64,000 nucleotides of DNA from Pseudomonadota bacterium (lineage in GTDB: Bacteria > Desulfobacterota > Desulfobacteria > Desulfobacterales > Desulfolunaceae). Below, in pieces: positions 1 through 64,000 of this stretch. Within the stretch, counting starts at the first letter, position 1; each line of letters opens with the position of its first letter. The translations under genes and the position numbers were made by a program. The DNA is taken from contig JAHIRD010000012.1 in NCBI GenBank assembly GCA_018818835.1, forward strand, positions 1-64,000. Direction: 5' to 3'. The notes under the pieces were generated by a model. That model searched no databases, was not told where the DNA came from, and worked only from the letters and a program-made list of their open reading frames with translations.

Positions 1-736
1 CAAGACTTTTCTTGGCCATAAATATATTCGGGGGCGCTTCTTGTTTGGCTGCCACAACCGCCTTGGGCTTTTGGGGGATGTCTTTTTTCTTATGGCTGGA
101 CATATAATACTGCCGGGTGGCGCTATCCATTTTCCAGAACCATACGGACACATCGGGATCAAGTGGGCCTTTGACCGTGGGGACAAAGGGCCCTTGCCGG
201 TTGCCCACCCGCTGGAGCAGATACTGAATGGGTGCCCGGTCCGTGACCCTGTATCTGTCCCAGAGGTCAATGTAATCTCCGGGTATGTGGCGGATCAGTG
301 TGTCCTCTTCGTTGACTTTAATCTGCCTGTATCCCCTGAAAAAGATGATGCCTTTATGTCCCATCAACTGGGTTTTAAAGGTCGCTGGCGAGACGACCCG
401 TGTAAACCGATGCCCAAGGACCCTGTGCTTTCTTAAAGCGATGGCCATTTCATTGGCCAGCATGGTGTGCCCTTCGGCCTTATTATGGAGAATGCAATGC
501 TCCACTCCTGGAAACCTGCTGGTGTCCACGCCGCATCGGCTTAATGCAATGCCAAGATTGATGGCGCTTTGATTGGAAAAATCAGGGTTCCTGCCGCAGG
601 ATGCAGGATGCTCGCCCAAAATCGTGGGATGAGCTTTCCATAGGGTTTCGAAGTAGAGCGTGCTGTGATATAGCATCAGATGTGGTGCCTCCCAGGGAAT
701 CATTAACAATGGATTTATGTGTCCATAGGAAATCAC
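1..736 (-). CDS. Tae4-like amidase-fold protein, catalytic residues substituted (partial, runs off left edge)
   Basis: A minus-strand reading frame stays open for 245 codons and leaves the window without a stop. Its layout matches the type VI secretion amidase effector family Tae4: a start resembling FETLWKAHP, an N-Q-S-A-I helix followed by G-I-A-L-S-R (about residues 55-66), G-I-I-F-F-R-G-Y (129-136), G-D-Y-I-D-L-W-D (153-160) and a late V-W-F-W (198-201). In Tae4 enzymes the helix carries the nucleophilic Cys and the G-H-x-D-L-W motif the catalytic His. Here those positions are Ser57 and Tyr155, so peptidoglycan amidase activity is doubtful. After residue 202 comes a Lys/Pro/Ala-rich tail. 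I chose GTG at 736 because AGGAAACAG precedes it; ATG at 703 has no ribosome-binding site. No T6SS or immunity gene is in view. The family call is my pattern match, not a search result. Confidence 0.6.
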   Translation of the reverse strand, partial: MISYGHINPLLMIPWEAPHLMLYHSTLYFETLWKAHPTILGEHPASCGRNPDFSNQSAINLGIALSRCGVDTSRFPGVEHCILHNKAEGHTMLANEMAIALRKHRVLGHRFTRVVSPATFKTQLMGHKGIIFFRGYRQIKVNEEDTLIRHIPGDYIDLWDRYRVTDRAPIQYLLQRVGNRQGPFVPTVKGPLDPDVSVWFWKMDSATRQYYMSSHKKKDIPQKPKAVVAAKQEAPPNIFMAKKSL

Positions 737-815
737 CTGTTTCCTGTCAAGGAATTTTTTTGGTTTTATAGAAGGGGGACTGGTTGACCAGGAGGGTTTG
801 AAAAATGACATACGT

Positions 816-894
816 CCTATAAGTCTCATGGGTCTCATGGGTCCCATAGGTCCCATGGGACGTATGGGACCTATAGGACTCATGGGACTTATGG
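816..894. repeat. Long imperfect palindrome of CCCATA/GGTCCCATGGG-type units
   Basis: Short units such as GGTCTCATGGGTCCCATAGG follow one another and together form an imperfect palindrome with arms of about 38 bp centred near 857. A plus-strand reading gives a collagen-like Gly-x-y peptide, which I regard as a by-product. It lies in the gene-free stretch 737-1503. A related unit recurs at 1401-1430. Confidence 0.75.
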
Positions 895-924
895 AGAATT
901 GTTTTTGGGGAGGTTCCTCCAGAA

Positions 925-972
925 GCATGGCTGGAGCCATGCGGTATACACTCCCAGGCTGGAGCCTGGGAG
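925..972. repeat. Two adjacent perfect hairpins
   Basis: GCATGGCTGGAGCCATGC (925-942) and CTCCCAGGCTGGAGCCTGGG (from 951, closing at 972) share the core CTGGAGCC or GGCTGGAGCC and look like two versions of one palindromic repeat. Part of the second, GCCTGGGAGCGAGAAGAA, is repeated just downstream at about 990-1006. No T-run follows either, so they do not look like terminators. Confidence 0.6.
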
Positions 973-1100
973 CGAGAAGAATAAAAAAGCCTGGGAGCGA
1001 GAAGAACAAAAAAATAATACCTGTTTGGCAACCTTTTAAAAAGAGCCTGCCCCAGCGAAGGCTGGGGTTGGCCCCCGGCAGGGAAATCTTTGTGCTCTTC

Positions 1101-1250
1101 TTCGTGCTCTTCGTGTGCTTCAGCGACCATCGGGAGCGGGTGGTGGAAAAATAGATTTACTTGAAGGATATAAAGAAAAATAATTTCCACTCAGTTTTTT
1201 ATAGCCACCACCCGGTCGCTTCGCTTCCTGAAGAACACGAAGAGCACGAA
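1101..1250. repeat. Long inverted repeat with CTTCGTGCTCTTCGTG arms
   Basis: The segment from 1101 to 1146 (TTCGTGCTCTTCGTGTGCTT... ending GGGTGGTGG) reappears reverse-complemented at 1204-1250. Both ends match closely and the middle matches less well. Weaker similarity continues outwards on both sides. The roughly 57 bp between the arms is AT-rich and holds no gene. Such an arrangement could form a large cruciform or be the remains of a MITE. Confidence 0.65.
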
Positions 1251-1400
1251 GAAAAAAGCCTCCGGCAGCTCTTTGAGGACCAGCCTTTAAAAAGCTGGCC
1301 CGGTCTTTGCCAAGGCTTCGCCCCGACACGCAAGTGGGTTGGCTTGGGAACGAGTCACGTGGCCTGAAATAATACCCAAATAAAGATGATATAAAATGAC

Positions 1401-1430
1401 ATAAGTCCCATGGGTCTTATTGGACCTATG
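1401..1430. repeat. Related CCCATGGG repeat unit
   Basis: ATAAGTCCCATGGGTCTTAT followed by TGGACCTATG belongs to the same family as the array at 816-894. Apart from these repeats I see nothing in 737-1503; the short frames there do not look coding. Confidence 0.55.
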
Positions 1431-1503
1431 AAAATTTTACTGAGTCCGAGTATGAGTGTTTTGCTCGCAGGAGTTTTGTTATCGAAGATCCTATTGAGCC
1501 TTC

Positions 1504-2793
1504 CTATTTTTTTGCCCGCTCATTGAAAAAGGCTTTGGCCTCGCCCACCACATAAAGTGATCCTGAAATACAGATCACATCATCCCCTGCGCTTTTTGAT
1601 TCGGCAAACCGAATGGCTTCGGGAATATCATCAATGACCGTGGCATCGGCGCACAGGGCTCTGGCCACAGGCAGGAGCGTGTTGGGATCAATGCTGCGCT
1701 CGGTTTTTGCCCGTGTCAGTACAACCCGGCAACACAGGGGTAAAAGACATTTGAACATGGCTGAATAGGCTTTATCATCGAGAATCCCGGTGACCAGAGT
1801 AATTTTTTTGCCACTGAATGTTTCTTTGAGATACTGTGAAAGGGTATGGATGGACATGAGGTTGTGCGCTCCGTCCACGAGGGTCATCGGGTTTTGAGAG
1901 ATGATCTCAAGCCGACCTGCCCAGGTTGTGGATTCAAGGCCCTTGCGAATGTTTTGCTCATTCAATAAGGGGGCATGGGCCATGAGAAGTTCGCTGGCGG
2001 CCAGGGCAAGGGCCGCGTTATCCACCTGATGACGTCCCAAGAGTCGGGTTCTGACATTGTGCCAGGTGGCATGTATGCCGTAATAGGTGAAAACCCCAGC
2101 CTCCTTTCCTCGCCTGACTTTAAAATTATGCCGGTACAGATAAAATGGGGATGACGTTTCCTGGGCGGTTTTTCGGATCACCGAAATGACCGAGTCCTGG
2201 GTTGCAGCTGAGATAACAGGCGCCTTGTGTTTTATTATTCCTGCTTTTTCTCCGGCGATTTCAGCCAGGGTGCTTCCCAGGTAAGACTTGTGCTCCAGGG
2301 ATATATTGGTGACAATGCTTAAAACAGGGCTGATAATATTGGTGGCGTCCAGGCGTCCGCCCATGCCGGTTTCTATAATGGCGAAATCCACCTTCTTTTT
2401 GCTGAACATATAAAAAGCCATGGCTGTGGATATTTCGAAAAACGTGGCTGAACGTTCCCCTGTATTGGCAGCTTCCACAGCATAAAAGGCCTCAATCACC
2501 TCATCATTGGAGATATTCACGTTATTGATGGTGATCCGTTCATTGAAGGAGACCAGGTGGGGGGAGGTGTAAAGTCCGGTTTTGTATCCTGCACCATGGA
2601 GAATATGGGCAATGGATGAGGCCACTGACCCCTTACCGTTGGTGCCGGCCACATGGATGCTTTTGAAATCTTTGTGGGGGTTACCGAGGTTTTCGAGAAT
2701 GGTTTCCATGGTGGAAAGCCCGAGAACAATGCCGAAACGCCCCAGTGCATACATGGTGTCCAGGCAACGGTCATAATCATTTTGTGCTTTCAT
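1504..2793 (-). CDS. folC: Bifunctional folylpolyglutamate synthase / dihydrofolate synthase
   Basis: ATP-dependent ligase that joins glutamate to dihydropteroate and adds glutamates to folates in the cytosol. At 429 residues it has the usual FolC length. The Mur-ligase-type P-loop reads H-V-A-G-T-N-G-K-G-S (about residues 47-56), followed by Y-T-S-P-H-L around 78-83, the folate-site signature of the family. E-T-G-M-G-G-R-L-D-A-T-N lies near 140-151 and the D-G-A-H-N motif of the C-terminal domain near 309-313. It is the first gene of the minus-strand group folC-rpsU-adk-cca when read from the left, and therefore the last transcribed. A terminator downstream of rpsU suggests folC has its own promoter. 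The only start with good N-terminal agreement is the ATG at 2793; its ribosome-binding site is weak. Confidence 0.95.
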   Translation of the reverse strand: MKAQNDYDRCLDTMYALGRFGIVLGLSTMETILENLGNPHKDFKSIHVAGTNGKGSVASSIAHILHGAGYKTGLYTSPHLVSFNERITINNVNISNDEVIEAFYAVEAANTGERSATFFEISTAMAFYMFSKKKVDFAIIETGMGGRLDATNIISPVLSIVTNISLEHKSYLGSTLAEIAGEKAGIIKHKAPVISAATQDSVISVIRKTAQETSSPFYLYRHNFKVRRGKEAGVFTYYGIHATWHNVRTRLLGRHQVDNAALALAASELLMAHAPLLNEQNIRKGLESTTWAGRLEIISQNPMTLVDGAHNLMSIHTLSQYLKETFSGKKITLVTGILDDKAYSAMFKCLLPLCCRVVLTRAKTERSIDPNTLLPVARALCADATVIDDIPEAIRFAESKSAGDDVICISGSLYVVGEAKAFFNERAKK

Positions 2794-2840
2794 ATATATC
2801 TACCGTTAATCGTGTTAATTTAAAAAATGAATTGAATAGA

Positions 2841-2880
2841 AAAAACCCGACATAAACGTATTTATGTCGGGTTTGAAAAA
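2841..2880 (-). terminator. Rho-independent terminator downstream of rpsU
   Basis: A perfect 14-bp stem (2843-2856 with 2861-2874, core ACCCGACATAAA) with a 4-nt loop is followed on the minus strand by a T-run. It ends the rpsU transcript before folC. The opposite strand also has a run of Ts outside the stem, so it may work in both directions. Confidence 0.85.
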
Positions 2881-2907
2881 ATCCAAAATCACTGTCTTTG
2901 AGAAATA

Positions 2908-3111
2908 CTACCTGTTTCTGCTGCGTGCAGTGGCAATTCTCTGTCTGCGTAAAGATTCCCTGTGTTTCCGCCGCTTGTATTCACTCGGTTTTTCGTAACT
3001 TTTTTTAAGTTTCAACCGTTTGAACAGGCCGTCATTCTGAATTTTCTTTTTCAGAATACGCATGGCTTTTTCAAGGTCATTATCAATCACTTTGACTTCG
3101 ATTTCTTTCAA
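2908..3111 (-). CDS. rpsU: 30S ribosomal protein S21
   Basis: Small basic protein of the 30S subunit, important for pairing of the mRNA Shine-Dalgarno sequence with 16S rRNA. The 67 residues show the S21 pattern: an acidic/hydrophobic N-terminus (MKEIEVKVIDND), a central F-K-R-L-K segment, then K-P-S-E-Y-K-R-R-K-H-R-E-S and an Arg-rich end. The start is TTG at 3111: AAAGGGG lies about 8 nt upstream and no in-frame ATG would keep the N-terminus. A strong terminator follows the gene and adk's terminator precedes it, so it is probably a single-gene transcript. Confidence 0.95.
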   Translation of the reverse strand: MKEIEVKVIDNDLEKAMRILKKKIQNDGLFKRLKLKKSYEKPSEYKRRKHRESLRRQRIATARSRNR

Positions 3112-3252
3112 ATTTATCGCCCCTTTCTTCTCATCGTCATGTGCAACTCGAAGCTCTGCACCGATGGTTATTTTTTTAATCGGTATTTATAAAACGGTAT
3201 AATTATATGAAACGGTGATAAATGGCAAGGATAAATTGATACCATGGTGCAT

Positions 3253-3288
3253 AAAAAAACCCCGCAGTTAAGGATGCGGGGTTTTTAC
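3253..3288 (-). terminator. Rho-independent terminator downstream of adk
   Basis: The stem CCCCGCA/TGCGGGG with an 8-nt loop is flanked by A-runs on one side and T-runs on the other. Read on the minus strand it ends in a long T-tract just after adk. The symmetric A/T flanks would also allow termination on the plus strand. Confidence 0.85.
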
Positions 3289-3323
3289 TAAAAACGAATA
3301 AAGATGAATCACTACGTCAAAAA

Positions 3324-4001
3324 TTACAGTTTTGAAACCAACTCGTTGGTCACGGATTTCATATCCGCTGCACCATCCAAGGTGATGTATTTGGTTTTTC
3401 CACCGCTTTTTGCAGCCACGTCTTTAAAGTAATATGCGCTGGCAAGGGTTCCGTCAACAGTGTTGTAATAGATTGCATGACGTTTATCAATGGCTGAATC
3501 ATCCTGGTCATCGGCACGGGCTGTAAGCTCGCCGCCACAAACGCGGCATTTGTCGCCATTGGGTTTAATGGCATCGATACCGATGTTGTTGGGGTGGTTG
3601 TTGTCCTTGGCACAAAGACGTCGGCCGGTGATACGGAGTTTTGCAATTTCACGGTCAAGAAGAATTTCAACCACGTAGTTTAGTTCAATGCCGGCTTTTT
3701 TCAGGGATTCGTCAAGCTTTTCAGCCTGGACTTTGTTTCTTGGGAAACCGTCAAGGAGCCATCCGTTTTTACAATCATCTTTTTTAAGTCTGTCAAGGAT
3801 CATGGGGATGGTGATTTCATCAGGTACAAGGTCTCCTGCATCGATATAGCTTTTGGCTTTTTTGCCCAGCTCGGTTCCGCCTTTGATGTTTTCACGGAAA
3901 ATAGCGCCGGATTCGATATGTGCGGAATTGTATTTATCTTTGAGAATGGAACCCTGTGTTCCTTTACCACTGCCGTTGGGGCCGAAGAATAAGATGTTCA
4001 T
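3324..4001 (-). CDS. adk: Adenylate kinase with metal-binding LID domain
   Basis: Catalyses ATP + AMP = 2 ADP in the cytosol. The P-loop is G-P-N-G-S-G-K-G-T (residues 7-15), the NMP region contains SGAIFRENI (31-39), and D-G-F-P-R is at 84-88. The LID carries Cys130, His136, Cys152 and Cys155, that is C-x5-H-x15-C-x2-C. This spacing is not the four-cysteine site of Gram-positive enzymes; it matches the zinc/cobalt/iron site described for Desulfovibrio gigas adenylate kinase, which supports a sulfate-reducer-like host. The length (225 residues) is normal. The ATG at 4001 has AAAGGA upstream. A terminator follows the gene, and a 146-bp spacer separates it from cca. Confidence 0.97.
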   Translation of the reverse strand: MNILFFGPNGSGKGTQGSILKDKYNSAHIESGAIFRENIKGGTELGKKAKSYIDAGDLVPDEITIPMILDRLKKDDCKNGWLLDGFPRNKVQAEKLDESLKKAGIELNYVVEILLDREIAKLRITGRRLCAKDNNHPNNIGIDAIKPNGDKCRVCGGELTARADDQDDSAIDKRHAIYYNTVDGTLASAYYFKDVAAKSGGKTKYITLDGAADMKSVTNELVSKL

Positions 4002-4147
4002 GATACGATCCTTTCGATATAAGGTTAATGGCTATGGGACATGGATATGTTCTTATGTCCCAAATCAATTATGCGTAGAGGAAAGCATACCTCCCCTCTG
4101 TTTTTTAAAATACAACTCGACTTTACTATATAAATGTCCAAACCTTG

Positions 4148-5536
4148 TCAAGAACTGGAATGATTATTCCCGATTTCGAGGATGTGGCGGGCCATGGTCA
4201 AGGCCTCACCCCGTGAATGAATCCGGCCGGAAAGACGCGATTCCTCGACCTGATCAAGGATGGTTTTGAAAAGTGGGGAAGGCTGGATTCTGAACTCGTG
4301 AATAAGGTCTTTACCTGTCAGCATCCGTTTTTCATTTTTGACCGGCACAAAATCTGTAAAATAGTCCCTGATCATTTCTTGTGTAAACTGCTTGAATGCG
4401 TCATTTTCAGGCAGATTCCTGTCTTTTTTCTTAGCCATGAAGTCTGCGTAGGCATGAAGAAGGATGTCCGGGCTTTTATCCCCACAGGTGATGAAAAATT
4501 TTGTTTTTGCCTTTTTTATGTCAGTTTTCGGGTTTTTGTTTGAAAAAAGAAACAAGGGGTGCAGATGGTGCCTTATGATAAACCCGGTGTATTTTTTTTC
4601 ATAGCCTGAAAATTTTAAACGCGTGCAGATGTCTTCAGCCATGATTGCCCCTTGGGTTTCATGCCCGAAAAAGTGAATCAATCCGTTTTTTTCTGACATG
4701 CAGGGAGGTTTTCCGATATCATGGAGCAGGATAGCGTATTTGAGTAATGCAATGTTGTGTTGGAGTCTCAACCTGTTTTTTTGGAGCTCGGGTACAAATT
4801 CATCCAGGTTATTGAGCACGGTTTCCAGGTGGTCATAGGCGTACAAGGTGTGGTCGAAGACATTGAAATCATGGTATCTGTTCTGATGGCAGGCGGGCAG
4901 GGCTTCCAGTTCAGGGAAAATGTTGAACATAAGGCCACGTTGGAACATCTGTTTCACGTAGGTGAAGGAATGCCGGGTTTCGAAAATTTTAATCAGTTCC
5001 GCATGGATCCGTTCTCCTGCTGACCGGACAATCAGGGCCTTGTCCCTGGTGATGGCATTTTCTGTGAGAGGTTCTATGTCAAAGCCGAGCAGTGCCCCTA
5101 ATCGGTATGCCCTCAAAAGGCGGATGGGGTCATCGTTAAATGAATGGTTTGAGACCATTCGGATTTTTTTGTTTTCGATGTCGGCTCGTCCGCTGAACGG
5201 ATCAATCAACTGACCTGAATGAAGGTCCACGGCCATGGCATTGATTGTGAAATCCCTTCTGCTCAGATCTTCTGTGATGGATGACCCGGAAACGGGTGAC
5301 ACATCGAAAATCCCCGTAGGGGAAACAACCCGATAGAGTGTGAGGCCGGATTTGCCCAGGGTGATTACCTGGCCATGGGTTTTCTCGCCGATTTTCATGG
5401 CAAATTGTCTGGGATTATCAAGAACAACGAAATCATAATCACCGGGGACCCGTCGGGTAAGGATATCCCGTATGCAGCCCCCAACGATGTAGGCTCCTTT
5501 TTGGGGAGGGATGATATGGGAATTGAATCGGATCAT
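4148..5536 (-). CDS. cca: CCA tRNA nucleotidyltransferase family protein with HD domain
   Basis: Class II nucleotidyltransferase of the CCA-adding/poly(A) polymerase family, expected to build or repair tRNA 3'-CCA ends. The N-terminus has Y-I-V-G-G-C-I-R-D (16-24), then the metal-binding G-D-Y-D-F-V (32-37) in place of the usual D-x-D. S-R-R-D-F-T-I-N-A-M-A is near 91-101, and the nucleotide-reading D-D-P-I-R-L-L-R-A-Y-R near 140-150. From about residue 245 an HD phosphohydrolase domain follows, with L-L-H-D-I-G-K-P-P. HD-containing family members can also have 2',3'-cyclic phosphodiesterase activity. Whether it adds all three bases or only part (split CC- and A-adding enzymes exist) cannot be told from sequence. 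The start at 5536 has GCGGA close by. Confidence 0.9.
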   Translation of the reverse strand: MIRFNSHIIPPQKGAYIVGGCIRDILTRRVPGDYDFVVLDNPRQFAMKIGEKTHGQVITLGKSGLTLYRVVSPTGIFDVSPVSGSSITEDLSRRDFTINAMAVDLHSGQLIDPFSGRADIENKKIRMVSNHSFNDDPIRLLRAYRLGALLGFDIEPLTENAITRDKALIVRSAGERIHAELIKIFETRHSFTYVKQMFQRGLMFNIFPELEALPACHQNRYHDFNVFDHTLYAYDHLETVLNNLDEFVPELQKNRLRLQHNIALLKYAILLHDIGKPPCMSEKNGLIHFFGHETQGAIMAEDICTRLKFSGYEKKYTGFIIRHHLHPLFLFSNKNPKTDIKKAKTKFFITCGDKSPDILLHAYADFMAKKKDRNLPENDAFKQFTQEMIRDYFTDFVPVKNEKRMLTGKDLIHEFRIQPSPLFKTILDQVEESRLSGRIHSRGEALTMARHILEIGNNHSSS

Positions 5537-5590
5537 ATTCCGCTGTCACATTTTTTACTTTGATGGTATGGAGTATCTGGATTTAAAACG

Positions 5591-5609
5591 AATGCTTACT
5601 ATAAGCATT
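5591..5609. promoter_or_regulatory. Perfect inverted repeat in the divergent cca/coaE promoter region
   Basis: AATGCTTA-CTA-TAAGCATT is an 8-bp perfect dyad with a 3-nt spacer. It lies in the 179-bp region between the divergent cca and coaE genes and could be an operator or simply a small hairpin. No regulator is identifiable. Confidence 0.3.
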
Positions 5610-5715
5610 TTCATATCATCTGTATACCAAAATTGTAAACGTATGAAAACCCCAACAAACGGATGCACTGGGCGCTCATTTTTGGCCCCAGTGATCCTTG
5701 ATGCTAAGGCCATCT

Positions 5716-6324
5716 ATGGAATCAAAAAAAACAATAACCGTCGCTGTGACCGGCGGAGCGGCTTCGGGAAAATCTGCTGTCTGTAAGTGCCTTGGAAAAA
5801 AAGGTTTGCCTGTGATCAACCTTGATGCCATTGCCCGGGAGGTGGTTCTTCCCGGCACGCCCGCCCATGGGAAGATTGTGGAGGTATTCGGAAAAGGAGT
5901 CCTTCTAAGTAACGGAACACTTGACCGGGCGGCCCTTCGAAATATGATTACCCGTGATCCACAAGGAAAAAAAAATCTGGAATCAGTGGTTCAACCGGAA
6001 ATCTTGCGTGTGATGCAAGAAAGGATCAAGGCAAGTAAGGATCTGGGCCCAGGTGCTATTGTGGTTGAAATCCCCCTTTTGTTTGAATTGAGTATGGAAA
6101 AGGACTTTGATATAAGCCTTCTTGTGGTTGTTGATAAGGATGTTCAGATTCGTCGTCTCATGGACCGTGACGGCGTATCGGAAGATGCGGCTCTTTCTCT
6201 GATTAATATCCAGATGCCTTTTGATGAAAAAATAAAGCGGGCTGATATTATTATCGAGAACAATGGAAGTTATGAAAACCTCTGTTGCTCAACAGATAAG
6301 GTGTTTGAAAAATATTTATCTTAA
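5716..6324 (+). CDS. coaE: Dephospho-CoA kinase
   Basis: Last step of coenzyme A synthesis: ATP-dependent phosphorylation of the 3'-hydroxyl of dephospho-CoA. The P-loop is T-G-G-A-A-S-G-K-S-A at the N-terminus. D-A-I-A-R-E-V-V follows, as in the family, then V-V-E-I-P-L-L-F-E and an R-R-L-M-D-R-D LID-like segment. The length of about 202 residues is normal. I start it at ATG 5716 (MESKKTITVAVTGG), which has TAAGG seven bases upstream. TTG 5698 and ATG 5701 would add a few residues without family resemblance. It is divergent from cca and probably transcribed alone, since 463 bp separate it from rho. Confidence 0.93.
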   Translation: MESKKTITVAVTGGAASGKSAVCKCLGKKGLPVINLDAIAREVVLPGTPAHGKIVEVFGKGVLLSNGTLDRAALRNMITRDPQGKKNLESVVQPEILRVMQERIKASKDLGPGAIVVEIPLLFELSMEKDFDISLLVVVDKDVQIRRLMDRDGVSEDAALSLINIQMPFDEKIKRADIIIENNGSYENLCCSTDKVFEKYLS

Positions 6325-6787
6325 GTATCGCCTTTGCACTGTGCCCTTTTTTGTGCGATCAAACGTTCCAAAAAATTTGAAATAGCCCGTTGTTACGTCA
6401 CTTTTTGAAATTTTAGACCAAACAAAATGAACCTAAATCCAGGGGGCTCACAGGCTAATTTTTTTTTTCCGCAACCCATGTGTCAAAAGCACTTGACATG
6501 CCATACTATCCTATTGTACTTTTGGATATATTTAAAAATAAATATAGTTGTTCGAAACAGGGCTTTAAAATCCACTGACACTAAAAGTCAACACGTCTTT
6601 TTGAAACTAATCTAAGGACAACACGAGTGATCGGTAATTGATGGGTTAGGCCAGACTCAATTCTGGTTAATCTCCCAAACCTTCAAATCCAATCAGGCAT
6701 GAATGTTTGCACGCAAGGACTAATCAGCTAAAAAACAAACAGATTAATGTCAAACATATTTACCTTCTTTATATGGAGTGCGAGTGA
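6325..6787 (+). other. Long gene-free leader upstream of rho
   Basis: 463 bp without a credible gene. A TTGACA-like hexamer occurs near 6493 but no convincing -10 box is placed with it. A weak hairpin (GCCAGACTCAATTCTGGT) lies near 6650. rho genes are commonly autoregulated through their leader, so a long untranslated leader here would fit, but no known RNA motif is recognisable. Confidence 0.4.
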
Positions 6788-8035
6788 ATGAATATTGTTG
6801 AACTAAAGGCCATGAAGATCGAGGAACTGGCTAAGCTGGCCAAAAAATTCAAGATCGATGGCGCAGGTGGACTGCGAAAACAGGAACTGATTTTTCTTCT
6901 TCTTCAGGCCCAGATAGAACAAGACGGAATGATTTACGGAGAGGGTGCTCTTGAAATTCTGCCCGATGGGTTCGGTTTTTTAAGATCCCCGGATTGTAAT
7001 TACCTTCCTGGCCCCGACGATATTTATGTATCTCCCTCCCAGATCAGGCGTTTCAACCTGAAAACCGGCGACACGGTATCCGGCCAGATCCGGCAGCCCA
7101 AAGAGTCGGAACGTTATTTCGCTCTACTCAAAGTGGAAGCGGTTAACTATGAAGATCCTGAAATTGCCCGTGAAAAAATATTTTTCGATAACCTGACACC
7201 TCTTTACCCCGAGGATAAGGTTCAGCTTGAGCGTGATTCGGATAATTATTCCATGCGTATTGTCGAGCTTATGGCACCCATTGGTTTTGGACAAAGAGGC
7301 CTGATCGTGTCTCCGCCAAGAACCGGTAAAACCATGCTGCTTCAAAATATTGCCAACTGCATGATAGAAAGTCACCCCCATATTGTTCCTTTTATCCTTC
7401 TTATTGATGAACGACCGGAAGAAGTGACGGATATGGAGCGATCGGTCAATGCCGAGGTGATCAGTTCCACCTTTGATGAGCCAGCCGAACGTCACGTTCA
7501 GGTGGCTGAGATGGTAATTGAAAAAGCAAAACGTCTGGTGGAACACAAGAAAGATGTGGTTATTCTCCTTGACAGTATCACCCGTCTTGCCCGGGCATAT
7601 AACTCTGTCATGCCTCCTTCAGGAAAAATTCTGTCAGGTGGTGTGGACTCCAATGCCCTGCATCGTCCCAAACGGTTTTTCGGAGCGGCACGGAATATTG
7701 AAGAGGGCGGTAGTCTCACCATTATTGCCACAGCTCTGATTGAAACGGGTAGCCGGATGGATGAAGTTATTTTTGAGGAATTTAAAGGTACGGGTAATAT
7801 GGAACTGGTTCTGGACAGAAAATTGTCTGACAGGCGCATGTATCCTGCCATCGATATCAAAAAATCCGGAACCCGAAAAGAAGAACTCCTGGTTGAAAAA
7901 GGCCAGTTGGACCGAATCTGGATTTTAAGAAAGCTTTTAGCGTCATTGAATACTGTTGACAGTATGGGCTTTTTACTTGACAAAATAAGCGGAACAAAAG
8001 ATAATAAAGAGTTTCTTGAATCTATGAATTCGTAA
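6788..8035 (+). CDS. rho: Transcription termination factor Rho
   Basis: Hexameric RNA-dependent ATPase that ends transcription. At 415 residues it has the compact bacterial form. The order is a Rho N-terminal helical domain ([20 protein letters not shown]), the cold-shock-like RNA-binding domain (about 48-120, including G-F-G-F-L-R), then the ATPase core. The P-loop is P-P-R-T-G-K-T (176-182); [12 protein letters not shown] follows, and [12 protein letters not shown] is the Walker B region. The Q-loop/R-loop parts (K-I-L-S-G-G-V-D, and [10 protein letters not shown]) are intact, so it should be active. It is followed after 27 bp by rpmE and may be cotranscribed with it. Confidence 0.98.
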
Positions 8036-8062
8036 TAACCCGAGTTAAGGAGTTGAAATTAT

Positions 8063-8284
8063 ATGAAAGAAGGCATCCATCCCAAATATGAGCAGACCAC
8101 TGCTGCCTGTGCATGTGGAAACGTCATCAATGTGGGTTCCACCCGCGAAGAGATTAAAGTTGAAATTTGTTCAAACTGTCATCCTTTTTTTACAGGGAAA
8201 CAGAAACTTGTGGACACAGCAGGTCGTATTGACCGCTTTCGCAAGAAATTTGCGAGCTTTGACGCAAAAAATATTTCAAAATAA
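8063..8284 (+). CDS. rpmE: 50S ribosomal protein L31 (zinc-binding type)
   Basis: Large-subunit protein at the bridge between subunits. The 73 residues start [20 protein letters not shown] and include [12 protein letters not shown], so the paired cysteines (C16, C18, C37, C40) of the zinc-containing form are all present. [13 protein letters not shown] closes the conserved core. A good AAGGAG lies upstream of the ATG. It sits between rho and prfA with a terminator-like hairpin after it. Confidence 0.97.
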
Positions 8285-8308
8285 ATCTAACGTTACCAGA
8301 CCAAGGCT

Positions 8309-8344
8309 AAGGGGAATCGGGTTTCATCTCGATTTCCCTTTTTG
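8309..8344 (+). terminator. Terminator after rpmE
   Basis: AAGGGGAATCG (8309-8319) pairs with CGATTTCCCTT (8330-8340) with one G-T pair, followed by a short T-run. It probably separates the rho-rpmE transcript from prfA, perhaps incompletely because the T-run is short. Confidence 0.6.
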
Positions 8345-8431
8345 TCGTTTATCCACAACAATTACAAAGGGACGGATTTGAGGTCCGGGATAAGGAACCA
8401 ACCGGATATGAAAAACCGTACATAATCTGCT

Positions 8432-9502
8432 ATGTTTCAGAAGTTACAGGGTGTAGAAGATCGATTCATTAAGCTGGAACGCCTCTTGAGCGATCCGGCG
8501 GTCATGGGTGACAGGGCACTGTATCAGAAATACATCAAAGAGCACGGTGAGCTGAATAAAATTGTTGAAGCCTATCGTCGATATCGAAAGGTGAACAAGG
8601 ACATTGAAAGCAGCATGGAGCTTTTGTCGGACAATGATCCTGAAATGAAGGCCATGGCCAGGGATGAACTCGAATCCCTCCAGGAAAAAAAAGACGAGGT
8701 GGAGTTGGAGCTGAAAAAGCTTCTGATTCCCAAGGATCCCCTGGATGATAAAAACGTTATCGTTGAAATCAGGGCCGGTACCGGTGGAGAGGAAGCCGGG
8801 CTTTTTGTGGGCGATTTATTTCGGATGTACAGCCGATATTCCGAATCCAGAAACTGGGATATTGAGGTGATGGACAGCCATGAGACCGGTGTGGGTGGTT
8901 TCAAGGAAATCATTGTGATGGTCCATGGAAAGGGCGCTTACAGTGCATTTAAATACGAAAGTGGGGCCCATAGGGTCCAGCGCGTTCCTGCCACGGAAAC
9001 CCAGGGTAGAATTCACACATCTGCGGTTACCGTTGCGGTATTGCCCGAGGCAGAAGATGTGGAACTTCATATTGACCCCAGTGAAGTGAAAGTTGATGTC
9101 TACAGGGCCCAGGGGCCGGGTGGTCAGAGCGTTAACACCACGGACTCTGCTGTTCGATTGACCCATCTTCCCACAGGGACGGTGGCCACCTGTCAGGATC
9201 AGAAATCCCAGCACAAAAACAAAGAAAAAGCCATGAAGGTTTTGCGTTCCCGTGTCCTTGACGCCATGGTTCAGGAGCAGAATGCCAAACGATCAGCCGA
9301 ACGCAAGGGACAAATTGGCTCCGGGGATAGGAGTGAGCGCATCCGTACGTACAATTTCCCCCAGGGACGGATGACGGATCATCGAATCGGACTTACCCTT
9401 TATCGGCTTGACAGCATTATGCAGGGTGATATTGAAGAGGTGCTCGACAGTTTGAGGACCCATAATCAGGCCATGGTCATGAAGAATGACGATGCCTTCT
9501 GA
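8432..9502 (+). CDS. prfA: Peptide chain release factor 1
   Basis: Recognises UAA and UAG stop codons and triggers release of the finished protein. The recognition motif of the RF1 class is P-A-T (in [10 protein letters not shown]), not S-P-F as in RF2. The catalytic G-G-Q is at 230-232, close to its place in E. coli RF1. The length (356) is normal. The N-terminal third is a charged coiled-coil domain. The reading frame overlaps prmC by 17 bp, so the factor and the enzyme that methylates its GGQ glutamine are made from one mRNA. Confidence 0.97.
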
Positions 9503-10388
9503 TTCTCCGGATACCCTCTGGACGATTTCAAAACTGATCACCTGGACTCGGGATTACTTCGTGACCCATGGTATTGACAGCCCGAGAATGACTGCAGAAA
9601 TTCTTCTGTCCCACTGCCTTGATATCAGCCGAATTGATTTGTACCTCCAGTATGACAAGCCCATGACAGCCCAGGAACTTTCCAGGTTCAAATCACTGAT
9701 CAAACGGCGCACGGAACGCGAACCCGTCGCCTACATCACTGGCTCCAAGGGTTTCTGGACCCTGGATCTTGATGTTTCACCCAGGGTCCTTATTCCCAGG
9801 CCCGATACCGAATGCCTGGTCGAGAAAGCCCTTTGTGTGATCCCTGAAAAAAAAGACGACGCTCCCATGACGATTCTTGACCTGGGGACCGGATCCGGGG
9901 CCATTATTCTTGCCCTTGCCTCAGAAAGGCCCGGGCATTGCTATGTGGCCGTTGATATTTCCTTGGGCGCCGTGTCCCTTGCTGCCATGAATAAAAAGAA
10001 AAACAGAATGGATGCCAATGTTTTTTTTGTGAATGGCAGCTGGTTCGAACCGTTTAAGAAAAAACCAGGCTTTGATGTCATTGTGTCCAATCCACCCTAT
10101 ATCCCAAACGCGGACATTGAAGAACTCGAACCGGAAGTCCGGCAGTATGAGCCCCGACTTGCTCTGGACGGTGATGTGGATGGTCTTTCATGTCTACGCC
10201 TAATCGTGGATTCGGCTTCGAATTATCTCAAAGACGGGGGATACCTCTTCATGGAAATGGGTTTTGACCAGAAAGAAGCAGTCAGAGGCTTGTTTGAGGG
10301 CCATGCCTGTTATGGTCAGGTCGAATTTTTCAAAGATTATGCCGGGCTCGATCGGGTGGTGAAGGTTAGGAAAATCCAATGTATCTAA
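9486..10388 (+). CDS. prmC: Peptide chain release factor N5-glutamine methyltransferase
   Basis: Methylates the glutamine of the GGQ motif in release factors 1 and 2 using S-adenosylmethionine. An N-terminal helical substrate domain ([10 protein letters not shown] near 77-86) is followed by a class I methyltransferase fold: [11 protein letters not shown] is the SAM loop, and the catalytic N-P-P-Y is at 202-205. At 300 residues it is slightly longer than the E. coli enzyme. ATG at 9486 lies inside the end of prfA, so translational coupling is likely. Confidence 0.95.
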
Positions 10389-10401
10389 CCGAAATAATCT
10401 A

Positions 10402-10430
10402 TTGATCATCGTCACATTATCTGATAATTA
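10402..10430 (+). promoter_or_regulatory. Possible sigma-70-type promoter for the rpsB operon
   Basis: TTGATC, a 17-nt spacer and TAATTA lie in the 167-bp gap before rpsB. Ribosomal-protein operons usually have their own promoter and a structured leader for feedback by S2, but I do not recognise a leader fold here. Weak call. Confidence 0.3.
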
Positions 10431-10555
10431 AATTTGGATTTGGAAAAATCATAACATCACACGTCTCCGGACTTGCAACCAGGTGCTTTTTTAGGAAAGT
10501 CGGTGGCAAGGAGGATGGGGGCAGTGGAAAAACCATTTAAACTTAGGAGAAAAAG

Positions 10556-11440
10556 ATGGCTCACGTAACCATGAGAGAACTGTTGGAAGCCGGTGTTCAT
10601 TTCGGTCATCAGACCAAACGATGGAACCCCAAAATGAAACCCTATATTTTCGGTGCACGCAACGGAATATATATCGTTGATCTTCAGCAGACCGTTCGTA
10701 TGTTCAAGGACGCCTATGACTTTATTGCGGATACCACGGCAAACGGGAAGTCCGTATTGTTTGTGGGCACAAAGAAACAGGCCCGTGAAATTATTTATGA
10801 AGAAGCCAACAGAGCGGAAATGTACTATGTACAGAACCGTTGGTTGGGTGGAATGTTGACCAACTTCCAGACCATCAAGCAGAGCATTTCACGTTTGAAC
10901 CACCTGAATGACATTGAAAATGATGGAACCATCAACAACTATCCGAAGAAAGAACGTCTTCAGCTGGGTAAAGAGCGGGAAAAACTGACTGCGGTCATCG
11001 GTGGAATCAGCACCATGAACGGTCTTCCCGGAGCTATTTTTGTCATTGATCCCAAAAAAGAGTCCATTGCCGTTCGAGAAGGCAAACGTCTTGGAATACC
11101 CATTGTCGCCGTGGTTGACACCAACTGTGATCCGGATGATGTAGACTACATCATTCCAGGGAATGATGATGCCATTCGTTCCGTGAGACTTTTGACATCA
11201 CGCATCGCCGATGCCTGTATCGAGGGTATGAAACGGTACGATGAAAAGAAAGTTGCCGAGTCGGACAAAGAAGACGATGAAAATCAGGAGGAGCCCAAAG
11301 TCAAAACAGCCAAGGTTCAGGCCTCAGCTGTAGACGCAGAGGGCCCTGTGGTTGAAGTAATACGAAAGAAAACCGTGGTCAGTGAACTCGAAGACGCGGA
11401 TGCGGATGTAGATGCGGAATCCGATCAAACAGGAGAATAG
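10556..11440 (+). CDS. rpsB: 30S ribosomal protein S2
   Basis: Essential protein of the small subunit. The start [20 protein letters not shown] and the block [11 protein letters not shown] are characteristic. [18 protein letters not shown] and V-D-T-N-C-D-P follow in the usual order. The first 230 residues cover the family. After that comes a roughly 60-residue acidic tail ([10 protein letters not shown], then [10 protein letters not shown]), an extension seen in some lineages and of unknown role. TTAGGAGAAAAAG precedes the ATG. It is cotranscribed with tsf, 2 bp downstream. Confidence 0.97.
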
Positions 11441-11442
11441 AT

Positions 11443-12042
11443 ATGACAGAAATCAGTGCAGCATTGGTTAAAGAACTTCGTGATAAAACCGGTTCAGGCA
11501 TTATGGATTGCAAGCAGGCTCTGAAGGAAAATAACGGAGATGTTGAAAAATCCCTTGATTTTTTGAGAAAAAAAGGACTTGCCACTGCCCAGAAACGTTC
11601 CGGAAGGGATGCCAAGGAAGGCGTGGTTCAATCCTATATCCATATGGGCGGTAAAATCGGAGTTCTGGTTGAAGTGAACTGCGAAACCGATTTTGTGGCA
11701 AAGAATGAAGACTTTCAGGAATTCGCTAAAAACGTGGCCATGCATATTGCAGCGGCTGCCCCCATGGGCCTTGATCCGGCGGAAATCCCGGCCGAGGTGG
11801 TTGCACGTGAACGTGATATCTACCGTGAACGGGCTCTGGAACAAGGTAAACCTGCAAACATCGTCGATAAAATCGTTGATGGCCAGATCGAAAAATTCTA
11901 CAAGGATTCCTGTCTTATGAGCCAGGCTTATATCAGGGACCCCAAACTTACCATCAACGACCTTTTGAACGAAGTGATCGCCAAGATCGGTGAGAATATC
12001 AAGGTTCGTCGTTTTGCACGTTTTCAGCTGGGTGGAGAATAA
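11443..12042 (+). CDS. tsf: Elongation factor Ts (short form)
   Basis: Nucleotide-exchange factor that reloads EF-Tu with GTP. The N-terminal UBA-like helix and the signature [16 protein letters not shown] are intact, and the core has [13 protein letters not shown]. At 199 residues it is the short version, lacking much of the second core subdomain found in the 283-residue E. coli protein; short forms are common outside enterics. It lies between rpsB and pyrH, in the order conserved across many bacteria. Confidence 0.96.
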
Positions 12043-12047
12043 TCGAT

Positions 12048-12770
12048 TTGTCAGGACCCAAATATAAACGAATTTTATTGAAGTTAAGTGGTGAAGCTCT
12101 GATGGGTGACCAGAGCTTTGGAATCAGTCCCGACATGCTCAAATATGTGGCCGATGAAGTCTTGTCGGTTTACGAACAGGGTGTGGAGGTGGCCATTGTG
12201 GTGGGCGGAGGAAATATCTTTCGTGGAATCAAGGCAAGTTCTTATGGAATGGACAGGGCTCCTGCAGATCATATGGGCATGCTTGCCACGGTGATCAACA
12301 GCCTGGCACTTTCCAACGCCTTGGAAAAAAGCGGTATGCCCACCCGTGTTCAGACAGCCATTGCCATGCATGAATTTGCCGAACCGTTTATTTTGAGGCG
12401 GGCCGTCCGCCATCTTGAGAAAAAACGGTGTGTGATATTTGCAGCCGGAACAGGAAGCCCTTACTTCACCACGGACACGGCTGCTGTATTGCGAGCCCAT
12501 GAAATCCATGCCGAGATTCTCTTAAAGGCAACCAAAGTGGATGGTGTGTATGATTCGGATCCTGTCACCAACAAAGATGCGACATTCATCCGGAATATTA
12601 CATACATGGAAGTGCTGGAAAAACAGCTCCATGTCATGGACATGACCGCCATTTCCCTGGCCATGGATAACAACCTGCCCCTTTCGATATTTAATATATT
12701 CGGCGCGGGAAACATCAAGAAGGTTGTTTTTGGCGAGGCGAACATCGGCACTCGAATTGAAAATCAGTAA
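12048..12770 (+). CDS. pyrH: Uridylate kinase (UMP kinase)
   Basis: Hexameric bacterial UMP kinase, making UDP for RNA, DNA and cell-envelope precursors. [12 protein letters not shown] is the N-terminal phosphate loop of the amino-acid-kinase fold; [11 protein letters not shown] follows, and [15 protein letters not shown] is the nucleotide site. The 240 residues match the usual length. The start is TTG at 12048, with GGTGGAG in the end of tsf as ribosome-binding site; no ATG would include the first beta strand. A terminator follows, so rpsB-tsf-pyrH is probably a unit. Confidence 0.96.
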
Positions 12771-12784
12771 CGTATTTAAATAAG

Positions 12785-12832
12785 AAGTTCCGGGAAACCT
12801 TTTTTTTACTGTCTCCCGGAACTTGTTTTTTT
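12785..12832 (+). terminator. Rho-independent terminator after pyrH
   Basis: AAGTTCCGGGA pairs perfectly with TCCCGGAACTT (12785-12795 with 12814-12824), followed by a seven-base T-run. The loop contains a second T-run. It closes the rpsB-tsf-pyrH transcript ahead of frr. Confidence 0.85.
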
Positions 12833-12874
12833 CATAGAATCTCTAACCTGTTACGGTTGAAAGGTGGTGCCAAC

Positions 12875-13432
12875 ATGATTGCATCTATTCATCAGGAAAC
12901 CAAAGAGAGAATGGGAAAGACGATTGATGCCCTTAAAAAGGACATGCAGCGTGTGAGAACCGGTCGAGCTTCCGCCAACATGCTTGACAGTGTCAAGGTG
13001 GACTATTACGGCACCCTCACGCCCCTTAATCAGATGGCATCGATTTCCGTACCCGAAAGCCGCCTCATCACGATTCAGCCTTGGGATGTAAGCGCTTTAA
13101 AAGAAATTGAAAAGGGCATACTCAAGGCCAATGTCGGCCTGACGCCCTCAAGTGACGGTAAAATAATCCGGATTTCCGTCCCCCCCCTCACCGAGGAGAG
13201 GCGCAAGGAAATCGTCAAGATTGTGAACAAGACCTGCGAGGAATACAAGGTCGCCGTCCGGAATATCCGGAGGGATTCCAATGAAATGCTCAAAAATCTT
13301 AAAAAAGACAATGAGATTTCCGAAGATCAGCAATTCAAAGCCCAGGATAAGGTTCAAAGCATCACCGATGACCATATCAAGATCATCGATGAACTCTTGA
13401 AAGATAAAGAAAAAGAAATTCTAGAAATTTGA
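12875..13432 (+). CDS. frr: Ribosome recycling factor
   Basis: Splits post-termination ribosomes together with EF-G. The sequence shows R-T-G-R-A-S-A-N-M-L-D, then the L-N-Q-M-A-S-I-S-V-P-E hinge region and P-L-T-E-E-R-R-K-E-I-V-K. Its C-terminal long helix ends in K-D-K-E-K-E-I-L-E-I. With the ATG at 12875 (MIASIHQETKER) the protein has 185 residues, the normal length. AAGGTGG lies seven bases upstream; the frame-open TTG at 12857 would add six unlikely residues. It overlaps or abuts uppS. Confidence 0.96.
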   Translation: MIASIHQETKERMGKTIDALKKDMQRVRTGRASANMLDSVKVDYYGTLTPLNQMASISVPESRLITIQPWDVSALKEIEKGILKANVGLTPSSDGKIIRISVPPLTEERRKEIVKIVNKTCEEYKVAVRNIRRDSNEMLKNLKKDNEISEDQQFKAQDKVQSITDDHIKIIDELLKDKEKEILEI

Positions 13433-13434
13433 TT

Positions 13435-14172
13435 ATGCCCTCTGATGATCGTACGACCATTGATCCTGAAAAAATCCCCGTCCATGTGGCCATCATCATG
13501 GATGGTAATGGGCGCTGGGCCAAAAAAAAGCTTCTGAACCGTGTCAAGGGCCATGAAAAAGGCTCTGATACGGTCAGAACCATTGTCCGGGTTTCGAGGG
13601 AACTGGGAGTCAGGTATCTGACCCTCTATGCCTTTTCTACGGAGAACTGGGGGCGGCCCAAGGCCGAAGTCATGGCTCTCATGTCTCTTCTTAAAAAATT
13701 CATTCATTCTGAGAAAAAAGAAATGATGGATCATCATATCCGTCTCAATGCCCTGGGCCAGATTCACAGGCTGCCAGGTGATGTGAAAGAGACGCTTAAA
13801 AAAGCCATGGATGAGACCCGGGACAATGACGGCATGTGTTTGAATCTGGCCTTGAGCTACGGGAGCAGGGATGAGATCACAGAAATGGTCAGGGCCATTG
13901 CAGATAAAGTAAAACATGGGGAAATTCCCTTAACTGCCATCACGGAGGATATGATCGCAAGTCATCTGTTTACTGCAGGAATGCCTGATCCGGACCTTAT
14001 GATTCGGACCAGCGGTGAGATGCGTATCAGCAATTTTTTGATGTGGCAGTTGTCCTATGCGGAAATCTATTTTACACCGACGCTCTGGCCTGATTTCAGC
14101 GAAAAGGAATACCTGAAAATCATAGCTGACTATCAGGGGCGGGACCGCAGGTTCGGTAAGGTGGCTGAATAA
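13435..14172 (+). CDS. uppS: Isoprenyl transferase (undecaprenyl diphosphate synthase)
   Basis: cis-Prenyltransferase that extends farnesyl diphosphate to the C55 carrier lipid used for peptidoglycan and O-antigen. The catalytic motif H-V-A-I-I-M-D-G-N-G-R-W-A is near the N-terminus, with G-H-E-K-G-S-D-T-V-R after it and Y-A-F-S-T-E-N-W-G-R-P in the middle. The diphosphate-binding R-T-S-G-E-M-R-I-S-N-F and W-P-D-F lie near the C-terminus. Its ATG is 2 bp after the frr stop, suggesting translational coupling. Confidence 0.96.
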   Translation: MPSDDRTTIDPEKIPVHVAIIMDGNGRWAKKKLLNRVKGHEKGSDTVRTIVRVSRELGVRYLTLYAFSTENWGRPKAEVMALMSLLKKFIHSEKKEMMDHHIRLNALGQIHRLPGDVKETLKKAMDETRDNDGMCLNLALSYGSRDEITEMVRAIADKVKHGEIPLTAITEDMIASHLFTAGMPDPDLMIRTSGEMRISNFLMWQLSYAEIYFTPTLWPDFSEKEYLKIIADYQGRDRRFGKVAE

Positions 14173-14193
14173 CTAACCGGGACAAGGTATCAC

Positions 14194-15012
14194 ATGCATC
14201 TAAAACGAATTTTATCAGGTATTGTCGCGATTCCCTGTTTATATCTGATTATCGCCAAAGGGGGGCTCTTCTGGTTTGCCGTTCTGATTTCCGTGGCGGC
14301 CCTTATTGCCCTTTCCGAATACTATTTCATTGTTTTGAACAAACAGAATGAATCTGTCTTCGGCCCTGTGTCCCTAATCGGTTATCTGGTTTGTGAGGCC
14401 ATTATTTTTTCGGCATACAGGTATCCTGATCGATTTGAATATATTCTGGGTCTTCTGGTTTTGAATTATATTCTGGCCGGTATGATCACGCTTATCCGTT
14501 ACACGGCAGGTTCAAATGTCCTTGATGTGATGAGCAAACAGGTGCAGGGCTCTATCTATGTTCCGCTTTTTATTTCATCCCTTGTATTTATTCGAAGTGA
14601 TAGTGACAATGGCGTGGCCTGGATATTTTATGTCCTGGTCCTTGTGGCCTTTTGTGACACAGGTGCCTTTTATGCCGGAACATTTTTCGGAAAACATAAA
14701 TTGTGTCCCAAGGTCAGTCCCGGAAAAACCGTTGAGGGTTTTATGGGGGGATTGGCCCTGGCCCTTGCGGGTGGGCTTGGGATCAAGTATTATTTTTTCC
14801 CGGAATTGCCCCTGATTATGACCGTTGTTTTCCTCTTAACAGTCAGTGTGATCGGGCCCGTGGGTGATCTTTTTGAATCGGCCCTGAAGCGCAACGGAGG
14901 GGTCAAGGATTCCGGGTCCATCATTCCGGGCCATGGCGGTATTCTGGACAGAATCGACGCTCTTCTTTTCGTGGCGCCTGTTGCCTATGTTTTCAAAGCT
15001 TTTTTGATGTAA
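14194..15012 (+). CDS. cdsA: Phosphatidate cytidylyltransferase (CDP-diacylglycerol synthase)
   Basis: Integral membrane enzyme converting phosphatidic acid and CTP to CDP-diacylglycerol, precursor of all phospholipids. Several hydrophobic segments run through the 272 residues. The family signature near the C-terminus reads G-D-L-F-E-S-A-L-K-R-N-G-G-V-K-D-S-G and is followed by I-P-G-H-G-G-I-L-D-R-I-D, with the metal-binding acidic residues present. It lies between uppS and dxr in the order conserved in many Gram-negatives. Confidence 0.96.
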   Translation: MHLKRILSGIVAIPCLYLIIAKGGLFWFAVLISVAALIALSEYYFIVLNKQNESVFGPVSLIGYLVCEAIIFSAYRYPDRFEYILGLLVLNYILAGMITLIRYTAGSNVLDVMSKQVQGSIYVPLFISSLVFIRSDSDNGVAWIFYVLVLVAFCDTGAFYAGTFFGKHKLCPKVSPGKTVEGFMGGLALALAGGLGIKYYFFPELPLIMTVVFLLTVSVIGPVGDLFESALKRNGGVKDSGSIIPGHGGILDRIDALLFVAPVAYVFKAFLM

Positions 15013-15025
15013 TGGGGCGCGCCTT

Positions 15026-16195
15026 ATGATGAAAAACATTTCCGTTCTGGGCTCCACCGGTTCCATTGGTAAAAATGTGCTGGATATTGTCTCACGTTTT
15101 CCCGAGTCCTTTTCTGTCAAGGCCCTTGCCGCAGCCACCCGGATAGATGAACTGGCCCGTCAGATTGAAACCTTCCGTCCTGAAATGGCAGTTGTTCTTA
15201 CCAAAGACCACGCCAACGCACTGAAAAATCGACTTTCTCCTGGTCATTCCGTTACAATTTTATATGGGGATGAAGGCTACAAACAGGCCGCAATCCATCC
15301 CGATGTCCACATGGTGGTCTCCGCCATTGTGGGAGCTGCCGGTCTTGTCCCTACGGTTGCCGCAATCAATGCTGGCAAGGATATTGCCCTGGCCAACAAG
15401 GAGACCCTTGTTACGGCCGGCGATTACGTGATGGCCCTTGCACGGGAAAAGAACATCAGAATTCTACCTGTTGATAGTGAACACAGTGCGGTTTTTCAGT
15501 GCATTGAAGGCCAGAGCAGAAAAGCCCTTGCAAAAATTATTCTGACCGCATCCGGGGGACCTTTCAGGAAAATGCCCCAGGATAAATTTAAGACCATCCG
15601 GCCTGAGGATGCCCTGGCTCATCCCACATGGAATATGGGGAAAAAAATCAGTATTGATTCAGCCACACTCATGAACAAGGGACTGGAAGTCATCGAAGCC
15701 AAACACCTGTTTGATCTTTCCCCGGAGCAGATTGATGTGGTGGTTCACTCCCAGAGTATTGTTCATTCCATGGCGGTTTTCCATGACGGTTCTGTCCTGG
15801 CCCAGATGGGTATTCCCGATATGAGGGCAGCCATTGCCTATGCCATGTCCTGGCCTGAACGTTTGCCCCTTGCCATGCCTGTGCCGGATTTTGCGGAACT
15901 TGGATCCCTGGTGTTTGAAAAGCCGGACAGGGTAAAATTCCCCTGTCTTTCCCTGGCCTATACGGCATGCAGAGAGGGTCACACCCTGCCAGCGGTTATG
16001 AATGCCGCCAACGAAGTTGCGGTCCAAGCCTTTCTTGAAAAAAAAATCTCTTTTGTGGCCATTGCCGAGGTGATTGAACGAACAATGGACAAACATCTGC
16101 TTGAAAAAAAACCGGATTTATTGGATATTATTCGGACTGACTCATGGGCAAGGAATCAGGCTGAAACCATTATCAAGGATCTGCCCCGAATGTGA
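15026..16195 (+). CDS. dxr: 1-deoxy-D-xylulose-5-phosphate reductoisomerase
   Basis: NADPH-dependent second enzyme of the MEP isoprenoid pathway, which supplies the precursors for the neighbouring uppS. The nucleotide loop is L-G-S-T-G-S-I-G-K-N at the N-terminus. A-L-A-N-K-E-T-L-V follows, with the substrate/metal loop P-V-D-S-E-H-S-A and the flexible loop T-A-S-G-G-P-F-R. H-P-T-W-N-M-G-K-K-I-S-I-D-S-A is also intact. The 389 residues are typical. Two consecutive ATGs (15026, 15029) are possible starts. Confidence 0.97.
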   Translation: MMKNISVLGSTGSIGKNVLDIVSRFPESFSVKALAAATRIDELARQIETFRPEMAVVLTKDHANALKNRLSPGHSVTILYGDEGYKQAAIHPDVHMVVSAIVGAAGLVPTVAAINAGKDIALANKETLVTAGDYVMALAREKNIRILPVDSEHSAVFQCIEGQSRKALAKIILTASGGPFRKMPQDKFKTIRPEDALAHPTWNMGKKISIDSATLMNKGLEVIEAKHLFDLSPEQIDVVVHSQSIVHSMAVFHDGSVLAQMGIPDMRAAIAYAMSWPERLPLAMPVPDFAELGSLVFEKPDRVKFPCLSLAYTACREGHTLPAVMNAANEVAVQAFLEKKISFVAIAEVIERTMDKHLLEKKPDLLDIIRTDSWARNQAETIIKDLPRM

Positions 16196-16246
16196 TGGGG
16201 TTCCTTTACATGTCGTAAAACCAGAATATCAGGATAAAAACTCATT

Positions 16247-17314
16247 ATGACAACCAATATTATTTCTCTGATCATCGTCTTGGGAGTCCTTGTTTTCTTC
16301 CACGAATTTGGGCATTTTCTTATTGCACGGCTTTTTGGCGTGGGTGTGGAAAAGTTTTCTCTGGGGTTTGGGCCCCGGATCATCGGAAAAAAAATCGGAA
16401 TGACCGATTATAGGATTTCAGCCATTCCCCTGGGGGGATATGTCAAGATGGTGGGGGAGGAACCCGATGCTGAAATCGAACCAGAGATGATTCCCTATTC
16501 CTTTACACATAAATCTGTTTATAAAAGGATGCTGATCGTTGCAGCCGGTCCTGTTTTCAATGTGGTGTTAGCCATTATGGTTTTCTGGGGGCTTTATGCC
16601 ATCTATGGATCCTATGACAGGGCCAGCATCATCGGAGGTGTCCAGGAGAATTCTCCAGCCTTCCATGCCGGACTTCAGGTCCAGGACAAAATCATGGCCA
16701 TTGACGGGCAGGCCATCGAAACCTGGGATGACATGGCCGCATTGATCAAAGAGGGCCATGGTAAGGAAACCGAACTCAGGATTAAGCGAGGGGACGATAT
16801 CCTTGATTTTAAACTCAAGCCCGAGCTTTCTCCAAGTAAAAACATCTTCGGGGAAGACATTGAACGCTATCTGATTGGCGTGGAAGCCTCAAACGATGTG
16901 ATCAGCCGTGACATGTCCGTGTTTGAAGCCTTTGGCGAAAGTCTCAACCAAACCTGGGCCATTTCGGAGATTACGGTCCTTTCCGTGGTCAAAATGATCC
17001 AGGGGCACATATCCAAAAAAGAACTGGGCGGACCCATCATGATTGCCAAAATGGCGGGTGACCAGGCCCGGGCCGGTGTGATCAACCTGATTTCGTTTAT
17101 TGCCATCATCAGTATCAACCTGGCCATTTTGAACATTCTGCCGATCCCGGTTCTGGATGGAGGTCATCTGGTGTTTTTTGCCATCGAAGCCGTCAAGGGA
17201 AGCCCGGTCAGTGACAGTACCCGTGAAACCGCACAGCAGGTCGGCATGCTGATCCTGCTTTTGTTGATGATTTTTGTTTTTTATAATGACCTGACGCGTA
17301 CAATCCCGACATGA
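16247..17314 (+). CDS. rseP: Site-2 zinc metalloprotease RseP
   Basis: Intramembrane protease of the inner membrane that cuts anti-sigma factors and leftover signal peptides. The zinc site H-E-F-G-H (19-23) lies in the first transmembrane segment and the third ligand region is L-D-G-G-H (303-307) in a later one. A single PDZ domain (about 120-195, with N-S-P-A-F-H-A-G-L-Q and I-M-A-I-D-G) sits between them; E. coli RseP has two. Length 355. It is located downstream of dxr as in many proteobacteria. Confidence 0.95.
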   Translation: MTTNIISLIIVLGVLVFFHEFGHFLIARLFGVGVEKFSLGFGPRIIGKKIGMTDYRISAIPLGGYVKMVGEEPDAEIEPEMIPYSFTHKSVYKRMLIVAAGPVFNVVLAIMVFWGLYAIYGSYDRASIIGGVQENSPAFHAGLQVQDKIMAIDGQAIETWDDMAALIKEGHGKETELRIKRGDDILDFKLKPELSPSKNIFGEDIERYLIGVEASNDVISRDMSVFEAFGESLNQTWAISEITVLSVVKMIQGHISKKELGGPIMIAKMAGDQARAGVINLISFIAIISINLAILNILPIPVLDGGHLVFFAIEAVKGSPVSDSTRETAQQVGMLILLLLMIFVFYNDLTRTIPT

Positions 17315-17364
17315 TCGCGATTGGACCTTAATTGTCATTAAACTTTGATGAGCCATGGAATATT

Positions 17365-20300
17365 ATGCTAAAACGACTTGAAATCAGATTAAAACCCCAG
17401 TTGAATGACGCCGAAGGAGAGGGCTTGCGCAAAAAAGCCAAAGCCTATTTCGGCATGGTGATCGATGAGGTCAGGACCATCCACATTGTGACCCTGGATG
17501 CGGACCTCAGCGATGAACAACTGATGACCATACAGAGAGAATTGTTCACTAATCCAGTCACCCAGGAATCGTCCTTTGAGCCTTTAGATACGGATTTTGA
17601 CTGGTGTCTCTGGGTGGGGTTCCGGCCAGGGGTGAGGGATAATCCCGGCAGTACGGCCGTGGAAGCCATTGAGGATATTCTTGGCCAGAAATTCAAATCC
17701 CATGAAGCGGTCTATACCTCTAAACGCTATTGCATCACAGGAAAAAATCTTACAGAAAAAGATGCCCATACCCTTGCAGGAGAACTTCTGGCCAACGATA
17801 TCATCCAGCAATGGAAGGTGTTTTCCCGTGAAAGCTGGGATCCTTTAACCGGGGTCGGGTTTAATGTTTCAAAGGTTCTTCTGGACCACAGCCCCACGGT
17901 GAGCACCATACCCGTTGAAAGTGATGAGGGTTTACGTAAAATCAGTTTTGAGCGTAGCCTGGCCTTGAATGCCAAGGATATTCCAGTGATCAGGGGATAT
18001 TTCTGCCGGGACGAGGTTTTAAGTGAACGTGCCCGTGTGGGTCTGACCGATCCCACGGATGTGGAACTTGAATACATTTCACAGTCCAGAAGTGATCACT
18101 GTAACCACAATACCTTTCAAGGGATTTTTCGTTACACGGATATTGAGACCGGCCAGGTTGTCATTGAGGACAATCTGTTTAAAACCTATATCAAGGAACC
18201 CACCCTTTTATTGAAAGACAGGAAAGACTGGGTGGTTTCGGTGCTCTGGGACAATGCAGGCATCGGTCGTTTTGACGACGAAAACAATTATGTCATTACC
18301 GGTGAAACCCATAATTCACCCTCCAATATGGAGGCCTATGGCGGGGCCATTACCGGCATTGTCGGCGTATACAGGGATCCTCTGGGCACAGGACTGGGGT
18401 CCAGGCTTGTCATGGGGAGTTACGGCTTCTGCGTGGCTGACCGGGACTACGACGGAGAGCTCAAGCCACGACTTCATCCAAGGCGTCTTCTTGATGGTGT
18501 CATCGAAGGGGTCAAAGACGGAGGCAACAAAAGCGGTATTCCCACACCCTTTGGACAGATTTATTTTGACAAGGGTTATCTGGGGAAAAGCCTGGTTTTT
18601 GTGACAGCCCTGGGTATCATGCCGGCCAAAGTCAAGGGGAAACCCTCCCATGAAAAAAAGACATCCCCCGGAGATTTGATCATCATGTGCGGCGGCCGTG
18701 TCGGAAAAGACGGGATCCATGGTGTCACCGCCTCTTCGGAAGTGTTCAGTGAACATACGCCGGCCGGTCATGTTCAGATTGGCGACCCCTATACCCAGAA
18801 AAAGATGCATGACTTTATCCTGGAAGCCAGGGATGAAGGGCTGATTGAATTTATCACGGACAACGGTGGCGGTGGTTTATCCTCATCCATCGGTGAGTCG
18901 GCTGAAATCAGTAATGGCTGCCATGTGCAGCTGGACAAGGTTCCCCTGAAATACGATGGCCTGGACCAATGGGAAATCTGGATCTCCGAATCCCAGGAAC
19001 GTATGACCGTGGTGGTCCGCCCTTGCCATCTGGATCGCTTTATGGCTCTTTCCGGAAAACACGCCGTGGAAAGTTCGGTGATCGGGGAGTATACGGACTC
19101 AGGCAAGCTTCATATTTCCTACCATGGAAAAACCTGCGCCTATGTGAATATGGATCTCTTGTCCGAGGGATTTCCCCAGTGGGAATTCGAAGCCAGATGG
19201 CAGACGCCTGAAATGCGTGGCTTGGTGGAACCTGTTCTTGGAGAGCCCGAGAACTACAACGATCTTCTTCTGGATCTTATGGACAGGCCCAATATGTGTT
19301 CCAAAGAATGGGTAATCCGTCAATACGATCATGAAGTCCAGGGAAGCAGTGTGATCAAACCTCTGGTGGGAAAAGAGCGGGATGTGACAAGCGATGCCTC
19401 GGTGATCAAGCCCGTGCTTGGTTCGGAAAAAGGCCTTGCTTTTTCCCAGGCCCTGCTTCCCTCCTACTCGGCCATTGATGCCTACCACATGACTGCCTGT
19501 ACCATTGACGAGGCGGTAAGGCGGCTGATCAGTGTGGGGGCTGACCCGGAACAGATTGGCGGCGTTGATAATTTCTGCTGGCCGGATATCCAGTACCATC
19601 CGGTAAACAATCCCGATGGCATGTTCAAAGCCGCTCAGCTGGTCAGATCATGCCGTGCTCTGAAGGACATGTGTATGGCCTATGAGATACCCTTGTTGTC
19701 CGGCAAGGATAGCATGTATGTGGATGGCCATCTCAAAGGGCGATACGGTCAAACCCAGAAGGTTTCAGCACGTGAAACCATGCAGTTCTCCGCATCTGCC
19801 GTGGTCAAGGATATCAATGCCTGTGTAACCATGGATGCCAAGATGGAAGGTGATTTGATCTATCTGATCGGAGAAACGTCGGATCATCTGGGGGCATCTG
19901 AATATTATGAGCATCTGGGATGTACGGGAGCCAACGTTCCTTGTGTTAAAGCATCCCATTACATGCCCCGGTACAGGGCCCTTGCACGGGCCATGGAAAA
20001 AGGACTTGTGGCTTCGGCCCATGGCGTATACAGGGGCGGTCTGGCCGTGCATTTGGCTTTGGTGTCCATGGCCGGATGTCTGGGTATGACCGTGGATCTG
20101 AGCCAGGTTATCTGGGAAGGACATGAGGATAAGCTGCGGAATGATCGGATTCTGTTTTCCGAAACACCGGGCCGTTTGATTGTCACGGTTCCACCTGAAC
20201 ATAAATCTGTTTTTGAAAAATTATTCTCGGGCATGGCCCTTAAAATGATCGGTCAGGTTCGTTCGTCTTTGGATCCACTTTTGATCACCGGCATGAATGG

Positions 20301-20373
20301 AAAACAATGTGTCTTACTTTTACCGGGTGATCTTAAAAAGTCCTGGAAGAAACGGTTTGGAGATGTGATATGA
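17365..20373 (+). CDS. purL: Phosphoribosylformylglycinamidine synthase, large synthetase subunit
   Basis: Fourth step of purine synthesis, converting FGAR to FGAM with ATP and ammonia. The 1002 residues correspond to the PurS-like N-terminal, linker and two synthetase parts of the long single-chain enzyme, but without its glutaminase. The start of the first ATP-binding half shows S-R-S-D-H-C-N-H-N-T-F and E-T-H-N-S-P-S; later T-D-N-G-G-G-G-L-S-S-S and L-L-S-G-K-D-S-M-Y lie in conserved positions. ATG at 17365 gives MLKRLEIRLKPQL, matching the PurS-like start; the frame extends up to a TTG at 17332. It overlaps purQ by 4 bp. Confidence 0.95.
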   Translation: MLKRLEIRLKPQLNDAEGEGLRKKAKAYFGMVIDEVRTIHIVTLDADLSDEQLMTIQRELFTNPVTQESSFEPLDTDFDWCLWVGFRPGVRDNPGSTAVEAIEDILGQKFKSHEAVYTSKRYCITGKNLTEKDAHTLAGELLANDIIQQWKVFSRESWDPLTGVGFNVSKVLLDHSPTVSTIPVESDEGLRKISFERSLALNAKDIPVIRGYFCRDEVLSERARVGLTDPTDVELEYISQSRSDHCNHNTFQGIFRYTDIETGQVVIEDNLFKTYIKEPTLLLKDRKDWVVSVLWDNAGIGRFDDENNYVITGETHNSPSNMEAYGGAITGIVGVYRDPLGTGLGSRLVMGSYGFCVADRDYDGELKPRLHPRRLLDGVIEGVKDGGNKSGIPTPFGQIYFDKGYLGKSLVFVTALGIMPAKVKGKPSHEKKTSPGDLIIMCGGRVGKDGIHGVTASSEVFSEHTPAGHVQIGDPYTQKKMHDFILEARDEGLIEFITDNGGGGLSSSIGESAEISNGCHVQLDKVPLKYDGLDQWEIWISESQERMTVVVRPCHLDRFMALSGKHAVESSVIGEYTDSGKLHISYHGKTCAYVNMDLLSEGFPQWEFEARWQTPEMRGLVEPVLGEPENYNDLLLDLMDRPNMCSKEWVIRQYDHEVQGSSVIKPLVGKERDVTSDASVIKPVLGSEKGLAFSQALLPSYSAIDAYHMTACTIDEAVRRLISVGADPEQIGGVDNFCWPDIQYHPVNNPDGMFKAAQLVRSCRALKDMCMAYEIPLLSGKDSMYVDGHLKGRYGQTQKVSARETMQFSASAVVKDINACVTMDAKMEGDLIYLIGETSDHLGASEYYEHLGCTGANVPCVKASHYMPRYRALARAMEKGLVASAHGVYRGGLAVHLALVSMAGCLGMTVDLSQVIWEGHEDKLRNDRILFSETPGRLIVTVPPEHKSVFEKLFSGMALKMIGQVRSSLDPLLITGMNGKQCVLLLPGDLKKSWKKRFGDVI

Positions 20374-21200
20374 ACGATGTAAAGGTGCTTGTTTTAACGG
20401 GCTACGGCCTGAATTGTGATCATGAAACGGCCTATGCATTTGAGCTGGCCGGAGCCGTTGCCACCCGTGTCCATATCAATTCACTTATCGACGGTTCACA
20501 AACGTTGTCTGATTACCATATTCTGGTGTTCGGCGGCGGATTCAGCTGGGGGGATGACCATGGGGCTGGGGTGGTTCAAGCCGTACGTCTTAAAACCCAC
20601 ATCGGGTCAACCCTTAAGGATTTTATTAATAAGGGTAACCTGATTCTGGGAATCTGTAATGGATTTCAGACCCTGGTGAACATGGGTCTTCTACCTGGTT
20701 TTGACGGAGATTACCAGACCCGCCGTGTGGCCCTGACTTATAACGATTGCGGGAATTTCAGGGATGATTGGGTGACCCTTAAGGTGAATTCCAAATGCCC
20801 CTGTGTGTTTACCAAGGGCATGGATATTCTGGAATATCCCATTCGTCATGGGGAGGGGAAGTTCTATGCCGAGCCTAAAGAAATTGAAACTCTTGTGAGC
20901 AACAATCAGGTGGCCATCCGCTATGCCATGGCAGATGGAACAAGGGCAATGGGAAAATTTCCTGAGAATCCAAATGGCTCTGTTGATGATATCGCTGGGA
21001 TCTGTGACAGTACAGGGCGTGTATTTGGACTGATGCCCCACCCCGAAGCATTCAACCATCCCACCAACCATCCCACCTGGACACGCACGTGTGACCAGGC
21101 CAGGCGAATGGGTGAGGATGCCACAACCAGAGCCCAGGATACCCTGGGGATCCGTCTGTTCAGAAATGGTGTTGACTATATCCGGAACAGGGGCCTATAA
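20370..21200 (+). CDS. purQ: Phosphoribosylformylglycinamidine synthase, glutaminase subunit
   Basis: Class I glutamine amidotransferase supplying ammonia to PurL. The nucleophile is Cys96 in G-I-C-N-G-F-Q, and G-L-M-P-H-P-E-A carries the catalytic His and Glu. V-F-G-G-G-F-S-W-G-D-D near residue 53 matches the glutaminase part of long PurL proteins. PurL and PurQ together have about the length of the 1295-residue E. coli enzyme, so this looks like that long form split into two genes that overlap as ATGA. Confidence 0.94.
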   Translation: MNDVKVLVLTGYGLNCDHETAYAFELAGAVATRVHINSLIDGSQTLSDYHILVFGGGFSWGDDHGAGVVQAVRLKTHIGSTLKDFINKGNLILGICNGFQTLVNMGLLPGFDGDYQTRRVALTYNDCGNFRDDWVTLKVNSKCPCVFTKGMDILEYPIRHGEGKFYAEPKEIETLVSNNQVAIRYAMADGTRAMGKFPENPNGSVDDIAGICDSTGRVFGLMPHPEAFNHPTNHPTWTRTCDQARRMGEDATTRAQDTLGIRLFRNGVDYIRNRGL

Positions 21201-21229
21201 TCCGTTCAATTTAGACCGGAATTTATTGA

Positions 21230-21278
21230 AACTGTTCCTTTCCGGTGTTTTTCGGAAGACATAAGGAACAGTTTTTTT
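21230..21278 (+). terminator. Rho-independent terminator after purQ
   Basis: AACTGTTCCTT (21230-21240) pairs with AAGGAACAGTT (21263-21273), with a continuing T-run. The 22-nt loop contains a smaller CCGGTGTTTTTCGG hairpin. It ends the purL-purQ transcript. Confidence 0.85.
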
Positions 21279-21335
21279 ACCTGATCGTCTCTCCGGAACC
21301 GGACCACACTATGATGAACGGAGACACTCCTTCAT

Positions 21336-22913
21336 ATGTCCACATACGGCTTGAAAACCAATATTGCGGTTCAAATAGCCCTGATTCTTTTTTTTGGAAT
21401 GGGGCTGACAGCCTTCATGACCACCAATCTGATTGAACATCTGCTTGTGAAAAGCCATGTATCTAAAGGAACAATGCTTCTCTCCCTCATACAGGGTGAA
21501 AATAAGGGGGAGTATGGGGTTTATGAAAATCATCATCTGAAAAAGGGATTTGGCCCCCTGACCCATAGACTTTTACCGGAATCCGGGGCCACCTGCGCTT
21601 TGATTGTTTATCCTGACACGGACACGGTGATGAAGTATGGCCCGGATTGTGACATGGAAGGGCCCATGACATCCTGCGCCAGGAAGGCAGCGCGTTTAAA
21701 CCAAACCATGGAAACCAAGTATGGAGATGGGTGGGGGGTTTTCTGGACACAGAAACAGTCCTTGATCCTGGCGGCGCCCCTTTTCAAAGGTAAAAAAGAA
21801 ACACCAGGGATAGCTCTGATGATTCCTTTGAGCCCCCTTTACATGCAGGTGCGTCGTGCCCAGAGTCTGATTTTCCTCTATGTTTTGATCAACGGGATCC
21901 TTTTGACCCTTGCCGGTTTATATCAGATATCCAAACTGGTTGTCCGGCCAGTTCAACGGCTCCTGAGGCGGGCTGAAGGTTACCACGGTGAAAACAAGGA
22001 TCTGATTTTTGATGAAAAAGGCGGAAATGAATTCCACAGGCTGTCCACGGCATTGAACAACATGCTTGGACGGATATCCGATGACAGGGACAAACTCGGA
22101 AAAACCGTGATTTCCCTTGAAAAAACCAATCGGGAACTCAAACAGGCCCAGTCTGATATTATACGGGCTGAAAAACTTGCCTCCATCGGGCGCCTTTCAT
22201 CTGGGATCGCCCATGAGATCGGGAATCCCCTTGGCATTGTGAGCGGCTATCTGGAACTTTTGAAAAATCAGTCCATTGATGATGACCAAAAACACGATTT
22301 TATTGAGCGAGCCGAACGTGAATTGTCCCGCATAGACCGTATCATTCGTCAGCTGTTGAATTATTCCCGGACATCGTCGCCGATGATGACATTTTTTTCC
22401 GTCCATGAAACCATTATGGATGTGGCGGAAATGCTTCGGATACAACCGGTGATGGCAGGAACAACGCTGGATGTTCTTCTTGAGGCAAAGAAGGACAGGA
22501 TCAAGGGGGATTCCGATCAACTCCGTCAGGTGCTGATGAATCTTGCCATCAATGCCCAGGATGCCATTAGCCTTTGCAACGCGACAGACACGGGCCGCAT
22601 CTGTTTTGAAACGGATACTATTTCTGGTGATGACCCTGAAACAGATCCGGGCCCTTTGCTAAAGATCAGTATCACGGATAATGGGGCCGGGATTCCCAAG
22701 GGGCATCTGGGTACGATTTTTGATCCGTTTTTTACCACCAAAGAGCCTGGGAAAGGTACGGGTCTTGGCCTATCCGTATGCTTTACCATTATCCAGGGTC
22801 TGGGTGGGCGCATTCACGTGGACAGCGAAGAAGGCAAGGGCACCCGGGTGGACATCTTTTTTCCCCTTCCCCAATCATCCCGTGGCCAGAGCCATGAAAA
22901 AGATCAACCATGA
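21336..22913 (+). CDS. Membrane-bound sensor histidine kinase
   Basis: First component of a two-component system. Two transmembrane segments (about 12-30 and 178-198) frame a roughly 145-residue periplasmic domain with no recognised fold but several cysteines (C87, C105 and C114 approximately). A HAMP domain and coiled coil lead to the dimerisation helix with phospho-accepting His293 in [13 protein letters not shown]. The ATPase part has [21 protein letters not shown] and G-T-G-L-G-L-S. It is of the NtrB/ZraS class that pairs with sigma-54 activators, and the next gene is exactly that, 13 bp on. What it senses is unknown. Confidence 0.93.
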
Positions 22914-22926
22914 AGGTCAGGTGGAT

Positions 22927-24348
22927 ATGAGCGAACAAGATAACAAAAAAAGACTTCTCGTGATTGATGATGAAGAGAACATGAGACATATGCTGTTCTC
23001 CATGGTCACCCAATACGGTTATCAGACCGAAACCGCAGCAGACGGGCTCGAAGGCCTTGAAAAAGTGGAACAGGCCAGATCCCAAGGCCGACCCTTTGAT
23101 GTGATTTTGTGTGATATCAAAATGCCGAACATGGACGGCATGTCCTTTTTGAAGGCCGGGAAAGATCTTCTGACAGGCAGCACCGTGGTGGTGATGTCTG
23201 CTTACGGAACCATAGACTCTGCTGTGGAAGCCATGAAACTCGGGGCCTACGATTATATTTCAAAACCGTTCAAGGCCGATGAAATCAAGCTTGTTTTGGA
23301 AAAAGCCAGTGAACGGGAGAAACTGAAAAATGAAAATTTGTTTCTCAAAAAACGAATCAAAACCATTGAATCAGATTACAGTTTCAATGATATCACAGCC
23401 AAAAGCAAGGCCATGAAAGATGTCTTTTATCTTGCTGAAAAAGCCGCCCGATTTACGACAACGGTTCTGATTACCGGAGGCAGTGGTACCGGAAAAGAAT
23501 TGATCGCCAAGGGGATACACCTGATGAGCGACAGGGCAGACAAGTTTCTGGTCCCGGTGAACTGCGGGGGCATCCCTGAAAATCTCATGGAAAGTGAATT
23601 TTTCGGATACAAGAAAGGGGCCTTCACCGATGCCAAGGCCGACAAAAAAGGCTTGTTTGAAGAAGCGGAAGGGGGGACTCTTTTTTTGGATGAAATAGGG
23701 GAGTTACCCTTGTCCATGCAGGTCAAGCTTCTTCGGGTTCTCCAGGAGAATGAAATCAGGGCCGTGGGTGAACTGAAAACCCGTAAAATCAATGTCCGGG
23801 TGATTGCCGCCACAGCCAGGAATTTAGAAGACGAAGTGCAGAAGGGAAATTTCAGGGAAGATCTTTTTTATCGTCTTAATGTTCTGTCCATCAAACTTCC
23901 GCCTTTAAAAGACCGCAGGGAGGATATCCCTGTTTTATGTGAGCGTTTTATGGATATGTTCAACCTGCGCTTTGGCCGTCACATTAAATCCATATCTCCG
24001 GCCGCCATGGGCCTGTTTTACAGTCATGACTGGCCCGGGAATATCCGTGAACTTGAAAACGCTATCGAGCGTGCCATTGTTCTTGCCGATGAGGATGTTC
24101 TTCTTCCCGAACATTTTACAGGCCTGAGCCATGTTGAGCCTATTCCTTTAAAAGACACTCCCCAGGACGGGGACATGACAAACCTGCAGAGCTTTTCTCT
24201 TAAGACAGCCAAAGAGGCGCTGGAGCGCACCATGATCATCCGTGCCCTACGTGAAACCAACGGGAATCGGACCCATGCTTCAAGGCTTCTGGAAATAAGT
24301 CATCCCTCGCTTTTAAGCAAGATCAAGGCCTATGATATTGATTTGTGA
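22927..24348 (+). CDS. Sigma-54-dependent response regulator (NtrC family)
   Basis: Partner of the preceding kinase. A receiver domain (phospho-acceptor Asp63 in L-C-D-I-K-M-P-N-M-D-G) is followed by an AAA+ sigma-54 interaction domain, with G-G-S-G-T-G-K-E-L-I as Walker A and G-G-T-L-F-L-D-E-I-G-E as Walker B. A Fis-type helix-turn-helix (N-G-N-R-T-H-A-S-R-L-L) closes the protein. The loop that contacts sigma-54 reads G-A-F-T-D-A (231-236) instead of G-A-F-T-G-A. I start at ATG 22927, with AGGTGG just upstream; the open frame extends back inside the kinase gene. It probably activates sigma-54 promoters elsewhere, as none is obvious next to it. Confidence 0.94.
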   Translation: MSEQDNKKRLLVIDDEENMRHMLFSMVTQYGYQTETAADGLEGLEKVEQARSQGRPFDVILCDIKMPNMDGMSFLKAGKDLLTGSTVVVMSAYGTIDSAVEAMKLGAYDYISKPFKADEIKLVLEKASEREKLKNENLFLKKRIKTIESDYSFNDITAKSKAMKDVFYLAEKAARFTTTVLITGGSGTGKELIAKGIHLMSDRADKFLVPVNCGGIPENLMESEFFGYKKGAFTDAKADKKGLFEEAEGGTLFLDEIGELPLSMQVKLLRVLQENEIRAVGELKTRKINVRVIAATARNLEDEVQKGNFREDLFYRLNVLSIKLPPLKDRREDIPVLCERFMDMFNLRFGRHIKSISPAAMGLFYSHDWPGNIRELENAIERAIVLADEDVLLPEHFTGLSHVEPIPLKDTPQDGDMTNLQSFSLKTAKEALERTMIIRALRETNGNRTHASRLLEISHPSLLSKIKAYDIDL

Positions 24349-24406
24349 CTTTCCAGCTTTCTTGATTCAGTAAAAAAATAAAATAGATGTGATGAGGAGG
24401 TTATCC

Positions 24407-25882
24407 GTGGACAAGATACTCATTGGCAAAGGTGAACAGCATGTTCATTTGATCGCCAGATATGGTAATCGTCACGGCCTGATCGCAGGGGCCACCGGTA
24501 CGGGCAAGTCTATTTCACTTATGGTTCTGGCAGAGGGTTTCTCCCAGCTGGGCGTTCCGGTGTTCATGGCAGATGTAAAAGGTGATATCTCTGGCCTGGC
24601 CATGGCGGGAACCACCAATGACAGGATTCAAGAGCGTGTTGACCAAATCGGCATGGAGGGTTATGCCCATGAAGCCAATCCGGTTTTGTTCTGGGATCTA
24701 TACGGGCAGTCGGGCCATCCGGTTAGAACCACCATCAGCGAGATCGGCCCGACTTTACTGGGGAGAATGCTTGAACTCAACGACACCCAGACCGGGATTC
24801 TTGAAATAGCCTTTAAGCTGGCAGATGATCAAGGCCTGCTGCTCCTTGACCTTGATGATCTTAGGGCTCTTCTGGGGTTCGTGGCTGAGAAACGTAAAGA
24901 GATTTCCACACGCTATGGACTGGTCAGCACCCAGTCGGTGGCTGCCATCCAGCGCGCTGTTTTATCACTGGAACGTGAAGGCGGTGATGCCTTTCTCGGC
25001 GAGCCTGCTCTTGAACTCGATGATTTGATGCGAACAGACCTAAGCGGTCGGGGTATTATCAATATTCTTGTGGCGAATCAGCTTATTTTAAAACCCAGAT
25101 TGTACTCAAGTTTTCTTCTATGGCTGCTTTCCGAATTGTTCGAGAACCTTCCCGAGGTCGGTGATCTTGACAAGCCCAAGCTTGTTTTTTTCTTTGATGA
25201 ATCCCATCTCCTTTTTGATGATGCACCGCCTGTCTTGCGTCAACGTATGGAGCAGCTTGTGCGAATCATTCGTTCCAAGGGTGTGGGTGTCTATTTCTGC
25301 TCGCAATTTCCCGATGACATTCCAAACGACATCCTCGGCCAACTCGGCAATCGAATCCAGCACGCCCTGCGGGCGTTTACCCCACGGGACCAAAAGGCGG
25401 TGCGAACAGCTGCAGAAACCTTTGTTGCCAACCCCAGGCTCAATGTGGCTGACGTCATATCCCAGCTTTCCGTTGGAGAGGCCCTTGTTTCCACTCTCCA
25501 GGAAAAAGGCGTGCCCATGCCTGTCGAACGGACCTTAATATGCCCCCCACGATGCCGGATGGGGGCCATAACCTCTGACGAGTACGCCCTGGTAAGGTCT
25601 CGCAGCCCCCTGGGCAGCAAGTATGACACGCCCATAAATCGCGACTCTGCCTATGAGGTCCTGGGCCGCCGAACCGTGGAAAAGGATGGTGCCGAGCACA
25701 CTGAACACGAAAAAACACCCGAGCGCGGTGGGATGCTGGGCGGTTTATTGTGGGGGACTAAGGGCCGCCAGGGCATGGTGGAAACCATGGTCAAACAGAC
25801 CGCACGTACCATTGGAAGCCAGATCGGCCGGAAAATCATGCGGGGCCTTCTGGGCGGAATCCTTGGAAAATCCCGTAGATAA
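24407..25882 (+). CDS. HerA-like P-loop ATPase of the DUF853/YjgR family
   Basis: Predicted cytosolic FtsK/HerA-superfamily ATPase; the E. coli relative is YjgR, of unknown role. Walker A is G-A-T-G-T-G-K-S (28-35), D-V-K-G-D-I-S-G-L-A follows near 55, and F-F-F-D-E-S-H-L-L-F is the Walker B region. Family-typical R-I-Q-H-A-L-R-A-F-T-P-R-D-Q-K-A and the Gly-rich C-terminal helix (G-L-L-G-G-I-L-G-K) are present. GTG at 24407 is the start because a perfect AGGAGG lies six bases before it; the earlier GTG at 24389 lies upstream of that site. No nuclease (NurA-like) partner is adjacent, so I do not infer DNA repair or defence. Confidence 0.9.
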   Translation: MDKILIGKGEQHVHLIARYGNRHGLIAGATGTGKSISLMVLAEGFSQLGVPVFMADVKGDISGLAMAGTTNDRIQERVDQIGMEGYAHEANPVLFWDLYGQSGHPVRTTISEIGPTLLGRMLELNDTQTGILEIAFKLADDQGLLLLDLDDLRALLGFVAEKRKEISTRYGLVSTQSVAAIQRAVLSLEREGGDAFLGEPALELDDLMRTDLSGRGIINILVANQLILKPRLYSSFLLWLLSELFENLPEVGDLDKPKLVFFFDESHLLFDDAPPVLRQRMEQLVRIIRSKGVGVYFCSQFPDDIPNDILGQLGNRIQHALRAFTPRDQKAVRTAAETFVANPRLNVADVISQLSVGEALVSTLQEKGVPMPVERTLICPPRCRMGAITSDEYALVRSRSPLGSKYDTPINRDSAYEVLGRRTVEKDGAEHTEHEKTPERGGMLGGLLWGTKGRQGMVETMVKQTARTIGSQIGRKIMRGLLGGILGKSRR

Positions 25883-25955
25883 ACAATCAAAAAGCCGTTT
25901 AACCATCAAGCACATGAAGGTCATGAAGAGGAAAATAAAATTTCCTTTTGCAGGC

Positions 25956-25983
25956 GGGCACGGCGCGCCGTGCCCCTACAACG
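25956..25983 (-). repeat. REP-like palindrome, copy 1
   Basis: A 20-bp perfect palindrome, GGGCACGGCGCGCCGTGCCC, is preceded on the minus strand by TTGTAG. The same TTGTAGRGGCA start and paired GGCA/TGCC arms recur at 26578-26610 and, as GTAGGGGCACG...CGTGCCC, at 43142-43167. This copy abuts the broken end of hicA. Confidence 0.65.
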
Positions 25984-26044
25984 AACCATCGTCACAATTA
26001 CGGGCCGCTGGGACACTCGTTCCTCGTACCACACACCCATAACG

Positions 26045-26203
26045 TCTGGTGCTGATATTTCAGAGGGTAGTGGGTCACGGGTTAGAGTTGCGTTAAATGA
26101 TATCCGTGCTATTTTCCATCGACCCCACCCTGAAAGAGTGACAAACAAGGGAGCCGTTAAATCTGTAAGACGATTTCTGCAAGAGGCGGGGGTGAGATTA
26201 TGA
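26045..26203 (+). pseudogene. hicA: 5'-truncated hicA toxin gene
   Basis: The C-terminal part of a HicA mRNA interferase is recognisable (S-G-A-D-I-S-E-G-S-G-S-R-V-R, then F-H-R-P-H-P and K-G-A-V-K-S-V-R-R-F-L). The first 35 or so residues, including the catalytic His region, are missing. Upstream sequence in the same frame, open from a GTG at 25970, has no HicA similarity and comes from the REP-like palindrome and unrelated DNA, so the N-terminal half was replaced. The fragment overlaps the hicB start by 4 bp as in intact hicAB operons. It is most likely inactive. Confidence 0.75.
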
Positions 26204-26538
26204 TGGAATATAAAGGATATTTTGCAAGGGTTGCGTTTGATGACGAAGCCAATATTTTTCATGGCGAAGTTATCAATTTGCGTGATGTAATTACCTTCGA
26301 AGGAGAATCGGTTAATGAACTGCGGAAGGCGTTTACTGATTCAGTCGAGGACTACTTGGAATTTTGTGCTGAACGTGGTGAGTATCCTGAGAAGCCTTAC
26401 TCTGGAAAATTCTTAGTTCGTGTTGAGCCTGAACTCCATAAAATCCTTGTTATACAGGCACGAAAAAATGGCAAGAGTCTAAATTCATGGGTAAATGATG
26501 CGCTTAATAACGTGGTGAAAACCTGTATTCATCAATAA
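26200..26538 (+). CDS. hicB: HicB family antitoxin
   Basis: Antitoxin and repressor of a HicAB toxin-antitoxin module. The N-terminal half is the degenerate RNase H-like HicB fold (Y-K-G-Y-F-A-R-V-A-F-D-D, F-H-G-E-V-I-N-L-R-D-V-I-T-F-E-G) with the helix L-R-K-A-F-T-D-S-V-E-D-Y-L. The C-terminal part (F-L-V-R-V-E-P-E-L-H, then N-G-K-S-L-N-S-W-V-N-D-A) is a ribbon-helix-helix DNA-binding domain. The length, 112 residues, is normal. Its toxin partner is truncated, so the antitoxin is an orphan here; it could still bind other HicA proteins. Confidence 0.9.
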   Translation: MMEYKGYFARVAFDDEANIFHGEVINLRDVITFEGESVNELRKAFTDSVEDYLEFCAERGEYPEKPYSGKFLVRVEPELHKILVIQARKNGKSLNSWVNDALNNVVKTCIHQ

Positions 26539-26577
26539 AATATTCTCGTGCAGGACCTTAACCACCATCGCTCGCAA

Positions 26578-26610
26578 TTTGTAGAGGCAATCACCCCCGT
26601 GGTTGCCCTT
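26578..26610 (+). repeat. REP-like palindrome, copy 2
   Basis: TTTGTAGAGGCAATCACCCC and the following CGTGGTTGCCC form an imperfect hairpin in opposite orientation to copy 1. The two copies flank the truncated hicA-hicB pair. Nothing else recognisable lies between hicB and 26728, apart from a GC-rich GGACAGGCACAGGGTCTGCC stretch near 26669. Confidence 0.55.
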
Positions 26611-26728
26611 GTTTGCATATCATGGATTGATGTTTTTGAATGGTGGCGTGATACGAAAAGGACAGGCACAGGGTCTGCCCCAACGACGTTACAGATGTTT
26701 TTAAGGTAGGCGATTAAGGGTGAACAGC

Positions 26729-29700
26729 CTAATGATGCCCATTCATGGCCTGTACTATTTTCTCCCCGATTTTTTCAGCGGACAGGCCGAACAGGTCATC
26801 CATTTTCAAGAGTTCAAGATGTTTGTCATCCCAGTTTACGCCGCCTTCCTGGACAATATTACGGATACGTTCGTGCTTGCCGCCCAGGGCTTTGACCTTG
26901 GTGAACAGGGGCAGGTGCTCATCCTTGAAATACACGTTGATGGACAGGATATTTTCGATCATGCTGGTGGTTTTTGAAATGATGGGGATGGACAGGATAT
27001 TTTTGTTGTCTTTGAGTCCTTTCCCGATAAACACATTCCCTTCTCGAGCAATGATGCTCTTGGTCCCTTTGAGACGGTTATCTGTTTCCACCCGGGACGG
27101 GATGGATTCGAAAATGCCTTCTTTTTTGATGACCTGAATACTGGTCTGGGGGCCGGCTTGTCCCAGAAGACTCAGGTTGTTGATCTGGTAGATCACAAGA
27201 CCGTTGATCCCCTCAATGACTCCCTGCAGATTTCTTAAAACAAGAATATTCGAGCTTGTCAGCTGGGACAGGGCGATGCCGTTCCGATCCAGAATTTCAA
27301 ACAAGAGGCCTTCCACTTTTTCACTGATGCGGCTGGTGCCCACTGTGACGGTTTTGGCCTGGTGTTTGATGGCATCAATGGGACGGGCCATGCTGTTAAT
27401 GGAATCGTTCAGGCATTCAAACAAGGCATCAAGCATGTTCAAAGGTGTTCCTTTGATGGCAAAGTCCGTTTCAAAGTCCGCGACCGGGAGCTTACCGGAA
27501 AGATATTTTAAAATCAGGGTGAGATCCGAGGCGGTATTGAATCCGATGATGGTGGGCAGGGTCTTTTCACGGCGGCGTTTACGGAATTCATTGTAAAATC
27601 CCGTAATTTTCTCCCTGAATTTATTTTCGAGAAAAACCTCATACACATTCATACCCTTTTGTGCATAATCATCAATGATGGCGGTGATTTCTTCACGCTG
27701 ATTGAAGATGAATCGCGATCCTTCATTGATGGACAGGGCAGCATAATACCCCCAGATATGCCCGGCCAGAGTATTGACAATGGGCGCAAAATGTTCTCTG
27801 ACCACAGGGACATGGAAAACACTTTTGGCGTAGGGTGCAAAACGTTCTTCTCCCTGGTTGCAGATGACAATGGGCAGGGCTTTATGGGCATGGAAAATAG
27901 CCGTGTCCTTGATAATGTCTCCCAGAACACTTTCACGGGTTCCAGCTGCACAAACGATAATCAGGGGCTCCGAAGAAAGATCAATGTGTTTTTTGTCTTC
28001 CACGAAATCCGATGAAATTGTTTTGTAGCACAGCTCACTGAGTTTAATGCGTATTTCATCGGAGGACGCTTTATTGGATCCGCTGCCCACGGTGGCCCAG
28101 TAGGTTTTTTGAATGGCATAAGTACTGGCGGATTCCTTGATAAGGTCCCCCAGTTCCAGAACGCGTTTCATCACCTGGGGTAATTTGAGGATGTGCTTGA
28201 TTTCATCGGACACAAAGGCTTCGTCCTGTTTGCCTGTGATGGCGGCAATGTGCAGGCCTAAAATAGCACCGGCAACAATCTGTGAGTAGAAGGCCTTGGT
28301 GGACGCAACGGACATCTCGATATCTCTGCCGCTGCTGGTATAAATCACTCCGTTAACTTTGAAGGTCAGGTCCGAATCCCTGCGGTTGACAATAGCCAGG
28401 GTATGGGCACCTCTGACACGGACCATATCCACGGCCAGGTTGGTGTCCGTGGTGGTGCCGGATTGGCTGATGGCAATGACCAGGGTGTCTTTCATACTGT
28501 CCTGACCGTCTTTGTCATTCATCATAAATCCGGAAAATTCTGAGGCTTTGAGGGCGGTAATCTGAATGGCCGGGTCATTGATATAATGGGACATGATGCC
28601 TGAACAGGCCAGGGCTGCGACGCCGGCTGTTCCTTGACCCACAAGAAAAATTCGACGAATACGGTTTTCAGTAAATGCGCTTACGATGGATGCGGGAACC
28701 ACCCGTTCGTCAAGGCTGGTGACGTAGAGTTCTTTTTTCCCGTCTTTTTTGATTTTCCATCTGTTTCGGATCGTTTTTTCAACCGACAGAGGTGATTCGG
28801 TAATTTCTTTGAGAAAATAATGTGAAAAGTCTTGACGGTCAATGTCCCGTGAGGTGATCTGAGTTGTTTTTATATCCTTGTCCGTAAGAGTAATCGGGGT
28901 CCCGTCATAATACATGGCTTCAATACCGGAAACCATGGATGAACCATTCCGTTTGCTTTGATCCAGAATAAAAACTTGTCCCTGGGTTTTACCTGCCATG
29001 CCGTCAACAACTTTTTCTCCGTCCATTTTGATGAAATTGGGTGTTTCCTCAACAAAACCATAAACTTCAGAGGCTGATATAAAATGGTCTTTTGCGATTC
29101 CCACAAAAACAGCCTGGCCGCTACCTTTCTGGGCAAGAAAAAGTTTGCCCGGTGCCAGGTCCGTGTGCATCGAAATGGCATGGGACCCTTCGAAATTATT
29201 GAGGGCCTTTAAAAAGGCGTCTTTGATATTTGACCCGTTTTTAAGGTACCGTTCGATTTGCATGGGGATGATTTTTGTGTCTGTGGTGATTTCAGGCTGG
29301 AGTTTGTCGTAGCGGTCTTCATACTCTTCTTTCAGTGTTCTGTAGTTGTCGATATCACCGTTCAGACAGACCTGGATGATGCCGCTTTTTTCTGTTCTGC
29401 AGCCGCTTGTTTCATTGTCCACAGGGTGGCAGTTTGACTCGGTGATGGCACCCACAGAGGCCCAACGGGTGTGGGCTGATACCGTATGGTTTTGGAATGG
29501 ACAGGCAGCAAGTATTTGGAGTATTGGGTCACTGATGATTCGGTGACGGAGAAAATGAACGTTGTCCCCCAGTTTCCCGATTTCTGCAGCGACCTTGTAA
29601 GCAAAGGCAATGGACACAAGGTCGTTTTGGTTTTCGTCCTTAGAGTCGTGAATGGAGATGCAGTTGTTAAGGAGAACGTCTTTATTTGTTCTTATTTTAA

Positions 29701-30472
29701 GTTGTTTGTATATGGTGTCGTCGATAAGTTTTTTGCGGAAGGTCTCAAAATTATCTTTGGTCAGGGTGAAAAGAAGAGAGATCCCAGCCGAATCCCTGCC
29801 TCGGACTTCAAGGCGGTCCATGGCGTTCAAGACGCTATTTATTTTTTTGAATACATTGACACTGTCTTTGGAGGCTTTCCCATGAACAGGATGGATCAAT
29901 TCACGGATGCTTTGTATATTTGACGTGATCTCATTTTGAATACACCAGTGGGTATCCAAGAGACTTTCGATTCGCTCTGAAATGATGTCCACATCCGAAG
30001 GAGCAAGGGTTCCCGCATGGTGATCGAGGGATTTTTTTTCGGTTTTTATCAGAGAGTCCAGACGTTTGGCCAAGGTACCAAAGGATTTTTCAAGCCCTTT
30101 GTCAAAGAAAATCTCAATAAACGCCAGATCACGATTCATTTCCCGAGACGTGTTTCTCAATGCATTGACCTGGGAATCCCCGCCCAGATAGTGGCTGTTC
30201 AAGTCAAGTTTCTGGTCAAAGCATGGCCCAAAACCTTGTTTTTCAATGGAGTCCATCATGGCGCTTATGGCCTCCATGTCCACAGGATGGGAAAGGGGAT
30301 CGGCCTTGTGATACGTTACAATGCCTGAAAGACCACAGTTTAAACGCAAGGGGCTGTATGGGAAAAAGACAATGCATGATGTTCGGCCTTTGGGTTTTCC
30401 CATGGACACGGGAGACATCATAACCTGGGTGAACGCGTGTGAAAATTTCTTGAATAATGATATGCTTGTCAT
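26729..30472 (-). CDS. Giant GlmS-like glutamine-fructose-6-phosphate amidotransferase (1247 aa)
   Basis: Relative of glucosamine-6-phosphate synthase, twice its usual 600 residues. The Ntn nucleophile candidate is Cys46 in L-N-C-G-L-S-G-I-V, not residue 2, so a propeptide would have to be removed as in PurF. About 165 extra residues separate it from R-L-E-V-R-G-R-D-S-A-G (220-230). Then come H-T-R-W-A-S-V-G (334-341), N-G-D-I-D-N-Y (371-377) and H-Y-F-L-K-E-I (551-557). The first SIS domain has A-I-S-Q-S-G-T-T-T-D-T (667-677) and V-A-S-T-K-A-F (722-728). The second SIS domain keeps likely equivalents of the isomerase Glu (813) and His (829). After another insertion, A-K-T-V-T-V (1039-1044) matches the lysine-containing C-terminus of E. 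coli GlmS; some 200 unassigned residues follow. Probably makes UDP-GlcNAc precursors or a related aminosugar. Confidence 0.8.
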   Translation of the reverse strand: MTSISLFKKFSHAFTQVMMSPVSMGKPKGRTSCIVFFPYSPLRLNCGLSGIVTYHKADPLSHPVDMEAISAMMDSIEKQGFGPCFDQKLDLNSHYLGGDSQVNALRNTSREMNRDLAFIEIFFDKGLEKSFGTLAKRLDSLIKTEKKSLDHHAGTLAPSDVDIISERIESLLDTHWCIQNEITSNIQSIRELIHPVHGKASKDSVNVFKKINSVLNAMDRLEVRGRDSAGISLLFTLTKDNFETFRKKLIDDTIYKQLKIRTNKDVLLNNCISIHDSKDENQNDLVSIAFAYKVAAEIGKLGDNVHFLRHRIISDPILQILAACPFQNHTVSAHTRWASVGAITESNCHPVDNETSGCRTEKSGIIQVCLNGDIDNYRTLKEEYEDRYDKLQPEITTDTKIIPMQIERYLKNGSNIKDAFLKALNNFEGSHAISMHTDLAPGKLFLAQKGSGQAVFVGIAKDHFISASEVYGFVEETPNFIKMDGEKVVDGMAGKTQGQVFILDQSKRNGSSMVSGIEAMYYDGTPITLTDKDIKTTQITSRDIDRQDFSHYFLKEITESPLSVEKTIRNRWKIKKDGKKELYVTSLDERVVPASIVSAFTENRIRRIFLVGQGTAGVAALACSGIMSHYINDPAIQITALKASEFSGFMMNDKDGQDSMKDTLVIAISQSGTTTDTNLAVDMVRVRGAHTLAIVNRRDSDLTFKVNGVIYTSSGRDIEMSVASTKAFYSQIVAGAILGLHIAAITGKQDEAFVSDEIKHILKLPQVMKRVLELGDLIKESASTYAIQKTYWATVGSGSNKASSDEIRIKLSELCYKTISSDFVEDKKHIDLSSEPLIIVCAAGTRESVLGDIIKDTAIFHAHKALPIVICNQGEERFAPYAKSVFHVPVVREHFAPIVNTLAGHIWGYYAALSINEGSRFIFNQREEITAIIDDYAQKGMNVYEVFLENKFREKITGFYNEFRKRRREKTLPTIIGFNTASDLTLILKYLSGKLPVADFETDFAIKGTPLNMLDALFECLNDSINSMARPIDAIKHQAKTVTVGTSRISEKVEGLLFEILDRNGIALSQLTSSNILVLRNLQGVIEGINGLVIYQINNLSLLGQAGPQTSIQVIKKEGIFESIPSRVETDNRLKGTKSIIAREGNVFIGKGLKDNKNILSIPIISKTTSMIENILSINVYFKDEHLPLFTKVKALGGKHERIRNIVQEGGVNWDDKHLELLKMDDLFGLSAEKIGEKIVQAMNGHH

Positions 30473-30614
30473 GATTTTTTTATGAGTCCTTTAATATTGA
30501 ACCGGTTTGATAATCGGCTGTTCGCCTGACTGTAGTTTCTATTTATTGTTTTTTGTGAGAGCGACCCTGTTATTTTATTGGCAGGGGAGGGACAAGCACC
30601 AGGGCTTACCATGG

Positions 30615-31994
30615 TCATAAATGGTGTTGGTCCTGATCATGCTGGGCCAAAAGATGCTTGGTGTCATTCGTTTCAATCGGGGTTCCGAAATACTGTTTCA
30701 TAACCATGCGTGCATATTTGCATGCTTTGGTCCCTATGTATTTTTCATGCCCGACCAAAACGGATAGGGCGACTTTTCTGGAACCGTTTTTTTCTTCGGC
30801 GAATCCCACGAACCAGTCGATACGCACATCATGGTCCTTGTTGTAGATAGATCCGGTTTTACCACCGATATTGAGTTTTTTCAGAACCGGGTCTTTACGG
30901 AATCCACTAAAACTTTTTCGTCCTGTTCCACGTGTGATGGTGGATGCCATGAGTTTTTTGATGACAGACGATGTTTCAGGGCGGATGGCCTGACTGAGTT
31001 GATGAATACGTCCCGTGTAAATAATCTGGCCATCGTCATCGGTAATCTGATCAATGATTGACGGCTCAATGAACTGACCATCGTTTAGGATCGTACCCGA
31101 AAGCAGAGCACCGTGGAGGGGGGATAAAAGGGTATCCCTGTTAAATCCGCAGGCGATTTCAGCTAAATTGTAGGGCTCATCCGAAAGACTCATGGCGCTT
31201 TTGGCAAGGGGGGCCTCGAAGTGAATGTCACGATTGAATCCAAAGGAGTGCGCATATTTTTCAAGGGTGGTTTTCCCCAGATTCAAGGACCCGAGTTTCC
31301 CGAACACAGGGTTGACAGACTGTGCAAAGGAGTCAGCAAAACTGATTCTGTTGGTGTGCTTGTTGGTTTTGTCTTTGAGTTGACGCTTGTAGAGGGTATA
31401 TTTTCCCCCGTTGAATTTCATGCCCGAATGGGCATTGAGTCCGCATTTTTCTACGGCGGCCGCAGCGGTCACGATTTTAAAAATGCTGGCTGCAGGATAC
31501 TGGGTTGAAATGCAGGGATTGATAGAACTTTTAGAGTCGAAACCCGCCATGGCCAGGACTTTTCCTGATTCAGGATCCAGGACAACAATGGCTATATACC
31601 TGGGTTTGCCCCGGGTTAGTTTCTTTGTTCGCTCAAACTGGTCCAGAATATAGTTCTGGAGATCCATATCAATGGACGTGTCCACATGCAGGACTTTACC
31701 ATCCGTGTTAAGATCAAATCGTTTATTCCTGATATTGGCAAGGTCTTTGTCCTGAATAAGGCTTTGGACATCCAATTTGGTGATGGAAGACAGTGCTTCA
31801 TCAAGGATCGTGGGTGGGATGGAGGCCTGGAGACGTGACCCATCACGAAGACTGAGGCTGACTGCATAAAAGGCAATAATGAGCAGTGGAATAAAAAAAA
31901 GCAGTCTGGAAAGGCGTTTAAGCAGCTTTTTCCGTGCCGCTTTTTTTTTCATCGAGTCTTGCAGGTCTCGCCAACTTTGTCGTTCAATAATCAT
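30615..31994 (-). CDS. Penicillin-binding protein transpeptidase, membrane-anchored
   Basis: Class B-like D,D-transpeptidase cross-linking peptidoglycan on the periplasmic face. After a basic cytoplasmic start, one transmembrane anchor lies near residues 29-47. The serine active site is S-I-F-K (170-173), the second motif S-V-N (226-228) and the third K-T-G (379-381), all intact. The N-terminal pedestal domain is small, so the 459-residue protein is shorter than FtsI or PBP2. I start it at ATG 31994; a TTG at 32006 would add four residues. It lies just upstream of the GlmS-like gene on the same strand, suggesting a shared cell-envelope role. Confidence 0.88.
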   Translation of the reverse strand: MIIERQSWRDLQDSMKKKAARKKLLKRLSRLLFFIPLLIIAFYAVSLSLRDGSRLQASIPPTILDEALSSITKLDVQSLIQDKDLANIRNKRFDLNTDGKVLHVDTSIDMDLQNYILDQFERTKKLTRGKPRYIAIVVLDPESGKVLAMAGFDSKSSINPCISTQYPAASIFKIVTAAAAVEKCGLNAHSGMKFNGGKYTLYKRQLKDKTNKHTNRISFADSFAQSVNPVFGKLGSLNLGKTTLEKYAHSFGFNRDIHFEAPLAKSAMSLSDEPYNLAEIACGFNRDTLLSPLHGALLSGTILNDGQFIEPSIIDQITDDDGQIIYTGRIHQLSQAIRPETSSVIKKLMASTITRGTGRKSFSGFRKDPVLKKLNIGGKTGSIYNKDHDVRIDWFVGFAEEKNGSRKVALSVLVGHEKYIGTKACKYARMVMKQYFGTPIETNDTKHLLAQHDQDQHHL

Positions 31995-32232
31995 ATATAT
32001 TATCAATCTAAGCGTTTGTAAATACTGCTTAAAGGATGCTATGAAAGGCTAATGCAGCCAAATTGTACTGAATTTATGACTTAAGTTACCGTGAAAGTCA
32101 ATAAAATAAACGGTTATATGTCTGAAAATCCATAAAAGACAGGGTTTCCTGTTTCATATACCCTTGGGTACGTCACTAGTCATCATGGCGAAGCATGCTG
32201 TTTAAAAAATAAGCAGGATACATTCAAGTTGC

Positions 32233-34170
32233 TTATTTAACAGGTGTTCCTGCCTTGACCTTTGTGTCGAATGAGGCCACAACAAAGCCTTTTTTATCGG
32301 ATGCGGCCAGAATCATGCCCTCTGACAGTTGCCCCATGAGCTTAACCGGTTTGAGATTGGCCACCAGGATCACCTGTTTGCCTATGAGTTCTTCGGGTGA
32401 ATAGCTTTTGGATATTCCTGCTACAATGGTCCGTTCACGGCCTTCACCCATATCCACCGTGACTTTCAGCAGTTTTTCCGCCTTGGGAATGGCCTCGGCA
32501 TGGATGACTGTGGCTGTTCTCAAGTCCAGTTTTGAAAAATCGTCAAAGGTTATTTCCGGTTTTAATTCGGGTTTCAGGCCAGTCACCTGAACGGGTTCGG
32601 GTTGTTTCGACTCTTTAACCTCAATACGTGGGAAAAGGGCTTTGATTTTTTTCAACTCGGAACCGGGAACAAGCTGTTTCCATGCACGGACATGTTCGAG
32701 CAAATAATAATCGGGATCTGCATCAACCCCGAGATGGGTCTGCATGGTTTTCGATGTCCCGGGCATGATGGGATAGAGAAGCCCCGAGACAAGCCTGAGT
32801 CCTTCGAGAAGATTGACCATGACGGCCTGAAGTCTGGGCTTAAGTGCAGGGTCTTTGGCCAGGTCCCAGGGTGCCTTTTCGTCAATGAATTTATTCATGC
32901 GGCTGATAAATTTAAAAACAGCAGCAAGCCCCTTATGAAAGGCAAATGTGTCCATGGACTCGGAATAATCATCCACAGCGTCCATGGCTTCTTTTTCAAG
33001 GCTCAGGTCGAATTCTTCTTCCACATGGGGGTCTGATTCGGGCACACGTCCGTCAAAATATTTGAAGCTCATGGCAAGAACACGTGAAAACAGATTCCCA
33101 AGATCATTGGCAAGATCCGTATTGATTCTCTGAATGATTGATTCTTCGGAAAAATTGGAGTCCAGGCCAAAAACCATATCCCGCATCAGGAAAAAACGAT
33201 AGGCATCAACACCGTATGTGTCTTTCAGAGTCAGCGGGTTGGCCACATTGCCGAGACTTTTGGACATCTTGCTGTCACCCATATTCCAGAAACCATGGAC
33301 ATTCAGAGACTGAAAAAGTGGGATGCCAGCGGCCTTGAGCATGGTGGGCCAATAAATGGCATGGGTTTTCAGGATATCTTTGGCGATGATGTGCTGGACA
33401 TGGGGCCAGAACGTCCGGAATTTTTCATCATCAGGAAAACCCAGGGCCGACACATAATTGAGCAGGGCATCAAACCAGACATAGGTCACGAATTTATCAT
33501 CAAAGGGCAGGGTGATCCCCCATGTCAACCGGGTTTTCGGGCGTGATATGCACAGGTCCTCAAGGGGTTCTTTGAGAAATGACAGGACCTCGTTCCGGTA
33601 TTGTTTCGGACGGATGAAATCCGGATGTTGGTTGATATGATCGATCAACCAGTCCTGGTAAGCGCTCATTTTGAAAAAATAATTGGATTCTTTGATGCGC
33701 TGGGGCTCTTTCAGGTGGTCAGGGCATTTACCATCCACCAGTTCCCGTTCCTGGTAGAATCGCTCGCACCCTACGCAGTAGAGACCTTCATACTCGGAAT
33801 AGTAGATATCACCTTTTTCATAAATGTTTGAAAGTACTTGTGCCACCACATTTTTATGTCGCTCATCAGTGGTCCGGATAAAGTCATCGTTGCGGATGTC
33901 CAGTTGGGGCCAGAGATCTTTGAAAAGCGAGCTGATCCGGTCTGCATATTCCTTGGGGCTCATCTGCTCATTTTTTGCGGCTTCGGCAATTTTGTCACCG
34001 TGCTCATCCGTGCCGGTTAAAAAATAAGTGGGCACGTTTTTCATGGCATGGTAACGCCGTGCCACATCTGCGGCAATGGTGGTATAGGCATGCCCCAGAT
34101 GGGGTTTTGCATTCACGTAATATATTGGCGTGGTAATGTAAAAAGGTTTTTCTTTGGTCAATGCTGTCAC
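32233..34170 (-). CDS. metG: Methionyl-tRNA synthetase
   Basis: Charges tRNA-Met. The class I HIGH motif appears as H-L-G-H (24-27) and the second signature as K-M-S-K-S-L-G-N. The connective domain has C-V-G-C and C-P-D-H, consistent with one zinc knuckle. The C-terminal 110 residues (D-F-S-K-L-D-L-R-T-A, G-I-S-K-S-Y-S-P-E-E-L, L-K-P-V-K-L-M-G-Q-L-S-E-G-M) are the EMAP-II/Trbp111-like tRNA-binding domain that mediates dimerisation. Total length 645. It is preceded on the same strand by ricT and holB, an order common in these bacteria. Confidence 0.97.
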   Translation of the reverse strand: MTALTKEKPFYITTPIYYVNAKPHLGHAYTTIAADVARRYHAMKNVPTYFLTGTDEHGDKIAEAAKNEQMSPKEYADRISSLFKDLWPQLDIRNDDFIRTTDERHKNVVAQVLSNIYEKGDIYYSEYEGLYCVGCERFYQERELVDGKCPDHLKEPQRIKESNYFFKMSAYQDWLIDHINQHPDFIRPKQYRNEVLSFLKEPLEDLCISRPKTRLTWGITLPFDDKFVTYVWFDALLNYVSALGFPDDEKFRTFWPHVQHIIAKDILKTHAIYWPTMLKAAGIPLFQSLNVHGFWNMGDSKMSKSLGNVANPLTLKDTYGVDAYRFFLMRDMVFGLDSNFSEESIIQRINTDLANDLGNLFSRVLAMSFKYFDGRVPESDPHVEEEFDLSLEKEAMDAVDDYSESMDTFAFHKGLAAVFKFISRMNKFIDEKAPWDLAKDPALKPRLQAVMVNLLEGLRLVSGLLYPIMPGTSKTMQTHLGVDADPDYYLLEHVRAWKQLVPGSELKKIKALFPRIEVKESKQPEPVQVTGLKPELKPEITFDDFSKLDLRTATVIHAEAIPKAEKLLKVTVDMGEGRERTIVAGISKSYSPEELIGKQVILVANLKPVKLMGQLSEGMILAASDKKGFVVASFDTKVKAGTPVK

Positions 34171-34286
34171 GCTGATGATCCGTCCTTTTGTTCAATCGTT
34201 AAGTGTCACGTGCCCCATGAATTATCATAAGGGTCCACGGGCTCGAATAAAACATCCATGTGAATTATGGATTTCGTTCTTAAACA

Positions 34287-35159
34287 TCAATCGGGGTCAT
34301 TCGTCTCCGGTTTTGGTTCAGGATCCCCTGCCATTTTTGTCCGCTCTCTGGGTGGGTCTTCGGAAAAGGTTTGAACCTCACTCACCTTGAGTTCACATTC
34401 CGTATTGTCCTCCAGCTTGACCGTAATTCTGCTGCAGATCACGTTGTGTCGGATGACTTTGCCTTTCCCTTTGGGTGTGACGACGGTTTTTCCGATTTTT
34501 GGGAAGTCTTTTTTTATGGACTTATAGGTTTCGTTCTCAAAGGTCAGGCAGCACATCAGGCGGCCGCAGAGCCCTGAAATTTTGGTAGGGTTCAGAGATA
34601 AACCCTGTTCCTTGGCCATTCGAATGGATACGGGGTCGAATTTTTCAATATAGGATGAACAGCAGATCTCCCTACCGCAACGACCGAGTCCTCCGCACAT
34701 TTTTGCCTGGTTTCGGATACCCACCTGGCGCATTTCGATGCGAACCCTGAACTGTTTGACCAGGTTTTTCACAAGCTGGCGAAAATCCACACGACCTTCC
34801 GCTGTGAAGAAAAAGGTCAGTTTGCTTGTGTCAAAGGTACTTTCCACTGAAAAGAGATTCATATCAAGCTTTAATTCATCCACCTGTTTCTGGCAATATT
34901 CAACGGCTTCATTTTCAAGCTGGATGTTTTTTTCACGCTGTTCGGAGTCAGCATCCGTGGCCAGGCGGAATACTTTTTTTAAAGGGCTTTTTGATGTTCG
35001 TTCAGAAAGGGGAACAGGGGCTGTTGCCACAAGGCCGTAGCCCAGTCCTTGCTCGGTGGTGACAATCACTTTGTCGCCCACGTCCAAAACAAAAGGTCCA
35101 CAGCTGAAATCATATATTTTACCCGAAGGTTTGAATCGTATACCCACTACTTTTTGCAT
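34287..35159 (-). CDS. ricT: PSP1 domain protein RicT
   Basis: Homologue of Bacillus YaaT/RicT, which with RicA and RicF forms an iron-sulfur complex affecting RNase Y-dependent mRNA maturation. The PSP1 domain covers about residues 60-145. A cysteine-rich segment follows (M-C-G-G-L-G-R-C-G-R-E-I-C-C, then G-L-C-G-R-L-M-C-C-L), the likely cluster site. A hydrophilic Pro/Glu-rich tail ends the protein. The stop of holB and the start of ricT are almost adjacent, so they are cotranscribed, as in Firmicutes. Partners RicA and RicF are not in view. Confidence 0.9.
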   Translation of the reverse strand: MQKVVGIRFKPSGKIYDFSCGPFVLDVGDKVIVTTEQGLGYGLVATAPVPLSERTSKSPLKKVFRLATDADSEQREKNIQLENEAVEYCQKQVDELKLDMNLFSVESTFDTSKLTFFFTAEGRVDFRQLVKNLVKQFRVRIEMRQVGIRNQAKMCGGLGRCGREICCSSYIEKFDPVSIRMAKEQGLSLNPTKISGLCGRLMCCLTFENETYKSIKKDFPKIGKTVVTPKGKGKVIRHNVICSRITVKLEDNTECELKVSEVQTFSEDPPRERTKMAGDPEPKPETNDPD

Positions 35160-35160
35160 A

Positions 35161-36186
35161 TTACACTCTCGATAGGTTAAATGCCATAATTTCCAGGCTC
35201 AGTCTAAGAGCTGCATTGGCCTGGATGTTTTTTTGCGCCCTCTGGATATGGGCGTTCATTAAAAGAAGATCCGGAACTGAAAATCGGTATGAGATCCGGG
35301 CTATGCTTTGTTCCAGATCCCTGTTTAAAATTTTGTCCGGTGAAAATTTATAGATGACAAGGTCCCTCATCAGAGAAATCATAACATCCAACGCATTTAG
35401 AGCAAAATCTTTTTTGGATGAAAGTTTTTCAGCAAAAAGAAGGCCTGATGTGAGGGAGGTGCTGTCTTTGCACAACTCGATTTCATCAGCCAACCACTTT
35501 CTGAAAGAAAAAAGGCCCTTGGAACTGTTCGTTTTTTCGGAAAGTATAAGCGCTTTTCCGATACTGCCGTTGGCCATGGATGCCAAAATTCCTGCCCGTT
35601 CAGGATCAAGACCCCGTCGGGTCAGAAACGTTTCGATGCCGTTCAAGGAGATGGGATTAAAGCCAATCTCCTGACAGCGTGAGACGATTGTGGGCAAGAG
35701 ATCGGAGGTCTGGTTGGTAATCAGGATAAACATGGTGTTTTCCGGGGGCTCTTCCAATGACTTGAGTAGGGCATTGGACGATTCCGGGTTCATGCTATGT
35801 GCATCATCAATGATGACCACGCGTGTTTTTGCTTCGTAGGGTTTGAGCAGGAGCTTGGAACACAGCTCACGGATCTGTGCAATTTTGATCATGTTGCCTG
35901 AAGGACTGATGTGAAGGATATCCGGATGGACTCCTGATAAGATCTTATGGCATGATCGGCAGCTGGAGCAGGGGAAGAACGAGGCCATCTCCATGGACGT
36001 GTTGCCTGAATCCTTTTTTTGGTTCGATTCAGGGCAGTTCAATGCCATGGCAAACGTAAGCGCAATCGTACGTTTACCGATTCCCTCAATTCCCGAAAAC
36101 AAGAGGGCATGAGGAATGGATCGGTTTTTGAACATGAAAATCAGACGACCAATCTCATTTTCTTGATCTATGATGGCATCAAACAT
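35161..36186 (-). CDS. holB: DNA polymerase III subunit delta prime
   Basis: Clamp-loader subunit. With ATG 36186 the protein begins MFDAIIDQENEIGRL, the normal start of the family; the frame is open to 36273 but the extra 29 residues look unrelated. The P-loop-like G-I-E-G-I-G-K-R lies at 32-39. C-P-E-S near residue 55 and C-S-S-C-R-S-C-H near 75-82 provide the zinc module. I-D-D-A-H-S-M and L-L-K-S-L-E-E-P-P are the Walker B and sensor regions. The C-terminal collar domain is helical. It is the first gene of holB-ricT-metG on the minus strand. Confidence 0.92.
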   Translation of the reverse strand: MFDAIIDQENEIGRLIFMFKNRSIPHALLFSGIEGIGKRTIALTFAMALNCPESNQKKDSGNTSMEMASFFPCSSCRSCHKILSGVHPDILHISPSGNMIKIAQIRELCSKLLLKPYEAKTRVVIIDDAHSMNPESSNALLKSLEEPPENTMFILITNQTSDLLPTIVSRCQEIGFNPISLNGIETFLTRRGLDPERAGILASMANGSIGKALILSEKTNSSKGLFSFRKWLADEIELCKDSTSLTSGLLFAEKLSSKKDFALNALDVMISLMRDLVIYKFSPDKILNRDLEQSIARISYRFSVPDLLLMNAHIQRAQKNIQANAALRLSLEIMAFNLSRV

Positions 36187-36434
36187 ACTCGGGTTCTCGG
36201 GTTTGTTAGCACGGTGACTCCAGGCTAAAGCACACAGCCATGTCAGAATTTTAGGAAAAGCCCCGGTGAGCATGGATCATGGAGTGATTGATTAAACAAA
36301 ATGAATCCGGAATGTTATCTGAAAACGGGGTAAAAAATAAGCATGATTTTTCTACGGCCGTCGGCTCATAAAGCCCCTGTACGCCGTAGGGAACAAGGCA
36401 AGGGGTCTGGTCATAAGAACCAAGGAAATCCAAA

Positions 36435-36491
36435 GGGCCTAGCTGCTTTTGTCACATGGCACACGGTGATAAAAGCGCTTTTTAAAGGCCC
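36435..36491. terminator. Interrupted hairpin downstream of the HU/IHF gene
   Basis: GGGCC (36435-36439) pairs with GGCCC (36487-36491), and inside it GCTTTTGTCAC (36445-36455) pairs with GGTGATAAAAGC. It lies 28 bp after the HU/IHF stop and may terminate it, although no clean T-run follows. The rest of the 332-bp gap to holB shows only a partial CTACGGCCG/CGCCGTAG dyad. Confidence 0.4.
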
Positions 36492-36518
36492 AAGGATTCC
36501 ATTTAACAGCTAACAGTA

Positions 36519-36797
36519 CTATTTGTAATCCACGCGCTCTTTGAGTTCCTTGCCACATTTGAAAAAAGGCAATTTTTTTGGTTTGATGGTGACTTTTTCG
36601 CCTGTTTTCGGGTTTCTTCCCGTATAACTCTTATACTCCTTGACAAAAAAACTGCAAAGACCACGAATTTCAACCCGGTCACCTTGTACAAGGGCATCTG
36701 TCATGGCATCAAAAAAAATCTGAACAACTTCCGCAGCTTCAGCTTTGGAAATATCTGCATCGGTTTTCAGTGCGGAGATCAACTCCAACTTATTCAT
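36519..36797 (-). CDS. HU/IHF family DNA-bending protein
   Basis: Small basic nucleoid protein that bends DNA as a dimer. The 92 residues begin MNKLELISALKTDADISKAE. The DNA-inserting beta arm contains G-R-N-P-K-T-G-E-K-V with the intercalating proline, and V-E-I-R-G-L-C-S-F-F-V precedes it. K-P-K-K-L-P-F-F-K-C-G-K-E-L-K is typical of IHF-beta-like members, so it may be one half of an IHF. The start at 36797 is decided by a perfect AAGGAGG; the open frame extends further upstream without family similarity. Confidence 0.93.
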   Translation of the reverse strand: MNKLELISALKTDADISKAEAAEVVQIFFDAMTDALVQGDRVEIRGLCSFFVKEYKSYTGRNPKTGEKVTIKPKKLPFFKCGKELKERVDYK

Positions 36798-36900
36798 ATA
36801 GCCTCCTTCATCGAATGAGAAATAGTCCGGGTTACCTCCGGTCCAAACAAACAAAATTAATAAACGTAATTTGATAGTAAGTCAAGCAGTTATAATCATT

Positions 36901-37425
36901 TTACAAAATCCGTTCAATGTCATCCTCATCCACCTCCACGGAAGCTGCCTGTCCCAGGATGTCAATAAAGACAACCACACGTCCGATGCCCTTGTATGTG
37001 GAGAAAATTCCGGTGACACCAGTGAAGGGACCGCGGATCACGATGACCTTCTCTCCTTTGGTAAACTGGGGGCCGGTCACTATGTTTTCACCGGCCCGGA
37101 CCATGATTTGAAGGGATTCGATAATAGGCGCGCCCACGGCCACAGGGCCATCCTTGTTTCCGATGAGTTTGACAGCCCCTGGTGTTTTAAGGATGGACAG
37201 GTATTCATCGCTTTTGAGATCGGTTTTAACAAACACATATCCCGGGAAAAGGGGCAGGTCCAGCATAACACGCCGGTCTTTGCGTTTGCTTGGAACGATG
37301 ATCGTAGGCAGAAAAACCTCAATGGTTTTTTTGACAAGAATCTCATTGACCACTTTTTCCGAGCGACTCTTGGTGTGGAGAACGTACCATAGTGGTGACT
37401 GATGATTAGGATTCGGGTTATTCAT
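36901..37425 (-). CDS. NusG-family transcription elongation factor paralogue (RfaH/UpxY-like)
   Basis: A 174-residue NusG-like protein. The N-terminal NGN domain (P-L-W-Y-V-L-H-T-K-S-R-S-E-K, then L-F-P-G-Y-V-F-V-K-T) would bind RNA polymerase, and the C-terminal KOW domain (F-T-K-G-E-K-V-I-V-I-R-G-P-F-T-G) contacts ribosome or Rho. It is not in the usual secE-nusG-rplK setting, so it is taken as a specialised paralogue. Such proteins often act on long operons for surface polysaccharides; here lptD lies upstream, separated by a large repeat, and the HU/IHF gene lies downstream. The target operon cannot be named. Confidence 0.85.
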   Translation of the reverse strand: MNNPNPNHQSPLWYVLHTKSRSEKVVNEILVKKTIEVFLPTIIVPSKRKDRRVMLDLPLFPGYVFVKTDLKSDEYLSILKTPGAVKLIGNKDGPVAVGAPIIESLQIMVRAGENIVTGPQFTKGEKVIVIRGPFTGVTGIFSTYKGIGRVVVFIDILGQAASVEVDEDDIERIL

Positions 37426-37453
37426 AATTTTTTATATCTTATCATTAAAATTT

Positions 37454-37607
37454 TAATGAACGTGTAAAATGTCGACAGATGGCTATGGAAAAAGGTCCAT
37501 AGGCAAGGCATAGTGTTTGGCCGGGCGTGAAGGCATACTTGTTCGTATGTCGAAGGTCCGGCCAAACACTATAACGCCGCATATGGGACTTTTTACGACG
37601 CCATCAA
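37454..37607. repeat. MITE-like dispersed repeat with long hairpin
   Basis: About 154 bp with related ends (TAATGAACGTGTAAAATGTC on the left; the complement of GACTTTTTACGACGCCATCA on the right). Inside, CATAGTGTTTGGCCGG pairs with CCGGCCAAACACTAT, and CATACTTGTTCGTATG forms the tip. The left half recurs in reverse at 63679-63783 and its end alone at 45213-45234. It fills the gap between the NusG paralogue and lptD, abutting the lptD stop, where it may also act as a terminator. Confidence 0.75.
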
Positions 37608-37610
37608 ATT

Positions 37611-39956
37611 TTATGGTGTCTGATCGGCACTTATACTGCTTCCAAATTCACCCAGGCCACTTAGGCTGAACATCATTGAGTACCGTTTGTCACCGGGCTT
37701 ATGGGTGTAATCAAACTGGATGCCCCAACATTGGGCCAAATAGATAAGGCCCGCGCTTGATCTTAAGTCTTCACGTTCCAGAAGGTTTCTCTCATTTTCC
37801 CCGTAAACGGAAAGACTGTCCGTGAGGGTGATCACCATATGAGTCTTTAGATACTTCACCGAATTATAGGTATACCGTTGTTCAAGGCTGAATGTATCAC
37901 CACGCTGATCATTCACCGAAAAAATCACGTTGCCTTCGGTCAGGTGCCGGTCATAATGGGACCATCTGGCATTGGCCTCCAACCTCATAAAATCATAAGG
38001 TAAAAATTCAAGTTCACCATACAAAGGCAGAAACGGTTCTTTGGTCAGAAAATTTCTAAATCGGGCCATGTCCGTTTCTTGGGCCTCATTCATATCATAA
38101 ACCTGTTCCAGTTTGAAACGGCAAAATTGACTATAACTGTATTTTGGGGGGGCAAGGGCTACCTGGGGGGTGTCATCGGATGTTTTAAGCCTCGAACGGC
38201 TGGTCAGGGTATTGTTCAAGGAAAATGTCAGGGTGTTAACGCGGTTCAACCGGTCCAGGGCATCAAAATAGTTGGGCAAGTCGTCCTGGTCCCTGTCCGG
38301 CGTGTAGGCATAAATCAGTTTGGGTGTTATATTGTGTTTGATCCGGTCAATGGTCTCACCGCCTGTATTGAATATTCGGTAAAAATCCGTTGAGAGGTCA
38401 ACGGACAAGTCGTAGATCTGCCTTTCATGAGAGCCGTTCAGATCATCGGATGTCAGGGTTTCATTTTCGATGTACCAGTATGTATTATGAACCCCCACCA
38501 TGGACTCCAGTGAAAACCAGTTTTTGGCCCGAAAAGGTAGAATAAGTCTGGGGTAAACATCGGCTCGTTGCCCTTTACGCAAGGCTTCCGTTGTATCTTG
38601 CCTGAAAAAATAGCTGTATTCCGAATCCAGGTCATAATAAAAAGGACTGTTCAGGATACGATGACGGGAGGCAATGAAATCCAGGGTGGGCAGCTTCTGG
38701 AGCGTGGTGTCATCACTTTCGAGCCGTCGGTTCACCACATTGTCGTACCAGTATGCACTGGCGTTTAAGCTGTATGAAGGCCAGTTTTTCGTGTATATAA
38801 TGCTGTTGGTCCGGACATAATCATCAATGGCCTCCAGATCCCGTCCGTAATTTCCCGTGAAGTATCTTTTGGACGAGTCAAAGCCGTTTTTCATGGAAGA
38901 AAACTCACGCAAATAATCCTGATCACTGACAATATCCGTGTCTATCTTGAGGGTGGCACCCGCCGGCATGCTCTGGTCAAGTTTCGTCCTGATCCAATAC
39001 CGTTTGGGACTGGAACGGTTTATGCTGTCATCATAACCCCAGAGATCGGTCGACTCTATGCTCCCGTCATCGATCTGTTTGTCATCCAGATAATCTGCCA
39101 TCATGGTCCCTTTGGACTCATTGCTTAGCACATAACGGTATTCGGCTCCCACCATGTTCCCGCGTTCGGTCATGAACCTAGTGTAGAATGTGGCGTCGCT
39201 GCTGTCGTTGATGGCCCAGAAAAAAGGCTGGAGATATTCGGTGCCCTTGCGGTCGGACTGGGCGACTTCAGGGGGTAGAAGACCCGTCTGGCGTTTGATT
39301 TTGACCGGAAACACCAGGTAGGGCGAATATAAAAGAGGCATTTTTTTGGCCCAGAAAGCCGCATTGAATACCGTGCCGTATCCTTCGATGGTGACGGTCA
39401 GATCATGTCCGGTGAATTTCCAGGCAGGTGAGTCTCCGTCACAGGAGGTAATACTGACTTTGTCTGCCGTATATGTACTTTCACCAATTTTGCGGATTTC
39501 ACGGCCCTTGATATAGATATGGTTTGACTCGATGAAAATACTGCCGTTATATAATGTGCCTTGTTTGGTATTCAGATCGAGAAGCAACCTTTCCGCAGAG
39601 CTGCGATCACCGTCCCTGCTGGTCATCACCACATTACCCCGGGCAAATGCAGCACCCAGCATCCTGTCGTATTCGAGAAAGTCCGAGCTGATGGTTTCGT
39701 TATCCCGGGTGACCATCACACCACCCTCGGCAGTGTAAATTTTTGTCTGGTTGTCATAGGACAGAGAGTCCGCCACAATATGCCAGGGGCCTTCTGAGGA
39801 GGCATCATCCAAGGAAAAAGAGGGCGTTGAAATGACCGATATGTAAAATAATACAAGAAAAAACAGGAGTCCCCGGCATGGTTCATGATACGAACGATGG
39901 GCATGGAAGGGGGTGTAGACGTCCTTCCTGAAACGTTTCACAGAAAATGGATTCAT
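37611..39956 (-). CDS. lptD: LPS-assembly protein LptD
   Basis: Outer-membrane beta barrel that inserts lipopolysaccharide into the outer leaflet, so the organism is a Gram-negative with LPS. After a charged start there is a hydrophobic signal segment (about 29-47), then the OstA/LptA-like periplasmic domain (about 58-180: I-V-A-D-S-L-S-Y-D, Y-T-A-E-G-G-V-M-V). P-L-L-Y-S-P-Y-L-V-F-P-V precedes the barrel, as in the family, and the remaining 560 residues alternate as beta strands ending F-G-S-S-I. Length 781. It is divergent from tmk across 232 bp. Two cysteines (in T-S-C-D-G and A-Q-C-W-G) could form the stabilising disulfide. Confidence 0.93.
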   Translation of the reverse strand: MNPFSVKRFRKDVYTPFHAHRSYHEPCRGLLFFLVLFYISVISTPSFSLDDASSEGPWHIVADSLSYDNQTKIYTAEGGVMVTRDNETISSDFLEYDRMLGAAFARGNVVMTSRDGDRSSAERLLLDLNTKQGTLYNGSIFIESNHIYIKGREIRKIGESTYTADKVSITSCDGDSPAWKFTGHDLTVTIEGYGTVFNAAFWAKKMPLLYSPYLVFPVKIKRQTGLLPPEVAQSDRKGTEYLQPFFWAINDSSDATFYTRFMTERGNMVGAEYRYVLSNESKGTMMADYLDDKQIDDGSIESTDLWGYDDSINRSSPKRYWIRTKLDQSMPAGATLKIDTDIVSDQDYLREFSSMKNGFDSSKRYFTGNYGRDLEAIDDYVRTNSIIYTKNWPSYSLNASAYWYDNVVNRRLESDDTTLQKLPTLDFIASRHRILNSPFYYDLDSEYSYFFRQDTTEALRKGQRADVYPRLILPFRAKNWFSLESMVGVHNTYWYIENETLTSDDLNGSHERQIYDLSVDLSTDFYRIFNTGGETIDRIKHNITPKLIYAYTPDRDQDDLPNYFDALDRLNRVNTLTFSLNNTLTSRSRLKTSDDTPQVALAPPKYSYSQFCRFKLEQVYDMNEAQETDMARFRNFLTKEPFLPLYGELEFLPYDFMRLEANARWSHYDRHLTEGNVIFSVNDQRGDTFSLEQRYTYNSVKYLKTHMVITLTDSLSVYGENERNLLEREDLRSSAGLIYLAQCWGIQFDYTHKPGDKRYSMMFSLSGLGEFGSSISADQTP

Positions 39957-40188
39957 GGTATTCCGGTTCAGGGTTGATGACAGATCACATATACGTTTTT
40001 CAGGGTTTTCCCCTTAAGCGGTATGTGATCGTGCACGAGATGTTCTGGCCAATTACGAAAAAAGCAGTTCCATCTGATAACAGCTTGAATACGACAAAGA
40101 AAAACAGTATAAAGCCAAAAAGCGATTAAAAGTCAAGATATTGTTGATTAAAGACCAGGAATCCATCCATATTATACAGGTTTGATAT

Positions 40189-40857
40189 ATGTTTATTACA
40201 TTTGAAGGCATTGAAGGATCAGGGAAAACTACCCAGATCAACCATACGGTCCGCTTTCTGGAAGGAAAGGGCCGCACCTGTGTGGTGACCCGGGAACCCG
40301 GAGATACCCGGATTGGAAAGAAAATTCGCCAGATCCTTCTTGACCCTGAAAACAGGGAACTGGTGCCCCAGGCAGAACTTTTTTTGTATGCCGCAGACAG
40401 GGCCCAGCATATCCATGAACGAATTCTTCCGGCTCTTAAGGCCGGTCATGACGTGGTCTGTGACCGGTTTTACGATGCAACTACTGCATATCAGGGCTAT
40501 GCCCGGGGCATTGACCTTGACATGATCCAGGCTCTCCACAAGCAGGTTCTGGGGACACTGAAACCCGATCTCACGATTCTTTTTGATCTGGATCCCCGGA
40601 TTGGATTGGAACGGGCCTGGAAAGAGATTGACCGGGGAGGGCGCGCTGACAATGAAACACGGTTCGAACATGAGGCTCTTGCCTTCCATGACAAGGTCAG
40701 GGCTGGCTACCTTGAGCTGGCCGCCCGTGAGCCTCATCGGATCACCATCATCGATGCATCGCTCAATAAAGACGAGGTCTCCCGGACGATTGCCCGGATT
40801 CTTTCAACCCATCTTCAAGGTCAGGAATTAAATCCCATACCCAGGCAGATTCCATGA
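40189..40857 (+). CDS. tmk: Thymidylate kinase
   Basis: Phosphorylates dTMP to dTDP. The P-loop reads F-E-G-I-E-G-S-G-K-T-T-Q (5-16). R-E-P-G-D-T-R-I-G follows near residue 36, then D-R-F-Y-D-A-T-T-A-Y-Q-G, the DRY/DRF-type motif. F-D-L-D-P-R-I-G-L-E-R-A and R-F-E forms the LID side. The length of 222 is slightly above average. Its TGA overlaps the ATG of the next gene (ATGA), so tmk is translationally coupled to the cysteine synthase/CysRS fusion. Confidence 0.95.
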   Translation: MFITFEGIEGSGKTTQINHTVRFLEGKGRTCVVTREPGDTRIGKKIRQILLDPENRELVPQAELFLYAADRAQHIHERILPALKAGHDVVCDRFYDATTAYQGYARGIDLDMIQALHKQVLGTLKPDLTILFDLDPRIGLERAWKEIDRGGRADNETRFEHEALAFHDKVRAGYLELAAREPHRITIIDASLNKDEVSRTIARILSTHLQGQELNPIPRQIP

Positions 40858-43145
40858 ACGCAAAAAGCATACTGGATACCATCGGCCATACGCCCCTGGT
40901 TGAAATACGAACGTTAAATCCCAATCCGGCCGTGAAAATCATGGCCAAACTGGAATACTTCAACCCCGGAGGGTCCATCAAAGACAGACCTGCCCTTCAC
41001 ATGATCGAAGCCGGTGAAGCATCCGGGGAACTCACCCATGAGAAAATCGTGATTGAGGCCACCAGCGGTAACACAGGGATTGGTCTGGCTCTGGTCTGTT
41101 CGGTTAAAGGCTATAAATTGAAGTTGGCCATGTCCGAAGCCGTGAGTGTGGAACGGCGGAAAATCCTTCAGGCCCGGGGTGCAGAGATCATTCTCACACC
41201 CGGTCATCTGGGTACGGATGGGGCCATCGAGGAAGTGAAACGACTTTATCAGGAAAATCCCGGTGTCTATTTCATGAGTAACCAGTATAACAATGCGGCC
41301 AACTGGCAGTCCCATTATTTTGGTACCGCCGAGGAACTCTGGGCCCAGACCCACGGGGAAATCACTATGCTGGTGGCCACCATGGGAACAACCGGAACCC
41401 TGATGGGTCTTTCCAGGCGTCTTAAAGAGCTTAATCCCCAGATACGGATCATCGGAGTGGAGCCCTATCTCGGTCATAAGATCCAGGGGCTGAAGAACAT
41501 GAAGGAAGCCTATGAACCGCAAATATACGAACGGGTCCGTCTGGATGAAAAAATCAACATTGAAGACGACATTGCCTTTGACATGACCCGGCGTCTTGCA
41601 AAAGACGAGGGCCTCTTTGTGGGGATGAGCAGTGGAGCTGCCTTGGCCGTGGCTGTCAGGCAGGCTGAAAAAATGGACAAAGGCACCTTGGTGGTGATTT
41701 TTCCCGATGGGGGGGAACGTTATCTGAGTACGCCTGTTTTTGCGGTACAGGACATTCCGGGTCCCATGCTTTACAACACCATGAGCCATTCGGAAGAGCA
41801 GTTCGTGTCATCTAAACCAGGTGAGGTCTCCATGTACTCATGTGGCCCCACGGTTCATGATCGGATGCATATAGGGGTCTGTCGACGTTTTGTTTTTGCG
41901 GATCTGTTGTGCCGCTATTTGAGATTCCGAGGTTTTCAAACCACCCATATCATCAATATCACGGATCTGGATGACAAGACCATCCTGGGAGCACAGATTG
42001 AAGGTTGTGATCATAAAGCCTTTACCGACAGGTATCTGGATCTGTTTCAAACGGATATGAACACCCTGGGTATTCTCCCTGCAACCCAGTATCCCAGGGT
42101 CAGTGAGCACCTTATGGATATGATCTCTCTGGGAAAAGAGCTTGTTGAAAAGAAGATGGCCTATGAAAAACAACAGTCCCTGTATTTTGATATTTCCGGA
42201 TTGGAGGACTATGGAAGTCTGTCACGGATTGATCTGGATAAGATCAGGCTGGGCCTCACCGTGGATCTGGGGGAATACGAAAAGGAAAATCCGAGGGATT
42301 TCACCTTGTTTAAAAAAAGTCCCACCCAGGAAATTGAAAATGGCGTCTCTGTGTCAACCGAATGGGGACCTGTGAGGCCATCCCTTCATATCCAGTGCGC
42401 TGCCATTGCCATGAAATATTTGGGGAAGAATTTTGATATTCACACCAGTAGCCGGGAACTTGTTTTTCCCCATCATGAGAACGAACAGGCCATTTGCAGA
42501 GCCCTTTACGGGAAGCCTCTGGCCAGCTATTGGATCCATTGTGACCGGGTTCTTTTGGGCGGCAAGAAAGTGGATGAAAAGGATAACCGCTTGACCCTTG
42601 ATCAGGTTCTGGATATGGGCTTTACAGGACGTGAAATAAGGTTTTGGATGCTTGGAACCCATTACAGAAGAGTCCTCCATTTTTCAGAAGACCGGCTTCT
42701 TGAAGCCCGGCGTTCCCTTCGCAAGGTGGATGGATGCATCCAGGCTCTTTTGAACGTGAAGGACGGTCGTCCATACCCGGAATTGGACCAGATCGTCTAT
42801 GACATCAAACACGGCTTTATCCATGCCATGAATGAGGACCTGAATATTTCGGCGGCCATGGCATCCATGTTTTCAGCCATTCGAAAGCTGAATCTCCTGG
42901 TTCAGGAGCAGGACATTGACCCGGATGGAGCCAGGGAAGTGGTCAAGGTCTTCCGGGATATCGACGAGGTATTCAATGCCTTTGATTTCCATGACCTGTT
43001 TTCAGATGAATTGGTGGTGCGTCTTATGGAAAAACGTGAAAAAGCAAGGGCCGCCAAAGATTGGGAACGGGCTGATCGGATTCGGGGTCAGCTTGAAGAA
43101 CTTGGGGTTAGTGTTCGTGACGTAAAAAATCCCAATGGAATGTAG
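40854..43145 (+). CDS. Fused cysteine synthase and cysteinyl-tRNA synthetase-like protein
   Basis: One 763-residue frame joins two enzymes. Residues 1-300 form a PLP-dependent cysteine synthase: PLP lysine Lys43 in G-G-S-I-K-D-R-P, T-S-G-N-T-G (70-75) and a G-T-T-G-T phosphate loop. From about Met305, 459 residues match the whole length of cysteinyl-tRNA synthetase. Its zinc ligands look intact (Y-S-C-G-P-T, H-I-Q-C-A-A, F-P-H-H-E-N-E). However, HIGH is H-I-G-V (339-342) and the KMSKS position reads K-K-V-D-E-K-D-N-R (571-579). Both signatures needed for amino acid activation are therefore altered. It could hand cysteine directly to an aminoacylating or cysteine-modifying module, or the second half may have a new role. 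There is no frame break between domains. Confidence 0.88.
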   Translation: MNAKSILDTIGHTPLVEIRTLNPNPAVKIMAKLEYFNPGGSIKDRPALHMIEAGEASGELTHEKIVIEATSGNTGIGLALVCSVKGYKLKLAMSEAVSVERRKILQARGAEIILTPGHLGTDGAIEEVKRLYQENPGVYFMSNQYNNAANWQSHYFGTAEELWAQTHGEITMLVATMGTTGTLMGLSRRLKELNPQIRIIGVEPYLGHKIQGLKNMKEAYEPQIYERVRLDEKINIEDDIAFDMTRRLAKDEGLFVGMSSGAALAVAVRQAEKMDKGTLVVIFPDGGERYLSTPVFAVQDIPGPMLYNTMSHSEEQFVSSKPGEVSMYSCGPTVHDRMHIGVCRRFVFADLLCRYLRFRGFQTTHIINITDLDDKTILGAQIEGCDHKAFTDRYLDLFQTDMNTLGILPATQYPRVSEHLMDMISLGKELVEKKMAYEKQQSLYFDISGLEDYGSLSRIDLDKIRLGLTVDLGEYEKENPRDFTLFKKSPTQEIENGVSVSTEWGPVRPSLHIQCAAIAMKYLGKNFDIHTSSRELVFPHHENEQAICRALYGKPLASYWIHCDRVLLGGKKVDEKDNRLTLDQVLDMGFTGREIRFWMLGTHYRRVLHFSEDRLLEARRSLRKVDGCIQALLNVKDGRPYPELDQIVYDIKHGFIHAMNEDLNISAAMASMFSAIRKLNLLVQEQDIDPDGAREVVKVFRDIDEVFNAFDFHDLFSDELVVRLMEKREKARAAKDWERADRIRGQLEELGVSVRDVKNPNGM

Positions 43146-43167
43146 GGGCACGATGCTCGTGCCCTTA
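43142..43167 (+). repeat. REP-like palindrome, copy 3
   Basis: GTAGGGGCACGATGCTCGTG continuing into CCC forms a hairpin related to those at 25956 and 26578. It begins inside the TAG stop codon of the cysteine synthase fusion gene, so the insertion either supplied the stop or landed right on it. Confidence 0.6.
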
Positions 43168-43244
43168 TTCGCATTGCGATAGACCTGGTGGACCTGGTTC
43201 TATCTGTGTTTATAAACTTAATAATAGAGTGACGGAGCATGATT

Positions 43245-44204
43245 ATGATCCATCCTTTGTATTTCCCTTATACGGGCATTTCAGACCAGGAACGGGACGT
43301 GATTCTGGCATGGTTTGGTCAGGTATCTGTTTATCAGCCCATGGCGGGGTCAGTTCCGATCCCACAGGGTCTGAATATGATTGTGCCTGTTTCCGGGGAT
43401 GAGGCCCGGTTGACGTCGTTTTTGGCTGAATACAGGCAATTTGCATCCCTGAACAGGGATAAGGTATCGGCCTTTATAAAAGGCACAGACAAAAAACCTT
43501 TTTATGACCCGACCTGGGCGTCGGAAATTCGTTCGGAAATTATTAAACACGTGGAGGATGATATGTCATCCGACCTGGGTCATGATATGGAATCCCACAG
43601 GCTCTTATGGGCCCGGGCCGTGCTTCAGATTGCCCATGACTATGATCAGCAGAATCAGGAAATTGATTCTGAGCTTGAGCATATGGCCCTGCGGGAAAAA
43701 AAGCTTTTTGACAGTCTTATGGGTGGAGACGATGAGACGATCACTGATTTTCTTGCCCCGAAAACATTGACTGGGGGCAAAAACCCGGAAACCCGAATCG
43801 AACTTAGACTTGCTGCCTGGGCAACTCTGTTTTTGGCTGCCTGGCCAGATGCCTTAAAAACAGGCGAGGGTTTCTATCTGACGAGCAGCAGGGAGGTTGT
43901 TGACCATCTGTGCGAATATGTAAAACCATTTGATAAAGTCTGTGACATGGGTCTCCACGATATCGCCCGTGGTGAACTGGGCAAAGGGATCCATGACCTT
44001 GTGAAATCGGAGTTTGCCCCAGGTGACATGGGGCTTTTTAAGACAATGTCAGGGGGGAATACCGGAAAGGGGTGCCTTTCTCTTTATATTGCCCCGGATC
44101 AGCCTCCCTGCTCCTTTTTTGGCAGGTTCCTGGGCAAGGGCCAAATAAGGAGGGAGAAGCGTTTGGGGATCAGAAATACGGTGATCGGTTTTGTCGAAAT
44201 ATGA
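43245..44204 (+). CDS. Uncharacterised protein (319 aa)
   Basis: I do not recognise a family. The protein starts MIHPLYFPYTGISDQERDVI, is soluble, and is rich in acidic residues and helices. A likely coiled or helical stretch runs from about residue 108 to 160 (S-H-R-L-L-W-A-R-A-V-L-Q-I-A-H-D-Y). L-R-L-A-A-W-A-T-L-F-L-A-A-W-P near 195 is moderately hydrophobic but not convincing as a membrane segment. No cysteine cluster or nucleotide loop is visible. ATG 43245 is preferred over 43239 because GGAG lies seven bases before it. It follows the cysteine synthase fusion by 99 bp and precedes a ferredoxin gene, but no functional link can be shown. Confidence 0.75.
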   Translation: MIHPLYFPYTGISDQERDVILAWFGQVSVYQPMAGSVPIPQGLNMIVPVSGDEARLTSFLAEYRQFASLNRDKVSAFIKGTDKKPFYDPTWASEIRSEIIKHVEDDMSSDLGHDMESHRLLWARAVLQIAHDYDQQNQEIDSELEHMALREKKLFDSLMGGDDETITDFLAPKTLTGGKNPETRIELRLAAWATLFLAAWPDALKTGEGFYLTSSREVVDHLCEYVKPFDKVCDMGLHDIARGELGKGIHDLVKSEFAPGDMGLFKTMSGGNTGKGCLSLYIAPDQPPCSFFGRFLGKGQIRREKRLGIRNTVIGFVEI

Positions 44205-44408
44205 AAAGAATGCCAAGAGGATTGAATCCAGTGTTCTTTACCATTTATATTGCAGAGATGAAATTATTAAAAAACCATATTGACAGGCTGAAAAAAATAT
44301 ATATAAGAATAGATCGGTTTGTGTAAACTTAAATACAAATAGAGGTTTTGCAAATCCGAACCATTGGGTTATGTAAATATTTTAATAATTTTTAAGGAGG
44401 TTTTTAAA

Positions 44409-44597
44409 ATGGGTTTTATACCGACTGTTGATGTTGAAAAATGCACAGGGTGCGAAGAATGCGTTGATGTATGTCCTGTGGAAGTATTTGAAATGAAAGA
44501 CGGAAAATCAGCTGTTGTCAACGGTGAAGAATGCCTTGGTTGCGAAAGCTGTGTTGAAGTCTGTGAATCAGACGCTGTGGCTGTTGAAGAAGAATAG
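44409..44597 (+). CDS. 2[4Fe-4S] ferredoxin
   Basis: Small electron carrier of 62 residues. Two cluster motifs are present: C-T-G-C-E-E-C-V-D-V-C-P and C-L-G-C-E-S-C-V-E-V-C. The second ends C-E-S rather than the common C-P. The protein is strongly acidic, ending V-A-V-E-E-E. Start ATG 44409 is set by a perfect AAGGAGG; the reading frame extends upstream to 44364 without similarity. An isolated gene, probably expressed alone, serving low-potential anaerobic metabolism. Confidence 0.95.
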   Translation: MGFIPTVDVEKCTGCEECVDVCPVEVFEMKDGKSAVVNGEECLGCESCVEVCESDAVAVEEE

Positions 44598-44611
44598 TTT
44601 GTCAGTTTTTT

Positions 44612-44642
44612 TCTCCGGCCTATCCTGTGGCCTGGCCGGAGA
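44612..44642 (+). terminator. Hairpin after the ferredoxin gene
   Basis: TCTCCGGCC (44612-44620) pairs perfectly with GGCCGGAGA (44634-44642), 15 bp after the ferredoxin stop. The T-run precedes rather than follows the stem, so it may stabilise the 3' end or act as a Rho-independent site only weakly. Confidence 0.45.
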
Positions 44643-44874
44643 ATTCACTCTTTGCTCCCCTTATCAGCGTTCCTTAAATCCTTTTCCCTTAAAAAAACAA
44701 CCGAAACAATGGTATGGGGATAGCTGCCTTTGAACAGATGTAAAAAAGATCAGGGGCTGGCCCCTTTCCCCTTAGGCAAAAAAAAGACGTCATCACGCAA
44801 GGATGGGGTGTATGGATTTGGCTTTCCCAATATGAATCTTGCCTGAACACACAAAATATGGTAATGCGGTTTTT

Positions 44875-45207
44875 ATGAAACAGTATGTAATTGATGAACT
44901 CAGATATGAGGATTATCAGAAAGTTAAGACCTTTCTGGATGAAACGTGTAAGGCTGGGGCTCTTTCCGGAGTATATTGGATGACGGTTCCCGACGATAAG
45001 CTTACCGAGCTACAGTTATCCCACACGGATTGTCAACCCTATCATGTGGGAATTGAATTGGAAGAAGACCATGTGTCCTGTGGTTTTCTGATCCGAGCAT
45101 CAGGGAATATCCGATGCCACTGCATTGCCTATGCCACGGTTGAACAGCGTAACTGGGTTATCGATACCCTGGATGCCATGTTTGAAAAAATTGGAATAAT
45201 TATCTGA
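44875..45207 (+). CDS. Uncharacterised small protein (110 aa)
   Basis: No family recognised. It starts MKQYVIDELRYEDYQKVKTF and has an alternating pattern of strands and helices (I-D-E-L-R, Y-E-D-Y-Q-K-V-K-T-F-L, Y-H-V-G-I-E-L-E-E-D-H-V-S-C-G-F-L-I-R-A) that suggests a compact alpha/beta fold. Two cysteine-containing spots, S-C-G-F and R-C-H-C-I-A, could bind metal, but this is speculative. ATG 44875 is preferred; a TTG 12 codons earlier (44839) is possible. It lies 84 bp upstream of rnj on the same strand. Confidence 0.65.
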   Translation: MKQYVIDELRYEDYQKVKTFLDETCKAGALSGVYWMTVPDDKLTELQLSHTDCQPYHVGIELEEDHVSCGFLIRASGNIRCHCIAYATVEQRNWVIDTLDAMFEKIGIII

Positions 45208-45212
45208 CAATT

Positions 45213-45234
45213 GTGATGAACTCGTAAAAAGTCG
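45213..45234 (+). repeat. End fragment of the MITE-like repeat
   Basis: GTGATGAACTCGTAAAAAGT followed by CG matches the left end of the element at 37454 and the complement of 63765-63783. Only the terminal 20 or so bases are present. Confidence 0.5.
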
Positions 45235-45290
45235 AGTATCTGATTCAAACAAACGATACCTCTCACCGGATTTCAAAGGGATGACAAACG

Positions 45291-46937
45291 ATGTTGAAAA
45301 TTATTCCATTGGGTGGTTTGGGTGAAATTGGGCTTAACATGATGGTCGTTGAGTATGGTGACACCGGTTTTATTATTGATGCCGGGTTGATGTTTCCAGA
45401 AGACTATATGTTGGGTATTGACATCGTCATACCGGTGATGGACTACATCAAACAGAGTGATTCCCACATTGCAGGAATCTTTCTGACCCATGCCCATGAA
45501 GATCATATCGGAGCTCTTCCTTATCTTTTACGAGAAATTCATATTCCTGTCTATGGTACGGCTTTTACACTGGGAGTTGTGAAGAACAAACTGGAAGAGC
45601 ATGGTTTTTCGGATGTGGCGTTTGTTGAAATCATACCCGGAAAATCAATCTGTCTTGGCCCATTTGAATTGGGGTTTATCCGGGTCAGTCATTCCACTGT
45701 GGATGGGGTGGGGCTGGCAGTGAAAACACCGGAAGGCATGATTGTTCACACGGGTGATTTCAAAATCGGTCATGGGGGAAACGACGCCATGACCACCGAC
45801 GTGAACCGATTTGCCCAATGCGGTGCAGAAGGGGTTCTGGTCCTTATGTCCGATTCAACCAATGTGGAAGCCGAGGGCTATACCCTGTCTGACCAGTCCG
45901 TGGCCGACTCGTTGCAAGCTGTTTGTGAAGCCAGTTCCGGCCGTGTTATTGTTGCTCTTTTTGCTTCAAATGTTGCCCGGATACAGCAGATTGTTGACAT
46001 TGCCAAAAAACGGGGGAGTAAACTGATCTTCAGCGGCAGAAGTGTGGAAATGACCGTGGGTATTGCCAAAAAACTGGGTTTTCTCAGCGTCCCAGAAGGC
46101 ATGGAAATCGATGTGAAGGATGTGGACCTGTACCCGACGAATAAGATCGTGATGCTCACAACCGGAAGCCAGGGTGAGCCCATGTCAGCCTTGGCACGGA
46201 TAGCCGCCGGAAGCCACAGGCATATCAAGATTGAAAAAGACGATACCGTCATTTTGTCTTCCAAGATGATTCCCGGAAATGAAAAGGCTATTTCAAATAT
46301 TATTAACAGCCTTTACAAGCTTGGAGCCAATGTGGTTTATGAGCGGACCTCCAATGTCCATGTGTCAGGTCATGCCTACCAGGAAGAGTTGAAGATGATG
46401 ATCCGGCTGACCAAACCGCAATATTTTATTCCCATTCACGGTGAGTACCGTCATCTGGTTCACCACGCCCGGTTGGCCCGTTCCATGGGTATTCCCACTG
46501 ACCGGATTATACTGGCTGAAAACGGACAGGTGATCGCCTTTGAGAACAAAAAAGGGAGGATCATTGGGAAGATTCCAACGGGCCGGGTGCTTGTGGATGG
46601 AAAAGGTGTGGGTGATGTGGGCCGTAGTGTGCTCAAGGAACGGCAGATGCTTTCCGAAGATGGCTTGGTGGTGGTGACCATTGTCTTTGATGAGGAGACC
46701 GGAATCATCATGTACGGACCGGAAATCGTGTCCCGGGGCTTTGTGTTCTGGACCGCCACGGGTCATCTGTTGGATGATGCCCAATGTGTGATCCTGGAAG
46801 TGATTGAAGAGGTAGGGCCCGATGCCCCCCACCGAATTGATGTGATCCGCTCGAAAATTCAAAAAGCACTGAGACAATATTTTAATTTCACCATCAAACG
46901 AAGGCCGATTATCGTTCCGGTGATCATGGCATTATAG
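45291..46937 (+). CDS. rnj: Ribonuclease J
   Basis: Metallo-beta-lactamase/beta-CASP ribonuclease with 5'-3' exonuclease and endonuclease activity in mRNA decay. The zinc motif H-A-H-E-D-H is at 67-72, preceded by L-G-G-L-G-E-I-G-L-N at the N-terminus. The beta-CASP part contains S-D-S-T-N-V-E, I-F-S-G-R-S and T-G-S-Q-G-E-P-M-S-A-L, and H-V-S-G-H-A with F-I-P-I-H-G-E-Y-R lies further on. The C-terminal domain is complete; 548 residues is the standard length. It is followed after 67 bp by ftsK. Confidence 0.95.
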   Translation: MLKIIPLGGLGEIGLNMMVVEYGDTGFIIDAGLMFPEDYMLGIDIVIPVMDYIKQSDSHIAGIFLTHAHEDHIGALPYLLREIHIPVYGTAFTLGVVKNKLEEHGFSDVAFVEIIPGKSICLGPFELGFIRVSHSTVDGVGLAVKTPEGMIVHTGDFKIGHGGNDAMTTDVNRFAQCGAEGVLVLMSDSTNVEAEGYTLSDQSVADSLQAVCEASSGRVIVALFASNVARIQQIVDIAKKRGSKLIFSGRSVEMTVGIAKKLGFLSVPEGMEIDVKDVDLYPTNKIVMLTTGSQGEPMSALARIAAGSHRHIKIEKDDTVILSSKMIPGNEKAISNIINSLYKLGANVVYERTSNVHVSGHAYQEELKMMIRLTKPQYFIPIHGEYRHLVHHARLARSMGIPTDRIILAENGQVIAFENKKGRIIGKIPTGRVLVDGKGVGDVGRSVLKERQMLSEDGLVVVTIVFDEETGIIMYGPEIVSRGFVFWTATGHLLDDAQCVILEVIEEVGPDAPHRIDVIRSKIQKALRQYFNFTIKRRPIIVPVIMAL

Positions 46938-47004
46938 TGCCTTAATATTTTTTTTCGGAGTGGGTGTTTCAGACAAGACTTCTATATACGGATAACGTGA
47001 ACCT

Positions 47005-49221
47005 ATGCGCAAAGAAATCACTGGTACGCTTCTTTTTTTTCTTGTGATACTCACCCTTGTGAGCCTCCTTTCATACAGCCCCGGTGATCCGTCCATTCAT
47101 CATGCCGGAGCCGAAGGCCAGATACAGAATCTGTTCGGAATGCTGGGGGCTTATTTTTCAAGTTTTCTCGTGGGCCTCTTCGGGATCGGTTCGTTCTGGG
47201 TGCCCATTCTTCTTCTTCTTGCCAGTGTCCGTTTTCTGGGACAAAAAAATGAACGGGGGCTTTTTCTTCTGGTTATCGGTGGTCTGGTTCTTGTGGTGGT
47301 CACCGGAACGTTCATGTCCCTGGTATCCTCTGATAATTTTTGCACCCTTTTCGGTCATCGTTTTTCATCGGGGGGTCTTGTGGGTATTCCCTTGAAATCC
47401 TTCCTTCTCCATTATACCAATCCCACAGGCAGCTATATCATTATCGCCGTGCTTGTGGTCATCGGTCTAATCCTTGCTACACGATTTTCCATCGTTACGT
47501 TTGCCAGAAAATGTCTGGCGTTGGTAAAAAATTGTCTGGACATGATCGGAAAAGTCCGTGCTGGATGGAAAGCCTGGAAAGAGGCCCGAAAAGCTGAAAA
47601 AGAATTAAAAAAAATGGAGAAGGCTGACCGCGACATGGTGAAAATGAATCGCCGTCTGGAGGAAAAGAAACGGCCAGGGCCCGAAATCAAGATCACGGCG
47701 GCCAAACCCAAAACAGCCAAAGTAGCTCCTGTTGTTCAACAGGAGGAATTTTCATTTATGACCAGTGGTAAGAACTTCAAACTCCCGGGTGTTGGGTTTC
47801 TGAATGATCCTGAGAAACGGCCATCCACCGTGGACGATGAAACGCTTCGTATGCGGTCCAAACTTCTTGAGAAAAAGCTTGAAGATTTCGGTGTGATGGG
47901 AACCGTGTCAGCCGTCTCGCCGGGACCGGTGATCACCACCTTTGAATACAAGCCTGCACCGGGTGTAAAAATCAACAAGATCGTCAATCTGTCCGATGAT
48001 CTGGCCCTGGCCTTACGGGCAATCAGTATCCGTATTATCGCACCCATTCCGGGAAAGGACGCCATCGGCATCGAAATCCCCAATGAAACCCGGGAATCGG
48101 TCTGTTTCAAGGAAATCGTTACATCCAGTGCCTATATAAACTCCAAATCTCCTCTAAACATGTGTCTGGGGCATGATATCGTCGGGAACCCTGTCAGTGC
48201 AGAGCTTGATAAAATGCCCCATCTTCTTATTGCAGGGGCCACCGGGGCAGGTAAAAGCGTGGGTCTCAATGCCATGATTTCCAGTATACTCTTTCGTGCC
48301 ACACCCGATGAAGTGCGCATGATCATGATTGATCCCAAACGTATTGAATTGTCGGTTTATGATGGCATCCCCCATCTGATCACTCCGGTGGTCACCGATA
48401 TGAAAAAGGCCACCAATGCCTTGTTCTGGGCTGTCCGTGAAATGGAAAATCGCTACGAACTGTTAGCGGAACTGAAGTGCCGGAACATCGGACAATACAA
48501 CAAGAAAGTTGAAAAGGAATTCCCGGATAAAAAAGAGGATGATGAAACGGTTAGACGGCATAAAAAGCTACCCTTTATTGTTATCATCATTGATGAGCTT
48601 GCCGATTTGATGATGGTGGCCTCACGGGATGTGGAAGTGTCGCTGACCCGACTTGCCCAGATGGCACGGGCCTGTGGAATTCATATTGTTCTGGCCACCC
48701 AGCGTCCCTCCGTTGACGTTCTGACAGGCATTATCAAGGCCAATTTTCCCACACGAATTTCCTTTCAGGTGTCGTCTAAAACCGATTCACGGACCATCAT
48801 CGACTCCAATGGGGCCGAAGCCCTCCTGGGAATGGGGGATATGCTTTATCTTCCCCCAGGTACGGCAAAACTCCAGCGAATTCATGGTGCCTTTATTTCC
48901 GACGAGGAACTGAACAGTCTGATTGAGTTCTGGAAAGGCCAGAAAGAACCTGAATACGATGAATCCATTCTTCAGGCGCCGCCTGAGAAAAATGAAGAGA
49001 ACGGGAGTGCGGAAGATTACGATGAAAAATACGATGAGGCCGTGGCTTTGGTGACCCGCACGCGTCAGGCGTCCATTTCCAGTGTGCAGCGCCATTTGAG
49101 AATTGGTTACAACCGGGCGGCGCGCATCATTGAAACCATGGAAAAGGAAGGCCTTATCGGCCCGGCCGACGGAGCAAAACCACGGGAAATCCTGGCAGGT
49201 AGCTACGACAACATCCCCTGA
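47005..49221 (+). CDS. ftsK: DNA translocase FtsK
   Basis: Septal DNA pump coordinating chromosome segregation with division. The N-terminal 180 residues hold about four transmembrane segments. A short charged linker (about 180-250) leads to the alpha/beta motor domains with Walker A G-A-T-G-A-G-K-S (411-418) and I-I-I-D-E-L-A-D-L-M as Walker B. The C-terminal winged-helix gamma domain (Y-D-E-A-V-A-L-V, then S-S-V-Q-R-H-L-R-I-G-Y-N-R-A-A) recognises polar sequences. With 738 residues it is the SpoIIIE-like size, lacking the long linker of E. coli FtsK. Confidence 0.96.
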   Translation: MRKEITGTLLFFLVILTLVSLLSYSPGDPSIHHAGAEGQIQNLFGMLGAYFSSFLVGLFGIGSFWVPILLLLASVRFLGQKNERGLFLLVIGGLVLVVVTGTFMSLVSSDNFCTLFGHRFSSGGLVGIPLKSFLLHYTNPTGSYIIIAVLVVIGLILATRFSIVTFARKCLALVKNCLDMIGKVRAGWKAWKEARKAEKELKKMEKADRDMVKMNRRLEEKKRPGPEIKITAAKPKTAKVAPVVQQEEFSFMTSGKNFKLPGVGFLNDPEKRPSTVDDETLRMRSKLLEKKLEDFGVMGTVSAVSPGPVITTFEYKPAPGVKINKIVNLSDDLALALRAISIRIIAPIPGKDAIGIEIPNETRESVCFKEIVTSSAYINSKSPLNMCLGHDIVGNPVSAELDKMPHLLIAGATGAGKSVGLNAMISSILFRATPDEVRMIMIDPKRIELSVYDGIPHLITPVVTDMKKATNALFWAVREMENRYELLAELKCRNIGQYNKKVEKEFPDKKEDDETVRRHKKLPFIVIIIDELADLMMVASRDVEVSLTRLAQMARACGIHIVLATQRPSVDVLTGIIKANFPTRISFQVSSKTDSRTIIDSNGAEALLGMGDMLYLPPGTAKLQRIHGAFISDEELNSLIEFWKGQKEPEYDESILQAPPEKNEENGSAEDYDEKYDEAVALVTRTRQASISSVQRHLRIGYNRAARIIETMEKEGLIGPADGAKPREILAGSYDNIP

Positions 49222-49278
49222 TTTATGACATGAGACATCGTATGTTTGTTATCTAAAATACATAAGGAACACATCTCC

Positions 49279-49929
49279 ATGACACTACGTGATTTAAGAC
49301 TGGTTGACCAGATCAAGGGCTTTCTTGATCAGGATGAGGGCATGCGGCTTTACACCGTGGCCCGTGAGGCATCGGAAATGGGCCCCATGCTTGAAATCGG
49401 AAGTTACTGCGGAAAGTCAACCCTTTATCTGGGCACAGCTGCCAGAGAAAATAAGGGTGTTCTTTTCACCATTGACCACCACCGTGGGTCGGAAGAGCAA
49501 CAGTACGGTGAAGGTTATTTCGATCCGGAACTTTACGATGAAAAAGAAAAAAAAGTGGATACCTTTCCTCATCTTAGACGAACGCTCGAACAAGGAGGGC
49601 TTGAAGACACGGTGGTGCCCATTGTCTCGTCATCCCCATTGACCGCAAGAATGTGGGCCACACCGCTGAGCCTTGTTTTTATTGACGGGGGTCACACATT
49701 CAAAGCGGCCTTTAATGATTACTCCTGTTGGGCCAGACACATTATGCCCGGTGGCTTTCTTCTGATTCACGATATTTTTAAAGATCCGGCCGAAGGCGGG
49801 CAGGCCCCTTATCATGTGTACAAACTCGCCATGGCCTCGGGCCAGTTCAGAGTCCTTGAAATGACCAAAACCTTGGGCGTTCTTCAACGCTATCTTCCCG
49901 GTGAATTCCCCGACGATCTTCCCCAATAG
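49279..49929 (+). CDS. Class I SAM-dependent methyltransferase (Methyltransf_24 type)
   Basis: Predicted S-adenosylmethionine methyltransferase of unknown substrate. The SAM loop reads M-L-E-I-G-S-Y-C-G-K-S-T-L-Y (about 38-51), followed by F-T-I-D-H-H at the end of strand 2 and L-V-F-I-D-G-G-H-T-F-K-A-A at strand 4, the latter typical of catechol O-methyltransferase-like and glycan-associated enzymes. ATG 49279 (MTLRDLRLVDQ) has AAGGA upstream; a TTG at 49246 would extend it. It follows ftsK by 57 bp and ends inside a perfect hairpin. Confidence 0.8.
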   Translation: MTLRDLRLVDQIKGFLDQDEGMRLYTVAREASEMGPMLEIGSYCGKSTLYLGTAARENKGVLFTIDHHRGSEEQQYGEGYFDPELYDEKEKKVDTFPHLRRTLEQGGLEDTVVPIVSSSPLTARMWATPLSLVFIDGGHTFKAAFNDYSCWARHIMPGGFLLIHDIFKDPAEGGQAPYHVYKLAMASGQFRVLEMTKTLGVLQRYLPGEFPDDLPQ

Positions 49930-49982
49930 AAACGGCTTTTGCCGTTTCTATGTGACCAGGATTTTCTTTGGAAAATCCTGGT
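49927..49982 (+). terminator. Two tandem perfect hairpins with four-base loops
   Basis: TAGAAACGGC-TTTT-GCCGTTTCTA (49927-49950) starts at the methyltransferase stop codon, and ACCAGGATTTTC-TTTG-GAAAATCCTGGT (49955-49982) follows four bases later. Both stems are perfect (10 and 12 bp). No T-run follows, so they may be 3'-end stabilisers, RNA-processing sites or part of an inserted element. The remaining 130 bp to the next gene show no feature. Confidence 0.5.
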
Positions 49983-50112
49983 GGGGCCAAACTTTTGACA
50001 AGTTTGACAAACATGTTTTTCAAATTCAAACGCTATCTGCCGCCTTTTCCAGCTTCTTAGCTGGTGAAATCTTAAAAGGTACTATTAATCAATTCAAACG
50101 TGGAGGGGAAAA

Positions 50113-50613
50113 ATGAATATGAATAAAAAAGGAATTGTTTTACTTTTATTAGGTTTAGCTATTATTGTTTTATCAGAAATTGCTGGTTCCATACGTCTTT
50201 ATCAAATGGGCTACTATAACTATAAAATTATATTAACTATACTCCCTGTAATCTTAATGATTATTGGTATTGTTTTCATTATAAATAATAAAAGTAGTGT
50301 GAATAAAAATTCAGATAGTAATGAAGAAACAAACACAGAAGATTTAAGTAAAAGTAATAATATAAATAAAGTTTCCAGAATATCTTTAATGGGTGGCTTG
50401 ATAGGAGCACTTACAACAAACCCAAAAACAGCTTTAGAAAATGAAATATATCGAAATAATCAAAAAGGTTGGAAGGCTATACACATAAAGAATCATTCAA
50501 CAACCAATTTGTTTATTTGGTTATTGCAGCTTATTGTTTTATTATTAACCTTTGGTTTATTTTCATGGGGCGGGGGATATTTAGTTCTATTTGAAAAAGA
50601 ATCTAATTGTTGA
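50113..50613 (+). CDS. Small AT-rich membrane protein of unknown function
   Basis: 166 residues with three hydrophobic segments: about 7-25, 38-58 and 131-155. Between the second and third lies a hydrophilic Asn/Ser/Lys-rich stretch (N-K-S-S-V-N-K-N-S-D-S-N) and a short hydrophobic patch, I-S-L-M-G-G-L-I-G-A-L. No known family is recognised. The gene is conspicuously AT-rich and uses TTA, ATA and AAT codons heavily, unlike its neighbours, which points to acquisition from a low-GC donor. A strong ribosome-binding site (GGAGGGGAAAA) precedes ATG 50113. It could encode an immunity-like or orphan envelope protein; nothing in the sequence decides this. Confidence 0.75.
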   Translation: MNMNKKGIVLLLLGLAIIVLSEIAGSIRLYQMGYYNYKIILTILPVILMIIGIVFIINNKSSVNKNSDSNEETNTEDLSKSNNINKVSRISLMGGLIGALTTNPKTALENEIYRNNQKGWKAIHIKNHSTTNLFIWLLQLIVLLLTFGLFSWGGGYLVLFEKESNC

Positions 50614-50618
50614 CAGAC

Positions 50619-50638
50619 AGCCAAACAAGGCTTTTTTG
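50619..50638 (+). terminator. Short terminator after the AT-rich gene
   Basis: AGCC-AAACAA-GGCT followed by a T-run, a few bases after the stop. The stem is short, so the call is tentative. Confidence 0.4.
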
Positions 50639-50734
50639 TACCAATATTGGTTAAGGTTACGGTTAATCATAGACTTATAGAGCTTGCCTTAAAAGACGAA
50701 ACGATCAAAGTTACAAAATAGGATGATAAATATC

Positions 50735-52450
50735 CTAGTGATCTGACAATAAATACGTTCTCAGGTTGAGTTTCTTGTTTTTTATGCCCAGTTTTTTCCG
50801 GATATTATCACGATGAAATTCAACGGTTCGGGGGGATATACCCAAAAAATCTGCTATGACTTTGGATGATTTGTTTTGTTTGATGAGATTGACAACCTGA
50901 ATTTCAGTGGGTGTGAGTTTTTGAATGCTTTCGGAAAGGATCTGCATAAAGGGGGAGCAGATTTCCATAAAGTTCTGCTCCAGGATTTCAAGGTATATTT
51001 TCTGATGTTTGTCCAGGGGTGTTTTTTTCAGTAAATCAATGTGGGGTGCAATCACTTCCTTGATGCTGAATGTCACACGATTTTCCAGATCTCTTTTATC
51101 ATTTTCTCGTTTTTTTAAAAGAACTTCCAGGGCTGTGTTGATGTCCTGGAGTTCACGGGTGCGTTCAATGACTTTTTCTTCAAGTGCCCAATGCATTCTA
51201 ATCATGTCTTCTTCGGCGCGTTTTTTTACGGTGATGTCCAGAAGGGTTTCAATGGCACCTGTGATCGTGTTTTCCGAATCCCTTAAAAACGCCGACGTCA
51301 GATACAGCCATTTCCCGTTCTCACCCAGTTCGGGGAAATGGGCCTCCACGTCATAAGCATCTTTTACAACACCGGACTTTCGGCACTCTGATTTATAAAA
51401 CGCTGATATGTCTTCAAGGGGAAGGCCATCGATTAAAAAGTCCGATAAGATGGGTTGTTTCAGATACTTCTCGGTAATTTGTTTGTCTTTCCCTATAATA
51501 TCAGATTGCTGAACCCCGGTGAGTTCCTCGCAGGCTTTGTTCCAGTGAACAATGCAATGGTTTTTATTGACGACAATGGTGGGAATGGGGGAGCCTTCTA
51601 TGATTGCTTTTAACTGCTGCTCGCTTTCTTTTAATTCCTTTTCATAACGTATTTCAGCGGTTACGTCCCTGGAATAACTTCTGAATCCGACCTTTTCCCC
51701 CGTGTCATTGGTTTTTAAATTGGATTTAACCTCATAATAATGAACAGAGCCGTCTTTCATGCGTCCCCTGATCAGTAAACCACTGGCCGGTTCGCCGGTT
51801 TCAAGGATGTTTGCATAAAAAACAACAACCCGATCCCAATCTTCCGGCAGGATATAATCTCGAAAATTCATGGTGTTTAATTCGTCTCTGGAAAATCCTG
51901 AGTGTCTGACCACGGCTTCATTGAAAAAAATAAAGCCCCCTTCAATGCTTTGCTCAAAGAAAAATTCCTCTATGTTTTCAACCAGAAGTCTGTATTTACG
52001 TTCGCTTTCAGCCAGTTCCTCCCCCATGTGTTTGTGATCTGAAATATCAACGCTATATAAAACACGAAGGGGTTGAAGGTCATCTGTTTTTATGTCAACC
52101 ACCGTGGTTTCAACCCGTCGAAGCTCTCCTCCATTTTCATTGAAACATATCACACATTTTTCTGAAGTGTCTCTGTGGCTTTTTATTTGGTTTATCCAGT
52201 CGGTGAACTGATCTTTGCAGGCCTTGTCCATGGGGTTCCGGATATCGTATCCCATGAGTTCATGGACAGTTCTTCCTGAAATTGCAGCCATTGCCTTATT
52301 CACATAGATGCATTGAAAACTGTCATCGATGATCGCTATTCCTGTACTGCCATTTTCAACAATCAGGTTGGCCATGGAAAGGCCTTGAGAATTTTCATCA
52401 TTTCCTGAAGACACAACCGATTTTTTATTGAGTATGTTCAAACGTTCCAT
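50735..52450 (-). CDS. PAS-domain sensor with LuxR-type DNA-binding domain
   Basis: One-component cytosolic regulator of 571 residues. Three PAS domains lie in tandem (about 26-140, 148-270 and 280-410), for example G-S-T-G-I-A-I-I-D-D and G-S-P-I-P-T-I-V-V-N-K. A coiled-coil linker (about 412-460) leads to a C-terminal LuxR/NarL helix-turn-helix: L-T-P-T-E-I-Q-V-V-N-L-I, then K-V-I-A-D-F-L-G-I-S-P-R-T-V-E-F-H-R. There is no kinase or receiver domain, so the PAS domains themselves should sense ligands or redox state. It is divergent from the acyl-CoA dehydrogenase gene across 448 bp that include two dyad-symmetric sites, and likely controls it. Confidence 0.9.
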   Translation of the reverse strand: MERLNILNKKSVVSSGNDENSQGLSMANLIVENGSTGIAIIDDSFQCIYVNKAMAAISGRTVHELMGYDIRNPMDKACKDQFTDWINQIKSHRDTSEKCVICFNENGGELRRVETTVVDIKTDDLQPLRVLYSVDISDHKHMGEELAESERKYRLLVENIEEFFFEQSIEGGFIFFNEAVVRHSGFSRDELNTMNFRDYILPEDWDRVVVFYANILETGEPASGLLIRGRMKDGSVHYYEVKSNLKTNDTGEKVGFRSYSRDVTAEIRYEKELKESEQQLKAIIEGSPIPTIVVNKNHCIVHWNKACEELTGVQQSDIIGKDKQITEKYLKQPILSDFLIDGLPLEDISAFYKSECRKSGVVKDAYDVEAHFPELGENGKWLYLTSAFLRDSENTITGAIETLLDITVKKRAEEDMIRMHWALEEKVIERTRELQDINTALEVLLKKRENDKRDLENRVTFSIKEVIAPHIDLLKKTPLDKHQKIYLEILEQNFMEICSPFMQILSESIQKLTPTEIQVVNLIKQNKSSKVIADFLGISPRTVEFHRDNIRKKLGIKNKKLNLRTYLLSDH

Positions 52451-52668
52451 GGCATTTATCTCCCGGGTTGTGGCCCATGCGAAATAGTCATGTGTTTCGT
52501 GTCCAACCGGATATGCTATTTTTGGCGGGGCACTATTTAATAAACATACGGGACATTCTATCCGTATAATTAACTTTGGCTTGTCCTGGAGCTAATTCAT
52601 CTAAATATATCAAAAAATCAGAATGATATAAAAAAAAGAATGAATATATAATCATATACTATTCAAGA

Positions 52669-52689
52669 ATACGTGGCAATACCCCGTAT
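52669..52689. promoter_or_regulatory. Candidate operator for the PAS-LuxR regulator
   Basis: Interrupted dyad ATACGTGG-CAATA-CCCCGTAT (8-bp arms, one mismatch pair, 5-nt centre) in the divergent region between the PAS-LuxR gene and the acyl-CoA dehydrogenase gene. Spacing and length suit a dimeric LuxR/NarL-type protein. It is 210 bp before the dehydrogenase start. Confidence 0.5.
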
Positions 52690-52718
52690 TTTTACCGATA
52701 AAAAACAGGGGTTGTCAT

Positions 52719-52735
52719 ATGGGTGGATCACCCAT
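52719..52735. promoter_or_regulatory. Second dyad in the divergent regulatory region
   Basis: ATGGGTG-GAT-CACCCAT is a perfect 7-bp dyad with a 3-nt centre, 30 bp from the first site. It could be another operator or a small hairpin in the leader. Apart from these two sites and an AT-rich block around 52590-52665, the 448-bp gap shows nothing further. Confidence 0.4.
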
Positions 52736-52898
52736 AAAATCAGCAGGATTAAATGGTGATGAAATATGCTTAGACAAATTATTTATAAACGTACCAATAC
52801 CGTATTGCAGACATTCCGCAGAATGTTTTAATTTTTTTCCTGACAGCCGACTGTTTTGATTTTAATAGCCGGTTGTTTTTTATTCGGAGGATACCACG

Positions 52899-54593
52899 AT
52901 GTTGCTCAACCCCAAAAAACTGAACAAAACCTATCCAGACAAAGAAACCGAAGAAATCATGAAAAATACCATCGATTTTTTCGAAAATATGGGTCTGGCC
53001 AAGTGCAAGGAGGATTATCATTCGGCCCGCTGGTATACCGAATTCCTTGACTTCATGAACAAAGAAAACATTATGGCCAAACTGCTTACTCCCGCAGGCT
53101 ATGGAGAAAACGCAAGGTGGGACTCCTCCAGAATCGTTGAGTTTGCCGAAATCCTGGGATTTTACGGCCTGACTTACTGGTATTGTTTCCAGGTCTCTGC
53201 CCTGGGCCTGGGACCCATCTGGATCGGTAAAAATGAAGAAGTGAAACACAAGGCAGCCCAGCTCCTGAAAGAGGGTGCTATTTTCGGTTTTGGCCTTTCG
53301 GAAAAAGAGCATGGGGCAGACATCTATTCAAGTGACATGATGCTTTATCCAAAGGCAGACGGAACTTACACAGCCAAAGGGGATAAATACTATATCGGTA
53401 ACGGGAACGAAGCCGCGTTGGTCTCCACCTTTGGTAAAATGGCCGATACAGGGGATTATGTTTTTTTTGTTGTGGATTCCAAACATAAAAACTACGAATG
53501 CACCAAAAATGTGATCTATAATCAGGATTATGTGGCTGAATATGTTCTTCATGATTACCCCATCACAGAGGCGGATATCACCGATAAGGGCAGGGACGCC
53601 TGGGATGCATCGCTGAATACGATCAATGTCATGAAGTTCAATTTGGGCTGGGCCTCCATCGGAATCTGCGAACATGCATTTTACGAGGCCATGGACCATG
53701 CTGCCAACCGGAACCTGTTCGGCAAGTTCGTGACTGATTTTACCCATATCCGCCAGTTGTTTGTGGATGCCTACTGCCGTCTCTATGCCATGAAAACCTT
53801 TGCTCTAAGGGCCACCGACTATATGCGCTCGGCGTCTGAAAAAGATCGCAGGTACCTTTTGTTCAACCCCATGGTAAAAATGAAAGTCACCACCCAGGGA
53901 GAAGAGGTCATTAATAATCTCTGGGACATCATCGCTGCCAAAGGATTTGAAAAGGACACATATTTTTCCAATGCAGTGCTGGATATAAGGGCCCTGCCCA
54001 AACTTGAAGGCACCGTCCATGTGAACATGGCCCTGATTATAAAATTTATGCCCAACTATTTCTTTAACCCTGCTGAATTTCCTGAAATTCCCAAACGGAA
54101 TGATCCGGGTAACGATGATTTCCTGTTCAACCAGGGACAGACCAAAGGCCTGGGTAAAACACAGTTCCATGACTATAATATTGTCTATGGCAAATATAAT
54201 CTTCCCAATGTTTCGATCTTCAAAGAACAGATCGAAACATTTAAAGAATTTATGATGATCTCCCTTGAATCCATGGCGGCCCAGTCCGAGGATATTGACT
54301 TTCTTCTGAACGTGGGCGAGCTGTTCACCCTGGTGGTTTATGGTCAGCTCATCCTTGAAAATAAAGAGATTTACAGTATTGAAGACGATATTATCGAGCA
54401 GATATTCGATTTTATGATCCGGGATTTTTCCAAATATTCCCTGCAGATCTTCAGTAAGAAAATTGCCACGGAAAAACAACAAGCCATCTGCATGAAAATG
54501 ATCAAGCGACCGGTGGTGGATGAGGCCCGTTATAACAGAGTCTGGGAAAACCATGTGTATGCCATGAAAGGGACCTATGTGATGAATCCCTGA
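52899..54593 (+). CDS. Acyl-CoA dehydrogenase family protein
   Basis: FAD-dependent enzyme oxidising an acyl-CoA to the 2-enoyl-CoA. The N-terminal helical domain, the middle beta domain (G-F-G-L-S-E-K-E-H-G-A-D, then A-K-G-D-K-Y-Y-I-G-N-G-N) and the C-terminal helical domain are in the standard order. The catalytic base is probably Glu370 in L-E-G-T-V-H-V-N. The protein is 564 residues, about 180 longer than short-chain dehydrogenases; the extra part lies at the C-terminus and is helical. GGAGG precedes the ATG. The divergent PAS-LuxR gene and the CoA-transferase remnant right behind it suggest a former acyl-CoA degradation operon. The substrate is unknown. Confidence 0.9.
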   Translation: MLLNPKKLNKTYPDKETEEIMKNTIDFFENMGLAKCKEDYHSARWYTEFLDFMNKENIMAKLLTPAGYGENARWDSSRIVEFAEILGFYGLTYWYCFQVSALGLGPIWIGKNEEVKHKAAQLLKEGAIFGFGLSEKEHGADIYSSDMMLYPKADGTYTAKGDKYYIGNGNEAALVSTFGKMADTGDYVFFVVDSKHKNYECTKNVIYNQDYVAEYVLHDYPITEADITDKGRDAWDASLNTINVMKFNLGWASIGICEHAFYEAMDHAANRNLFGKFVTDFTHIRQLFVDAYCRLYAMKTFALRATDYMRSASEKDRRYLLFNPMVKMKVTTQGEEVINNLWDIIAAKGFEKDTYFSNAVLDIRALPKLEGTVHVNMALIIKFMPNYFFNPAEFPEIPKRNDPGNDDFLFNQGQTKGLGKTQFHDYNIVYGKYNLPNVSIFKEQIETFKEFMMISLESMAAQSEDIDFLLNVGELFTLVVYGQLILENKEIYSIEDDIIEQIFDFMIRDFSKYSLQIFSKKIATEKQQAICMKMIKRPVVDEARYNRVWENHVYAMKGTYVMNP

Positions 54594-54595
54594 TT

Positions 54596-54898
54596 GTGAA
54601 ATCGGACAATGCCCCGATTCTTACCACGGTCCCGGCATCTGCCGATGATACTGAGAAAATCATCGCAGATCATCTGATCAGGGAAATTACGGATGGTGCC
54701 TGCGTCCAACTGGGAATCTGAGGTATGCCCAACGCCCTGGGCTCTCTGATCGCCAAGTCCGGGCTCCGGGATCTGGGTATCCACACGGAAATGCTGGTGG
54801 ATTCGGTGGTGGACATGTATGAGGCAGGCTGCATCACCAACAGGAAAAAACATGTTTATCCTGGCAAGATCGCCTATACAAACAGGCCGAGGCCATGA
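54596..54898 (+). pseudogene. CoA-transferase fragment with an internal stop
   Basis: A 100-codon stretch in one frame resembles the middle of acetate/4-hydroxybutyrate CoA-transferases: I-T-D-G-A-C-V-Q-L-G-I-stop-G-M-P-N-A-L-G, then G-I-H-T-E-M-L-V-D and V-D-M-Y-E-A-G. The family has glycine where codon 42 (54719-54721) is TGA. Both ends of the gene are missing; the full-length enzyme has over 400 residues. A one-base change (GGA to TGA) explains the stop. It sits 2 bp after the dehydrogenase stop, so it is the remnant of a second operon gene. Nothing else lies between 54899 and 55023. Confidence 0.85.
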
Positions 54899-55023
54899 AT
54901 ATATGGAGGCCCAGCCATAAAAGGGATTGATTCGAATGTCCCTCCTTTTTTAGTGAGTTATATATTGAAGTTTTCATGTTGATAGAATACAGTGAATACA
55001 CATATTCAATGGAGATTTAAGAT

Positions 55024-55251
55024 ATGGCGACTTCAGTTAGGCTTGCACCCGAAATCGAGCAACGACTTGATTTTCTATCGTCACAAACAGGACGTACCAA
55101 GGCGTTTTATTTGAGAGAGATCATTGAGCGCGGCATTGAAGAGATAGAGGACTATTATCTTGCCGCCGATGTGGTGGAGCGTATCAGAAAAGGCGAGGAG
55201 ACAATCCATTCAGCTGCTGATGTGAGAAAAGACCTTGGCTTGGACGATTAA
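55024..55251 (+). CDS. RelB-type ribbon-helix-helix antitoxin
   Basis: DNA-binding antitoxin of a type II toxin-antitoxin pair. The 75 residues start MATSVRLAPEIEQRLDFLSS, a ribbon-helix-helix, with S-Q-T-G-R-T-K-A-F-Y-L-R-E-I-I as the second helix. The C-terminal part (I-H-S-A-A-D-V-R-K-D-L-G-L-D-D) would wrap the toxin. It overlaps the toxin gene by 17 bp and should repress their common promoter. The module follows a decayed gene, as is common for such mobile pairs. Confidence 0.88.
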   Translation: MATSVRLAPEIEQRLDFLSSQTGRTKAFYLREIIERGIEEIEDYYLAADVVERIRKGEETIHSAADVRKDLGLDD

Positions 55252-55501
55252 ATACACCGACACGGCATTGGCCCTGCTCCGTAAGCTCGATAAACAGATT
55301 GCACGACGCATCGTCGATTTTATGGATCAGCGAGTGGCTGTTTTGGACGATCCCCGAACCAGAGGCAAAGCATTGGTCGGTCCGCTTGGAGGGTTTTGGC
55401 GATATCGGGTTGGAGATTACCGGATTATTTGTGATATCCATGATGAGGCGCTTTATATTCTTGTTGTAAAAATTGGAAACCGTCGGGATGTATACAGATA
55501 A
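55235..55501 (+). CDS. RelE-type toxin (mRNA interferase)
   Basis: Small basic toxin of 88 residues that would cleave mRNA on the ribosome. W-T-I-K-Y-T-D-T-A, L-R-K-L-D-K-Q-I-A-R-R-I and the C-terminal G-F-W-R-Y-R-V-G-D-Y-R-I-I-C are standard for RelE/ParE-superfamily toxins. I-G-N-R-R-D-V-Y-R at the end contains the Arg and Tyr typical of active members. The start is TTG at 55235 inside the antitoxin gene, which probably keeps toxin synthesis below antitoxin. It appears intact. ParE-like gyrase inhibition cannot be excluded. Confidence 0.88.
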   Translation: MAWTIKYTDTALALLRKLDKQIARRIVDFMDQRVAVLDDPRTRGKALVGPLGGFWRYRVGDYRIICDIHDEALYILVVKIGNRRDVYR

Positions 55502-55688
55502 TCGCCTGGGATCTATCGCATAGATTAATAATCACGGTTTGACCCTGCCATTTTGCCCTTACGGGTAATTCCGGACGTCATACGAAACCTTTCAATTTGA
55601 TTTAACAGAATGAACCTGCTTTAAAATCCGACAACGATATTCGTTGAACATAAATCAGGGTTCTGACCCTAGACATACAAACGAGACG

Positions 55689-56645
55689 ATGGATATGAAA
55701 ACATGGTTGCATAAGCATTTGATCTGCCCGGAATGCCTTGAATCGGAAGCGGCCTTGACCCTTGAGATCATAAAAGAGAAACATGATGATATCATTGAAG
55801 GGGAATTACACTGCCCGGGCTGTGGAAACAGGTATTTGATCCAAGAGGGCATCGCGGTTATTGTCCCCCATAAGACATTGCCCCATAGTGACGATCAATC
55901 CGGATACAATTCGAAAAACATGTTGTCCGCCTATCTGTGGAGCCATTACTCTGAATTTTTTAACGGCTCTGATGCCACGGATGCCTATGGGAAATGGGCC
56001 TCACATTTTCAGCAAACAGATGGATGGGCAGTGGACATCGGCTGTTCTGTGGGGCGCTTGGCCTTTGAGCTGAGTAAATCACATACCCATGTGATCGGCC
56101 TGGATACCTCATTGCCATTTATCAGAAAAGCGCGTCAGATTTTATTGAGCAAGCAACTTCGGTTTGATATGATTGTTGAAGGCCATATCACTGAGGAACG
56201 GTCATGTGACCTGGATCCTGGGTATGCATATCATTCAACGGAATTTATTGTGGCCGATGCCCTGGCTCTTCCGTTTCGTTCCGGGAGGTTTTCCACAGCA
56301 GCCTCGGTCAATATTCTTGAAAAGGTACCCCATCCGATTCAGCATTTAAAAGAGGTCAACAGGATATTGCAAAAAGACCAGGCATGCTTCTTATTCTCCG
56401 ATCCATTTTCCTGGGATGACGATGTTACAAACCCGGATCTCTGGTTAAGCGGTAGAAACAATGGGCCGGGCAAAGGCCGGGGTATGGAAAATATCTGCCG
56501 GTTGATGGAAGGGCACATCGATGTATTTGATCCCTGTTTTAACATAGAGGACAAAGGGGATGTGCTTTGGAAAATAAGGAAAACCCAGAATTTATGGGAA
56601 CATATCACATCCCAGTTTATCATTGGTAAACGGGGTATTAAATAA
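55689..56645 (+). CDS. Zinc-ribbon class I methyltransferase
   Basis: An N-terminal Trm112-like zinc ribbon (I-C-P-E-C-L near residue 12, then H-C-P-G-C-G-N-R-Y near 42) is joined to a class I SAM methyltransferase. The SAM loop is V-D-I-G-C-S-V-G-R-L, the acidic end of strand 2 is V-I-G-L-D-T-S, and V-A-D-A-L-A-L-P-F is the next nucleotide-site motif. The substrate is unknown. Start ATG 55689 or 55695; the open frame extends to 55644. It lies 131 bp upstream of a molybdopterin oxidoreductase on the same strand and may act with it. A small AGGGTTCTGACCCT dyad lies just upstream, near 55655. Confidence 0.78.
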   Translation: MDMKTWLHKHLICPECLESEAALTLEIIKEKHDDIIEGELHCPGCGNRYLIQEGIAVIVPHKTLPHSDDQSGYNSKNMLSAYLWSHYSEFFNGSDATDAYGKWASHFQQTDGWAVDIGCSVGRLAFELSKSHTHVIGLDTSLPFIRKARQILLSKQLRFDMIVEGHITEERSCDLDPGYAYHSTEFIVADALALPFRSGRFSTAASVNILEKVPHPIQHLKEVNRILQKDQACFLFSDPFSWDDDVTNPDLWLSGRNNGPGKGRGMENICRLMEGHIDVFDPCFNIEDKGDVLWKIRKTQNLWEHITSQFIIGKRGIK

Positions 56646-56776
56646 ACTGTATATTCCGTCATTCAGCACCTTAGACCAGGACCTGTTTTATCAGGATTTT
56701 TAAATTTGTCCCTTTGTGAGGGCTGGCGGAGGCCCTGCAGGGCTGTGACGATATTGTCTAAACAGGAGAATGGGTT

Positions 56777-58987
56777 TTGGGAAGAAAACAGGAAGGCATC
56801 TGCGGACTTTGTTTTCATAGCCCCGGCTGTGGCGTCATGGTCCATTTTGATGAGGATGATAAGATTGACAAGTTGACACCGGACCCGGATGCCCCCTTGG
56901 GACGCGTGCTGTGTCCCATTGCCGGCAGCGCTAAACAGATCATCTATTCTGAAAAAAGAATCCGGCAGCCCTTGAAACGCACAGGCCCAAAGGGAACCTT
57001 TGAGTTTGAACCGATCACCTGGGATGAAGCTTATGATATCATTGTTGAAAATCTCAATAACCTGAAACAAAAATATGGACCTGAAACCATCGGGTTTTAT
57101 GCGGGAACCGGTTCCTATGAACGGTCTTTCAAAGATATGTTTCAGTTGAAAGGATCGGAAATCTATCTGGCCAGCAGTATTTTGTTTCCCTTTGGTTCTC
57201 CCAATACATTTGGCGTCGGTGCTCCCTGCTATACCTCCCTTGGAGTCCTGGCCCCAAAATTGACCATGGGTTGCCTTCATACAGATATGTTTTCAGATGT
57301 GGATAATTCGGATCTGATTCTGGTCTGGGGAACAGATCCCGCAAGCGCAACGCCCCCGGAAATGTTCGGGCGTCTGGTGACAGCCGCCCATGAAGGTGCC
57401 CGGATTATTGTCATAGATCCCAGGCGCACAAAAGCAGCCCAGCTTCCCGAAAGTGAATGGCTGCCCATACGACCGGGATCGGATGGTGCTTTGGCATTGG
57501 GTTTATCCCACATCCTGATTCGTGATAACTGGGTGGACGAAACATTTGCCTATGACTGGACATTGGGGTACGACGAATTTAAAGAGTATGTTAAGGCGTT
57601 TACACCGGAATACGTGGCTCAGGTAACCGGTATTGAAACAGACCGGATCGAACAGTTGGCCGAAGAAATAGCAGACTCGGAAGGAGCCAGCTATATCATG
57701 TATACCGGACTGGAATACACCCAAAGTGGTGTTCAGAACATCCGGGCGGTCATGGTGCTCTGGGCCTTGGCAGGTCAGTTGGATGTGGAGGGAGGAAGGT
57801 GCTTTGTCCGGCACGAGAATATGATTCCCTTGGCTAAAAGCCATCAGATTGAAACCCCTGGATATGATAAATCCATTGGAAAAGGGCACTTTTCTGTTTA
57901 CTCCTATTTTTGTGGGGGCGAGCCCCATGCAAACCGGCTGCCCAAATCCATCCTTGAATCAGACCCCTATAAAATCAGGTCCTTGATTATTTTGGGGGCG
58001 TCCATTATCACGGCCTGGCCCGATCCCCAGGTATGGCAGAATGCCTTTGAAGAATTGGATTTTATGGTGTCCATTGATCTGCAGCTTACCCAGGATGCGG
58101 CCTGGGCAGATATTGTTTTGCCGGCCACAACAGCATTTGAGCAGGAATCCTATTGCTATTACGGCAATGCCTTACGATTAAGAAAAAAAATGATCGCACC
58201 TGTGGGGGAGAGCAGGCCCAGCTATGCTATCCTGGCTGAACTGGCACATCGTCTGGGCTACGGTCATCTCTATCCCCAGGATAGTGAAACACTTATTGAT
58301 CAGGTCCTGAAGGGGGCAGGGTATACGGTGGCAGATCTGGAACGGGCCCCCAAACATACCGTTCGGAGCAAACCAAAACCCATGGTGTATCGAAAATGGG
58401 AAAAAGGACTTCTTAGAAAAGATAGAAAGCCGGGATTTGAAACACCCTCGGGGAAATTTGAAATCACCTCCACCATTCTTGAAAAATTTGGATACGACGG
58501 CTTGCCTTGCTATGAAGAATCACTGGAGACACCTTTGAGCAAGCCACAGATGCTCAACCGGTACCCCCTTATTCTCGGTACCGGTCCCTTTAAACCGGAT
58601 ATGAAGTCCTGCTTGAGAGCCATCCCGGATTTTATAAAAAAATATCCTTATCCCATGGTCCAGATGAATCCCAAGGATTCTGCCATACGAAACATTAAAA
58701 CCGATGACCCGGTGGTGATTAAAACGGAAAGGGGCTCGGTAAGTATGCGTGCCTATGTGACAGAGGATATTATGGAAGGCTTTGTTTATGCCCAGGTAGG
58801 CGGAGGTGGCCCCCAGGGCCCGGATGAATGGAAACATGCCAATGTCAATATCTTAACAGACCTTGAACAATATGATCCCATCTCGGGATTCCCAGTCTAT
58901 AAAACGCTGCTGTGCCAGGTTAAACGAAAGTTAAGGCAGCGCCGGAGCATCGTTGTTCAGGATCCCAGCCTGGGTTGTGTCGGATGA
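56777..58987 (+). CDS. Molybdopterin-dependent oxidoreductase, catalytic subunit
   Basis: DMSO-reductase superfamily enzyme of 736 residues. The N-terminal [4Fe-4S] site is C9, C12, C18 and C46 (C-x2-C-x5-C-x27-C). The Mo/W ligand is probably Cys151 in G-A-P-C-Y-T. I-L-V-W-G-T-D-P-A and V-I-D-P-R-R-T-K-A are the molybdopterin-binding segments, and the C-terminal domain has N-P-K-D-S-A-I-R-N-I. No twin-arginine signal is present, so the enzyme is cytoplasmic, and no electron-transfer or membrane subunit follows. Start TTG 56777, with AGGAG nine bases upstream; the nearby ATG is out of frame. The substrate is unknown; related proteins include polysulfide/thiosulfate reductases and acetylene hydratase-like enzymes. 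Confidence 0.9.
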   Translation: MGRKQEGICGLCFHSPGCGVMVHFDEDDKIDKLTPDPDAPLGRVLCPIAGSAKQIIYSEKRIRQPLKRTGPKGTFEFEPITWDEAYDIIVENLNNLKQKYGPETIGFYAGTGSYERSFKDMFQLKGSEIYLASSILFPFGSPNTFGVGAPCYTSLGVLAPKLTMGCLHTDMFSDVDNSDLILVWGTDPASATPPEMFGRLVTAAHEGARIIVIDPRRTKAAQLPESEWLPIRPGSDGALALGLSHILIRDNWVDETFAYDWTLGYDEFKEYVKAFTPEYVAQVTGIETDRIEQLAEEIADSEGASYIMYTGLEYTQSGVQNIRAVMVLWALAGQLDVEGGRCFVRHENMIPLAKSHQIETPGYDKSIGKGHFSVYSYFCGGEPHANRLPKSILESDPYKIRSLIILGASIITAWPDPQVWQNAFEELDFMVSIDLQLTQDAAWADIVLPATTAFEQESYCYYGNALRLRKKMIAPVGESRPSYAILAELAHRLGYGHLYPQDSETLIDQVLKGAGYTVADLERAPKHTVRSKPKPMVYRKWEKGLLRKDRKPGFETPSGKFEITSTILEKFGYDGLPCYEESLETPLSKPQMLNRYPLILGTGPFKPDMKSCLRAIPDFIKKYPYPMVQMNPKDSAIRNIKTDDPVVIKTERGSVSMRAYVTEDIMEGFVYAQVGGGGPQGPDEWKHANVNILTDLEQYDPISGFPVYKTLLCQVKRKLRQRRSIVVQDPSLGCVG

Positions 58988-59022
58988 ACACGGGCCTGTT
59001 ATTATACCTTTCATCGGCCCTG

Positions 59023-60324
59023 TTATCCACTTACCATTTCATTGAGGATTTCAATGAGACCTGAGCGAATATCCTCTATGGTTTTGGATTCTATGTTCAG
59101 CTGTTTGAGGCAAAATACGGCGGTAGTGTTGGCATAAAGCTCTTCTTTGGTTTTATCAAGGTGGTTCACCAGTTGATTGGCAAAGCCCACAAGAAGCAGC
59201 TCTTTCGATGGATTGGATATGATTTCCGGGTGGTTATGATGTCTTGCCACCTTATCGAAAATATCGGAAAACCCCCATTTGTTCAGAAGAGCGGCTCCGA
59301 ACTCTCCGTGGTAGGTGTCGAGGGTGGAGAACAGGACGCTTTGATCAACATCCTCTCCCGTGGGCCCGACTTCTTCCAATTTGCTGATGATTTGAAGCAG
59401 GATCAGTTTGCCGATATCGTGAACAAGTCCCAAGGTAAAAGCGTCTTCTCTAAGTTTGAGATTCAGCTGCTCTGCAATATACTGTGAACAATAAGCGCAT
59501 GTCTGTGCGTGGTTCCAGAGTTTTTCCACATAAGACGTATATTTTTTCGGGACATTGGAATAGAGAGCTCGTTGACAAAGCATTTCCACATGGAGATACG
59601 TCTGATCAATGCCTAACCTTCCGATGGCTTCCTCAAGGGTTTTACTTTGATTAATCCCTTTGAAAAGGGCTGAGTTCGAAAGGCTGATAAGGCTGCTGGC
59701 AATGAGCATGTCCTTTTTCAGGAGCGTCGTGATTTCCGAAAAATCTATCTCCTTATTGACCATTTCTTTTAATCGGGTATTGATATCAGGAAGTGAGGGG
59801 AGGTCGACCCTATCCCCTTTGAGAGCGGAAGAAACGTCCTGGATAAGCTTTTTGCGTTGGGTGTCGGAAGATTGGGAGGATTTTGTGACAGCATCATGAT
59901 TTGTTTTTGATACCGGCTCCGTGTCTACATCGATCGTGATCCCCTGGGAACTGAACTTTTGAAGCAGGGTTTTCTGAGTAAATGGTTTGACGATGAACCC
60001 GTTGCATCCGGCTTGCAGGCAGGTGATCAGGCTGCCTTTATCTGACTGGGACGTGACCATAAAGACTTTAACACGGTTGGGCTCAGGGATATGTCGTTTT
60101 TTTTCAAGTTCTCGAATTTTGAACAGCATTTCGGTACCATCCATTCCCGGCATATGAATATCAAGGGTGATCAGGTTGAAGGGCTGGCCCGTATCAAGTG
60201 CCTGTTCAAAGGTTCTTAAAGCACTTGCGGCATGCTCATCATCCGTACATGCACCCATGCTTTGAAGAATGGTTTTCATTTTTGATCGGCTGACAAAATC
60301 ATCGTCCACAATAAGTATTTTCAT
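59023..60324 (-). CDS. Response regulator with HDOD output domain
   Basis: A receiver domain (D-D-D at 7-9; phospho-acceptor Asp in L-D-I-H-M-P-G-M-D-G near residue 55) is followed by a variable linker and a HDOD domain (about 170-390). HDOD keeps L-P-S-L-P-D-I-N, L-G-L-V-H-D-I-G-K-L and H-G-E-F-G-A-A-L-L; the H-D-I-G-K remains, but the complete catalytic pattern of HD-GYP phosphodiesterases is absent. Its start overlaps the end of the hybrid kinase by 4 bp, so it is almost certainly that kinase's output. It would act by protein-protein contact rather than DNA binding. Confidence 0.9.
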   Translation of the reverse strand: MKILIVDDDFVSRSKMKTILQSMGACTDDEHAASALRTFEQALDTGQPFNLITLDIHMPGMDGTEMLFKIRELEKKRHIPEPNRVKVFMVTSQSDKGSLITCLQAGCNGFIVKPFTQKTLLQKFSSQGITIDVDTEPVSKTNHDAVTKSSQSSDTQRKKLIQDVSSALKGDRVDLPSLPDINTRLKEMVNKEIDFSEITTLLKKDMLIASSLISLSNSALFKGINQSKTLEEAIGRLGIDQTYLHVEMLCQRALYSNVPKKYTSYVEKLWNHAQTCAYCSQYIAEQLNLKLREDAFTLGLVHDIGKLILLQIISKLEEVGPTGEDVDQSVLFSTLDTYHGEFGAALLNKWGFSDIFDKVARHHNHPEIISNPSKELLLVGFANQLVNHLDKTKEELYANTTAVFCLKQLNIESKTIEDIRSGLIEILNEMVSG

Positions 60325-63311
60325 GATTCATCCGATGTTATTTGTGATAAAAAAAATTCTAAGCGATCGAATTCATGGTTTATTTTTGATATAAAATCTT
60401 TTGCTTGATCAATCTGCCCGGATTTCCCGGTAATCTCAAGGTCGGCTGCAGCCTGGGCCAGGACATCCATGGTGACATTGGCAGCTCCACCTTTGAGCTT
60501 GTGTGCTTCTTCTGCGATAAGGGTGGTCATATTGTCGATCAGGGCCTGATTGATTGTTTCCATCTGGGTCCTGCCATGACCGAGAAAATAATCAAGCGTT
60601 GCCAGCAAAATGGTTTTTTCGCCCATGAATTCTTCAAGGGCACGATTAAAATCAAGGGGAGGCTCGTCTTTATGGGTTGAGTCAGCCGCTTTGAAAACTA
60701 AGGGTTCTTTGTATGTCACGTTTTTCGGAGGAGTGGGAAGGACAATCCATGATGAAATAATCTTGGTCAAAGAGTCCCTGGTGATGGGTTTTGTAATATA
60801 ATCATCCATGCCTGAGTTGAGGCAACTCTCCCGGTCTTGTTTCATGGCGTTGGCCGTCATGGCAATGATGGGCGTTTTTTGTTTGCCCCTGTCCGTTTCA
60901 AGTTTTCGGATAATCCGGGTTGCTTCAAGGCCACCCATGACAGGCATCTGGATATCCATCAGAATCAGATCGTAGTCACATTTCTGAAACGCTTCCACAG
61001 CCTCTTTCCCGTTTTCAGCGATGTCCACATCAAACCCCGACATGCAAAGAAAGTTCAATGCAACGTACCGGTTTGTGGGATAATCTTCCACCAGCAGGAT
61101 CCGATTTTCCTGTTTGAATGATTCGGAAATGGTATGCCGGGTGACAAGCCCCATAGGCGCAGAGACATTTTGAGACTTGTTTTTTCTATAAACAAGACTG
61201 ATGGCATGCCGTAAAACAAAGGAATCAAATGGCGAGTTCAGATAACCTGAAATCCCGATGTCCTCACATTTTCTTCCATCACCGATATTCCCTGTCCGTG
61301 TGGTCAGAATGATGGGGATCTTGTTTGAGGATGCCAGGGCCTTGATGTCCTGTGCCAGAATAAAACCATCTGTATCCGGTAAAAGATAGTCGATTATGAC
61401 CATATCAATGTGTGATGCAACGTTGGGATCTTTCAGCATATTGAGGGCGTCTTTGCCACATGCGACCGTCTCGGCATGTATTCCTAAGGCTTTGATCTGA
61501 TCAAGATAGGGTACGGGTTCATCGACCATTCCCCCCACCACAAGAATCGACAGGCCCCCAAAGGGCTCATTAATCGGGGCTAAGACCTGCTCCTTCTGGC
61601 GTTTTACGCTTAGTGTGAACCAGAACGTGCTCCCGTGGTTAATTCTACTTTCAAGTCCTAACTGGCCACCCATCAGTTCAACTAATTGTTTTGAAATACT
61701 GATGCCCAGTCCTGTCCCTCCGAATTTACGTGTGGTGGAATTATCCGCCTGGGTGAAACTTTCGAAGATCGTTTCTTGTTTGTTTTTTTCAATACCGATG
61801 CCTGTGTCTGTGACAGAGCATCGGATCACACAGATTTCACCCAAATCTTCAGATAATTCGCAGTTCAGGGTAAGCCCGCCGTTCTCCGTGAATTTAAGGG
61901 CATTACCCGACAGGTTCATGAGAATTTGGCGGATTCGTCCGGGATCACCGCATACATAATGGGGGACATCCGGTGATAGAAACACGTCACAGAAAAGACC
62001 TTTTTGCTCAGCGAGAAAAGCGATGCTTTTTCCGATATCGTTGACCAGCAGTCTTAAATCAAAATTGATGGTTTCAATGTCGACTTTTCGTGCTTCAATT
62101 TTTGAGAAATCCAGGATATTGGTGATGATTCCGAGAAGGGCATGGCCCTCTCGGTTGATTGTTTCAAATATCTCCCTTTGCTTGTCGTTCTGGATGGTGG
62201 TCATGGCGATTTCAGCCATTCCGATAATTCCGTTTAAGGGTGTACGAATTTCATGACTCATGTTGGCCAGGAATTCACTTTTGGCTTTGCTGGCTTCAAC
62301 CGCCATGATCCGGGCTCGTTCAATTTCATCATTGGCCCGCTGTAATTCAAGGGTTCTCTGCTCCACCAATGCCTCGACCGATGCGGTTCGTCGCCGTTCG
62401 TCAAAGATGTACGCCTTGATCAAAAAAAGAAGAAGCACGGTACCCAGGATTAGGGTGATCATCAGCGAAATTGAAACATACCGGGCAGCAGTCTTTCCTT
62501 TCTCCATGATTGTTCTGGGAAGCGTTGCCCGAATCAGAAGTGCCGGTTTACCGTATATATCCGGAAGGACTCCGTAGGTCAGCAAGCGGGTTTCATTTTC
62601 GTCTCGGACCACAATCAGGGATTTCTCCCCTTGTATAAGGATCTCTTTTTCCTGATCAGTTAAGTCGTCATCATTTACGGTTTTGATCGTAAAGTCCACT
62701 TTGGTCTGATCCACAAGGGCGTCGATCATTTTTCGAGATATAAATCGTCCCATGATGAAGTCACCGGTCGAGGGTCCGCTCCCCAAGCTGTCCAGAATGG
62801 GAATGGATGCTATCAGCATGGGACCGTAGTTGGTCAATAGAATCCCTTTGATATCGTGGCCAGGGATGCCGAAATCCTGAAGCTCTGCAATCATATCAAG
62901 GGATTTGCTCGAGGTGTCAATAACGTCGATAAACCCCTGATGTTCAGAATAAAAAGCCTTTCCCCAGACGGTCTTTCCCCCAGGGGTGACGATGTATATG
63001 AGGTTTATATTTCCATTGGCTTCCAGAGTGTCCATCTGGAGATTTGATTCAATATATTTTTCGTTTCCATCTTTAGCGAACTGAAAGGTATCATCCCATA
63101 TGGCCCAGTCGCTTGCCAATCCGTGCAGATGATGTATCTCCCCCTTGAAGGCATCCATGCACCGGGATAGGTTTTTTCGTGCTTCGGTATCCTCAAGGTC
63201 CATGAAGCTTTTGATAATCACCTGATTTTTTAAAACATAGTCCGCGATGGAATAAATGGCCACCAGGGTAATGAAAATCGTTACCCACGCATATTTGCGA
63301 AACGTTTTCAT
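60321..63311 (-). CDS. Hybrid sensor histidine kinase with CHASE4, two receivers and HPt
   Basis: Multi-domain membrane kinase of 996 residues. N-terminal transmembrane helix (about 8-28), periplasmic CHASE4-like sensor (about 40-270, with L-A-S-D-W-A-I-W-D-D), second transmembrane helix (about 280-300), coiled coil, then the phospho-accepting His in N-M-S-H-E-I-R-T-P-L-N-G-I-I-G-M and ATPase motifs N-A-L-K-F-T-E-N-G, G-T-G-L-G-I-S. The first receiver is degenerate-looking (I-I-D-Y-L-L-P-D-T-D-G); the second has L-M-D-I-Q-M-P-V-M-G-G. The C-terminus carries an HPt domain with A-H-K-L-K-G-G-A-A-N-V. This allows a full phosphorelay to the HDOD regulator. ATG 63311 is chosen over GTG 63317 because AAGG lies six bases before it. 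Confidence 0.92.
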   Translation of the reverse strand: MKTFRKYAWVTIFITLVAIYSIADYVLKNQVIIKSFMDLEDTEARKNLSRCMDAFKGEIHHLHGLASDWAIWDDTFQFAKDGNEKYIESNLQMDTLEANGNINLIYIVTPGGKTVWGKAFYSEHQGFIDVIDTSSKSLDMIAELQDFGIPGHDIKGILLTNYGPMLIASIPILDSLGSGPSTGDFIMGRFISRKMIDALVDQTKVDFTIKTVNDDDLTDQEKEILIQGEKSLIVVRDENETRLLTYGVLPDIYGKPALLIRATLPRTIMEKGKTAARYVSISLMITLILGTVLLLFLIKAYIFDERRRTASVEALVEQRTLELQRANDEIERARIMAVEASKAKSEFLANMSHEIRTPLNGIIGMAEIAMTTIQNDKQREIFETINREGHALLGIITNILDFSKIEARKVDIETINFDLRLLVNDIGKSIAFLAEQKGLFCDVFLSPDVPHYVCGDPGRIRQILMNLSGNALKFTENGGLTLNCELSEDLGEICVIRCSVTDTGIGIEKNKQETIFESFTQADNSTTRKFGGTGLGISISKQLVELMGGQLGLESRINHGSTFWFTLSVKRQKEQVLAPINEPFGGLSILVVGGMVDEPVPYLDQIKALGIHAETVACGKDALNMLKDPNVASHIDMVIIDYLLPDTDGFILAQDIKALASSNKIPIILTTRTGNIGDGRKCEDIGISGYLNSPFDSFVLRHAISLVYRKNKSQNVSAPMGLVTRHTISESFKQENRILLVEDYPTNRYVALNFLCMSGFDVDIAENGKEAVEAFQKCDYDLILMDIQMPVMGGLEATRIIRKLETDRGKQKTPIIAMTANAMKQDRESCLNSGMDDYITKPITRDSLTKIISSWIVLPTPPKNVTYKEPLVFKAADSTHKDEPPLDFNRALEEFMGEKTILLATLDYFLGHGRTQMETINQALIDNMTTLIAEEAHKLKGGAANVTMDVLAQAAADLEITGKSGQIDQAKDFISKINHEFDRLEFFLSQITSDES

Positions 63312-64000
63312 GAGCACCCTTGATTGCTTTAATAAATCAGGTTAATAGGTTTTTGTCTTTTCAATAAAAAAGTCAGAACAACGGCAAGCTTTAATTGTAG
63401 GGCTTCAGGTCAGATGTTTGCCAGGAATTTCAGGTGCTGGGTTATGATCTGTATTGACTTAAAAGAACGTTTTTTTGTTGCTCATGGAAAAAAATATGAA
63501 TGCAACATATTTTTTAATATAGCATATTGGTAAGATTATGTGCAAGCATACAGAGAGTTAATCATAGAAAATATATGACGGAGATCGTACGTTTAACAGT
63601 AGCTGTCGTTTTTCTTTTTAAGAGTGCATCAACGTTTGGACTGTTGATTTTAACAAACTTAAGATCGACCTGATGATAAGTATTCGACATACGACAAAGT
63701 ATGCCGTAACCCCGGCCAAACCTGTTGCCTTGCCGATAGACCCTGTTCCATAGCCATCTTTAGATTTTTTAGGAGTTCATTAGATTTAGATGAAAAAAAG
63801 ATAGCGATTTATTTTTGATGAGCATGATAATACCCTTCATTAATTTTAAATATTTAAAACATTTGGTTGTAGGTATAAGGCTTTATAATAATGACATATT
63901 TGTTGCCAGATTTAGTGAATAAAAGGCGTCGCATCAGTTTATTTCGCTATTCTTTAATAGCGATGTTCTCCTATCAATTTCCAGTGGGGATTGCTTACCT
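63312..64000. other. Gene-free right end of the window
   Basis: AT-rich and without a credible gene in either strand. It contains the half MITE-like repeat and a perfect TCGCTATT/AATAGCGA dyad at 63944-63963. A plus-strand frame open from ATG 63964 to the edge is only 12 codons long and cannot be judged. Confidence 0.5.
63679..63783 (-). repeat. MITE-like repeat, half copy in reverse orientation
   Basis: Reading the minus strand, TAATGAACTCCTAAAAAATC then GATGGCTATGG, GGCAAGGCA, GTTTGGCCGG and GGCATAC...GTATGTCGAA follow the same order as the left half of the element at 37454. The right half of the hairpin is missing, so this is a truncated copy. Confidence 0.65.

Follow-up and report, generated by a model that had tools for sequence, protein, structure and literature searches.

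A double-sized GlmS-like protein with a leader before its catalytic cysteine appears to replace canonical GlmS across most of a desulfobacterial order

A protein of twice the normal length, carrying its putative nucleophilic cysteine behind a conserved leader, appears from sequence to replace ordinary GlmS in a bacterium of the Desulfolunaceae and in most of its order. GlmS, which supplies glucosamine-6-phosphate (GlcN-6-P) for the cell wall, is essential and serves as a drug target. To our knowledge, it is otherwise nearly uniform, with a Met-Cys start and a catalytic tail at the very C terminus. Most of one order seems to have exchanged it for a version that breaks the rules of size, start and tail and keeps nearly all scored active-site residues. 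The gene lies in a window of 64,000 nucleotides (forward-strand positions 1 to 64,000 of contig JAHIRD010000012.1, assembly GCA_018818835.1; Desulfolunaceae, Desulfobacterales, Desulfobacterota), and its features are listed in Table 1.

We consider it probable that the long protein is the organism's GlcN-6-P synthase, made as a proenzyme that removes its own leader and equipped with added modules for regulation or assembly. The N-terminal Cys would hydrolyse glutamine and the ammonia would pass to the isomerase, which would convert Fru-6-P to GlcN-6-P; this product would feed GlmM and then UDP-GlcNAc.

Table 1. Window coordinates of the long glmS-like gene and the parts of its product
Feature	Positions	Strand	Remarks
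Long GlmS-like CDS	26729..30472	-	1247 aa plus stop, ATG start; open frame of 1247 codons
N-terminal leader (residues 1-45), putative propeptide	30338..30472	-	First part basic, moderately hydrophobic; helix predicted, low confidence
Conserved leader core (residues 20-45, -26 to -1)	30338..30415	-	[IV][YF]xG[KR]...SIVFFPxxxxxLx
Cys46 codon	30335..30337	-	Putative nucleophile and mature N-terminal residue; Cys in 79/79
Glutaminase insertion (~residues 57-210)	29843..30304	-	Probably helical; helical in low-confidence model
Glutaminase remainder	28913..29842	-	RGRDSAG, HTRWA, LNGDIDN, TTDTK; ~66-aa insert Arg224-His334; Pfam, NCBIfam and PDB matches
Isomerase core, both SIS domains (residues 540-914)	27731..28855	-	GQGTA, SQSGTT, VASTKAF, EIRIKLSE, KKH
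Insertion between second SIS domain and catalytic C-tail (residues 915-1028)	27389..27730	-	Helical in low-confidence model
C-tail motif RPIDAIKHQAKTVTVGTSR with Lys1040 (Lys603 of E. coli GlmS), inside the chain	27329..27385	-	
Tail after catalytic motif (residues 1049-1247)	26732..27328	-	Mixed beta/alpha, low-confidence model

The long protein retains the GlmS core

Profile matches place a class II glutaminase ahead of two SIS domains, the order found in GlmS (TIGR01135/PRK00331; PDB 2J6H and 4AMV; GFAT-1 6R4E). Pfam SIS matches the isomerase core in two stretches (4.8e-14), the TIGR01135 match runs to residue 913, and the closest solved structures in a PDB search were human GFAT-1 and E. 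coli GlmS. The window protein scores 238.6 bits with TIGR01135, short of the 418-bit cut-off, which no listed long member reaches, so pathway predictions that use this cut-off would report glmS as absent from these bacteria in error. Judged by its sequence, the long form very probably does the same job as GlmS, as a variant that its score and three structural rules set apart from the curated family.

The catalytic residues of GlcN-6-P synthase are Cys1, Glu488, His504 and Lys603 (PMC9272926). Among 79 proteins of the long family, 27 of 28 scored positions, comprising the active site and its neighbours, are invariant; the exception is the equivalent of Ser347, where either Ser or Thr occurs. 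Kept in all 79 are the glutaminase equivalents of Cys1, Arg26, Arg73, Trp74, Asn98, Gly99 and Asp123, together with those of isomerase residues Glu488, His504 and Lys603 (E813, H829 and K1040 in the window protein), which bears out the initial annotation's view that the catalytic residues are retained. The equivalents of Ser/Thr347-Gln348-Ser349, Thr352, Val399 and Ser401 are likewise shared with GlmS. Mean column identity is 61% over 29 members. Ser303, a phosphate-site residue of canonical GlmS, is replaced by Ala in the window protein; this substitution and the low TIGR01135 score speak against a GlmS function.

Known GlmS enzymes have 589-716 residues (PMC9272926), whereas most long-form orthologues in the order sample (55 of 58 genomes) have 1180-1280 mature residues. 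To locate the extra length, landmarks were counted from Cys and compared with L036, a canonical GlmS of 608 residues without Met from the same order. The Arg26 landmark moves from 26 to 179 (+153), HTRWA from 70 to 289 (a further +66), Asn98 from 97 to 326, Asp123 from 122 to 353, Thr302 from 302 to 570 (a further +37 between Asp123 and Thr302), Glu488 from 488 to 768, and Lys603 from 603 to 995 (a further +112 between Glu488 and Lys603); the Lys603 equivalent is followed by 207 residues, as opposed to 5 in L036 (+202). In total, the glutaminase of the window protein is longer by about 219 residues, a further 112 precede the C-terminal Lys and another 202 follow it. The landmark shifts lie close to the inserts of 165, 110 and 200 residues initially annotated in a GlmS of double size. 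Cys46, as numbered there, lies within CGLSG and is preceded by the Asn codon AAC, and the AKTVTV that ends the core occupies residues 1039-1044. That insertion map was accurate overall but overlooked the insert of about 66 residues between the Arg26 loop and HTRWA.

A conserved leader precedes the catalytic cysteine

The leader is present in 66 of the 79 members and aligns without gaps up to Cys over at least 26 residues. Conservation is strongest at Phe -9 (65 of 66), Pro -8 (66 of 66) and Leu, Phe, Ile or Met at -2 (66 of 66), with a fixed spacing of FP-x5-[LFIM]-x-C. Further out lie Gly -23 (55 of 66), Lys or Arg at -22 (57 of 66), Tyr or Phe at -25 and Ile or Val at -26; residue -1 is variable (Cys, Asn, Phe, Ala, Tyr or His). 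Leader codons are under purifying selection (dN/dS about 0.2-0.4 in the cases that allowed calculation), though the mature protein is constrained somewhat more strongly. No start codon stands directly before Cys46 in the window protein, the nearest possible upstream start being a TTG four codons away. In all 13 leader-less members, by comparison, ATG or GTG immediately precedes Cys, and in most of them a purine-rich stretch upstream of the start is a candidate ribosome-binding site. Such starts in proteins without the leader are what would be expected if an N-terminal Cys is needed and the leader is removed. The propeptide removal proposed in the initial annotation gains support from the conserved leader and from these starts, and the alignments indicate that the burial of Cys46 behind a leader is real. 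They leave a misassigned start barely credible: the TTG at -4 would offer an initiation site that leaves the leader untranslated, but the leader is conserved as protein, gap-free and with an excess of synonymous change, in 66 orthologues, and most orthologues have no start codon near Cys.

We propose that the protein is made as a precursor and that the 45-residue leader is removed between Asn45 and Cys46, which would free the Cys46 amino group. By analogy with PurF, removal is most likely self-cleavage. The PurF of the window's genome (L002, C159) itself has a 10-residue leader, MIDDERPRDE, before CGVFG. Class II amidotransferases with propeptides are known to process themselves, which counts against a separate protease as the agent of cleavage and against a leader whose main role is in targeting or assembly, for example as a basic amphipathic membrane helix, with the released protein working as GlmS. 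Such a role would suit the leader's helix region, which is moderately hydrophobic with a median net charge of +3, and the wide variation at -1 makes no simple self-cleavage rule visible. Pro -8 and Leu -2, however, stand at a fixed distance that suggests a fit to the enzyme's own active site, and the absence of the leader from several lineages implies that targeting is dispensable; we therefore regard a protease or targeting role as unlikely. Considered separately as a transmembrane anchor, the leader was rejected: one of 66 reached the usual hydrophobicity of membrane helices and 65 fell below it.

Since the encoded protein has its Cys inside the chain and exposure by cleavage is predicted from sequence, one could also picture a protein that keeps its leader, has a silent glutaminase and uses free ammonia. 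Every scored glutaminase residue is nevertheless invariant, with no sign of decay, and the orthologues that have no leader start precisely at Cys, which makes this highly improbable. The leader-less members comprise the f107 outgroup and others scattered through the tree, and well-supported branches force at least four gains or losses of the leader. With f107 as outgroup, the simplest history would be a single gain followed by repeated losses. This scatter provides natural experiments on Ntn enzymes gaining and shedding propeptides.

The catalytic tail lies within a C-terminal module

Canonical GlmS ends a few residues after Lys603, in a C-tail that is a mobile element between both active sites and whose last residue makes a salt bridge (PMC8041777). 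In the window protein the end of this tail runs on into a further domain, so the same movement is probably impossible. The tail is embedded in a C-terminal module of about 333 residues, in which the motif RP[IV]D.I.HQAKTVTVG.SR around the catalytic Lys is strongly conserved; most positions of the C-tail motif are invariant in 28 diverse members, and Ala1039-Lys1040 in 79 of 79. The glutaminase insertion is divergent, with Asp173 and Trp176 invariant in 28 aligned members.

Pfam and PDB searches returned no relatives of either the glutaminase insertion or the C-terminal module. Weak, generic helical PDB matches to the insertion were set aside, and Pfam and PDB searches did not bear out a visual impression that the tail is GAF-like. 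Structure models, built from two-sequence alignments (the window protein and L005) and used for rough secondary structure only, were of low confidence, with a mean pLDDT of 57.7 for the C-terminal module and 42.0 for the N-terminal half, the latter too poor to place the leader in the active site. The module model has helices N-terminal of the motif and a mixed sheet-helix part C-terminal of it, and a fold search with it gave zero matches at E < 0.001. Given the continued C-tail, the likely guess is that the insertions and the module regulate the enzyme or organise its assembly. We offer these roles only as a guess, although the added regulation suggested in the initial annotation is plausible.

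Long and canonical GlmS are mutually exclusive

The family was surveyed within one phylum, in an order sample of 58 genomes and a phylum sample of 394, alongside one contig scan. The long form occurs in 55 of the 58 order genomes. A further match, in G012, is a canonical GlmS; G012 is the only genome of the order sample with canonical GlmS over the cut-off, and it lacks the long form. Across the phylum sample the long form was again found in 55 genomes, 50 with the full form and five (family f107) with a relative of about 1135 residues. Canonical GlmS was found in 318 genomes and both forms in a single one (G215, L131), giving a Fisher p of 3e-47 with relatedness ignored. A standard glmS elsewhere in the genome, which the initial annotation had wanted sought, was not found in the window's own genome (98% complete).

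The switch between forms recurs at low rank. Genus g25 contains both forms, the long one in G029 and G381 and the canonical one in G364 (L163), and further switches occur inside families f87 and f107. G215, with both forms, and G364, whose genus mates have the long one, suggest recent exchange. The scan of genome contigs found one relative, L005 (43%), and viral contigs gave none. A literature search, mostly outside subscription journals, found no description of such a variant.

Neither form was scored in 22 genomes of the phylum sample, some of which have fragmented canonical matches. Six genomes in which neither GlmS form was detected (G026, G047, G290, G291, G345 and G378) are near-complete, and several retain c6, a gene described below; they may rely on salvage or a different enzyme, or their assemblies may have gaps.

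Long glmS shares its genomic context with canonical glmS

In relatives, long glmS adjoins the GlmM gene (604 bits against a cut-off of 448), and the window's own genome also encodes GlmM. Another neighbour in relatives is c6, a left-handed-helix protein distantly like the acetyltransferase half of GlmU. It is present in 49 of 50 full-form genomes, and among 49 genomes with coordinates, 20 have it no more than 4 kb from long glmS. The gene divergent from the c6-glmM pair is canonical glmS in L160-L162, whereas in L077 and L144 it is long glmS; c6, glmM and long glmS stand in one row in L133 and L135. The same genomic slot is filled by either GlmS form. In the window's genome, glmM and c6 lie together on a different contig from long glmS.

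Invariant residues, the missing canonical glmS, mutual exclusion and the glmM context together argue strongly for a working enzyme, as initially annotated. We do not favour the annotation's alternative of a different acceptor sugar, since no GlmS-like enzyme other than the long form was found in the window's genome, which has both glmM and a GlmU uridyltransferase. Transfer of nitrogen to another sugar phosphate, for a special cell-envelope sugar, could draw on the low identity to GlmS (about 26%), the Ser303 substitution and nearby envelope genes (PBP-like and LptD-like). It would, however, leave 54 of 55 long-form genomes without a GlcN-6-P synthase despite glmM in the window's genome and its linkage in relatives, and the Glu488, His504 and Lys603 equivalents are invariant; we consider it improbable.

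As a tentative extension of the proenzyme model, which we judge possible, long GlmS would be a zymogen in which leader cleavage by the enzyme itself, or its timing, gates glutamine use and the C-terminal module senses a metabolite such as UDP-GlcNAc. The wider UDP-GlcNAc route would also have been rebuilt, with long GlmS, a GlmU cut to its uridyltransferase half and a left-handed-helix protein beside GlmM.

We noted separately that GlmU consists of the uridyltransferase half only (about 250 residues) in the window's genome (C129: L146, L150, L156; C178: L148), as it does in most of the genomes sampled from the order. A separate 413-residue left-handed-helix protein (P0002) is encoded beside GlmM and occurs in 49 of 50 genomes with the full-form long GlmS; it may supply the acetyltransferase step.

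Relation to other amidotransferases

Among other class II amidotransferases, PurF (amidophosphoribosyltransferase) resembles the long form in a glutaminase whose Cys lies behind a leader; its acceptor domain is a phosphoribosyltransferase rather than SIS, and its leader is short and unrelated. The glutamate synthase large subunit, likewise a class II amidotransferase of large size, is also made with a propeptide but has a different acceptor half, without SIS domains.

A second giant GlmS-like protein of about 1500 residues is encoded in G015 and G044 (L164:996-5540 and L165:171-4664), with similar matches in G011, G028, G030, G043 and G049. It shares with the long form an Ntn Cys, SIS domains and more than twice the normal length, but it starts MCGIVAYFGG without a leader, and its identity to the window protein is only about 19% in the best-matching stretch. 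Genomes with this protein also carry long GlmS; it was not detected in the window's genome.

Other genes near long glmS or like it in part were also recorded. Adjoining it at 30618-32006 (-) is a short PBP-like transpeptidase of 463 residues with a weak PBP2 match, whose family recurs in 12 compared neighbourhoods, often with metG, ricT and holB. Just downstream of long glmS, at 26200-26538 (+), lies a 112-residue open reading frame that is HicB-antitoxin-like by eye. Elsewhere in the window's genome (L004, C238), an open reading frame of 804-872 residues has a class II amidotransferase-like N terminus with a buried Cys (EEGGCGVTGF).
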